Shown: positions 1 to 38,897, numbered from the stretch's first letter. The stretch: 38,897 nt of DNA from an uncultured bacterium (GCA_902796515.1 CADBOZ010000134.1:1-38897); one strand, 5' to 3'. A program made the numbers and translations. The notes: a model not told the origin generated them from the letters alone.

Positions 1-59
1 ATTTCATCATTTACTGTTCTGATGAAGTTTTCCGGTGCTTTTCTTACTAAGAATTTCAT
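1..59 (-). CDS. 5' end of a gene cut by the window edge (possibly Hsp20-like)
   Basis: An ATG at 57-59 on the minus strand is preceded by an excellent ribosome-binding site (AAAGGAG, 7 nt spacing). The first 19 codons read MKFLVRKAPENFIRTVNDE and remain open to the window edge. The pattern of a basic start followed by an amphipathic stretch ending in N-D-E recalls the N-terminus of small heat-shock (Hsp20) proteins, but nineteen residues cannot prove it. The existence of the gene is well supported by the start signal; its identity is a guess. Confidence 0.5.
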   Translation of the reverse strand, partial: MKFLVRKAPENFIRTVNDE

Positions 60-296
60 AATATTGCTCCTTTCAATTTTCATTTCTCTTTACATTCTTA
101 TTATCACTCTGTTTTTAAAAAACTCTTGTTTTTTAATCAAAAATTAATTTTTAAAAGCGCACAAAAATCTCTAAAACACGGATGTTCTATGTGTTTTAAC
201 ATAAAAGGTTAATTTTTGTTATTGCTCAACAGAAGTATTTTCCCGTAAAATATTACGGAAAGATTAATTTTTATTTTTTAAGTATCTTATGTCCGC
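60..296. other. Intergenic region with two inverted repeats
   Basis: This 237-bp AT-rich gap separates two minus-strand genes. It contains TAAAACAC/GTGTTTTA (172-179 and 191-198, 11-nt loop) and CCGTAA/TTACGG (243-248 and 253-258, 4-nt loop). Read on the minus strand, the first is followed a few bases later by a run of five T, so it may be a weak terminator for the 665-residue gene. The second has no T run. No coding sequence was seen here. Confidence 0.35.
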
Positions 297-2294
297 TTAA
301 CCAAGCATACTGAATACAGTTCTTTTTATGTGACTTAAATAATATTTTAATAAAATTGATGAGATTTTAGAAGCAGGGTTATTGTATACTTCATCCACCT
401 TTCCGCCATATGACTCTATTGTTTCGAAAACAAGTTCTTCCATTTGTTTTTGAATTACAAAGTCTTTAATATGAGGGCCTGCATTTTTCATAAAATATTG
501 ATAAACATAGTTTTTTGCTTTTGTTGAAGGTCGTTTTGCATATTTTTCATACAATTCTTCAAGTTTTTCAAAATCAGGTCTTTTATATATAGTAATAGAA
601 CTTGGCAATTCTTTTTCAATATCTGAATTATTTTCCGAAGGTTTTACATCAAAAACAAAAGGATACTCTTTTTGTTGATATAAAGCTTCAAGCATTTGAT
701 TTATATTTTTACTGCAATATATTAATTCGGAAAATTCCCCGTTTGAAGCTTCATCTATTATTTCTTTTGATGCTGTTTCTATTGCACGGAATATTAAACT
801 AAATCCTTTATGATACGGAAGATTTCTTATTTTTTTTGCCGTTGCAGTCTGTTCTTCTTTTGTTGCTTTTCCTTTTAAACCTTTTATAAGCAGCTTGAAG
901 TCTTTTTCTCCTTCAAAACCTTTTTCAAGAAATTCTGCGTAATTTTCAATATAGTTATTCGGATAATAAGGATAGCGGGTTTTAAATGCAAGTGTAAATT
1001 CTTCATGCAGAGTCAGCTTTTCTTTATTATCATTTTTTTGTTTATGTTTTGTCTTTTTAATTTCTTTTTTTCTTATTTCTGCAGTTTTTTCAACTTCTTG
1101 TATAAATTCGTCAAATCTTCCTTCTTCATCCGCCCGCCTTAAAGATTCATAAGAATTTGATATTTCTTCACCCAATCTTTGTGCACATTCGGGATTTTCT
1201 TGCCAAAAGGCTTTCATTACCGCACTTTGATAACTTGAATAAGTTTTTGTATCATATAAAACTTTTTCTATATTATAAATATTTTTATTTTTAAAAAATG
1301 CAGACATTTTTAAAATAACATCTTCAAGATGATTCCAGGCATTAATCATAATGTAATGCTGGAATGTACTTGCAGCTAAAAGTCTTTCTATAATTGCCTG
1401 TTTTTCTTCGGGAGTATAGTTATCCCATCTTTCCCTTGCTGATTGTTTTCTTTTTTCGCTTGTTTCTTTATTTTTAACACTTTTTTCTTTCGGTTCTCTT
1501 TTTAAACCGTCGATAAATTTATCTATTTTTTTATTTGTAGCCCTCTTTACTTTGGTATTTTCCGAATTATCATTGGTTTTGGTTCTTGATTTACCTTTTT
1601 GAATTTCAGCAATTCTTCTGCCTATTTCTTCACTGTAACCGGGTTTTGTATATCTTAGAGAAGTTAAATATTCCTTACTCGGCAATTGAATTCCAAGTGC
1701 TTCAAAAGTTGAATAAGCTATGTATTTTTTATCTTCTTTTTGGAATACGGGGTTTAAATCTTTATTTAAATCTTCATTTATTTCAGGTAAGCTTTTTGCT
1801 TCAAGAAAAATCTTCTTTAATAAATATACGGATAAGTCTTCACCTGTACTTAAAACTGTTTCACCGTATTCATCCAAATCTTTTTGCATAACTTTTATAT
1901 CGTATAAAAGTCCTTTTGACGGTCTTGTTTTTTCAATCGGAACAAGATTTTGAAATAACGGCTCATCTTCAAAATAATCTTTAACATCTTTAATATTATC
2001 CGCTATAATTAAACCTTCAAATGCATTTACTAAAGCATCAATAGGTTCAACTCCATCTTTAGAATCAAGTAAATCTATATAATTTTTTAAGGTTAAAGGC
2101 ATTCTTTCTTTATTAAATTCATAAAATCTTTCAAGTCCTTTATCTACTTTTGAAGTAAACATTAAATAATCATTGTATGAATAATTGTTCAAATTAATAG
2201 GATTTGAAAAAGTATTTGCTTGAATAAAATTTTGTTTTTGAGTTACTTTTTTGTAATTTAATCTACTATATAAAAAATCATTGTATATTTTCAT
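297..2294 (-). CDS. Hypothetical protein, 665 aa, lysine/glutamate-rich
   Basis: I do not recognise the family. The protein has no signal peptide or membrane span. Residues 1-230 look globular and mostly helical. Residues about 233-285 form a lysine-rich, low-complexity linker. Residues 285-299 carry SARERWDNYTPEEKQ, resembling the short W-x-x-(M/Y)-TPEE helical motif seen as an accessory motif in many nuclease and mobile-element proteins. A second charged linker lies near residues 405-430, followed by a helical C-terminal region. The N-terminus (QNFIQANTFSNP, residues 21-32) loosely recalls the ANF-type leader of the proteins at 8678 and 26327. It stands alone, with gaps of 237 and 152 bp on either side. 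It is certainly a coding region, judging from its length and codon use; the function is unknown. Confidence 0.85.
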   Translation of the reverse strand: MKIYNDFLYSRLNYKKVTQKQNFIQANTFSNPINLNNYSYNDYLMFTSKVDKGLERFYEFNKERMPLTLKNYIDLLDSKDGVEPIDALVNAFEGLIIADNIKDVKDYFEDEPLFQNLVPIEKTRPSKGLLYDIKVMQKDLDEYGETVLSTGEDLSVYLLKKIFLEAKSLPEINEDLNKDLNPVFQKEDKKYIAYSTFEALGIQLPSKEYLTSLRYTKPGYSEEIGRRIAEIQKGKSRTKTNDNSENTKVKRATNKKIDKFIDGLKREPKEKSVKNKETSEKRKQSARERWDNYTPEEKQAIIERLLAASTFQHYIMINAWNHLEDVILKMSAFFKNKNIYNIEKVLYDTKTYSSYQSAVMKAFWQENPECAQRLGEEISNSYESLRRADEEGRFDEFIQEVEKTAEIRKKEIKKTKHKQKNDNKEKLTLHEEFTLAFKTRYPYYPNNYIENYAEFLEKGFEGEKDFKLLIKGLKGKATKEEQTATAKKIRNLPYHKGFSLIFRAIETASKEIIDEASNGEFSELIYCSKNINQMLEALYQQKEYPFVFDVKPSENNSDIEKELPSSITIYKRPDFEKLEELYEKYAKRPSTKAKNYVYQYFMKNAGPHIKDFVIQKQMEELVFETIESYGGKVDEVYNNPASKISSILLKYYLSHIKRTVFSMLG

Positions 2295-2446
2295 TATCTA
2301 ACCTAACCCTTTTTATTAAACTTTTTATTAATGGCGATATGATTTTATAAAACTTGTAAAGATAATTTTTTGATAATTTTTAATTAAAACATGGATTTAT
2401 AGTAAAATATTATGGAGATATCATTTTTTTAAATAAGGAGAGAATA

Positions 2447-3280
2447 GTGAAGAAGTTTTTAATTATTTTTTCGATGATGTTGTTTAGCATATCTTATGCC
2501 GCAACTTCAACCACAAACTGGAACAGTGAAGCGGCGCTAAAAAGAGTAAACACAATCGGAGCAAAACTTTTAAAAGCAAACAACATTAATCACAATATCA
2601 AATTTACCGTGTCTGAAACGGATGATATCAATGCTTATGCTGATATCAATAAAGAAGTACACGTATACAAAGGACTTTTACAGTATGTAGATAATGATGA
2701 AGAGCTTGCGGGAGTAATCTCTCATGAAATGGGTCATATCATCAACGGACACTGCGCAAAACAGGGTATTTTAAATGCCGGTATTGCAACTGTTGCAAGT
2801 GCTGTTACGACAAATGAATATGCAAGTGCTATCGGTCAAACGCTTGCAGCAAGCAAAATTTCAAGAAACGACGAATTTGAAGCCGATATATCAGGTGTTG
2901 ATATTATGACAAAAGCAGGCTACAATCCGCTTGCCATGATTTCTCTTTTAAACAAAATTTCGGGTAACTACCTTGATATTTTGGAATCTCACCCGAGCGG
3001 AGAAAAAAGATTAATGAATGTCTATAACTACATTGAATATAACTATCCCGCAAAAATTAAAACAGGCTTTAAGAGTGACTCTTATACAAAAGCACTTGCA
3101 GTAATTACACCAAATGTTGAAAAAAGAAAAGCAAGCAAATGGCAAACAGCAAAATACGAAAGACAACAAAAGAAACTGCTTGTTAAAAAGGAAAAAAGAC
3201 TTAAAAAAATGCAGGGAACAAATACCGTTTGGGACGGCTATTTCACAACACTTCAATATTTAAGTGCGGGTGAACAATAA
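2447..3280 (+). CDS. Secreted M48-family zinc metalloprotease
   Basis: A Sec signal peptide occupies residues 1-19 (MKKFLIIFSMMLFSISYAA). The zinc-protease motif HEMGH is at residues 93-97, and NDEFEAD at 141-147 supplies the downstream glutamate typical of M48 peptidases. The C-terminus (about 228-262) is highly basic. At 277 aa it is close to the catalytic portion of BepA/YfgC or LoiP and lacks the long TPR tail of BepA. It probably acts in the periplasm on misfolded envelope proteins; this is inferred from family knowledge. The start is a GTG preceded by AAGGAG at good spacing, and the frame opens directly into the signal peptide. It converges on the S4-protein gene and shares a terminator with it. 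Confidence 0.9.
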   Translation: MKKFLIIFSMMLFSISYAATSTTNWNSEAALKRVNTIGAKLLKANNINHNIKFTVSETDDINAYADINKEVHVYKGLLQYVDNDEELAGVISHEMGHIINGHCAKQGILNAGIATVASAVTTNEYASAIGQTLAASKISRNDEFEADISGVDIMTKAGYNPLAMISLLNKISGNYLDILESHPSGEKRLMNVYNYIEYNYPAKIKTGFKSDSYTKALAVITPNVEKRKASKWQTAKYERQQKKLLVKKEKRLKKMQGTNTVWDGYFTTLQYLSAGEQ

Positions 3281-3286
3281 AATACT

Positions 3287-3321
3287 AAAAAAAGAAGCAG
3301 TTTTTAAACTGCTTCTTTTTT
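3287..3321. terminator. Bidirectional intrinsic terminator
   Basis: A perfect stem GAAGCAGTTT/AAACTGCTTC (3294-3303 and 3306-3315) is flanked by A7 on the left and T6 on the right, so it works as a rho-independent terminator in both directions. It sits between convergent genes and overlaps the stop codon of the minus-strand S4 gene. Confidence 0.85.
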
Positions 3322-3568
3322 AACCTTCAATTTCTTCATACAAAGTATTTGCCATATTAACGGGAACATTTCCCTCCGGAATTACAAGCACTTTGTAGCT
3401 TTTTATAAAATTTTTATATTCTATTGAAATAACATCCCCGATTTTTAATTGTTTAGCAGGTTTTGCGGGATTGTTATTAACAAAAATTCTTGAACTGTCA
3501 CAAACTTCGTTTGCAACTGTTCTTCTTTTTATTAATCTTGAAACTTTTAAAAATTTATCTAATCTCAT
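3320..3568 (-). CDS. rqcP: S4-domain RNA-binding protein, RqcP/YabO-like
   Basis: This 82-residue protein is essentially one S4 RNA-binding domain (MRLDKFLKVSRLIKRR at the start, then RIFVNNNPAKPAKQLKIGD near residues 27-45), as in the RqcP/YabO and Hsp15 families. RqcP binds stalled 50S-peptidyl-tRNA complexes and supports C-terminal alanine tailing by RqcH in ribosome quality control. Length and the opening residues match RqcP better than the longer Hsp15. Its ATG lies 3 nt after the stop of the PfkB kinase gene, so the two form one minus-strand transcript ending at the terminator near 3300. Confidence 0.8.
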   Translation of the reverse strand: MRLDKFLKVSRLIKRRTVANEVCDSSRIFVNNNPAKPAKQLKIGDVISIEYKNFIKSYKVLVIPEGNVPVNMANTLYEEIEG

Positions 3569-3571
3569 AAT

Positions 3572-4615
3572 TTATATTACCGTAACTTTAAAATCGGGAT
3601 TTTTCTTTAATTTTTCTTCTATTTCTTCAAATTTTAAAAAGCCTTCCTGTGCTCCGAAATGTCCGCAAACGGAAGCCGAATTAACGGAAGCATAGAGAAG
3701 CGCTTTTTTGATATCCCCTTTAAATTTATCAAAAGTAGCGCAAAATGTTGAAGAAAAAGCATCTCCCGCACCTAATGTAGATACGACTCCGGCGGGATAA
3801 ACAGGGCATATATAAGTATTTTTACCGTCGTAACAATATACGCCGTTTTTACCGTCCGTTATAACAACAATTGCTTCTGTTCCGCTTCTTAATGCTTTTA
3901 GCATTTCTAAAATATCGGGATGTATTTTTTCATGCGAATATTTAATTTCTTTTGTATCCGGTCGAACTTGAATTTTTGTTACAAGTGTTGCTTCTTCTTT
4001 GTTCATAACAACGATTTGAGCGGTTTGAAGAATTTTAGAAAAATATTTTGCACCTTTTTTAAGTGCGGTTGTTCCTGCGTTAATTGCGAGGTTGATTTTA
4101 TTATCCTGACAGAATTTAGCAACAATATCAAGAATTTTATTACTGTCGCCCGAAAGCGGGGAAACATATACCCAGCGGGAATTTTTTAAGGCTTCAAAGT
4201 TTACTTCTTTTTCGCTTACGTGAGCATTTGCTCCCCTGTGCGCAAGAACCGTTCTATCCCCTTGAAAACTTACAAGAATGATTGAAAAACCCGTTAAATA
4301 TTTTTCGGAATCAATTATATTCATAATATCAATTCCGGATTTTGCAAGCTTCAATTTGATTATGTTGTTTAATTCATCATTACCGAGTTTAATTATTGTT
4401 GAAGTTTTGCATCCGAGATTAGCAAAATTTGTTGCCGTATTAACTGCACCCCCTCCAAGGTTTTTAGAAAAGTCTGCGATTTCGGTTTTGGCTCCGTACG
4501 GAAATGACATAAATTCGCTTTTTTTCGCCGTCTGCAAAACCGTTACAATGCTTGCAGCATCCGATTGAATGAACACGTCCTGTGTAGCTGAGCCTATTGT
4601 TATAAAATCGTACAT
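3572..4615 (-). CDS. PfkB-family carbohydrate/nucleoside kinase
   Basis: The protein shows the ribokinase-fold signatures: an N-terminal di-glycine region GGGAVNTATNFANLGC (about residues 54-69) and the C-terminal PfkB motif TLGAGDAFSS (about 280-289), where the aspartate is the catalytic base and the glycines form the anion hole. It phosphorylates a sugar or nucleoside with ATP; the substrate cannot be read from sequence. At 347 aa it is slightly longer than ribokinase. It is co-transcribed with the S4 gene and diverges from recF across a 62-bp gap that contains a perfect palindrome, so the pair may share an operator. Confidence 0.85.
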   Translation of the reverse strand: MYDFITIGSATQDVFIQSDAASIVTVLQTAKKSEFMSFPYGAKTEIADFSKNLGGGAVNTATNFANLGCKTSTIIKLGNDELNNIIKLKLAKSGIDIMNIIDSEKYLTGFSIILVSFQGDRTVLAHRGANAHVSEKEVNFEALKNSRWVYVSPLSGDSNKILDIVAKFCQDNKINLAINAGTTALKKGAKYFSKILQTAQIVVMNKEEATLVTKIQVRPDTKEIKYSHEKIHPDILEMLKALRSGTEAIVVITDGKNGVYCYDGKNTYICPVYPAGVVSTLGAGDAFSSTFCATFDKFKGDIKKALLYASVNSASVCGHFGAQEGFLKFEEIEEKLKKNPDFKVTVI

Positions 4616-4634
4616 TTTTCCCCCTCATAATAAT

Positions 4635-4663
4635 TTATATAGTATTATAATAATACTATATAA
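4635..4663. promoter_or_regulatory. Perfect 29-bp palindrome in divergent promoter region
   Basis: TTATATAGTATTAT and ATAATACTATATAA flank a single central A (14+1+14, no mismatch). The element fills the gap between the divergent pfkB and recF genes and overlaps a TATAAT at 4659-4664 that could serve as the -10 box of recF. This is a good candidate operator. Because it is AT-rich, it could also simply be a cruciform or terminator-like structure, but neither flank has a T tract. Confidence 0.5.
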
Positions 4664-4677
4664 TCGGTTGAGCGGGC

Positions 4678-5781
4678 ATGAAATTAAAAAAACTTACCTT
4701 AAAAAATTTCAGAAACTATAAAAGTTTTGAATACGAATTTAAAAACAATAAAACTCTTATAATCGGGAAAAATGCTCAGGGAAAGACAAATATCCTTGAA
4801 GCAATTTATTATCTTTGTGCGCTGGATTCTTCAAGAATAAGGAAAGATTCCGAGTTAATTACATTTGATGAAGAATTAACAAAAATTACCGGAGTAACGG
4901 AAAAAAACGGAATGGAGCTTGAACTTGACATAACCGTTAATCCTCCCAAAAATAAAATTTTAAAAGTAAACGGAATTAAAAAAACAAAATCAAAAGATTT
5001 TTTACAAATTTTATCGGGAGTAAGTTTTTCGGTAAATGATTTGCTTTTGCTAAGAGGAGAGCCTGCCGACAGGAGAAAATGGCTTGACCTTGCAATTTAT
5101 CAGGTATATCCCCTTTATTTTGAAAAACTGTCAAAATTTAATAAAATAAGGCTTCAAAAGGCAAATTTTCTTTCAAATTACCAAATTAATTTTGATATGC
5201 TTGATGTATTTAATAAACAACTTGCCGCTACAAGTGCCAATGTTATTTATCTTCGAAAAAAATATTTGTGCGAACTGGAAAAAATTGCAAAAATAAAACA
5301 CAATTTAATGGCAAACAGCGAAGAATTATCGATTAAATATAAAACAATTACAGATGAAAATTTGTCTGTAGTTGAGCTGAACGATTTAATTTATCGAAAA
5401 CTTGAAGAAAATAAAGATGAAGAAATAAAGAAGGGTCAATGTTTAATCGGTGCACACAGGGATGACGTTGATTTTTATATTAACGGAATTGATTCAAAAA
5501 AATATGCTTCTCAAGGTCAGCAAAGAACAATAGTGCTTGCGCTAAAACTTGCGGAGCTTCAAATAATTAAAGAAAAAATCGGACAAACTCCGCTTCTGCT
5601 TCTGGATGATGTTCTGGCGGAGCTTGATAATATAAGGCAAAATTATCTGCTGGATACAATTGATGATGATATACAGATGATTATAACAAGCGTAGATACG
5701 CTTGCTTTTGATGATGATTTTTTAAAGAATGTTGATATTTTAAAAATCAAAGACGGACAAATAGTCAATGAAGTCAATTAA
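4678..5781 (+). CDS. recF: DNA replication/repair protein RecF
   Basis: RecF is an SMC-like ATPase that loads RecA at gaps with RecO and RecR. Residues 1-15 (MKLKKLTLKNFRNYK) are the classic RecF opening. The Walker A motif GKNAQGKT is at residues 30-37; an ABC signature-like segment (YASQGQQRTIVLALKLAEL) and Walker B (LLLLDDVLAELD) lie in the C-terminal third. At 367 aa it has normal length. The start has no strong Shine-Dalgarno sequence (GCGGGC only), and a TATAAT lies just 14 nt upstream, so the 5' leader may be very short. It is not beside dnaA, dnaN or gyrB, its common neighbours in other bacteria. Confidence 0.93.
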   Translation: MKLKKLTLKNFRNYKSFEYEFKNNKTLIIGKNAQGKTNILEAIYYLCALDSSRIRKDSELITFDEELTKITGVTEKNGMELELDITVNPPKNKILKVNGIKKTKSKDFLQILSGVSFSVNDLLLLRGEPADRRKWLDLAIYQVYPLYFEKLSKFNKIRLQKANFLSNYQINFDMLDVFNKQLAATSANVIYLRKKYLCELEKIAKIKHNLMANSEELSIKYKTITDENLSVVELNDLIYRKLEENKDEEIKKGQCLIGAHRDDVDFYINGIDSKKYASQGQQRTIVLALKLAELQIIKEKIGQTPLLLLDDVLAELDNIRQNYLLDTIDDDIQMIITSVDTLAFDDDFLKNVDILKIKDGQIVNEVN

Positions 5782-5792
5782 ATATGTTTTAA

Positions 5793-5821
5793 TTGACACT
5801 TTAATATTAAAGTAATAATAT
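5793..5821 (+). promoter_or_regulatory. Orphan promoter with palindromic operator in its spacer
   Basis: A consensus -35 box TTGACA (5793-5798) is followed after exactly 17 bp by TAATAT (5816-5821). The spacer is almost filled by the perfect 16-bp palindrome ACTTTAATATTAAAGT (5798-5813), the expected position for a repressor. The promoter points toward a terminator about 60 bp away, not toward a protein gene on the same strand. Confidence 0.55.
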
Positions 5822-5827
5822 ATTTAT

Positions 5828-5899
5828 ATAAAATATATTTATATATTTTATATAAATAAACCAAACATGACAAAGGAGTAGCTTATACTCCCTTTTTTT
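5828..5899 (+). ncRNA. Candidate small RNA between promoter and terminator
   Basis: Transcription from the promoter at 5793-5821 would give an RNA of about 70 nt that begins with a very AT-rich, self-complementary stretch and ends at the terminator at 5875-5899. No open frame of useful length lies inside: ATG at 5867 gives only ATG ACA AAG GAG TAG. This is an inference from signal spacing; the segment could equally be just the 3' end of the recF transcript. Confidence 0.3.
5872..5899 (+). terminator. Intrinsic terminator downstream of recF
   Basis: The stem GGAGTA/TACTCC (5875-5880 and 5886-5891, loop GCTTA) is followed by C and seven T on the plus strand. The minus-strand side has no comparable T run, so it mainly serves plus-strand transcripts (recF or the candidate small RNA). 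It runs into the stop codon of the convergent M16 gene. Confidence 0.75.
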
Positions 5900-8501
5900 A
5901 TTTTTTCTTTACAACCGTGTATATGTATGGTTTAGAGAAATATTTATTTGCTGTTTCAATTATATCAGCCTGTGTAACATTCATGATAAGCTCTTTATAT
6001 TCTTCAAGAGCATTCAAATTCCTGCCGAGAACACTGTACCAATTTAATATGTCGGCTTCGTCCATGTTTGTTTCAAGAGAAAGGAGGAATTTGCCCATGA
6101 TTTTATCTTTAGCATCATTCAGTTCTTTTGTTGTAACCATTTCGGTTTTTATTGTATTAATTTCGTCCAAAATCCCTTTTTTTGCTTCCTGAATACTTTT
6201 TTCGTTTGTTCCTATATAGGCAATAAATGCCCCGTCTTTAACATTTGTGCTTAATGTTGAACCTACTGTGTAGGCAAGACCCTTCTCTTCTCTTAATTTT
6301 AAGAATAATCTTGAGGACATGCCTTCACCCAATATTGAATTTATAACATTTAAAGTTGCTATATCTTTTCTGTTGTTTACCCCGCAAGTTTTAAAACCGA
6401 GAGCCATCCAGTTTGCTTCAACTTCATTTTTATACAAGGTTGTTTCAACATTTTTTTCCGGACGGAAAGACGTATATTTATAGTTTGAGTATTCAAACTT
6501 AGAACCCTTCGGGTTTTTCTTAATTATTTCGTTTAGTTTATTTGAAACATAATTGTCATCAATATTTCCGACAATGCTGATATGCATGTTTTCAGGATTA
6601 ATTATCCTTGAATAATATTCGGTAATATCGTTTCTGTTTACGTTTTTAATGCTGTTTATCATAAACGAAGCGTTTTGTCCGTATATTGTATTCGGAAAAG
6701 CAAGTCTTTTAAATTCGTCAAAAACAAAACTCGAGGGACTGTCTGAAATAGTTGATAATTCATTTATTTTCCTTTGTTTAACTTTTTCAAGCTCGCTATC
6801 AAGGAAAACAGGTTTATTTATTACTTCATCAATTGCTTTAAATGCTTCATCGAGGTGTTCAAGCGTTGTTTGAGCTACTATTGAAAAAACATCATTTGAA
6901 GTTGAAACGCTTAATTTAATTCCGTTTTCGTCAAGAAATTCACTAAATTCCGCATTTGAATAATTTTTTGTACCCTTTGTTGATGTAAGTGCCGCTAATA
7001 ACGCTGTAGCGGGTTTCTTTTCAACGGCCTTTGAACCTTTAATTGATATATTAATTGCTACAATTGAATTTGAATTTTTCTTTTTTGTAGTGAGGGTTGC
7101 GCCGTTTGAAAGAAGATACTTTTTCTTTTTATCAAGTTCCGATATAAGTTTATCGTCTTTTTTTGCGGGTTGTTCCTCAATATTGCTTACCGGTTTAAAG
7201 CTTTTAGGTCTTACTATACTTACCGCATAGTTTGTAAAATATTTTTTAGCTGCGTTTTGAATATCTTTTTTTGTAACACGGGAAATATTTTTTAAATAGT
7301 TTTCATAATAGCTGTCGTTTTCGGCAAATGTAAAGTCATATCCTATATCTTCGGATATGTTTGATATGGACTCTCTTGAATAATATGTATCGGTTTTGAT
7401 TAAATTAATTGCTCTTGCAACTCTTTCTTCTTCAAATTCTCCTTTTTTAATCTTATCAAGTTCTTTTAAAATTTCACTTTCCAGATATTTTTCTTTATCG
7501 GGATTAAGCGTTGCAAAAATATAGAACAATCCCGAATCTTTTTTTGAATAATTTCCCGTATCAATAGATAAAACGAGTTCTTTTTTCTCTTTTAAATTTT
7601 GTTTTAAAATTGAGCTTTTACCTGAGCTTAATATTGCCGATAAAACATCAAGTGCGTAGTTATCGGAAGTTACTTTGAATTTTGGCGCAAGATATGCCAT
7701 CATATAGTATGTTTGATTTACATCCATAGTTTCTTCCGTTTTGATGTTATTTTTTAACGGTTTTATTGAAGGATAAGCTATTTTTTCCTGTTTTCTTTTG
7801 GTGTTTTCCTTAAAAGCTTCAGCTACTTTTTTAACCGCATCATTTTTATTAACATCTCCTACTATAACGGTTGTAAAGGCATCGGGAGTATAAAATCTTT
7901 TATAGTAATCAAGTATTTCTTCTCTTGAAACAGTTTGAATTATTTCCTTTTTGCCTATAACCGTTCTTTTATAAGGGTGATTGGAAGGTGCATAAATGCT
8001 TGCATATATGTTGTCAAACATTCTGGTTGTGGCACTGTCCTTGGTTTTTGATATTTCTTCTATTACGACACTTCTTTCTCTTTCAAGTTCTTTCCTCGGA
8101 ATTAAAGGATTTAAAAGCATATCGGCATGTAAATTTAGTGCCAAATCAAAATCTTTGGAAGGTATTTCAATGTAATAATGGGTAAAGTCTTTGCTTGTTG
8201 CCGCATTAACCGATGCGCCTTTTGAATCTAAGATTTTATCAAAAGTTCCCGTCGGATACTTCTCTGTTCCTTTAAAAAACAAATGCTCAAGGAAGTGGCT
8301 TATTCCGTTTGTTTTATCGTCTTCATTGATTGAACCCGTATTAATCCAGGTATCAATTTTCACTATGTTGTTATCTCTTACTTCTTTAACAACGACTTTT
8401 TGTCCGCTCGGAAGGGTTTGAACGGTCATTCCTTCTTCAAGAGCAAAAACACTGCTAAAAGACAAAATCGCAAAAGCAATAATATAAGTTATTTTTTTCA
8501 T
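5898..8501 (-). CDS. Secreted two-domain M16 zinc peptidase
   Basis: A signal peptide (MKKITYIIAFAILSFSSVFA, residues 1-20) precedes two tandem M16 units of about 420 aa each. The first unit holds the inverted zinc motif HFLEH (H69-xx-E72-H73) and the third ligand in VVIEEI (E149, 76 residues downstream), so it is catalytically complete. In the second unit the equivalent helix reads ATALLAALTS with no HxxEH, the usual inactive partner. It resembles periplasmic PqqL-type and bacterial processing peptidases that degrade peptides inside a closed chamber. The ATG at 8501 is preferred: GGAGAGG lies immediately upstream and the signal peptide starts there. A TTG four codons earlier is inside that ribosome-binding site. 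Confidence 0.92.
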   Translation of the reverse strand: MKKITYIIAFAILSFSSVFALEEGMTVQTLPSGQKVVVKEVRDNNIVKIDTWINTGSINEDDKTNGISHFLEHLFFKGTEKYPTGTFDKILDSKGASVNAATSKDFTHYYIEIPSKDFDLALNLHADMLLNPLIPRKELERERSVVIEEISKTKDSATTRMFDNIYASIYAPSNHPYKRTVIGKKEIIQTVSREEILDYYKRFYTPDAFTTVIVGDVNKNDAVKKVAEAFKENTKRKQEKIAYPSIKPLKNNIKTEETMDVNQTYYMMAYLAPKFKVTSDNYALDVLSAILSSGKSSILKQNLKEKKELVLSIDTGNYSKKDSGLFYIFATLNPDKEKYLESEILKELDKIKKGEFEEERVARAINLIKTDTYYSRESISNISEDIGYDFTFAENDSYYENYLKNISRVTKKDIQNAAKKYFTNYAVSIVRPKSFKPVSNIEEQPAKKDDKLISELDKKKKYLLSNGATLTTKKKNSNSIVAINISIKGSKAVEKKPATALLAALTSTKGTKNYSNAEFSEFLDENGIKLSVSTSNDVFSIVAQTTLEHLDEAFKAIDEVINKPVFLDSELEKVKQRKINELSTISDSPSSFVFDEFKRLAFPNTIYGQNASFMINSIKNVNRNDITEYYSRIINPENMHISIVGNIDDNYVSNKLNEIIKKNPKGSKFEYSNYKYTSFRPEKNVETTLYKNEVEANWMALGFKTCGVNNRKDIATLNVINSILGEGMSSRLFLKLREEKGLAYTVGSTLSTNVKDGAFIAYIGTNEKSIQEAKKGILDEINTIKTEMVTTKELNDAKDKIMGKFLLSLETNMDEADILNWYSVLGRNLNALEEYKELIMNVTQADIIETANKYFSKPYIYTVVKKK

Positions 8502-8530
8502 TATCCTCTCCAAAATCCGATATTATTGAT

Positions 8531-8559
8531 ATTCTAGCATTTTAAGAAAAATATGTCAT
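8531..8559 (-). promoter_or_regulatory. Sigma70-type promoter of the M16 gene
   Basis: On the minus strand, ATGACA (8554-8559) and TAGAAT (8531-8536) are spaced by 17 bp and lie about 30 bp upstream of the M16 start. Both hexamers match 5 of 6 consensus positions. Confidence 0.55.
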
Positions 8560-8677
8560 CTAACCGCGGGAGTAATTTTTTAAATATATATTACAAAATA
8601 TTAAGCTTATTTTCTTTTAATTGGCAATTAAATTGTTTTTTTGCCATTGTATAAACAAAAAAATAAAGGAATGGTTT

Positions 8678-9709
8678 ATGAGAATTCAAAATGTGGCAAG
8701 CGCATACCGTGCGAATTTTATGGCAAATGAAAACAATAAACGCAAGTTATATGAAGCTTTTATGTATATATTAAATAACAGCGATAAACTTGAAGCATCG
8801 GATGTTTTTGTTTCAAATCGCGGGAATGAAACAGAAAATTCAAGTTCTCCCGAAAAAGATGATGAAAATACCGAAAATACTCCCGCTGTTACAATAACAA
8901 AAGATGCTCAACCTGAAGAAGATGAAAATTTAACAAAAGATATCCAATCGACAGAAGATGAAAATTTAACTGAAGATAAGCCCGCAGAGCCTAATTATAA
9001 AACCAAAGATGAATCAGTTCTTCTTTGCAAATTAAAAAAAATACCCGAACCCGCACCTGAAATTCCGGCGGAAGAGTTGGCATTATTAAGAGAAGATGCT
9101 AATTATGTACCAAGACATGCAAAAACAGATAAAATACCAAAAGAAGAAGCAATTGATATGTCAAAATTAAGACCTGTTATCGGCATCAGAAAAAATGAAA
9201 AAACTGAAGCAATACTAAAAGAAAGACTTGAAAAGTATAGAGGAAAAAATAATCCGCTTATGATTTCGGATGTAATGTATGATGCTTTGTGCAAATTAAA
9301 ACCGGAAACAATAGAAGCCATTCAAAGTGACGAATTACTGTACCTGATGGCTGCAGAAGACAAAGATTTAAGCAAATTATTTGAAAGAGATACTCTTGAT
9401 AGGAAGGATAGAATTCAAATGCTGCATAATTTCGAAGCTGCATTTACGGAAGATGAGATTGAAGAGCTTACATCAACCGATGAAAATAATGCTGCCACAA
9501 TTGTAAGCCTTGCAAAATGGCTGTTTACCTTTGATAGTATTCAGCAAAAAAATATTTCACTGTACAGATTGAAAAATACTCCGAAAATTACGCCTTCGGG
9601 AAAAACATTTAGTATTATCTCGTATTTTGAACCGTATAAAAAACCAAGCAAATTAAAAAGGTTTTTACAAAGTTTTAATAAAGACAGACATAAAATACAT
9701 ATATACTAA
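8678..9709 (+). CDS. Hypothetical acidic protein with ANF-type N-terminus
   Basis: The family is not recognised. The ATG at 8678 is chosen because AAAGGA ends 7 nt upstream; earlier in-frame starts have no such signal. The protein (343 aa) has no signal peptide or membrane span. Residues 1-14 read MRIQNVASAYRANF, close to the start of the protein encoded at 26327. Residues about 45-105 are an acidic, disordered linker with a repeated EDENLT segment. From about residue 155 the protein looks folded and helical, ending in a basic tail (about 320-343). It converges on atpG with only 3 bp between the stop codons and no visible terminator. Confidence 0.8.
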   Translation: MRIQNVASAYRANFMANENNKRKLYEAFMYILNNSDKLEASDVFVSNRGNETENSSSPEKDDENTENTPAVTITKDAQPEEDENLTKDIQSTEDENLTEDKPAEPNYKTKDESVLLCKLKKIPEPAPEIPAEELALLREDANYVPRHAKTDKIPKEEAIDMSKLRPVIGIRKNEKTEAILKERLEKYRGKNNPLMISDVMYDALCKLKPETIEAIQSDELLYLMAAEDKDLSKLFERDTLDRKDRIQMLHNFEAAFTEDEIEELTSTDENNAATIVSLAKWLFTFDSIQQKNISLYRLKNTPKITPSGKTFSIISYFEPYKKPSKLKRFLQSFNKDRHKIHIY

Positions 9710-9712
9710 TTT

Positions 9713-10681
9713 TTAAGAAACTGCGCCCACGCCGGAAATTATTTCGGTTAATTCCTGCGTAATTTTACCCTGACGTGCTTTATTGTATTCAATGGTCAGT
9801 GTGGAAATCATTTCTTCCGCATTATTTGTAGCCGAGCTCATTGCGGTCATTCTGCTTGCAAGTTCGCTTGCCTGAGCTTCAAGAAGTGATTGATAAACAA
9901 TATTTGTAACATACATCGGAATAATTTTTAACAATACCGATTTAATATCAGGTATAAATTCACTCAAGGGCTCAATTTTGGTTGCATTATTTTCAATATT
10001 CAATTCTTTATCAAGTTCGTTGTTATGATTTTCTTTTAATTCCTGTATGTTTGTTGCGACGGGAAGTAAAGGCCAGCTTTCCGTAATATAGGTCATCATA
10101 TTTTTGTATCTTGTTGTTACAAGTTCAATTCTGTCAATTTCTTTTGAAATATACGCATCGGCAAGATTGGAAGCTACTATATAAGCCGAGCTTGAATTTA
10201 TTCCGTCGAGAGTGTTAACGTATGTTTTTTTAATTTCAAAATGATATTTACTTTGAGCGCTTTTCATAGAGGGGAGCGCTTTTTGACCTATTAAATACAC
10301 ACATACTTTTTTGCCTTCGGATGTGTATTTTTTGATTAAATTCAATGCATATCTTACGATATTAGCGCAATATGCCCCCGCAAGACCTTTGTTTGAGGAA
10401 ACCACAACTATGCCGACCGTATTAACTTCTCTTTTTTCAAACAGAGCGGAATAATTTTCAAGCCCTGTACAGTTTTTTGAGTTGTCAATTTCATCACTTT
10501 TAACATGTTCGTATATCCAGCTAAACATTTTATACAGTTCAAAAGTAAACGGTCGGGAAGTCTTAACCGCATTTTCCGCCTTTTTTACTTTTGCTGCCGC
10601 AACCATTTTCATGGCACGGGTGATTTTTTGTGTATTTTTAATACTTGTTATTCTGTCTTTTATGTTTCTTAAACTGGCCAT
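9713..10681 (-). CDS. atpG: ATP synthase F1 gamma subunit
   Basis: The gamma subunit is the rotating shaft that couples the c-ring to the alpha3beta3 head. The N-terminal helix MASLRNIKDRITSIKNTQKI and the C-terminal helix with YNKARQGKITQELTEI form the conserved coiled coil. At 322 aa it is longer than the usual 285-290. Between WPLLP and KIIPMY lies a charged, asparagine-rich insert, roughly where cyanobacterial and chloroplast gamma subunits carry their regulatory insertion, but shorter; another small insertion lies around residues 60-80. No regulatory cysteine pair is visible in the insert. It is the last gene of the atp operon, with a good ribosome-binding site (GAGGATAAAATG). Confidence 0.95.
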   Translation of the reverse strand: MASLRNIKDRITSIKNTQKITRAMKMVAAAKVKKAENAVKTSRPFTFELYKMFSWIYEHVKSDEIDNSKNCTGLENYSALFEKREVNTVGIVVVSSNKGLAGAYCANIVRYALNLIKKYTSEGKKVCVYLIGQKALPSMKSAQSKYHFEIKKTYVNTLDGINSSSAYIVASNLADAYISKEIDRIELVTTRYKNMMTYITESWPLLPVATNIQELKENHNNELDKELNIENNATKIEPLSEFIPDIKSVLLKIIPMYVTNIVYQSLLEAQASELASRMTAMSSATNNAEEMISTLTIEYNKARQGKITQELTEIISGVGAVS

Positions 10682-10700
10682 TTTATCCTCTTGGTTTTTC

Positions 10701-12245
10701 TTATTTTCTTTCAGAGCTTCTTCTTTCGGAGAAGATATTTTCTTTGAAGTCTTTTACAAGTTTTGTAAGAGTTTCTTTATCTTCGTCTTCAAGTTTAGCG
10801 CCTTTATTTAGCCTTTCTTCCAATTCCGGGCAATTTGCCGAGAAGTATTCAAAGAATTGCTTTTTAAATAATTGAATATCTTTATTTTCAATATCGTTAA
10901 CGTGTCCTTCGTTTGCAACAAACAAGATTGCAACCTGACGGGCAACGCTCAACGGTTTATATTGAGGCTGAATTAAGATATGAGTCAATTTTTCACCTTT
11001 AAGCAATTGTGCTTTTGTTGCGGGGTCAAGGTCTGAAGCAAATTGAGCAAATGCCGCAAGTTCTCTGTATTGAGCTAAGTCAAGACGTAATTGACCTGCA
11101 ACTTGTTTAATAGCTTTTGTTTGAGCGGCGCCGCCTACACGTGAAACCGATATACCTGCATTAATTGCGGGACGTTGACCCGAGTTAAACAGGTTTGATT
11201 CCAAGAATATTTGTCCGTCGGTAATAGAAATTACATTTGTCGGGATATATGCAGAAACGTCGCCTGCTTGAGTTTCGATAATAGGGAGTGCGGTAATTGA
11301 ACCTGCGCCTCTTTCATCCGATAACTTACAAGCACGTTCCAAAAGACGTGAATGTAAGTAGAATACATCCCCGGGATATGCTTCACGTCCCGGCGGTCTT
11401 TTAAGAAGCAAACTCATTGCACGATATGCCTGAGCGTGTTTTGTTAGGTCATCATATATGATTAAACAATGTTTTCCTTGTTCTAAAAATTCTTCCGCAA
11501 TAGCACATCCCGCAAAAGGAGCTATATACTGCAGAGGTGCGGAATTATCGGCAGTTGCCGAAACAATTATTGAATAATCCATTGCGCCTTTTTCTTCCAA
11601 TGTTTTTGCCAAATGCGCAACGGTTGAAGTTTTTTGTCCGATTGCAACATAAATACAAATTACATCTTTACCCTTCTGGTTGATTATTGTATCAATTGCA
11701 ATTGCTGTTTTACCTGTTTGTCTGTCGCCGATAATAAGTTCTCTTTGTCCTCTTCCGATAGGAGTTAAGGCGTCAATTGCGGTTAAACCTGTTGCAAGAG
11801 GTTCATGAACAGATTTTCTTTCAATGATACCGGGGGCAATTCTTTCAATCGGACGTGTTTTATCTGTTTGAATATCACCTTTGCCATCAATAGGAATACC
11901 TGTAGGGTCTATTATTCTTCCGATTAAGTTTTCGCCGACCGGAACGGAAGCGATTTTGCCCGTTGATTTAACGGACATACCTTCTTTAATTCCCGTATAA
12001 TCTCCGAGTACAACAACCCCGACATTATCTTCTTCAAGGTTTAATGTAATACCGAGAGTGTGTTTTCCGTCGTCAAACTCAACCAGTTCGGATGACATAA
12101 CATTGCTCAATCCGTAAATACGTGAAATCCCGTCCGATATTTCAATAACCGAACCGACATTTTCAACTTGCAATTTATCCGCATAATTTTCAATTTTGGA
12201 TTTAATAATTGCCGTAATTTCAGAGCTATTAATTGTTGATGACAT
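10701..12245 (-). CDS. atpA: ATP synthase F1 alpha subunit
   Basis: This is the non-catalytic nucleotide-binding subunit of the F1 head. At 514 aa it has typical length. The P-loop GDRQTGKT is at residues 173-180, and the [17 protein letters not shown] segment typical of F1 alpha is present in the C-terminal half. It sits between delta and gamma as in other bacterial atp operons. The catalytic beta subunit (atpD) and epsilon (atpC) are not in the cluster, as in Cyanobacteria, where they form a second operon. Confidence 0.98.
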
Positions 12246-12276
12246 AGGTTTTTTACCTTTCTTATGTTTTTAGTAA

Positions 12277-12816
12277 TTATATTTTTCTTAAATTTTCAAA
12301 TTTTCTTTTCAAGCTTAAATCTATAATCTTATCTTCAACTTTGACAACCAATCCGCCCATTATTGACTCATCCGTGTCATAGTTTAAGATAACCTGTTTT
12401 TTCATTTTTTCCGCCAGTTTTTCGGAAAGTCTTGCTTTAGCATCATCGTCCAGACCGACAGCACTTATTACTTGAACTCTTTGCATATTTTTTATTTTTT
12501 CGGTTTGTTTTCCGTATAAATCCAATATGCTTTTAAAAATAATAAATCTGTTTTCGTCCAAAAGTGTTCCGATGAAGTTATATGTAATATTATTTATCTT
12601 GTCTTTAAAGACTTGATCTATAACATCCTTTTTATCTTTTAAAGAAACAACAGGATGCAAAAAGAATGTTTTAAGTTCTTTATTTTGAAAAATTGTTTCA
12701 TCAACAAGTTTTAAATTTTCCAAAACTTCGTCAAGAAAATCATAAGAACATTCAATTAATGCCGTTGCATATCTTTTTGCAACCTTCATGTTTTTTATGT
12801 CAACTGTATTATTCAA
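12277..12816 (-). CDS. atpH: ATP synthase F1 delta subunit
   Basis: The delta subunit joins the peripheral stalk to the top of F1 (OSCP equivalent). The 179-residue length is typical. The family signatures are an N-terminal AKRYATALIE and a C-terminal DESIMGGLVVKVEDKIIDLS. It overlaps the b-subunit gene by 4 nt (12813-12816), which indicates translational coupling within the operon. Confidence 0.94.
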   Translation of the reverse strand: MNNTVDIKNMKVAKRYATALIECSYDFLDEVLENLKLVDETIFQNKELKTFFLHPVVSLKDKKDVIDQVFKDKINNITYNFIGTLLDENRFIIFKSILDLYGKQTEKIKNMQRVQVISAVGLDDDAKARLSEKLAEKMKKQVILNYDTDESIMGGLVVKVEDKIIDLSLKRKFENLRKI

Positions 12817-13322
12817 GATAAGTTTCCTTTAATTTTATCAAGTTCATCAATTGATGAATTTATTAATTTTTTATGAATTTTTTCATCAAGTCTTGCCAGT
12901 ACTTCTTCTTTTGCAAGATTAATGCTTGCACTATAAACGTCTTCCAATGTTAAATTTTTAAATCTTTGCGCCTGTGATTTAAAAATTCTTTCAAGGTGTG
13001 ACAGAAGTTCTTTTTGCTGAAGAACCGTTTTTTCTTCGGTTTTTCTTTTTATATTTTCCGCACTTAATTTTGCCTGACTTTTGATTTCATCTTGCAGTTG
13101 TTGAGTATCGCTTACAAGTTCCTTTGTTTCTTCGTATTCCTTCAGGGCTTTTTCCTTGTTTTCGGTACTTTTTTCAACCGAAAGTCTTACTTCATCCGCC
13201 ATTTTTGCAATTAAATCACCGAGATGCGCTTTTTTGTAAATGAGCGCAAGAGTATATATTACAATTATGAAATTGATAATATTTGTGTTTAAAATTGCTT
13301 CAAATAAACTAATTTCGTGCAT
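12813..13322 (-). CDS. atpF: ATP synthase F0 b subunit
   Basis: One of two different stator-stalk subunits. A single membrane span (about residues 10-30, NTNIINFIIVIYTLALIY) is followed by a long charged coiled coil that dimerises with b'. The ATG at 13322 is preferred (AGGTG a few bases upstream); a GTG two codons earlier is also possible. It starts a few bases after the b' stop codon. Having unequal b and b' genes is typical of Cyanobacteria and of some other groups such as Alphaproteobacteria. Confidence 0.9.
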   Translation of the reverse strand: MHEISLFEAILNTNIINFIIVIYTLALIYKKAHLGDLIAKMADEVRLSVEKSTENKEKALKEYEETKELVSDTQQLQDEIKSQAKLSAENIKRKTEEKTVLQQKELLSHLERIFKSQAQRFKNLTLEDVYSASINLAKEEVLARLDEKIHKKLINSSIDELDKIKGNLS

Positions 13323-13328
13323 ATTCAC

Positions 13329-13802
13329 CTAGATTTTCAAATATTTATTAATTCTGTCTTCGTCTATATTGACACTTGTCTGTTCGTTTAAAATTTTAGA
13401 AACAATTAAAGCAACGAAACCCGAAACCTCTGATTTTAAATCAATTTTTGAATTGCGGCTTGATTCTTCAAGGTTTTTCCTGTTTTCTTCAATTTGCAGT
13501 CTGATTTCTTTTTTTGTCTTTTTAATAATAACAGAGCCTTTTTCTTTAGCTTCGGTTGAAACTTCTTTTATGTGTTCACCGGCTTCGTTTCTTGCCTGCT
13601 TTATTCTTCTTTCTTTATCTTCAACAAGGGCAATCGACTTTTCCTTGCATTCGTGTTCTATTTGAGAATTCTTTGCAAGGAATTTCTCTCTCTCTTCTAT
13701 TGCCCCTGTTATCGGGCGATATAATAAAGTTTTTATGATGAACAAAAATATAAGAAAGCTTATAACTACAAATATAAATGTTCCGTCAATTTGCATTAAC
13801 AT
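13329..13802 (-). CDS. atpF2: ATP synthase F0 b' subunit
   Basis: The second peripheral-stalk subunit (157 aa), called atpG or b' in Cyanobacteria. The N-terminus MQIDGTFIFVVISFLIFLFI is the typical b' start, with the membrane span at about residues 8-27, then LLYRPITGAIEEREKF as in b/b' proteins, then a coiled coil. It lies between c and b, the cyanobacterial order. It ends with TAG. AGGA lies about 9 nt before the ATG at 13802; a second in-frame ATG two codons later is possible. Confidence 0.9.
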   Translation of the reverse strand: MLMQIDGTFIFVVISFLIFLFIIKTLLYRPITGAIEEREKFLAKNSQIEHECKEKSIALVEDKERRIKQARNEAGEHIKEVSTEAKEKGSVIIKKTKKEIRLQIEENRKNLEESSRNSKIDLKSEVSGFVALIVSKILNEQTSVNIDEDRINKYLKI

Positions 13803-13813
13803 TGTTTTTTATC

Positions 13814-14047
13814 CTATTTCAATACGAAACCGATTAAAATTACAACCAGTAAAGCGTAAATAGCACATGCTTCAATAAGACCTGCGCCAATGTAGAAGTA
13901 TTTTGAAATTTGTCCTTCTGCTTCAGGTTGACGTGCAATACTTTCGATGATTGCTTGAGTTGCAAGACCAAGACCGATACCGGGCCCTATTACGCCAAGA
14001 CCGATTGCTAAACCCATTGCGATAAATTTTAATACTGCTAAATCCAT
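13814..14047 (-). CDS. atpE: ATP synthase F0 c subunit
   Basis: This 77-residue helical hairpin forms the rotor ring. The polar loop ARQPEAEG is at residues 38-45, and the ion-binding carboxylate is E59 in IGAGLIEACAIY. Sodium-type c subunits have a glutamine in helix 1 (GxGQG) and E-S-T in helix 2; here the positions are leucine (L26, GIGLG) and E-A-C, so a proton-driven ring is predicted. AAGGAG lies 8 nt before the ATG, the strongest ribosome-binding site in the operon, consistent with the high copy number of c. Confidence 0.97.
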   Translation of the reverse strand: MDLAVLKFIAMGLAIGLGVIGPGIGLGLATQAIIESIARQPEAEGQISKYFYIGAGLIEACAIYALLVVILIGFVLK

Positions 14048-14085
14048 GATTTTTCTCCTTTTTTATTTTTATATATTACTTATTA

Positions 14086-14886
14086 TTAATGTTTTTTAAC
14101 CGCTCCCGAAATATATGCGCTTGTCAGCAATGTAAATACAAGAGCCTGTATAAATGCTACAAATATTTCAAAGAACATTACGGGTAAAGGTAATAATGAG
14201 CCGAGAAATATTGTAATATTATATATCCAGCTTGCGGGAAGTATGCCGCCCAATGTACTTTGACAAAATGCGCTTATTGAATTTATATCAACAAGAGATG
14301 CAACCAAACCCGCCATAACCATAATTAATATTTCACCTGCAAGGATATTTGCAAAAAGACGGAGAGCCAGTGTTAGAGGTCTTACTATATCTTCAAGCAT
14401 ATTAAAAGGCGTCATAAACCATACAGGTTGATAGTAATGTTTAAAATATGCCAGCCCTTTTGCCTTAATACCCGAACCCAGATAATAAACAAGAACGATT
14501 ATTGCAAGTGCGGCTGTAACATTTATATCGTTGGTAGGAGAAGCAAATTCTCCGTGAGTTGATTTTATAGCGGGAAAGAAATTTAAAATCTTCCATGGTA
14601 ATTGTCCGATTAAGTTACCGGTTATGATAAATAAAAATAAAGACATCAAAAGAGGAGTGTGACGTTTTCCGTCTTCGCCCATATCTTTTGTAAGCGATGT
14701 AAAAATTGTTACTATATTTTCAAATGTAGCTTGTAGTTTTGAAGGGACAAGTTTGGTGTTTCCCGTAATCAATAATGCAAAGAAAATAACTATTGCCATA
14801 GTTATCCAGAGCGTTACCAGAGTATCCATATGTACGCTCATTCCAAGCAAGGTTGCTGTCCAGTGTTCTCCTATATGAAATTCCAT
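14086..14886 (-). CDS. atpB: ATP synthase F0 a subunit
   Basis: The a subunit provides the two half-channels for ion entry and exit. It is a 266-residue polytopic protein with the essential arginine R176 in LTLALRLFANILAGE, and a C-terminal span with FIQALVFTLLTSAYIS. It is the first gene of the operon; no atpI precedes it. AAGGAA lies upstream of the ATG. Confidence 0.96.
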   Translation of the reverse strand: MEFHIGEHWTATLLGMSVHMDTLVTLWITMAIVIFFALLITGNTKLVPSKLQATFENIVTIFTSLTKDMGEDGKRHTPLLMSLFLFIITGNLIGQLPWKILNFFPAIKSTHGEFASPTNDINVTAALAIIVLVYYLGSGIKAKGLAYFKHYYQPVWFMTPFNMLEDIVRPLTLALRLFANILAGEILIMVMAGLVASLVDINSISAFCQSTLGGILPASWIYNITIFLGSLLPLPVMFFEIFVAFIQALVFTLLTSAYISGAVKKH

Positions 14887-15223
14887 CGCATTTCCTTAAT
14901 TTATTAAATAGTCTTAGATAATAGTAACCTAATTTTGAAAATATTTTTTAATCTATTTATATGAATTTTTATTCAGATTACAAAAACCATATTTCGTATT
15001 TTAAAAGTACTATTAACAGACTACGGTATATTTCTCGTGATATGGTTTTAAACAGCGCCTTTCGGAGTATTTGCCCGAAACTCAATCTTTGGATTTAGAT
15101 AACTTGATGCACTATAAACAGTTTAAATTTCAATCTTACTATTGATGAATAGCCAGTACAAAAGAAGTATATTCAAAATGTAAACTACATAAATTGAATT
15201 AAAAAAATATATAAAAATACTTT
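14887..15223. other. 337-bp intergenic region upstream of atp and the regulator
   Basis: This divergent gap must hold promoters for the atp operon (minus) and the response regulator (plus), but I see no convincing -35/-10 pair. It contains a hairpin TTTCGG/CCGAAA (15060-15065 and 15075-15080) and an imperfect inverted repeat beginning ACCATAT (about 14987) and ending ATATGGT (about 15046). There is no open frame and no tRNA-like fold. Confidence 0.3.
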
Positions 15224-15235
15224 ATGGAGGGGGTA

Positions 15236-15949
15236 ATGAGAAGAACAACGGATTTTAAAAGAAAACGCAAAGTTATTGTCGTAGACGACAAGTATGAACA
15301 CGCTTCAGGTGTTCGTGAACTGGTTAATCTGGAAAATGATTATGAAGTTATAGCAAATGCGGGAAATGCTAATGTTGCTATTTCGTTAATCAAAAAATAT
15401 CAGCCCGATATTGTCCTTATGGATATTAATATGCCTGAAATGGACGGTATTAATGCGATAGCTGAAATTCAAAAGCTTGATGTTAAAACAAAAGTAATTG
15501 TCCTGACAGCTTATGATGATGCCGATTTAATATACAGAGCAATGAAAGTCGGAGCATGCGGCTATGTATTAAAAACAATGGTATCCGCTCAATTAATTAA
15601 AGCACTTGATGAAGTATCAATCGGTAAAATTTATCTTCCGAATGTTCTTTGTTCTAAATTCTTTGAATATTTTCAAGATTTTGAAAAGAATGGTGCAAAA
15701 CAAGTTGATGACGGCGAAGAAAATTTGCTTCATTACTTAACAAACAGAGAAGAAGAAGTTCTTTCATTACTTTTGGAAGGTGCTACATATAAAGATGTTG
15801 CAAGAGAATTGTTTATTTCGGAAACCACCGTTAAAACGCACGTAAATAATATATTCCAAAAACTTCAGGTTAAAGAAAAAACACAAGCTGTACTTTATGC
15901 AATAAATAAAGGCTTTAAGCCAAAAACTGCTCAAAAAATCGCAGTATAA
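15236..15949 (+). CDS. NarL/FixJ-family response regulator
   Basis: A receiver domain (residues 10-130) carries the acidic pair D17-D18, the phosphoacceptor D63 in VLMDINMPEMDG, T91 and K113. A LuxR-type DNA-binding domain (about 168-225) reads LTNREEEVLSLLLEG and later ISETTVKTHVNNIFQKL. The ATG at 15236 is chosen because GGAGGGGG lies just upstream; an ATG four codons earlier is inside that ribosome-binding site. It precedes a soluble histidine kinase and the flagellar rod genes on the same strand, so it may be the partner of that kinase; this is inference. Confidence 0.93.
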   Translation: MRRTTDFKRKRKVIVVDDKYEHASGVRELVNLENDYEVIANAGNANVAISLIKKYQPDIVLMDINMPEMDGINAIAEIQKLDVKTKVIVLTAYDDADLIYRAMKVGACGYVLKTMVSAQLIKALDEVSIGKIYLPNVLCSKFFEYFQDFEKNGAKQVDDGEENLLHYLTNREEEVLSLLLEGATYKDVARELFISETTVKTHVNNIFQKLQVKEKTQAVLYAINKGFKPKTAQKIAV

Positions 15950-15955
15950 CCCGCG

Positions 15956-15992
15956 GCCGGTGCAAAACATTAAAGCGATGAGATTTAATTTG
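15956..15992. repeat. Diverged copy of the intergenic repeat family
   Basis: CCGGTGC followed by GCGATGAGATTTAATT aligns with the repeat at 18746 and 18918 (CCGGTGC...AAATCGATGAGATTTG). The stem bases differ but still pair (TTAAA/TTTAA), which suggests that the hairpin is conserved. It begins 7 bp after the response-regulator stop codon. Confidence 0.5.
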
Positions 15993-16021
15993 TAGACACT
16001 AAAAGATAAATAAAAAATATT

Positions 16022-16037
16022 GGGGGCGAATGCCCCC
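16022..16037. promoter_or_regulatory. GC hairpin ahead of the histidine kinase
   Basis: GGGGGC/GCCCCC with loop GAAT is a very stable stem in an AT-rich gap, 27 bp before the kinase ATG. There is no T run on the plus strand; on the minus strand an AATATTTTTT follows. It may modulate kinase expression or separate the regulator and kinase transcripts. Confidence 0.4.
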
Positions 16038-16063
16038 GCTATATTAATAAAATCGGTGAATTA

Positions 16064-17284
16064 ATGAATAATGCTATCAAAAACTTTAATATATTTTTTG
16101 AAGAAAACGATTTAATGCCGGATGAAACATACTCCCATGTGCTTGTTAAATCGTTGGCAAGAAGTATACTTGAGCCGATTGCATCCGAAAATTCCAATTC
16201 CGTAATCCTTTATCATTTTAAAGATATTCCCGAAACAAACAGCCTGATAAAACGTCTTGAATATTCTCAAAATATTATTTTAAAAGAGTATACAGACTTT
16301 GAATTTTCAAAATATGATGTGGAAGAAACCGGTTTTATAGTACTTTCATCAAGCAGATATAATTGTGCCTTTATTTTTAAAGAAGTGTCCGAAGGTGAAT
16401 ATAAAATATATCTTAAATTGAATTCAAAGCTTGTTAACAAGGTTTACGAAACGATAAAATCAACATTCCATGATAATTTTGATGAAGAATATTATAAATA
16501 CAGACCCGAAAGAAGGGAAAACCTTTTAATGAACAGGGCGGTTGAAAATCTTCTTCGGGATTTTAAAGAAATTATTAAAGAGAATGAATGTAATTTAAAA
16601 TTGCAGGAAAATTATAAGTCTGTGAATGTTGCCAATACTACATTCAGAAATGAAATATATCAAAATGTGCGCCAGATAGCACATGAAATAAAAAATCAAA
16701 TCAGCATTCTGGATATTTACATAAGGATTTTTGAAAAAAAATCGAAAGATACAGAAATTGTTGAACCTTTAAAGAAATCGCTATCGTTGATTAAAAGCCA
16801 GATTGAGCAGTTTAAAAATATTGATGTAATTAACCTGCAGGAACAAAATATTAAAGAATTGGTTAAAGAATCAATTAAAACTTATTCCGAATTATTAAAA
16901 GAAAAGAACAACAAGCTGATTTTGATTGACGAGATGCCCGAAAGTGAAGCAAAATCATTTGCTGACAGGGAAAAATTCTTAATTGTATTAAACAATATAA
17001 TAAAAAATGCACATGATTCGACATCAAATGACGAAATAACAATAAAACTTTCAAAATGTGATTCAAAAATAAAAATTTCTTTTATTAATCACGGAGAAGA
17101 AATTAAAAAAGAGAGCCAATCAAAAATATTTGAACAAGGTTATACAACAAAAAAAGACGGATGGGGAGTCGGGCTTTCCGTTTGTAAGAAATATATAGGC
17201 TCTCAATTCGGAACTTTTGAATTGGAAAAAAGTGACAGGGATGAAACAATTTTCACGATATTAATACCGCTTATAGAAGCGTAA
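16064..17284 (+). CDS. Soluble sensor histidine kinase
   Basis: Residues 1-150 form a sensor region with no membrane span, signal peptide or recognisable PAS signature. The dimerisation/phosphoacceptor helix contains H207 in VRQIAHEIKNQ. The ATPase domain shows an N box (NNIIKNAHDS) and a G box (KDGWGVGLSVCKKYIG). A kinase with no transmembrane segment next to flgB-flgC-fliE recalls FlgS of the epsilonproteobacteria, a cytoplasmic kinase that reads flagellar export assembly, but that is an analogy. Its FlgR partner there is a sigma54 activator, whereas the nearby regulator here is NarL-type. flgB starts 24 bp downstream, so the kinase is probably co-transcribed with the rod genes. Confidence 0.9.
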   Translation: MNNAIKNFNIFFEENDLMPDETYSHVLVKSLARSILEPIASENSNSVILYHFKDIPETNSLIKRLEYSQNIILKEYTDFEFSKYDVEETGFIVLSSSRYNCAFIFKEVSEGEYKIYLKLNSKLVNKVYETIKSTFHDNFDEEYYKYRPERRENLLMNRAVENLLRDFKEIIKENECNLKLQENYKSVNVANTTFRNEIYQNVRQIAHEIKNQISILDIYIRIFEKKSKDTEIVEPLKKSLSLIKSQIEQFKNIDVINLQEQNIKELVKESIKTYSELLKEKNNKLILIDEMPESEAKSFADREKFLIVLNNIIKNAHDSTSNDEITIKLSKCDSKIKISFINHGEEIKKESQSKIFEQGYTTKKDGWGVGLSVCKKYIGSQFGTFELEKSDRDETIFTILIPLIEA

Positions 17285-17308
17285 AATAAACTTTATAAGG
17301 ATAGAATT

Positions 17309-17776
17309 ATGGATTTTATTGAAAACAGAACACGAAGTATCGGTGCTATGGCGCTGGACGGTCTTTACGAAAGAACAAAAGCAATTTCGGCAAACACTGC
17401 CAATGCTCTGACACCAGGTTATCAAAGAAGAACAGTGTCTTTTGAAAGCAGCCTCAGAAACATAATAAACAGGGAAAACGAAAAAGAAGAAATTAAGCTT
17501 CAAAATGCAAGGGAATATGAAAAAAATCCCGAACGTGTTTTGCACGGGAAAACTCCCGCAGAGCTTGCTTTTTTGGCAATGGAAACGGATGCGGATTATA
17601 CAATTGATGTTGAAACCGATATGACGGATGCTATTGATGAAAACGGAAATAATGTGAATATTGAAGAGGAAATGATGGATGAAGCAAAGACAGGCATCCA
17701 ATATCAAGTAATTGCAAACCTGCTATCTAAATCATATTCCCAGCTTTCGTCGGTTATTAGGGGCGATAATCAATAA
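17309..17776 (+). CDS. flgB: Flagellar proximal rod protein FlgB
   Basis: FlgB is part of the flagellar basal-body rod. The family N-terminus is seen as ALDGLYERTKAISANTANAL followed by TPGYQRR (the usual form is NIANADTPGYK), and the C-terminal helix is KTGIQYQVIANLLSKSYSQL. At 155 aa it is slightly longer than typical. The middle section is acidic and looks unstructured. AAGGA lies 7 nt before the ATG. It opens a three-gene rod cluster with flgC and fliE. Confidence 0.9.
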   Translation: MDFIENRTRSIGAMALDGLYERTKAISANTANALTPGYQRRTVSFESSLRNIINRENEKEEIKLQNAREYEKNPERVLHGKTPAELAFLAMETDADYTIDVETDMTDAIDENGNNVNIEEEMMDEAKTGIQYQVIANLLSKSYSQLSSVIRGDNQ

Positions 17777-17791
17777 TAGAGGAGAATTAGT

Positions 17792-18283
17792 ATGACATTT
17801 GGAATTTTTGATATAGCAGCTTCGGGAATGAGAGCTCAAAGAATAGCAATGGATACTGTTTCGTCCAATATTGCTAATGTAAATACAACAAGGGATGAAT
17901 ACGGAAATAAAAACGTATTTCATAAAAAACAGGTTAATTTTAAAGAAATGGCGCTAAAAAAGGGCTTCGGCTTTCCGAAAGGAAATGTAAGCGTTGAATT
18001 CGACCCGCCGGATGAACCGTATCTTGTCGGGGGAGTAACGATAGGCGACAATGCTATTCCGAAAGGGGTAATGGTTGATTCTATTTCGGATTCCATTAAC
18101 CCCACAAGAATTGTGTATGACCCAAATCACCCTGATGCCGATAAAGACGGATATGTAGAGCTTCCGAACGTAAATGTTGTTGAAGAAATGGTTAATATGG
18201 TTAATGCATCAAGAGCATACGAAGCCAATGTTACGATTGCGCAGACTTCAAAATCTATGATACAGAGTGCCATAAACATATAA
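17792..18283 (+). CDS. flgC: Flagellar proximal rod protein FlgC
   Basis: This is the second rod subunit. The N-terminal rod signature reads FDIAASGMRAQRIAMDTVSS then NIANVNTT, and the C-terminal signature is VNVVEEMVNMVNASRAYEAN. At 163 aa it is of normal length for FlgC. It starts 15 bp after flgB with a strong GGAG site. Confidence 0.94.
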   Translation: MTFGIFDIAASGMRAQRIAMDTVSSNIANVNTTRDEYGNKNVFHKKQVNFKEMALKKGFGFPKGNVSVEFDPPDEPYLVGGVTIGDNAIPKGVMVDSISDSINPTRIVYDPNHPDADKDGYVELPNVNVVEEMVNMVNASRAYEANVTIAQTSKSMIQSAINI

Positions 18284-18295
18284 AAAGGATAGAAT

Positions 18296-18745
18296 ATGAA
18301 TAATGATTTTCTGGTAAGCACAAATTTTCAAACTAAACAATTTAATAATTCAATTGAAGGGTTTAACAAAGAATTTAATAAAAACTTTAAAAACTCGGTT
18401 GCAAAAACAAATGACGCAAGCGAGTTTGAAAAAATATTTAATTCAATGGGGCAAAAACCTCTAACTGCCGAAATTTCATTAGACAGCGGCAAGGAAAGGA
18501 AGATGTCTGCCGTAGAAAAAACAGTTAATGACATCGGAAGGGGCTTTTCTAACAGCTTAAACGATTTGAATAACATGCAGAGGCAAGCTGAAGCGGATTT
18601 TGAAACATTTGCGTCAGGCGGCGATATAAGTGTTCATGATGTGATGATATCCGCTCAAAAATCCAATCTTTCAATGCAGATGGCAATTCAATTAAGAAAC
18701 AGATTTATAAATGCATACAACGAACTAAAATCCATGAGCATATAA
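18296..18745 (+). CDS. fliE: Flagellar hook-basal body protein FliE
   Basis: FliE links the MS ring to the proximal rod. The diagnostic C-terminal half (about residues 75-149) contains FSNSLNDLNNMQRQAEADFE, SVHDVMISAQKSNLSMQMAI and RNRFINAYNELKSM. The protein is 149 aa against about 105 for the typical protein, because residues 1-60 are an extra asparagine- and phenylalanine-rich extension. It starts 12 bp after flgC. The cluster ends here: no fliF, fliG or export gene follows. Confidence 0.92.
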   Translation: MNNDFLVSTNFQTKQFNNSIEGFNKEFNKNFKNSVAKTNDASEFEKIFNSMGQKPLTAEISLDSGKERKMSAVEKTVNDIGRGFSNSLNDLNNMQRQAEADFETFASGGDISVHDVMISAQKSNLSMQMAIQLRNRFINAYNELKSMSI

Positions 18746-18784
18746 AAAGCGAAGCCGGTGCGTAAACCAAATCGATGAGATTTG
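18746..18784. repeat. Intergenic repeat, copy 1 (head plus hairpin)
   Basis: A 39-bp unit starting AAAGCGAAGCCGGTGCGTAA and ending in the hairpin CAAATC-GATGA-GATTTG is repeated at 18918 with one mismatch. It begins immediately after the fliE stop codon. Confidence 0.8.
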
Positions 18785-18818
18785 GTTGAAGCAGTCGATG
18801 ACCGCCGTTTCAAATCGG

Positions 18819-18859
18819 CAAATCGATGAGATTTGACGATAGCACTACGATAGCGACGT
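18819..18859. repeat. Intergenic repeat, partial copy (hairpin plus tail)
   Basis: The hairpin CAAATC-GATGA-GATTTG, then 6 bp, then GCACTACGATAGCGACGT. The same hairpin-6 bp-tail arrangement recurs at 18940-18980 with compensated C/T and A/G changes. Confidence 0.7.
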
Positions 18860-18917
18860 AGGATAATCGAGGCTGTTGAGCGACATAGCGAAACAAAGCC
18901 GAGATACCCACAGGAGC

Positions 18918-18980
18918 AAAGCGAAGCCGGTGCGTAAACCAAATCGACGAGATTTGTTGTGTGCACTACGACAACGATGT
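18918..18980. repeat. Intergenic repeat, full copy (head, hairpin, tail)
   Basis: A 63-bp unit with the head AAAGCGAAGCCGGTGC, the hairpin CAAATC-GACGA-GATTTG and the tail GCACTACGACAACGATGT. The region 18746-18980 is visibly richer in G+C than its surroundings and separates the convergent fliE and TonB-like genes. An open frame on the minus strand here (18688-18987) is made of repeat sequence and is not a gene. Confidence 0.8.
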
Positions 18981-19003
18981 TTGGCACGCTATATAAATGT
19001 ATC

Positions 19004-20098
19004 TTAATTCAACGATATTTCAAAATTGCCGTTATAGAACTTTATGGTCAATTGCATAGCTTCACCTTTGTAACTTTCAGGCGGAGCATTAAATGCGGGT
19101 ACTTGCATGACGGCTTTATAAACGGCATCGTTTAATGTTGAATTTGTTGACTGTTTTACAAATTTTCTTTCGATAAGTTTCCCGTTGCTTGCAATTTTAA
19201 ATGAAAGTGCACAGCTGCCATCGCCTATAACATCGGCAAAATCTATGGCATGACCTATTTTATTTCTGAGAGAATTTTTATAGTTTGCAAGTGTTTGAGA
19301 AGAAGCCGCCGTTGCAGGTTTTTGTACAGTTGCCGGTTGTGTTTTTGCTGTTTGAACAGGTTGTGCCGGTTGAATTTGTTGTGTTTGCTGCCAAACAGGT
19401 ACTTGAATATTATTCGTTGTTTTGTTATTTGTCGGACTGTTTTGAGTCTGAGTTTTTGGCTGCGGCTGGGCTTTTGGGGTATTCTGTTGTTTAACAGGTT
19501 GACTAACGGGTTGTTTAACAGGTTGTTTTACGGGTTGTGCGGTTTGCTTTTGAGTTTTTGCATTTTGTATCGGTTGGCTAACCTGTTGTTTTGAATTTTG
19601 TTTTATTGGTTGTTTTGTCGGATTAACGATTTTTTCCGGTTTTTTTAGGGGCTCAAATTTTAAAGGAACTACTGTTGTTTTTGGCTGCTGTTCTGCCGGT
19701 TGTTGTATTATCGGCGGGTTATCTTCCTTTTTTTCAACTTTAGGCAACTCATTATTCCAGAAGCTATCAAGAGAAGGTATATTTGTATTTACGGCTTCCG
19801 TTTTTTTCGGCGTTTCGTTTTTTTGTTCATATTTTGGATTAATAAAGAAAACTATAATAATTGATAAAAACAGGCAAATTCCAAAAATAATATAAGAAAG
19901 TATATCTTCAGGCTTTTTTTCTTCTTTTACTATTGTAAAATCCTGTTTTTCTTCATATTTAATATTGTTTTCAGGTTCAGGCGCTGCTTCAGGCTTTTGG
20001 TTTTCTGTTTTAATTTCTTCAAAAGTATCACTTCCGCAGTCATCACAATAGTATGGCTTTGTTTCATATTCTTTGCTGCATTCGGTACATCTGTACAT
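19004..20098 (-). CDS. Zinc-ribbon, membrane-anchored TonB-like protein
   Basis: Domain order: a C4 zinc ribbon (C4-xx-C7 and C18-xx-C21), an acidic spacer, one membrane span (about residues 66-86, IIFGICLFLSIIIVFF), a long proline-, glutamine-, lysine- and threonine-rich linker (about 95-270, with repeated PVKQPV units), and a C-terminal domain of about 90 aa resembling TonB/TolA C-termini (GSCALSFKIASNGKLIERKF ... YKAVMQVPAFNAPPESYKGE). The zinc ribbon would lie in the cytoplasm and the linker would span the periplasm. Typical TonB has no zinc ribbon, so the architecture is unusual. It is the last gene of the six-frame operon starting at 24467 and follows the previous gene by 11 bp. Confidence 0.85.
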   Translation of the reverse strand: MYRCTECSKEYETKPYYCDDCGSDTFEEIKTENQKPEAAPEPENNIKYEEKQDFTIVKEEKKPEDILSYIIFGICLFLSIIIVFFINPKYEQKNETPKKTEAVNTNIPSLDSFWNNELPKVEKKEDNPPIIQQPAEQQPKTTVVPLKFEPLKKPEKIVNPTKQPIKQNSKQQVSQPIQNAKTQKQTAQPVKQPVKQPVSQPVKQQNTPKAQPQPKTQTQNSPTNNKTTNNIQVPVWQQTQQIQPAQPVQTAKTQPATVQKPATAASSQTLANYKNSLRNKIGHAIDFADVIGDGSCALSFKIASNGKLIERKFVKQSTNSTLNDAVYKAVMQVPAFNAPPESYKGEAMQLTIKFYNGNFEISLN

Positions 20099-20109
20099 TT
20101 AACTGTATC

Positions 20110-20553
20110 CTATTTGTTAATTATTTCGGTGTCGTTGTAGTCTTTAGGTGTAGAATATTTCGTGTTTGAAGATATTTTCCACGCGCCTTTGACTGTTGTT
20201 GTTAGTCTGTTTGTGCCGTTCGGGAAATTTAAAATATGCTTTCCCTGATAGCTTCTTATAACGGGTGCTATATGTTGTATTGCATAAGGTGTATATTGTT
20301 TTGTGTCGGAATAAGTTTGAATATTTGAAATTTTGCCGTACTTATCAACATCAAAGCTAAATCTGAATATTGTTCCGTTCGGAACAACGGGAAGGGAAGT
20401 GTCTTTCATGATTTGATTTTGAAGATTGGATCTCCAAACATTCCAGAGAACTTCTTCCTGCTCATGTGTAATTGTTGTAACGGTTTTTGGTTCGGGCTTT
20501 TGAACTTCAACTGTTTTTTGAACAACTTTATTTTCGGTCTGCTGTTTTGGCAT
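20110..20553 (-). pseudogene. C-terminal part of a TonB-like protein, after an in-frame TAG
   Basis: This 147-residue frame continues, in the same reading frame, the gene that ends with TAG at 20557-20559: the codons are AAA-TAG-GCT-ATG. It starts with linker-type sequence (KPEPKTVTTITHE), then has a TonB/TolA-like C-terminal domain (WNVWRSNLQNQIMKD ... GTIFRFSFDVDKYGKISNIQ). On its own it has no membrane anchor, no signal peptide and no Shine-Dalgarno sequence before its ATG. Either the gene is broken by a nonsense mutation, or the stop is a sequencing error, or the two halves are joined by readthrough or made by re-initiation. The intact product would be about 280 aa. Confidence 0.7.
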
Positions 20554-20556
20554 AGC

Positions 20557-20952
20557 CTATTTTGTTTCGGTTTGAACGGCGGTTTGCTTAGGAGTTTCCT
20601 TTTTAACTTCTTTTTTTACGGTTTCGGGTTTTGGCTGTTCTTTTAAAATCGCAACTTTATCGGTTTTATTTTTAACCTGCTTGGTTTCAACCGTTTTTTT
20701 GGTAACAGGTTTTTGTATAACTTCGTTTTTGATATTTTCTTGCAATTTTTGTTGTGAAGATTTTGTATATTCAACGGTTGTTATTGTCGGAATATTTTTT
20801 TCCTCTTTTATTTCCGGAGCATCATTTACGATTGTATAATCGGAATTATAGATAAATGCAGCCTTATGCATTTTGGGTTTTTGAACCGAAACAAATAAGG
20901 TTGCAGCTATCAAAGTTATTATAATAATTAAAAAAATATTTTTATAATTCAT
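20557..20952 (-). pseudogene. N-terminal part of the TonB-like protein, ending at an in-frame TAG
   Basis: 131 residues: a membrane anchor (about residues 5-23, NIFLIIIITLIAATLFVSV), a short periplasmic segment and a lysine-, proline- and valine-rich linker (about 60-131, for example KPETVKKEVKKETPKQ) typical of TonB-like arms. The linker is cut by TAG and resumes in the same frame two codons later (20553). If functional as is, the product would be an anchored linker with no C-terminal domain. It lies 11 bp after the eight-span membrane protein gene. Confidence 0.7.
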
Positions 20953-20963
20953 TTACTTTTTCA

Positions 20964-22562
20964 TTAATCTTTATCTATTTTATCCGTCAATTCTTCAATT
21001 GCAAAGGTTTCAAATTGAGTTTGACTTAACATAAACGTTTCCGCTATAAGTAATGCTGTCGGTACAAGCGCAGCTATTGCACTTAAAAGCATTCCGGAAA
21101 GGTCGCCGCCCATTTCCTGCATAAAGAAGGAGGCATTCATTGAAAATTCAATAATAACAATAACTATACCTATGCAATAGTATCTTCTCATTTCTTTATC
21201 AAGCTTTTTAATGCCTTCAAGTCCGTATATTTCAACGCCGTGAGCAAGATAATTGCTGAAGCCGTCATTTTTTATAACGTTCGAAGCCTGCATTTTCTTA
21301 TTGGCAAGAAAACCGTTTGCAAAAGAGAAGAAAGCAAAAATTATAAGAAACATTGCAAGAACTAAGAATACCGGAGAAATTCTTAAGCCTGAAATTCTTA
21401 ACCAGCCCGCAGCTTCGGGGAAACACATTGCAAGGGTATTAGATACGCCGTATGCAAGGAATGGAGCTGTTATAATACCGAGAACTATTTCACCCAGCTG
21501 TTTTAATTGAAGCATAAATGCTTTATCCTTAATGTTTCTTACTTTTGTTTTACTTAAATTATTTGCATATATTTCAATCCATTTTTGATATTCTTTTATA
21601 ACGTGTTCAAAATCCGGTCTGTATTCAAACTTGTTTAACTCTTTTCTAAGTTCAATACTGTTATTTTTAAAGTAACCCGTTGCAAGAGCTAACGTCAGAG
21701 CCGTTGCGGTAAAGAAAAGCGAAATCAATATTGCAAAAACGGGCATTGTTTTTGGAGTCGTAAAATATAAAACATTAATTATATAAACGGCAGCATAGAA
21801 TAAACAGGGCAAAATTATCATAAATTTTTCCGCAGTTTTTGATACGGTTGTATCTTCGCCGAGTTTATTCTGGAAATATAAGAATACGCCCTGTTTTAGG
21901 ATTAGACCTATTCCGTATACAATTGCGGAATATACAAATATTAATTTCATATTTGTCGGCATCTGGATAACATTTCCTATATCTTCAGCCGGAAGTCCGG
22001 TTAAATAGTTTGAAACTCCGAATGCACAAACAAGAGATGCGAGGAATAAAGCGATATGAAGCACTATACCTGCTTTAGAATTTATTGAAATTTTATTTTT
22101 AAGCTGGTTAATATCGGCGTAAATGTCTTTAACAATAGCAACTCTGGCGCGTTCAATTTCGGATTTTGCCTGCTCTATTTTCATCTTTGCCTGAGGATTA
22201 ACATTGCTTCCGTATATGGCTTTTATATCGTTTTCATCAATGTTGTTTCCGAGATTTGATGTGTCATATGTCGTTTCAAGGATTTTAATTGTAATAAAGT
22301 CGTCGCTGTTAGCCGAAATCAGCTTACAAACTTTATTTATTTCCATACTTTGAGGAAGTGTTTTCCCTTTGAATAAAAAATTTGTGTTATTAAATTGGTT
22401 TAAAAGATAGCACTTATTTGTGTTTTTATCAAATTGAACCGTTAACATAAAATCAAAATTAACGTTTAATTTGAAATCATATCCGTCGCGGGAGGATATA
22501 TTCACAACTTCTTTATCAAGAAATGTTTTTTCGCCGTCTTTTGAAACTATTGTAAAAGCCAT
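20964..22562 (-). CDS. Eight-span membrane protein with FHA-like N-terminus
   Basis: Residues 1-115 look like a degenerate forkhead-associated (FHA) beta sandwich: alternating hydrophobic strands with SRDGYDFKLN and FNNTNFLFKGKTLPQSMEIN in the positions of the R and N loops, but without a clean GR...SxxH motif. A short coiled coil (about 127-160, KIEQAKSEIERARVAIVKDI) leads to about eight membrane spans near residues 167-188, 205-225, 247-267, 273-296, 355-380, 390-415, 455-475 and 483-505. I know no named family with this layout. Its place between a VWA protein and two TonB-like proteins suggests that it is the inner-membrane core of a complex. The FHA call is tentative; the membrane topology is clear. 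Confidence 0.85.
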   Translation of the reverse strand: MAFTIVSKDGEKTFLDKEVVNISSRDGYDFKLNVNFDFMLTVQFDKNTNKCYLLNQFNNTNFLFKGKTLPQSMEINKVCKLISANSDDFITIKILETTYDTSNLGNNIDENDIKAIYGSNVNPQAKMKIEQAKSEIERARVAIVKDIYADINQLKNKISINSKAGIVLHIALFLASLVCAFGVSNYLTGLPAEDIGNVIQMPTNMKLIFVYSAIVYGIGLILKQGVFLYFQNKLGEDTTVSKTAEKFMIILPCLFYAAVYIINVLYFTTPKTMPVFAILISLFFTATALTLALATGYFKNNSIELRKELNKFEYRPDFEHVIKEYQKWIEIYANNLSKTKVRNIKDKAFMLQLKQLGEIVLGIITAPFLAYGVSNTLAMCFPEAAGWLRISGLRISPVFLVLAMFLIIFAFFSFANGFLANKKMQASNVIKNDGFSNYLAHGVEIYGLEGIKKLDKEMRRYYCIGIVIVIIEFSMNASFFMQEMGGDLSGMLLSAIAALVPTALLIAETFMLSQTQFETFAIEELTDKIDKD

Positions 22563-22577
22563 ATTTTAACTTTGCTC

Positions 22578-23246
22578 CTATCGTCCTATTGCTTCTAAAA
22601 ATCTTCTGTTTGCTTTATTTACGTTTTCTTTATTTGCAACAATTAATTTCTTTTCACCCAAAACCGGATTAAGTTTTGATTTAACAAGGTCTAATTTTTC
22701 AGGATGCGCATATACGAACATCATGGCTAAATCAGGCGCATATTCCTGAACTTTTTTAACGTTATCGGGCAATGTATCCCAGTTTATTTGTTTTTCAATG
22801 CTTCCTTCGTTTTCAAGGTCGCCTATTACAACAATTGAGGGTACATATCCTTCTTTTTTCATTGTTAAAACGTGCTCGAAAGCTTTTTTGAGTGCTTCGC
22901 CGTATGCGGTACCGTAATCTTTTTCATCAAATTTCGTAAATTCATTAACCGCGGACATTATTCCCGTTGAATCGGCGGGAGTTCCTTCGTAGATTAAATA
23001 CGATTTTTGAGAAACTTTTAATATTTTAACGGCATCTTCGGGGTCTAATATTGCGCATAAAGATTTTATGTATTTTATTTCTTCGGGAAGCATTTTTTGA
23101 TTTGATGCCGAAGAATCCACAACGAAAATTATTGCGGATTTATGAAAATCATCAACTTTTATATTTTTTATCCCGACAAAAAGCAATTTTCCTATAATTG
23201 AAATTGCAAGTATTAAAATCCCCGTTATAATAAGTCTTTTATTCAT
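22578..23246 (-). CDS. Membrane-anchored von Willebrand A (VWA) domain protein
   Basis: One N-terminal span (about residues 5-26) is followed by a VWA domain with a complete metal-ion-dependent adhesion site: DxSxS (D44, S46, S48 in VVDSSASN), T113 in YGTAYGEAL and D143 in VVIGDLENEG. VWA domains with an intact MIDAS bind partner proteins through Mg2+ and often act as assembly factors beside ATPases or secretion systems. At 222 aa it is a minimal anchor-plus-VWA protein; the domain most likely faces the periplasm. It is 7 bp downstream of the VirB10-like gene and 15 bp upstream of the eight-span gene. Confidence 0.85.
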   Translation of the reverse strand: MNKRLIITGILILAISIIGKLLFVGIKNIKVDDFHKSAIIFVVDSSASNQKMLPEEIKYIKSLCAILDPEDAVKILKVSQKSYLIYEGTPADSTGIMSAVNEFTKFDEKDYGTAYGEALKKAFEHVLTMKKEGYVPSIVVIGDLENEGSIEKQINWDTLPDNVKKVQEYAPDLAMMFVYAHPEKLDLVKSKLNPVLGEKKLIVANKENVNKANRRFLEAIGR

Positions 23247-23253
23247 GTTTATC

Positions 23254-24279
23254 CTATTCGCTCAATGTAACTCTTAATGTCTTTGATAATTCGATTTCAA
23301 GTTCCGTATATGACGGAATTTCGGCATCAACACCTTTTTCAATTGTCGAACCTGCAAGACTTCCGCCTGCACCAACCGCAGTTCCTATTGCAACCGCTCT
23401 TCCCAAGTTATCTCCGCCTGATAAAGCGCCGACAATCAGTCCTCCCAGTGCGCCGATTATTGCTCCGGTCGCAACATTTTTAACTGTTGAAACAACTTTA
23501 CCGTCGTTTTCAACCGAAAAATCAACCTTTTCTGTTGATATATTTAATATTTTGCCTTCCGGAGTAACTAATTTATCAAAATTAATAACTACTCTGCCGT
23601 TCCTTGAAGCGTATTGTGCCGGATGTGCAAGAATTAAGTTGCCGTACAGAACACTTCCCTGCGGAGCCACAACGGAACCGTTATATGTCCAGTTGTCAGA
23701 TAAAATTGCTATAATTTCATCCCCCACAGATGCCGTTGAAGTGTTGATTGCATTTTGTAAGTATGTTGAAAACTTTGTTCCTTTCGGAATTTGAGCAACA
23801 TATCCTCTTAAAGTATTGTCGTTTGCGGTTTTAGTTGTACTTTTAGTTGAAGAAGACTTGCTGTTTTCTTCAAAATTGTAAACCGTTTTTTTGGCAGGAT
23901 TTATAACTTCATCTGCAAGTTTATCATATATACCTATAATTCTTGAATCTTCGGATTGTTCAAGCGTTATATCGGCAGATTTTATCTGTTTCAGGATATA
24001 TTTGTTGATTGCCTTATTATTGTTTGATTGATAATAATAGAACATATTCTGACCGCTTTGTTGTAAAATAACAACCGCATAATCCTCAGCGTTCTTGTTG
24101 CTTATTCCGTAATAAGGATTTTCCTTTGTTAAAGTAAAATTCTTTGTGTCATAAGCATTTTTAACCTTAGGCATTATTTCGGAAACATTTACACCTTTAA
24201 GGTAGTATAATTCGCTAAAAGCAAGGGCTGAAGAACAGCTATAAAGTAATAATATTAATGCAGACAGTAATTTTTTCAT
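23254..24279 (-). CDS. Secreted VirB10/TrbI-like protein with glycine zipper
   Basis: A signal peptide covers residues 1-20 (cleavage after ALA likely; LYSC at 12-15 is a poor lipobox). Residues 21-130 are a separate N-terminal domain. After a serine/threonine linker (140-155), residues 157-255 resemble the VirB10/TrbI C-terminal barrel: RGYVAQIPKGTKFSTYLQNA, then VGDEIIAILSDN, then VVAPQGSVLYGN, then a strand with VVINFDKLVTPEGK. In type IV secretion this fold lines the outer-membrane channel. Residues 271-310 are a glycine zipper (GAIIGALGGLIVGALSGGDN), common in outer-membrane or pore-associated proteins. It overlaps the upstream small gene by 4 nt. No other T4SS gene is present, so a channel or structural role is inference. 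Confidence 0.8.
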   Translation of the reverse strand: MKKLLSALILLLYSCSSALAFSELYYLKGVNVSEIMPKVKNAYDTKNFTLTKENPYYGISNKNAEDYAVVILQQSGQNMFYYYQSNNNKAINKYILKQIKSADITLEQSEDSRIIGIYDKLADEVINPAKKTVYNFEENSKSSSTKSTTKTANDNTLRGYVAQIPKGTKFSTYLQNAINTSTASVGDEIIAILSDNWTYNGSVVAPQGSVLYGNLILAHPAQYASRNGRVVINFDKLVTPEGKILNISTEKVDFSVENDGKVVSTVKNVATGAIIGALGGLIVGALSGGDNLGRAVAIGTAVGAGGSLAGSTIEKGVDAEIPSYTELEIELSKTLRVTLSE

Positions 24280-24467
24280 TTTCTTTCTTTCATAAATTGA
24301 GTATATGTCGTTTGCTTTGTTGTAGTTACAGAGCCGTCATCATTGATTTTTACAAGATATTCTATTGTATTGATTGAAAAAGGCTTATGAAGCACAGGTC
24401 TTTTAATCAGTATAAAGCCTGTAAAAACAATAACCACAATAAGAATTACAGATAAACTTGTTTTCAT
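24276..24467 (-). CDS. Small single-span membrane protein, first gene of the operon
   Basis: 63 residues with one membrane span (about 5-22, LSVILIVVIVFTGFILI) followed by a short exported domain (INTIEYLVKINDDGSVTTTK). No family is recognised. It is accepted as real because AAAGGATG lies at the right distance from the ATG, the stop overlaps the next start by 4 nt (ATGA), and a TATAAT -10 box stands just upstream. Confidence 0.7.
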   Translation of the reverse strand: MKTSLSVILIVVIVFTGFILIKRPVLHKPFSINTIEYLVKINDDGSVTTTKQTTYTQFMKERK

Positions 24468-24492
24468 ATTTAAGCATCCTTTATTCCATTTT

Positions 24493-24498
24493 ATTATA
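24493..24498 (-). promoter_or_regulatory. Likely -10 box for the 19004-24467 operon
   Basis: A perfect TATAAT on the minus strand about 25 bp before the first ATG. The -35 region is poor (AGAACA at about 17 bp), which suggests a weak or activated promoter. Confidence 0.45.
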
Positions 24499-24775
24499 CG
24501 ATATAAAAGATTAAATGTTCTAAAAAAATAACATTAGTTAACATTTTGGCAATTTATATCTTCGTTTTTATATTTTGCATAATAGGGCAATAATAAACTT
24601 TAAACGGTAACGTTAATTGCAAACAAGAAAACAACCTAAATTTCAAAGGATAATTTAAAGTTTTTCCTTTGAAATTTAGCCTTGCACTTTTAAGTAAGCA
24701 TTTGTTAATCCAAATGCCGCTAAAACAAAAAAATGTCTAATTTAATATAAAATTGAATTGAAAATATCAGGTTAT
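24499..24775. other. Intergenic region with a 15-bp inverted repeat
   Basis: The gap between the six-frame operon and the upstream repeat-protein gene contains CTAAATTTCAAAGGA (24636-24650) and its exact complement TCCTTTGAAATTTAG (24665-24679), with a 14-nt loop. On the minus strand it is followed by GTTGTTTTCTTGTTTGC, a loose U-rich stretch, so it may terminate the 24776-26146 transcript. No coding sequence was seen. Confidence 0.5.
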
Positions 24776-26146
24776 CTAGTTTGCATCCGCAAGATTTTTA
24801 GCTTTATCTCCGAGCGCATCTTTTAATGCTTGTTTTTGCTCTGCGGTTAAACCTGTCACTCCTTTGCCGTTTTTGTCAACGTAATATACCATGTTGTCGC
24901 TTATTACAGCATATACTTGAGTGTTATTAATATTCATTGAAGAAGCTTCGTATTGTCCCCCGAATATACCGGTGCTAACACCTGAAGAGTCGGCATCTTT
25001 ATTTGGAACATATACGTCTTGTGTTTGTGTTTGTTGTGCTTGTGTTTGTTGAGTTTGAGTGTTTTTGTTTTTATTACCGAATTTGTTTCTTGTATACTTG
25101 TTTGTTTTTTCACCGTTTGCAGGCGTATAATCAGGAACATTACTTTTATCATCTCCGAGGAGCGTAGCTTTTAGAACTTCTTTTTGTGCTTCGGTTAGCC
25201 CTGTTACGGGTGTTCCGCCGCCGTCTACATAATGAACTTTGCCGTCTGTTCCAATTTCGGCAAATACATAATTATCTCCGTTAAATTTTGTTGTGGCATA
25301 AGGTTTGCCGTTATGAGTACCTCTTACTACTACTTGTTTATCTTGTTCCGGATTTCCGCTTTCGCCGAAGTATACAATGTTTTGGACATCAGGATTTTGA
25401 CTTTCTCCCTTACCGTAGTTAATATAACTCATACTTCCGTCGGAAAGCACTTCACGTTCGGCTCCGTTTGAAAATTTTGCATAAATACCACCATTTTTGT
25501 AAGAATATGTTGCACCGGCAGCAGCCTTGTTTTTATTTAAGCCTGCTATACGAGATTCTCCAACTTCGCTCAGATTACTCAATGTTGCTAAATCTACATT
25601 TTGGATGTTTGCAAGATTACCGTCTTTATCGTATGCAACATAACCTTTTTCGTTACTGTCGTTTGAATGAGGAATGCCTACAACAAATCCGCCATTTTCC
25701 AAAGGCGCATATTCAGAACCTTCAACTTCTTTGTATCTTTCAAGCGTTTTTCTTGCTTGATCTGATTGAAGTCCGTTATATACCTCATCATATTTACTTT
25801 GAGGCTGCACTTCTTGTGTTTCAGGTTTTTCTTCCGGAGCTTGGTCAGTTTTTCCTGCAGGATTAAATATATTTTCAATACAGTCTGCAAGGGTGCTAAA
25901 AAAATTTTTTATACCTTCTGTAAAGCTTTGCTGGTTAAATGACGGAGTTTCGTCTGATGCTTGTTCAGCTTGAGTGAGTGCATCAGCATATTCTTGTTGT
26001 TCTTCGGGTGTTAACGGTGGAGTTTCCGGTTGTTCCGATTGAATAATCGTTTGCTCTTCTTGTTGTTGTTCAACTTGTTCCGGCCTGTTGGAATTTGCAT
26101 TTTGAACATAAGAATTTCCACTAACACCTGTTAACTCGTCAATCAT
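24776..26146 (-). CDS. Low-complexity Q/T-rich protein with duplicated C-terminal module
   Basis: The family is not recognised. It has no signal peptide or membrane span. Residues 15-60 and 98-115 are glutamine-, glutamate- and proline-rich. A 40-residue module occurs twice: around 290-330 (NYVFAEIGTDGKVHYVDGGG then TPVTGLTEAQKEVLKATLLG) and at the C-terminus (TQVYAVISDNMVYYVDKNGK then GVTGLTAEQKQALKDALGD). The copies are joined by a QT-rich spacer (about 360-380, TQTQQTQAQQTQTQ). The glycine-, asparagine- and tyrosine-rich centre looks like a beta-rich extracellular or structural protein, though how it would be exported is unclear. GGAG lies about 8 nt before the ATG. It stops with TAG. Confidence 0.8.
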   Translation of the reverse strand: MIDELTGVSGNSYVQNANSNRPEQVEQQQEEQTIIQSEQPETPPLTPEEQQEYADALTQAEQASDETPSFNQQSFTEGIKNFFSTLADCIENIFNPAGKTDQAPEEKPETQEVQPQSKYDEVYNGLQSDQARKTLERYKEVEGSEYAPLENGGFVVGIPHSNDSNEKGYVAYDKDGNLANIQNVDLATLSNLSEVGESRIAGLNKNKAAAGATYSYKNGGIYAKFSNGAEREVLSDGSMSYINYGKGESQNPDVQNIVYFGESGNPEQDKQVVVRGTHNGKPYATTKFNGDNYVFAEIGTDGKVHYVDGGGTPVTGLTEAQKEVLKATLLGDDKSNVPDYTPANGEKTNKYTRNKFGNKNKNTQTQQTQAQQTQTQDVYVPNKDADSSGVSTGIFGGQYEASSMNINNTQVYAVISDNMVYYVDKNGKGVTGLTAEQKQALKDALGDKAKNLADAN

Positions 26147-26326
26147 ATCTCTAACTCCGTTTTATCGTGTTTATCAATTATTCTTTTAATACGGTTATTT
26201 ACGGGTAACCTTTATACCGGACAGAAAAATTTTTACATTTGTTCATAATAAGCAAGATTTTATATTTTCGCGTTTTAAATAGTTACTTACGTATTAGCTT
26301 ACATCACAAGTTTAGGATTAAATAAA
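26147..26326. other. Divergent intergenic region
   Basis: 180 bp between the Q/T-rich gene and the multi-HTH gene. It must contain promoters for both, but no clear consensus pair was found. A short GGTTA/TAACC inverted repeat lies near 26203-26222. Confidence 0.3.
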
Positions 26327-27535
26327 ATGAATATACAACCAATAAGTCTTTCTAATGTATTAAAATTTAAAGCAAATTTTTTCAGAAGCAATCCTGAAAA
26401 TTTTCCCGATAAATCTTCGGAATATTTTTTCGATGATTTTGAATTTAAAGATGATAATTTTGATGAAATAATAAGAATAAGGGGAATTATTGCACAAAGC
26501 AAAAGTGATATTGAGAGATTTCAGGAACAGCTGAATAATTCTCAAAATAAAAATAAAACCGATATTTATGAATTATACAGAAGAATTTCGCTTGCCAATA
26601 AACTATGCGCAAATTATGAAAGATATTTGCAAATGCTTGTAGATAATCCTGAATTTTCACCATTATTTAACCCCGAATATTCAAAACATGAAAAAGAAAT
26701 GGCGCTGGAAGAAAACGGAGTATATAATATTAAAAGACTTGCGGAAATGCTTGATATAGACTCTCCTGCGGTTGTGACGGAATGGCTTAAAAACGGAGTT
26801 TTCGACAGTACTTTTGAAGTTAGCGATGAAACAACCGGCAGATATATAAATACCGCAACACCGAAAGCATCCGCATTAATTGAAGATTTTAAAGCCAGAA
26901 GAAAAGATTTTTTAACATTTTCCGAGCTCAGATACAAATACAATATACAAAATGAAATAGCAACAAAATACGTATACGACGGCAAATTAAAACTTTTCGG
27001 AATTGACTTGAATAACTATAAGAAAAAATTACCGCAGGCAAATATGGTTATGGTTGATACTGCGGATAAAACAAATTCTAAAACATTAAGACAGCACAGT
27101 AAAATGTATCCAAAACGGTCGGATTATACAAAATCGCTTTCCGTACCTGCTATGCGACTTTCAAGACTCGGCTTCGGGGATATTGAAACATTGAGAGAAT
27201 TAATCAGACAGGGAAAATTAAACGGAAAAATTGCAAAATATAAAACAAACGGAAGCGAAAAATATTTGACCGAAGTTGAAACTTTATCTCCTAAAAATAT
27301 ACGTGCTTTAACGATTTTAAGAAACAGAAACAGCAATCTGGTTGAAGTTAAAAATCTTGCGCAAAGATTAAATATTTCCCCGAAAGACATAAGAAAACTT
27401 CTTATTGAAGGAAAAATGGAAATAATTCCGGAATATATTCTTGAATCTGATTTTAAAGAAGTTTATATCGATATCACAAATCCTAAAAATGCTAAAGCAA
27501 TTGAAGAAATACAAAAACAAAACGATAACGTTTAA
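26327..27535 (+). CDS. Hypothetical protein with repeated helix-turn-helix-like segments
   Basis: 402 aa with no signal peptide or membrane span. The N-terminus MNIQPISLSNVLKFKANF shares the M-x-I-Q...(F/Y)(K/R)ANF pattern with the protein at 8678. Residues about 45-110 are helical and charged. At least two MerR/excisionase-like winged-helix segments are visible: YNIKRLAEMLDIDSPAVVTE with WLKNG (about 128-155), and VEVKNLAQRLNISPKDIRKL with LIEGK (about 345-370); a third, weaker one is LTFSELRYKYNIQNEIATKY (about 199-218). This suggests DNA binding, but the long N-terminal extension is atypical. AGGA lies upstream of the ATG. Confidence 0.8.
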   Translation: MNIQPISLSNVLKFKANFFRSNPENFPDKSSEYFFDDFEFKDDNFDEIIRIRGIIAQSKSDIERFQEQLNNSQNKNKTDIYELYRRISLANKLCANYERYLQMLVDNPEFSPLFNPEYSKHEKEMALEENGVYNIKRLAEMLDIDSPAVVTEWLKNGVFDSTFEVSDETTGRYINTATPKASALIEDFKARRKDFLTFSELRYKYNIQNEIATKYVYDGKLKLFGIDLNNYKKKLPQANMVMVDTADKTNSKTLRQHSKMYPKRSDYTKSLSVPAMRLSRLGFGDIETLRELIRQGKLNGKIAKYKTNGSEKYLTEVETLSPKNIRALTILRNRNSNLVEVKNLAQRLNISPKDIRKLLIEGKMEIIPEYILESDFKEVYIDITNPKNAKAIEEIQKQNDNV

Positions 27536-27597
27536 TTGTATGTTTTAAATAATTGTGATAGAATAAAGCACGGTTGTGTTATAAAGGAGATTAAAAT

Positions 27598-28227
27598 ATG
27601 AACGAACTTTTAAAAAAATGTTTAGTTGAATTTATCGGAACATTTTTTCTTGTACTGACCATAGGATGCTGTGTTTATTCTGCTGCCAGCGGAATTATTG
27701 CGCCCCTTGCAATAGGTTTTGTTCTGGCGGTTATGGTATATGCGGGCGGATATGTTTCAGGCGGGCATTATAACCCTGCGGTTTCTCTTGCATGCTTGGT
27801 AAGAGGAGTTTTAAGCGCAAAAGATATGGTTGCATACTGGGTATCCCAGTTGCTTGCGGGTTTTGTTGCAGCACTTGTTGTTAAACAGCTTGTAATTGTT
27901 CCTGCTGCGGGAATTGAACCGTTTACTCTTTGCAAGCTTATTGTTTGTGAGTTTTTGTTCACTTTTGCACTTTGTTATGTTGTACTTCATACCGCAACAT
28001 CTCCAAAAACGGAAAACAATTCATATTACGGCTTTGCAATCGGTTCAACCGTAATGGTAGGTGCATTTGCAACGGCGGGATTATGCTTCGGAGCATTTAA
28101 TCCGGCAGTAGCTATCGGCTTATTAACATTCGGTGCTTGCGCAAAATTAATCGGTGTTACAATACTGGTTAATTTAATCGGCGGTGCTTGTGCGGGATGT
28201 GTATATAAACTTACTTCAAAAGAATAA
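27598..28227 (+). CDS. MIP/aquaporin-family channel with an altered second NPA motif
   Basis: Six spans in 209 aa with both NPA half-helices: GGHYNPAVSL (about residues 56-65) and GAFNPAVAIG. In classical aquaporins and glycerol facilitators the second motif is NPAR, whose arginine forms the selectivity filter; here valine replaces it. The start is preceded by AAAGGAGA. The gene stands alone with its own terminator. Water or small neutral solute transport is the family expectation; the missing arginine makes the substrate uncertain. Confidence 0.88.
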   Translation: MNELLKKCLVEFIGTFFLVLTIGCCVYSAASGIIAPLAIGFVLAVMVYAGGYVSGGHYNPAVSLACLVRGVLSAKDMVAYWVSQLLAGFVAALVVKQLVIVPAAGIEPFTLCKLIVCEFLFTFALCYVVLHTATSPKTENNSYYGFAIGSTVMVGAFATAGLCFGAFNPAVAIGLLTFGACAKLIGVTILVNLIGGACAGCVYKLTSKE

Positions 28228-28253
28228 ACCGGATAATTTAACTTGATATTTTA

Positions 28254-28290
28254 AAAACAATCGGGAATTAATATTTTCCGATTGTTTTTT
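28254..28290 (+). terminator. Intrinsic terminator of the aquaporin-family gene
   Basis: AAAACAATCGG/CCGATTGTTTT (28254-28264 and 28278-28288) with a 13-nt loop and a T run ending at 28290. Confidence 0.85.
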
Positions 28291-28295
28291 ATTTC

Positions 28296-28324
28296 TTGAC
28301 AACTGCCGGCATGTAGAATAAGAA
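28296..28324 (+). promoter_or_regulatory. Probable promoter of the DUF2130 gene
   Basis: A perfect TTGACA at 28296-28301 lies about 45 bp before the ATG. At 17 bp the -10 position reads TAAGAA, which is weak. Confidence 0.4.
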
Positions 28325-28346
28325 TAAATATTGAAAGGTTGAGTAT

Positions 28347-29585
28347 ATGAACGAGATTAAATGTCCCAAATGCGGCGAAGTGTTTAAAGTTGATGAAACA
28401 GGGTATGCTGCTATAATGAAGCAGGTTCGCGATGAAGAATTTTTAAACGAGATAAAAGAAAGAGAAAAACAACTGAAGCTTGAAAAAGAAAATGCTCTTT
28501 CAATTATAAAGCTTGAGCTTGAAAAAGAGTTTACGCAGATAATCAGCAAAAAAGAAGAAGAAATTTCAAAACTAAAATCCGAAATAACCGAAGAAAGATT
28601 TATAGCAAAAAATGCAATAAACGAAGTAACCTTGAATAAAGATAAGGAAATAGTTGAGCTTAAAAATAAAATAACAACATTTGATAAAGATAAAGAGCTT
28701 GAAATAAATAAACTTAAAACCGAAAAAATGCTCTCGGATAAAGAATTTCAGCTAAAGGAACAATCAATCAAAGAACAATACGAAGCAAAACTCAAATTTA
28801 TGACGGAAGAAATCGAGCGCTATAAGGATTTCAAAGCAAAGCTTTCAACAAAAATGATAGGAGAGAGTCTTGAACAGCATTGTGAGATTGAATTTAATAA
28901 GCTAAGACCGACAGCCTTTCAAAATGCCTATTTTGAAAAAGATAACGATGCAAAATCAGGAAGCAAAGGAGATTATATTTATAAAGAAGCGGATGAAGAC
29001 GGAAACGAGTTTATTTCTATAATGTTTGAGATGAAAAATGAGGCTGATACCACTTCAACAAAAAAGAAAAACGAAGACTTTTTTAAAGAACTCGATAAAG
29101 ACAGATGCGAAAAAAAATGCGAATATGCAATTCTTGTTTCCCTTCTGGAGTCCGATAATGAGCTTTATAATACGGGAATTGTCGATGTTTCTTATAAATA
29201 CCCGAAAATGTACGTTATAAGACCGCAATTTTTTATACCTGTGATTACGATGTTGAGGAATTCGGCTTTGCATTCTCTTGAATATAAAAAAGAGCTGGCT
29301 TTAATTAAAACGCAAAATATTGATATATCAAATTTTGAAGAAGAAATCAATGATTTTAAAGAAAAGTTTTCAAGGAATTTTGAGCTTGCAAGCAAAAAAT
29401 TTAAAACAGCAATAGAAGAAATTGATAAAACAATAGATCACCTTCAAAAAACAAAAGAAGCACTTTTATCTTCCGAAAATAATTTAAGGCTGGCCAATAA
29501 TAAAGCGGAAGACTTAAGCATTAAAAGATTAACAAAAAATAATCCGACGATGCGGGAAAAATTTGCGGAATTAAAAAACGAATAA
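28347..29585 (+). CDS. DUF2130 protein: coiled coil plus PD-(D/E)xK nuclease-like fold
   Basis: Residues 1-13 hold a CPKCG knuckle (C6, C9), residues about 25-170 a long coiled coil, and residues about 175-310 the conserved DUF2130 core with a restriction-endonuclease-like motif: GDY (D209), then FEMK (E228 and K230). A further helical tail (about 320-412) is probably another coiled coil. The layout resembles RmuC-type proteins. The function is not established; a role in DNA processing is inferred from the nuclease-like motif. Normal length for the family; single-gene transcript between two terminators. Confidence 0.85.
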
Positions 29586-29635
29586 AATTCTACTTGTTGC
29601 ATAAAATATAATTATTAAAAAGTATAGATAACTTT

Positions 29636-29659
29636 GCAATTTTGAAATTGCGTTTTTTT
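29636..29659 (+). terminator. Intrinsic terminator of the DUF2130 gene
   Basis: GCAATTT/AAATTGC (29636-29651 with a tight loop) followed by G and seven T. The next promoter overlaps it. Confidence 0.65.
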
Positions 29660-29670
29660 ATTTATATAAT
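29642..29670 (+). promoter_or_regulatory. Promoter of the thioredoxin-ccdA pair
   Basis: TTGAAA (29642-29647), 17-bp spacer, TATAAT (29665-29670), ending 28 bp before the ATG at 29699. The -35 box lies inside the preceding terminator hairpin. Confidence 0.6.
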
Positions 29671-29698
29671 TAATGTAGCTAAAATAAGGATTGAATTT

Positions 29699-30115
29699 AT
29701 GAAAAATTGGATAATTATATTGTTGATTTTTACAATGCCTCTCGGAGTTTATGCTTACCTTGATACAAAAGCGCAAAGCGATGCATTATGTAAAATTGAG
29801 GGTAATAAAACAGATATTCCTAAAGCAAAATTAATTAAATTTACTTCCCCGATGTGTTCGGAATGTAAAGAAGTTGCCGAGGAAATGCAAAAGGCAATGA
29901 AAGACTATAAAGGCTCGGTTCTTGTAGAAGAAGTAAATGTCATCGATAACGGCGGAAAAGGAACGGATTATACAAAAAAACAAATCAAAAAATATAAAAT
30001 CAGCCTTGTGCCGACACTGGTTTTTGTGGATAGAGGCGGAAATGTTATCCATAAACAGGAAGGTGCTATCAGCCATGACGAAATACTTGATTTATTAAAG
30101 GAATTGGATGACTAA
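29699..30115 (+). CDS. Membrane-anchored thioredoxin-like protein
   Basis: 138 aa from the ATG at 29699, which has AAGGA 8 nt upstream and opens directly into a signal anchor (about residues 4-20). The thioredoxin fold follows with the active site SPMCSECKEV (C53-S-E-C56) and the cis-proline region LVPTLVFVD. The CSEC dipeptide is unlike the CGPC of thioredoxin. The stop and the next ATG overlap (TAATG), so it is translationally coupled to the CcdA-like gene, its expected electron donor for periplasmic thiol reduction. Confidence 0.88.
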   Translation: MKNWIIILLIFTMPLGVYAYLDTKAQSDALCKIEGNKTDIPKAKLIKFTSPMCSECKEVAEEMQKAMKDYKGSVLVEEVNVIDNGGKGTDYTKKQIKKYKISLVPTLVFVDRGGNVIHKQEGAISHDEILDLLKELDD

Positions 30116-30828
30116 TGATTGTTGAATTATCAAATAAACTTGTTCAATACTTATCAAGCGGTGAGTTTTCACCGCTATATCTTGTAATATCTTTTCTGGG
30201 CGGTGTATTAAGCTCAATATCCCCCTGTTCAATCGGAATTTTGCCGATTATAGCGGGATATGTCGGCGGATACGGTGACAGTGACAGATTTAAAACGTTT
30301 ATTCAAATGTGCTCTTTTGTATTCGGACTTGCCGTTGTTTTGAGTATAATCGGTGTAATTTGCGCCCTGACAGGACAAGTCTTTGCGTCGTTTGGCGGAG
30401 CATATTTTGTTTTATTTATCGCATCTTTAATCCTTGTAATGGGCTTAAATTTGCTTAATATAATTGAAATTCCGCTTCCGACGATAATCAGCAGAATGCC
30501 AAAAGGAAACGGAACAAGTTTGTTTTTCTATCCTTTTTTAATAGGCGTTATTTTTGCTTTTGCAATGAGTCCTTGCTCTACTCCCATTTTGGCGGGAATT
30601 ATGAGTTTTGCCGTTTTGACAAAAAGCATATTTCTTGCAGGTTTAATGCTGATGTGCTTTTCATTGGGGCAGGGTGTTATTGTAATTTTAACAGGTGTTT
30701 TTGCCAGTTTTATCAAGGGCTTAAGAAATTTTGCATCAATTTCCGAAGTATTGATGAAGATTTCAGGGGTATTGTTAATCCTTGCTTCTTTAATAATCTA
30801 TATAAAAATATTTTCGAGATTTTTTTAA
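30115..30828 (+). CDS. ccdA: CcdA-family thiol:disulfide transporter
   Basis: Six hydrophobic spans in 237 aa. The two redox cysteines sit in repeated motifs SISPCSIGILP (C38) and AMSPCSTPILAG (C154), the CcdA/DsbD-core signature. It carries electrons from cytoplasmic thioredoxin across the membrane to the periplasmic thioredoxin-like partner encoded just upstream. A role in cytochrome c maturation or general disulfide reduction cannot be distinguished here. Confidence 0.92.
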   Translation: MIVELSNKLVQYLSSGEFSPLYLVISFLGGVLSSISPCSIGILPIIAGYVGGYGDSDRFKTFIQMCSFVFGLAVVLSIIGVICALTGQVFASFGGAYFVLFIASLILVMGLNLLNIIEIPLPTIISRMPKGNGTSLFFYPFLIGVIFAFAMSPCSTPILAGIMSFAVLTKSIFLAGLMLMCFSLGQGVIVILTGVFASFIKGLRNFASISEVLMKISGVLLILASLIIYIKIFSRFF

Positions 30829-30933
30829 ATAAATTTTGCACTCAATATTCGGATTTTAACTAAACTACACAAATACTGGCATGCGGTGTGATTTTATGGT
30901 TAAATGAACAAAAGATTAAAATTCGGATTTAAA

Positions 30934-31332
30934 ATGAACTACAAACTTGTTGATTTAAAAATTCACGGCGATAACAGAGGAAAACTTATATCTCTTGAAG
31001 GAAACAGGGATATCCCTTTTGAAATAAAAAGAGTTTATTGGATTTTTGATACAATACCTGATTTAGACAGGGGTTTCCACGCTCATAAAAATATGGAGCA
31101 GATAATTGTTGCTATGGACGGAGCATGCCAATTTATTTTGGACGATGGTAAAAAAAGAGAAACTGTCTGGCTAAACCGTCCCGATAAGGGTTTATATATC
31201 GGAAAGAATATGTGGAGAGAGATGAAACATTTTTCATACGGCTGTAAATTAATGGTTTTAGCTTCAGATTATTATGATGAAAAAGAATATATAAGAAGTT
31301 ATGAAGATTTTTTGCGTGAGGTGGGTAAATGA
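30934..31332 (+). CDS. fdtA: dTDP-4-oxo-6-deoxyglucose 3,4-ketoisomerase (FdtA/QdtA-like)
   Basis: A small cupin of the WxcM/FdtA family. Typical features are the opening [38 protein letters not shown] (cupin histidines near residues 48-50) and a C-terminal [20 protein letters not shown]. It converts dTDP-4-keto-6-deoxyglucose to the 3-keto isomer, the first dedicated step to dTDP-Fuc3NAc or dTDP-Qui3NAc. The ATG at 30934 places the family start at its usual position; an ATG ten codons earlier has no ribosome-binding site. It overlaps the acetyltransferase gene by 4 nt. Confidence 0.88.
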
Positions 31333-31760
31333 TTCATCCTCTAAGTGACGTTCAAAGTAAAAATATTGGCGAAAATACAAATATCTGGCAGTTTTGTGTT
31401 GTTCTTGCGGGCGCTAAAATAGGTTCAAACTGCAATATCTGCTCAAATTGTTTTATAGAAAATGATGTTGTTATAGGAGATAATGTAACAATCAAAAACG
31501 GAGTCAGCATATATGATGGTATGCGAATTGAAGATAATGTATTTATCGGACCAAATGCAACGTTTTGCAATGATAAATACCCGAAATCAAAAAACAAAGA
31601 TTTTAAACTCGAACCTGTTGTTATTAAAAAAGGTGCAAGTATAGGTGCAAATGCGACAATACTTCCGGGTGTGACAATCGGTGAGAATGCACTTATAGCT
31701 GCAGGAAGTGTTGTTGTGAAAGATGTAAAAGATAATGAAAAAGTTATCGGAAAAAAATAG
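31329..31760 (+). CDS. fdtC: Hexapeptide-repeat sugar N-acetyltransferase (FdtC/QdtC-like)
   Basis: Left-handed beta-helix repeats run through the whole protein (for example [15 protein letters not shown] and [15 protein letters not shown], then [20 protein letters not shown]). At 143 aa it is of FdtC size. With the ketoisomerase and the aminotransferase at 36043 it completes the pathway to a 3-acetamido-3,6-dideoxyhexose nucleotide. The start overlaps the fdtA stop (ATGA type). Confidence 0.85.
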
Positions 31761-31857
31761 ATATTCTTAAATAGTCGTATAAGAAAATATTCATATTATA
31801 TTTATATGGCGCAGGATGTTACGATGTTGTCCGGTATTTTAAACTTGAGAGGCTATA

Positions 31858-32829
31858 ATGGTAAAATTAATTTGTTTAATGCCAACATATAATAAAGAAA
31901 ACACTTTAGCTAAAGCAATTGAATCAGTATTAATGCAAAAAACTAATTTTAAATATAAGCTCATTATACTTGATGACTGTTCGTCAGATAATTCAAATAA
32001 AATTGCAAAAGAATACCAAATAAAATATCCTGAAAAAATTGAAGTAGTCAGAAATAAAACTAACTTAAAATTACTCTATTCAATATTTAATGGTTATAAG
32101 TTATTAAAGGGAGCAGATTATTTTTGCGTTTTGGATGCTGATGATTGGTATACTTATGATAAAAAATTTGCTGATGCAGTTGATTTTTTGGATGAAAACA
32201 AAAGATATTCTTTATATATGACGAATATTACCGTAAAAAAGGGTAGCAATGAGGAATTAGCTTATAAAGGGTCAGAAAAAACTTTAAGTTTTGATTTTAA
32301 AGACAGAAAGCTAGGAAAAGACTTATTTATGCAGACAAGCGGAGTTGTGTATAGAAATGTATATTTTAAAGATGGAAAAAATGAAGAATTTGAAAAAATT
32401 TTAGAATATAAATATCCTGAATCATTTAGAGCTGATGGCTTTAGGTATGAATGGTATTTGCATAAAGGCAAAGCTTATTTTAAAAATAATGTCGAATCTG
32501 TGTATAATTATGATTTAAATGGAATTTGGTCAAGCAGTTCAGAGTGCGAGCAGATGCTTAGTAATGCAAAAATGATGTATTCTTGTGCCAAATTTTTTAA
32601 GAAAGATGAAGAATTTTATTATTTTAAATGCAGGCAATTTTTAAAGAAAATCATGCTAAATATAAAAAATGAAAATAATGATTTTTTTTCTAAAAATAAA
32701 GAAGACCTATCATTTTTATTTGATTATACATATATATCAAGCAGTCCAAAACTTGTAAAATTAATGAAATTGATAATAAAAATAATGCCATGCAAGTATA
32801 TAAGAAAAATTTATAGAGAATGTTTTTAA
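31858..32829 (+). CDS. Family 2 glycosyltransferase
   Basis: A GT-A fold enzyme: the N-terminal strand and motif LICLMPTYNKENTLAKAIES (residues 4-23), LDDCSSDN near 38-45, and the metal-binding DAD at 93-95 in VLDADDWY. It transfers a sugar to a growing surface glycan; the donor and acceptor are unknown. The C-terminal 100 residues are basic and lysine-rich. The last residues, KYIRKIYRECF, are typical of capsule-locus enzymes. GAGAGG lies upstream of the ATG. Confidence 0.88.
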   Translation: MVKLICLMPTYNKENTLAKAIESVLMQKTNFKYKLIILDDCSSDNSNKIAKEYQIKYPEKIEVVRNKTNLKLLYSIFNGYKLLKGADYFCVLDADDWYTYDKKFADAVDFLDENKRYSLYMTNITVKKGSNEELAYKGSEKTLSFDFKDRKLGKDLFMQTSGVVYRNVYFKDGKNEEFEKILEYKYPESFRADGFRYEWYLHKGKAYFKNNVESVYNYDLNGIWSSSSECEQMLSNAKMMYSCAKFFKKDEEFYYFKCRQFLKKIMLNIKNENNDFFSKNKEDLSFLFDYTYISSSPKLVKLMKLIIKIMPCKYIRKIYRECF

Positions 32830-32890
32830 TTTTAAAAATAATGGCGTTGCACAAGTTTTATGTATTTGTACATAAGAAAGGGTGAAAGTA

Positions 32891-33838
32891 GTGGAAATAG
32901 TAAAAAAAGTAAAACATGAATGTGGTATGCGTACTATATATTTGTTTGGCATAAGAATTTTTAGTTATTTTTCAAAAAAACTTCCTTATTGGGTAATGTT
33001 GGATATAATGAAAAACATTGGCATAAAAGAATGCAAAAATGAGATTGAAAATATAGTTTTGGGTTCATCACATGCAAGACATGGGTTTATACCAGATGTT
33101 TACGAATATAACCTAGGAGGTTCAAGTCAGGATTTGTATACATCCTATAAATTATATGAATGGATTTTAAAAAATGATTTTAAGAATTTGAAAAATATAA
33201 TTCTTTTTTATAGTCCGTTTTCCCCCGGATTTCAATTATGCAAAACAAGTGAAGCATGGAAATGTATAGCATATAAAACTTTTTACAATATTGATTTTCA
33301 ATCGGAATTGCCCGAAGATGCAAAATATCTTGAAAAAAAATTACCGTATGTAATAAAAAATAAAAAATGCGATTTGCCCGAAAATTATCGCGGCGAGGTA
33401 TTTTATTCTGATAAAAACGGTTTTATAGATATTGCCGCTATCGCAAAACGCTGGATAAAACACAACAGGAGAAATAACAATCAAAATTTATACCTTGAAA
33501 AATTAATTGAAAAATCAAACGCAAACAATCATAATCTATACATTGTAATTGCTCCTTTAAGAAAAGATTTAAAATTGCTTTTGCCTGATAAAGAAATAAT
33601 TTTTAGTTCTTTGTATAAACTGACTGAAAATCATTCTACTTTGAAGCTGATAGATTTATACAATAGTGAAGATTTTGATGTTTTAGATTTTGAAGATACC
33701 GATCATATGAGTTATACCGGTGCTAAAAAATTAACGGGAATAATAAAAGGAATTATCGATACAATCGAGAGAGAGAGAGAGAGAGTAATCGCGCCGAAAC
33801 TTTTAAGGCAATATATAATTAATAAAAAGGCGGCATAA
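32891..33838 (+). CDS. SGNH-like hydrolase/acyl-transfer protein of the glycan locus
   Basis: Around residue 55 it reads IVLGSSHARHG (the SGNH block I serine region), then NLGGSSQDLYTSYKLYEW (block II-like), and near the C-terminus DTDHMSYTGAKKL (D-x-x-H block). These resemble AlgJ/DltD/OafB-type proteins that acetylate or deacylate polysaccharides. The N-terminus carries RTIYLFGIRIFSY, a motif often found on surface-glycan enzymes. The GTG at 32891 is preferred (AAAGGG at 8-10 nt); the GTG three codons earlier is too close to that site. The 3' end contains a (GA)9.5 tract encoding ERERER. Confidence 0.7.
   Translation: MEIVKKVKHECGMRTIYLFGIRIFSYFSKKLPYWVMLDIMKNIGIKECKNEIENIVLGSSHARHGFIPDVYEYNLGGSSQDLYTSYKLYEWILKNDFKNLKNIILFYSPFSPGFQLCKTSEAWKCIAYKTFYNIDFQSELPEDAKYLEKKLPYVIKNKKCDLPENYRGEVFYSDKNGFIDIAAIAKRWIKHNRRNNNQNLYLEKLIEKSNANNHNLYIVIAPLRKDLKLLLPDKEIIFSSLYKLTENHSTLKLIDLYNSEDFDVLDFEDTDHMSYTGAKKLTGIIKGIIDTIERERERVIAPKLLRQYIINKKAA
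33767..33785 (+). repeat. (GA)n dinucleotide microsatellite
   Basis: 19 nt of perfect GA repeat near the 3' end of the SGNH-like gene. Gain of one unit would create an immediate stop (GAG-TAA); loss would change and shorten the C-terminal tail. Confidence 0.8.
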
Positions 33839-33852
33839 AGTCAGAGGGATAA

Positions 33853-34066
33853 ATGAAACTATTTTATAAAGAAAAGCAAGATAACGGAAGAAGCAAGATT
33901 TTATAAGTCCAATTTGAAAGAAATACGGGGTATGCATTAAACCTTGATAACTATCGTAAAATTTTCTCCCTGTTTTCATTGTATAATAAGAAAAATAGGG
34001 AGTATGAAATGAAAATAACAGTAATCGGAACCAAGGCGTTTTATGGAGAATTTTTTGAAAATTAAC
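33853..34066 (+). pseudogene. Remnant reading frame ending in a truncated ugd start
   Basis: From ATG 33853 the frame reads 17 codons (MKLFYKEKQDNGRSKIL), a TAA at 33904, then continues in the same frame with VQFERNTGYALNLDNYRK and runs on into a copy of the first codons of ugd (MKITVIGT at 34009) before ending at 34066 (KAFYGEFFEN). The segment FERNTGYALNLDN resembles the N-terminal region of TupA-like ATP-grasp glycan enzymes. I read it as the debris of a deleted glycan gene fused to a broken ugd copy. The duplicated part is certain; the rest is weak. Confidence 0.4.
33971..34031 (+). repeat. Truncated copy of the ugd promoter and start (copy 1)
   Basis: 61 bp identical to 34732-34792 except for two substitutions, including the TATAAT box (33982-33987), the ribosome-binding site AGGGAG and the first seven and a half codons of ugd. 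After GGAAC the match ends abruptly. Confidence 0.9.
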
Positions 34067-34086
34067 ATAATTTTACAAAATCAAGC

Positions 34087-34115
34087 TTGATTTTTTATAC
34101 GTAAAGAGGTATAAT
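34087..34115 (+). promoter_or_regulatory. Promoter in front of the hairpin element
   Basis: TTGATT (34087-34092), exactly 17 bp, TATAAT (34110-34115). It overlaps the palindrome AAATCAAGCTTGATTT with its T tract, which may itself terminate transcription arriving from upstream. Confidence 0.5.
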
Positions 34116-34122
34116 ATAGATG

Positions 34123-34179
34123 AATAGCTTTGTCGAGATTTAGAAATACGTATAGCGTATTGTACTCGATGAAGCTATT
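34123..34179 (+). ncRNA. Long two-part hairpin, candidate structured RNA
   Basis: The outer stem AATAGCTT-TG-TCGAG / CTCGA-TG-AAGCTATT pairs over 15 bp with two G-U wobbles (34123-34137 with 34165-34179); the inner stem is AATACG/CGTATT (34145-34150 and 34156-34161). It starts right at the predicted transcription start of the promoter at 34087-34115. The right arm also overlaps the stop codon of the minus-strand gene, so it could instead be that gene's 3' structure. Confidence 0.4.
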
Positions 34180-34627
34180 TTACTTCTAGTATATCATAAA
34201 GGTGTACTGTTTGGGGTTTCTTTGTACTTTCGCCCTGATATTCTTCTGTATTTAAAATAACTCTGTATATTTTATCATTTATTTTTACGGATGATTCAAA
34301 ATAATGATATTTTGCAATATTTGGTTTTTCAAACGGCTTGTCGTTTATTTTTGGGGCATTTGTATAGTTTGAGTTGTTTATTATTTCTTTAATACTCATG
34401 GCGTATTTATTATGTCGTCTTTTTTGTGCCTTATTTAAAGTTTTGGCTTTGCTTGAGTATGCTATGTGATTTTTAATTCTGGCTCCGCCTTGAAGGTTGA
34501 TTTTCCATTTTGGATCTAAGGTATCAAAAATTTCTTTGCTGTCAATTAAATGCTGTATATATTCTTTCACATCCTGAATAGTCGGCGGTGTGGGAAAATT
34601 ATTAGATAAATCTACAATATTAGCCAA
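34175..34627 (-). CDS. Small mobile-element-type protein (LPD3/toxin-fold-like C-terminus)
   Basis: 150 aa. The start is TTG at 34627, supported by a strong AAGGAGG 8 nt upstream. Residues about 40-85 (GGARIKNHIAYSSKAKTLNK, then RRHNKYAMSIKEII) are basic. Residues about 100-150 (KYHYFESSVKINDKIYRVIL, then YQGESTKKPQTVHLYDILEV) resemble the small alpha/beta domains found at the ends of phage MuF-type, large polyvalent (LPD3-type) and contact-toxin proteins. Those usually occur in mobile elements or polymorphic toxins, often fused to larger proteins. It is antisense to all neighbours and lies exactly between the two ugd-start copies, so it was probably brought in by the rearrangement. There is no adjacent immunity gene. 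Confidence 0.6.
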   Translation of the reverse strand: MANIVDLSNNFPTPPTIQDVKEYIQHLIDSKEIFDTLDPKWKINLQGGARIKNHIAYSSKAKTLNKAQKRRHNKYAMSIKEIINNSNYTNAPKINDKPFEKPNIAKYHYFESSVKINDKIYRVILNTEEYQGESTKKPQTVHLYDILEVK

Positions 34628-34731
34628 TTATTTAGCCTCCTTGCTGTCTTTCCGTTTTTATTCCTTTGTTAATTGTATATTGCAAAATAAATATTATCAA
34701 GCGTGTTTAATTAAAATTATAAATTATCCTT

Positions 34732-34792
34732 TGTTTTTATTGTATAATAAGAAAAACAGGGAGTATGAAATGAAAATAACAGTAATCGGAAC
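34732..34792 (+). repeat. ugd promoter and start (copy 2, intact gene)
   Basis: The second copy of the 61-bp duplicated segment. It includes the TATAAT at 34743-34748 and AGGGAG (34758-34763) 6 nt before the ugd ATG at 34770. The -35 region is poor. Confidence 0.85.
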
Positions 34793-36068
34793 AGGGTATG
34801 TCGGATTGGTTGCGGGAACGTGCTTAGCCGACATGGGAAATGATGTAATCTGCGTTGATAACAACGAAGAAAAGTTGAGCAAGCTTAAAAACGGAATTAT
34901 CCCGATTTATGAGCCGGGATTAGAAGAGCTTGTTAAAGCAAACACTTCCGAAAACAGGCTGACTTTTACATCCGACCTTGATTATGCGGTTAAAAACTCG
35001 GATGTTTGTTTTATTGCAGTCGGAACACCTTCGGATACGGACGGTTCGGCGGATTTAAAATATGTTCTGGGTGTAGCACGTCAGATAGCAACAGCAATGA
35101 ATGGCTATAAAGTAATTGTTGATAAATCAACGGTTCCTGTCGGAACTGCGGAAAAAGTGGCGGAGGTTATCAGGGAAAACACTACCCATCCGTTTGATGT
35201 TGTTTCAAACCCCGAATTTTTAAAGCAGGGTAATGCCGTTGACGATTTTCTATCCCCCGACAGGGTTGTTATAGGGTCAAATTCCCCTAAGGCAACTGCT
35301 ATTATGCAGGAAATTTATTCGCCTTTCTTCAGAACAGGCAACAGAATTATTGTGATGGATGTTAAATCGGCGGAAATGACAAAATATGCCGCAAATTCGT
35401 TTTTGGCGGTAAAAATATCATTTATGAACGAGCTTGCAAATTTATGCGAGCATGTCGGTGCTGATGCTGAAATGGTGCGTGTCGGAATGAGTACTGATTC
35501 AAGAATAGGGAATAAGTTCCTCTTTCCGGGGTTGGGATATGGCGGAAGCTGTTTCCCAAAGGATGTTAAGGCATTAGTTCGAACAGGAAGTGATTATAAT
35601 TGCGATATGTCGATAATTAAATCGGCAGATGAGGCAAATCAAGAACAAAGGCATTTGTTTGTTAAAAAAATAACAAAAAAATTCGGCGAAGATTTAAAAA
35701 ATATGACTTTTGCCGTTTGGGGTTTGGCTTTTAAACCTAAAACGGATGATATGAGAGAGGCTCCGGCTATAACAATAATAAATGAGCTTTTAAAAAGAGG
35801 GGCAAAAGTTAAAGCTTATGACCCGAAAGCGATTGAAACGGCAAAAAGAATTTTTGAAAATAAAATCGAATATGCAAAAACTTCCTATGAAACACTTGAA
35901 GGTGCGGATGCTTTATTGCTTTTGACGGAGTGGAACGAGTTTCGCCGCCCTGATTTTGACAGAGTAAAAAATTTAATGAAAACTCCCGTAATATTTGACG
36001 GAAGAAATCAGTATAATTGTGATAGAATGAAGGAGCAAGGGTTTGAGTATTATTGTATCGGAAAATAG
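34770..36068 (+). CDS. ugd: UDP-glucose 6-dehydrogenase
   Basis: 432 aa from the ATG at 34770 (AGGGAG site), giving the normal N-terminus [20 protein letters not shown] (Rossmann GxGxxG). Conserved features follow: [31 protein letters not shown], the catalytic cysteine in [16 protein letters not shown], and the C-terminal [17 protein letters not shown]. It oxidises UDP-glucose to UDP-glucuronate with two NAD+ for surface glycans. The longer in-frame reading to 34590 is not supported: it crosses the promoter. Its stop lies inside the next gene. Confidence 0.96.
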
Positions 36069-37161
36069 TGTGATTAAATTTTTAGATTTAGAAAAAGTTA
36101 ACAATAGATTTAGAGAAGAAATTGATTTAAGAATTAAAAAAATTCTTGATAAGGGCTGGTATCTTCAAGGAGAAGAAGATAAAAGTTTTGAAGAAAATTT
36201 TGCAAAATATATTGGCGTAAAGCATTGTATAGGATGTGCCAACGGGCTTGATGCTTTAAATTTAATAATAAGAGCATACGGATTTAGCTCAGGTGATGAA
36301 ATTATAGTCCCTGCAAATACTTATATAGCTTCAATTCTTGCAATTTCAGAAAATGGATGCACTCCTGTTCTTGTTGAACCATCTATAATTACATATAATA
36401 TTAATCCTGATTTAATTGAGGAAAAAATAACAGGCAAAACAAAAGCTATAATGGTTGTTCATCTATACGGACAAGCAGTTCAAATGGATAAAATTTGGGA
36501 ATTAGCAAAAAAATATAATCTAAAAATTATAGAAGATTCCGCTCAAGCACACGGCGCTTATTATAACGGTAAAAAAACAGGATGTCTTGGTGATGCTTCG
36601 GGATTTTCTTTTTATCCGGGAAAAAATCTCGGATGTATGGGAGATGGCGGATGTGTTACAACAAATGATGATGAATTGGCAAAAAAAATCAGAGCAATAG
36701 CAAATTATGGGTCTGATAGAAAATATCATCATATTTACAAAGGAATAAATTCAAGGTTAGATGAAATTCAGGCGGCAATTCTTGATGTTAAGTTGAAATA
36801 TCTGGATGAAGATAATAAAAGAAGAAAACAGATAGCCGGATATTATAGAGAAAATGTTAAAAATAACAGAATAATTTTGCCTGAAATATATAATGAAAAT
36901 TCTCATGTTTGGCATATCTTTGCAATCAGGACAAATAATAGAGATGAGCTGCAAAAATATTTAGAAAAAAATGATATTCAAACAAATATCCACTATCCTA
37001 CGCCTCCGCATAAACAAGGGGCATATAAAGAATGGGAAAATAACAGCTACCCGATATCCGAAGAAATCCACAGAACAGAATTAAGTTTGCCGATTTCTCC
37101 AGTTATGACGGATGAAGAAGTTGAATATGTTGTGGAGGCAACTAACAAATGGAATATATAA
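36043..37161 (+). CDS. fdtB: DegT/DnrJ/EryC1 aminotransferase (FdtB/QdtB-like)
   Basis: A PLP enzyme of 372 aa. [15 protein letters not shown] (about 64-78) binds the cofactor phosphate, [17 protein letters not shown] (about 162-178) contains the PLP aspartate, and SFYPGKNLG holds the Schiff-base lysine K194. It would aminate the 3-keto sugar made by the FdtA-like enzyme. The TTG at 36043 is the likely start: AAGGAG lies 7 nt upstream and the gene overlaps ugd by 26 nt. A GTG at 36070 is the alternative. It is separated from fdtA-fdtC by about 4.3 kb of other genes, unusual for this pathway. Confidence 0.9.
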
Positions 37162-38177
37162 AAGGGCTACTATCATTTTGTTGTACATGCTACAATCATG
37201 AAAAGTACATAAAAGAGTGTATTGAATCAATTTGGGATAATGATTATAAAGATATCGAAATCATTGTTATAGACGATGGTTCGTCAGATAAAAGTGTTGA
37301 AATTTTAAAAGAACTGAGATTAAAAAGTCCTTGCCGTTTTGAAATTATTGAACAGGCAAATACTCATAATATCGGATTGAATTTTAACAGGACTATTAGT
37401 AAAGCCCGCGGTGAATTTATAACATTTATGTCTTTGGATGATTATTATTGCAAAGATGCTTTTTTAGACAAAGTTAATTTCCTTATGGAAAATCCTAAAA
37501 ATGCTTTTGCTATATCAAAATATGCACATAAATTAATCAATAATAAGTTTGTTGAAGGTAAACTTACAGATAAATTCGATAATATTACATCCATAGATAT
37601 ATTATGTGAAGTAGAATACAAAGAGGGAACTTTTGCTCTTCAAGGAAATATTTTCAGAAGAGAGATTATAGATAAAGTAAACGGTTTTGACGAAGATATA
37701 TACGGAGATGATATAGTATTAAGAACAAAAGTCTTGCAATATATACAAAAAAATAGAGAATGGAATTTTAAGTTTTTTGATAATCCCTCGTTTGTGTATC
37801 GGCTTCATAATACAAATTATTCAAGTAATTTAAAATCTATGGCAAACATATATCTTGATTGTTATGACAAATATTGGGCAAACAAACCTTATCCGACTTT
37901 TATTACTGATTTTTTATTGATATTTTTCCTAAAAAGCAGATTTGATGATTTTTATCCAATATTTTTAAAACACACCAGAGCCTTACAAATGGTCTACTCA
38001 AACAAAAAGCTTATGAAACAATTTAAAAATAAATTAAATGATAAATATAATATTTTTAGTAAAATAAATAATTTTATATTAAGAAAAGAATACTTAAGCT
38101 TAAATAGAGTAAGATATGTATTGATGAATAGCATCAAAATTAATTTTAAAATTAATATTAAAGATAAATTAGCGTAG
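37149..38177 (+). CDS. Family 2 glycosyltransferase
   Basis: 342 aa, GT-A fold. The N-terminus [20 protein letters not shown] (residues 7-26), IDDGSSD (41-47) and the SLDD metal site (95-98) are present. [20 protein letters not shown] (about 174-193) is the usual acceptor-side region. The gene overlaps the aminotransferase by 13 nt, so it is translationally coupled. The basic C-terminus is typical of membrane-associated enzymes. Confidence 0.9.
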
Positions 38178-38186
38178 TAGGTAAAA

Positions 38187-38897
38187 ATGAATGACAGTCC
38201 TCTTGTTTCAGTTGTAATACCCGCATATAATCATGAAAACTATATTCAAGAAACAATTAAATCAATAATTAATCAAACTTATAAAAATATTGAACTTATT
38301 ATAGTTGATGATGGTTCAAAGGATTCAACTTGGCAAAAAATTCAAAGCATGAAAGATGAATGCCGGCAAAGATTTACCAATATTTATTTTGAAACCAAAC
38401 AAAACGAGGGCACCTGTAAGACCCTAAATCGCCTTTTAAATATTGCAAACGGTGACTTCGTTTATATTATTGCATCTGATGATATAGCAAAACCTGAAGC
38501 TATAGAATTAGAGCTTAAATTTTTGGTTGATAATCCTGAATATGATTTATGTGTCGGAAATTCTGAATTTATTGATAACGAAAACAAAGTATGTTTCTGG
38601 GATATTAACGGAAATTATAAAGAAAAATGTGAAGATGAATGCTTTGAAACATTTGCGGATTTCTTTGAAAAGCATCGTTTTTTTAAGTTTCTGTCAAATA
38701 AATTTGGAACATATCAAACATTGTATTTGGGAAATTATATTCCAAACGGATACTTGATAAGAAAATCTGCTTTCAATTATATATTACCTTTTACGCCCGA
38801 AGCTCCGCTCGAAGACTACTATATAATGCTTCAGATTGCAAAATATTCAAAAATGAAATATATTGATAAAATTTTATTCTCATACAGACAGCATAAG
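38187..38897 (+). CDS. Family 2 glycosyltransferase, 3' end outside the window
   Basis: From ATG 38187, 237 codons stay open to the last base. The protein opens MNDSPLVSVVIPAYNHENYI, then LIIVDDGSKDST (38-49) and IIASDD (about 94-99), the GT-A signatures. NYIPNGYLIRKSAFNYILPF and LEDYYIMLQIAKYS are the acceptor-side region. It follows the previous glycosyltransferase by 9 bp. The ribosome-binding site is weak (TAGGT). The product is incomplete here. Confidence 0.88.
   Translation, partial: MNDSPLVSVVIPAYNHENYIQETIKSIINQTYKNIELIIVDDGSKDSTWQKIQSMKDECRQRFTNIYFETKQNEGTCKTLNRLLNIANGDFVYIIASDDIAKPEAIELELKFLVDNPEYDLCVGNSEFIDNENKVCFWDINGNYKEKCEDECFETFADFFEKHRFFKFLSNKFGTYQTLYLGNYIPNGYLIRKSAFNYILPFTPEAPLEDYYIMLQIAKYSKMKYIDKILFSYRQHK

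Follow-up and report, generated by a model that had tools for sequence, protein, structure and literature searches.

A conserved operon of the Gastranaerophilales with the predicted parts of a trans-envelope system and without a match to any named system

In Myxococcus, the Agl-Glt system includes GltG, which joins an FHA domain, a transmembrane segment and a TonB domain, and GltJ, a TonB-like arm, together with AglRQS, made of one TolQ-like and two TolR-like subunits, and the VWA surface protein CglB (PMC3169522, PMC5349195, PMC13104615). By its list of parts, the Agl-Glt system of Myxococcus xanthus is the closest precedent for the operon reported here, though the arrangements that define it were not found. 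The operon belongs to the Gastranaerophilales, which are common and mostly uncultured bacteria of the gut and rumen and non-photosynthetic relatives of cyanobacteria. In this study, we observed that it is real, conserved and lineage-specific, and that it matches no named system; it was also not described in the Melainabacteria and Gastranaerophilales literature on VWA, TonB or secretion systems, as covered by titles, abstracts and one paper.

The operon was investigated in the DNA of an uncultured bacterium (GCA_902796515.1 CADBOZ010000134.1:1-38897); this whole stretch of 38,897 nt is referred to as the window, and the genome that holds it (G000) comprises 1.85 Mb in 150 contigs. The genes lie on the minus strand at positions 19004-24467, in the order g1-g2-g3-g4-g5-g6 from 24467 down to 19004, and are given below with one unlinked gene of the same genome.

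g1, 24276..24467, minus strand: 63-aa protein made of a membrane anchor and a short tail in the periplasm (PxxHKPFSxNTIEYL).
g2, 23254..24279, minus strand: 341-aa exported protein with a signal peptide, an N-terminal alpha/beta domain (19-113) and a C-terminal VirB10/TrbI fold (160-341).
g3, 22578..23246, minus strand: 222-aa, N-terminally anchored VWA protein with MIDAS, predicted periplasmic.
g4, 20964..22562, minus strand: 532-aa protein with a degenerate cytoplasmic FHA domain (1-96), a coiled coil and an eight-span membrane domain; proposed core.
g5, 20110..20952, minus strand: anchor, Pro/Lys linker and TonB/TolA-like C-terminal domain, interrupted by an in-frame TAG in this assembly.
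TAG in g5, 20557-20559, minus strand: in frame, absent from the relatives read.
g6, 19004..20098, minus strand: 364-aa protein with a cytoplasmic Cys4 zinc ribbon, one span, a long Pro/Gln linker and a TonB_2 domain.
Exported VWA protein gene, G000:C99:1238-2140: intact, on a contig other than that of the operon.

The gene coordinates agree with the tight packing described in the first-pass annotation, with gaps of no more than 15 nt and one overlap: g1 and g2 share 4 nt (ATGA), and the remaining gaps are 7, 15, 11 and 11 nt. The signal peptides and anchors reported there were also recovered, g1, g3, g5 and g6 each having an anchor and g2 a Sec signal peptide. Six reading frames had been claimed, of which g1-g4 and g6 are intact, but g5 is broken in the window, so that strictly seven frames are present, the TAG splitting g5 into an anchor with linker (131 aa) and a TonB-like domain (147 aa). 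In the relatives read, g5 is a single intact frame, including the locus L031, which is 94% identical in g4, and the stop is either a strain-private mutation or an assembly error. A recoded TAG was rejected as the first choice, since TAG is also the regular stop codon of g2, g3 and g5, and the relatives have no stop at this position.

Conservation was assessed on 30 independent contigs with g4 (L031-L060), and gene order was scored where the flank sufficed. The six genes were noticed in a fixed order in about 25 of the 30 independent Gastranaerophilales loci, with different flanks, and nearly all contigs with enough flank kept g1-g2-g3-g4-g5-g6. Because the same order recurs on independent contigs with unrelated flanks, the operon is not a product of chance. 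A lack of co-conservation in related genomes had been named beforehand as a possible refutation; the genes were found to be kept together as a unit, and we regard the parts and their co-conservation as established. The flagellar genes flgB/flgC/fliE adjoin the operon in the window, and a flagellar association through these neighbours was rejected because the neighbourhood differs in the relatives, whose flanks do not hold these genes. No conserved regulator was found beside the operon across the relatives' flanks. A defence function was also rejected, as g2, g3, g4, the C-terminal part of g5, g6 and the exported VWA protein gave no PADLOC match.

Full-length g4 was detected in 122 of the 192 genomes of the order. 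A single family accounts for 121 of these, and the remaining genome, G020, which is 66% complete, belongs to a different family. The further genomes of the class and phylum that the search covered had no g4, weak matches aside. The suspected lineage specificity is thereby upheld for one bacterial family and one incomplete genome. The distribution is patchy, as only two of the 12 genomes of its own genus carry g4, and several paralogous operons per genome occur. These take the forms g3-g4-g5 alone, g2-g4-g5-g6 and g3-g4-g5-g6, and in one genus g3-g4 and a g6-like gene stand next to two genes that, judged from their sequences, encode TrkA- and TrkH-type potassium uptake proteins. Since the paralogous g3-g4-g5 operons contain neither g2 nor the exported VWA protein, an outer-membrane part is not always needed.

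The protein g4, which we infer to be the core of the machine, shows eight hydropathy peaks (165, 204, 247, 275, 356, 397, 463 and 488) that agree with the helices of the structure model, as expected from the eight membrane spans first noticed. The FHA-like character assigned to it stands as far as the fold is concerned: structure comparison establishes the N-terminus as an FHA beta-sandwich (Z of 12.6 to 6ccd, 93 residues, rmsd 2.2). However, the phosphothreonine-binding Arg of the G-R motif is missing in all 30 of 30 g4 homologues, position 24 being Ser, Thr or Asn. In the membrane part, we observed that the loop joining span 5 to span 6 holds the invariant pattern TxAxCFPEAAxWxR and a cluster of invariant residues (T376, C380, P382, E383, W387, R389, R394); an invariant patch was also seen in the loop after span 4 (E313/R315/D317/E319), together with two invariant intramembrane residues (E472, N476). 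No sequence relatives of g4 were found in Pfam, NCBIfam or the PDB, the membrane part having no family match, and its fold had no informative PDB match, in a match list that was filled by the FHA domain and therefore says little. A kinship with ExbB or MotA was rejected, with an hhalign probability of 0.1% for the membrane domain against both profiles. An internal 4+4 duplication is suggestive only, its hhalign score of 26.9 being reached by two of 120 local shuffles and none of 60 block permutations. As a separate observation, a free-standing FHA-like protein was the only such protein in some genomes.

The complete VWA MIDAS reported for g3 (D44/S46/S48, T113, D143) was found to be kept across 19 relatives and degenerate in L034, and the domain matches Pfam VWA_2 (PF13519) at 1e-6. 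In g6, the zinc ribbon seen earlier is likewise well supported, as Cys4, Cys7, Cys18 and Cys21 are invariant in 16 relatives. With the FHA domain and the zinc ribbon both predicted to face the cytoplasm, and a sensor kinase gene nearby (16064-17284), the operon could be read as an envelope sensor-regulator, in which the metal-binding VWA domain and the FHA domain would monitor the periplasm and pass a signal to the cell interior by way of g4 and the ribbon of g6. We hold this to be highly improbable, since the FHA domain is without its phosphothreonine-binding Arg and no regulator is kept beside the operon.

With reference to g2, the description as VirB10-like fits the C-terminal domain but not the whole protein. 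The fold of this domain is established as that of VirB10 by VIA-align (Z of 13.5 to 6gyb_C, 116 residues, rmsd 2.6), accompanied by a Foldseek match to 7o3j_A (E 2e-6). Among 22 g2 homologues, eight matched PF03743 (TrbI) at E-values up to 1, the best being 5.4e-9, and 17 matched a glycine-zipper family; the glycine-zipper hairpin lies at the position of the VirB10 outer-membrane antenna, where it is modelled at pLDDT <50. The N-terminal alpha/beta domain gave weak structure matches, including BamC, with a Z of about 7. The Sec signal peptide is cleavable, with an AxA-type site in relatives, and no inner-membrane or further N-terminal span follows, so g2 is not VirB10-like as a whole. No useful PDB relative was found by sequence for g2, g4 or g5.

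An exported VWA protein appears as a seventh partner, its gene adjoining g6 on the opposite strand in several loci and being unlinked in this genome and in about a dozen others. The earlier reading, made from the window alone, could not include it, as it lies on another contig. Its MIDAS is complete (D78/S80/S82, T187, D217) and is joined by four cysteines, all of them invariant. Orthologues were called at E <1e-40, a threshold chosen after the scores had been seen, between the orthologue group and the background of a near-universal distant VWA protein scoring about 1e-35. They occurred in 66 genomes, all g4-positive (66 of the 122 with full-length g4 and none of the 70 without, uncorrected for phylogeny). 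A separate search with the N-terminal domain of g2 gave 56 strong genomes, and the exported VWA protein was present in all 56 (56/56, likewise phylogeny-uncorrected), while in the three genomes L070, L071 and L072 g2 lacks this domain and the orthologue is absent. The two co-vary within many genera, and in the own genus both were found in this genome only.

The VirB10 fold of g2, its hairpin at the antenna position and the co-occurrence of the exported VWA partner are also what a secretion conduit would offer, with g2 as an outer-membrane pore that exports the VWA protein or another substrate and with g4 and the TonB-like arms opening the pore. We judge such a conduit unlikely, because VirB9/CagX was found in none of the family's 170 genomes (weak matches below the cut-off occurred in other families only), the operon proteins gave no Pfam match to VirB4/VirB11/VirD4-type ATPases, and the signal peptide of g2 is cleavable, with no span of the protein in the inner membrane. 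The remark that no T4SS ATPase is present was correct for the operon proteins. A diverged remnant of type IV secretion would account for the VirB10-type domain, but it deserves almost no credence, as VirB9 is missing from the family and an ATPase from the operon, and a VWA protein and an eight-span core are foreign to T4SS.

Of the two anchored TonB-like arms proposed in the first-pass annotation, that of g6 is the firmer, with TonB_2 (PF13103) matched at 8.1e-8, above the family cut-off. The C-terminal domain of g5 appears TonB-like by profile comparison with that of g6 (hhalign probability 65, E 5.8e-5, 45 columns), and in the window this arm is interrupted by the stop. The small g1, which is kept in relatives (27-row alignment), is related to the g5 N-terminus through its transmembrane and HKP segment, a homology supported by hhalign (probability 97, E 1.4e-11), and this shared anchor module suggests a common membrane partner for both. 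Single anchors with long linkers, and a weak TolA C-terminal match (PF06519, 0.026) beside TonB_2 in g6, would also suit a Tol-Pal-like maintenance system, in which TolA-like arms would tether and constrict the outer membrane and g2 and the VWA proteins serve as outer anchors. However, the patchy g4, seen in so few genomes of its own genus, is unusual for housekeeping, and the multiple paralogous operons per genome also speak against this role, which we find improbable.

The statement that no ExbB/ExbD is present holds for the operon but not for the genome, where an ExbB-ExbD-ExbD locus exists at G000:C131. This locus could drive the arms; it is not specific to the operon, since it also occurs in genomes without the operon, and an ExbB-family gene was found in 190 of the 192 genomes. 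TonB-dependent receptors were absent from G000 and from 176 of the 192 genomes (present in 16), so the arms must have another target.

Taken together, the operon and the unlinked exported VWA gene may encode one trans-envelope machine, whose products would form a single complex, as gene order and co-occurrence strongly suggest. The inner membrane would hold g4, with its FHA domain and eight spans, and the anchor module that g1 and g5 have in common; the TonB/TolA-like arms of g5 and g6 would cross the periplasm, and the zinc ribbon of g6, on the cytoplasmic side, would be a likely point of control. The anchored g3 would place its VWA domain in the periplasm, and g2 would form a ring or collar of the VirB10 C-terminal type at the outer membrane, on which the exported VWA protein would dock, probably through the N-terminal domain of g2, to be displayed, anchored or pulled there. 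Energy would probably come from the chromosomal ExbB-ExbD-ExbD motor, or from g4 itself. By analogy, the task may be adhesin display or force transmission of the Tol/TonB or Agl-Glt type, rather than secretion or receptor import. The parts are predicted to reach from the cytoplasm to the outer membrane, which agrees with the original trans-envelope reading and its statement that the set matches neither T4SS nor classical TonB. We consider the whole force-transmission or adhesion machine, with the exported VWA protein, to be plausible, if slightly short of probable.

An alternative motility in non-flagellated genomes gained no support and was dropped, the full g2-type system being found in 15 of the 52 genomes with flagella versus 40 of the 118 without (p = 0.6). 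The g4 family as such was commoner in FlhA-negative genomes (100/118 versus 21/52 FlhA-positive, phylogeny-uncorrected). If the proposed machine is true, known domains have been assembled around an unrecognised membrane core in a machine that arose in one bacterial family, with a VirB10-type outer-membrane part reused without VirB9 and TonB-like arms working without TonB receptors. It predicts interactions of the exported VWA protein with the N-terminal domain of g2 and of the shared g1/g5 anchor with g4.

Compared with known systems, the operon resembles T4SS in the VirB10/TrbI fold of g2, whereas g2 departs from VirB10 in lacking an inner-membrane span and in having a glycine-zipper hairpin and an extra N-terminal domain. 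The operon is not a T4SS member, as VirB9 is absent from the family, the operon has no ATPase and a VirB10-type anchor is missing. With TonB-ExbB-ExbD and Tol-Pal it shares anchored, Pro-rich arms with TonB/TolA-type C-terminal domains and ExbBD in the genome; it differs in having two arms together with VWA, FHA and VirB10 parts, and, since G000 holds no TonB-dependent receptor, it is not a member of classical TonB import, even if its arms may act in a TonB-like manner. The likeness to Agl-Glt extends to the FHA domain, the TonB-C arms on single-span proteins, g6 being a second, GltJ-like arm that carries the invariant Cys4 ribbon, the VWA protein and a motor of TolQ and two TolR type in the genome; the surface VWA adhesin would have its counterpart in the exported VWA protein with MIDAS and four cysteines, whose surface position is putative. 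On the other hand, the single-span GltG bears both an FHA and a TonB domain, whereas here they are divided between the eight-span g4 and g5/g6, and this locus has a VirB10-type outer part, two VWA proteins, a motor outside the locus and no Glt beta-barrel (GltA/B) or TPR gene in the operon. It is possible, though on balance doubtful, that this is an undescribed machine class of one family of gut cyanobacterial relatives, in which an eight-span FHA core drives the arms and moves or displays a VWA adhesin on a VirB10-type ring for adhesion or gliding-type force, without Agl-Glt or T4SS ancestry. The VWA, FHA, TonB-C and VirB10-C domains are of already known kinds, and the gene set, the membrane core and the lineage restriction are new.

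The operon g1 to g6 was observed in altered forms among the relatives, and at locus L034 it is intact apart from the MIDAS of the anchored VWA protein, g3:

L034:8317-8988, g3 with a degenerate MIDAS, in which VIKPSENLQ replaces the DSSAS motif

At L100, L101, L103 and L104, g3 and g4 (FHA plus eight spans) occur with a g6-like gene, immediately after two potassium-uptake-type genes, whose sequences are read as those of putative TrkA- and TrkH-type proteins. At L098, L099, L105 and L106, of the genus designated g6 (not the operon gene), an FHA-like protein of about 99 aa, homologous to the N-terminal domain of g4, stands on its own close to an efflux-pump cluster. In genus g11, several copies of the exported VWA gene form a close array (G041:C3:229677-233135).

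A g2-to-g6 operon was also detected at a contig edge (G020:C152, L134; g4 66% identity) in a genome of another family that is 66% complete, which may reflect transfer or contamination.

Within the window, g5 harbors an in-frame TAG (20557-20559), which is lacking there in the relatives read, indicating either a strain mutation or an assembly error. The intergenic stretch after g6 contains three copies of the 17-bp repeat CAAATCTCATCGATTTG (18746-18980), a copy number reached in 0 of 100 shuffles. Adjoining the operon are:

16064-18745, a gene for a sensor kinase, together with three flagellar genes (flgB, an flgC-type gene and fliE)

This neighbourhood is not kept in relatives.

Separately, a second FHIPEP (flagellar/type III export gate) paralogue of about 700 aa was noticed in the genome of the window (G000:C68:5758-7734, L131), with FliH-like and flagellin-like genes nearby. 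Nearly all of the 192 genomes of the order carry this paralogue (E about 1e-211 to 1e-221), including genomes without FlhA.
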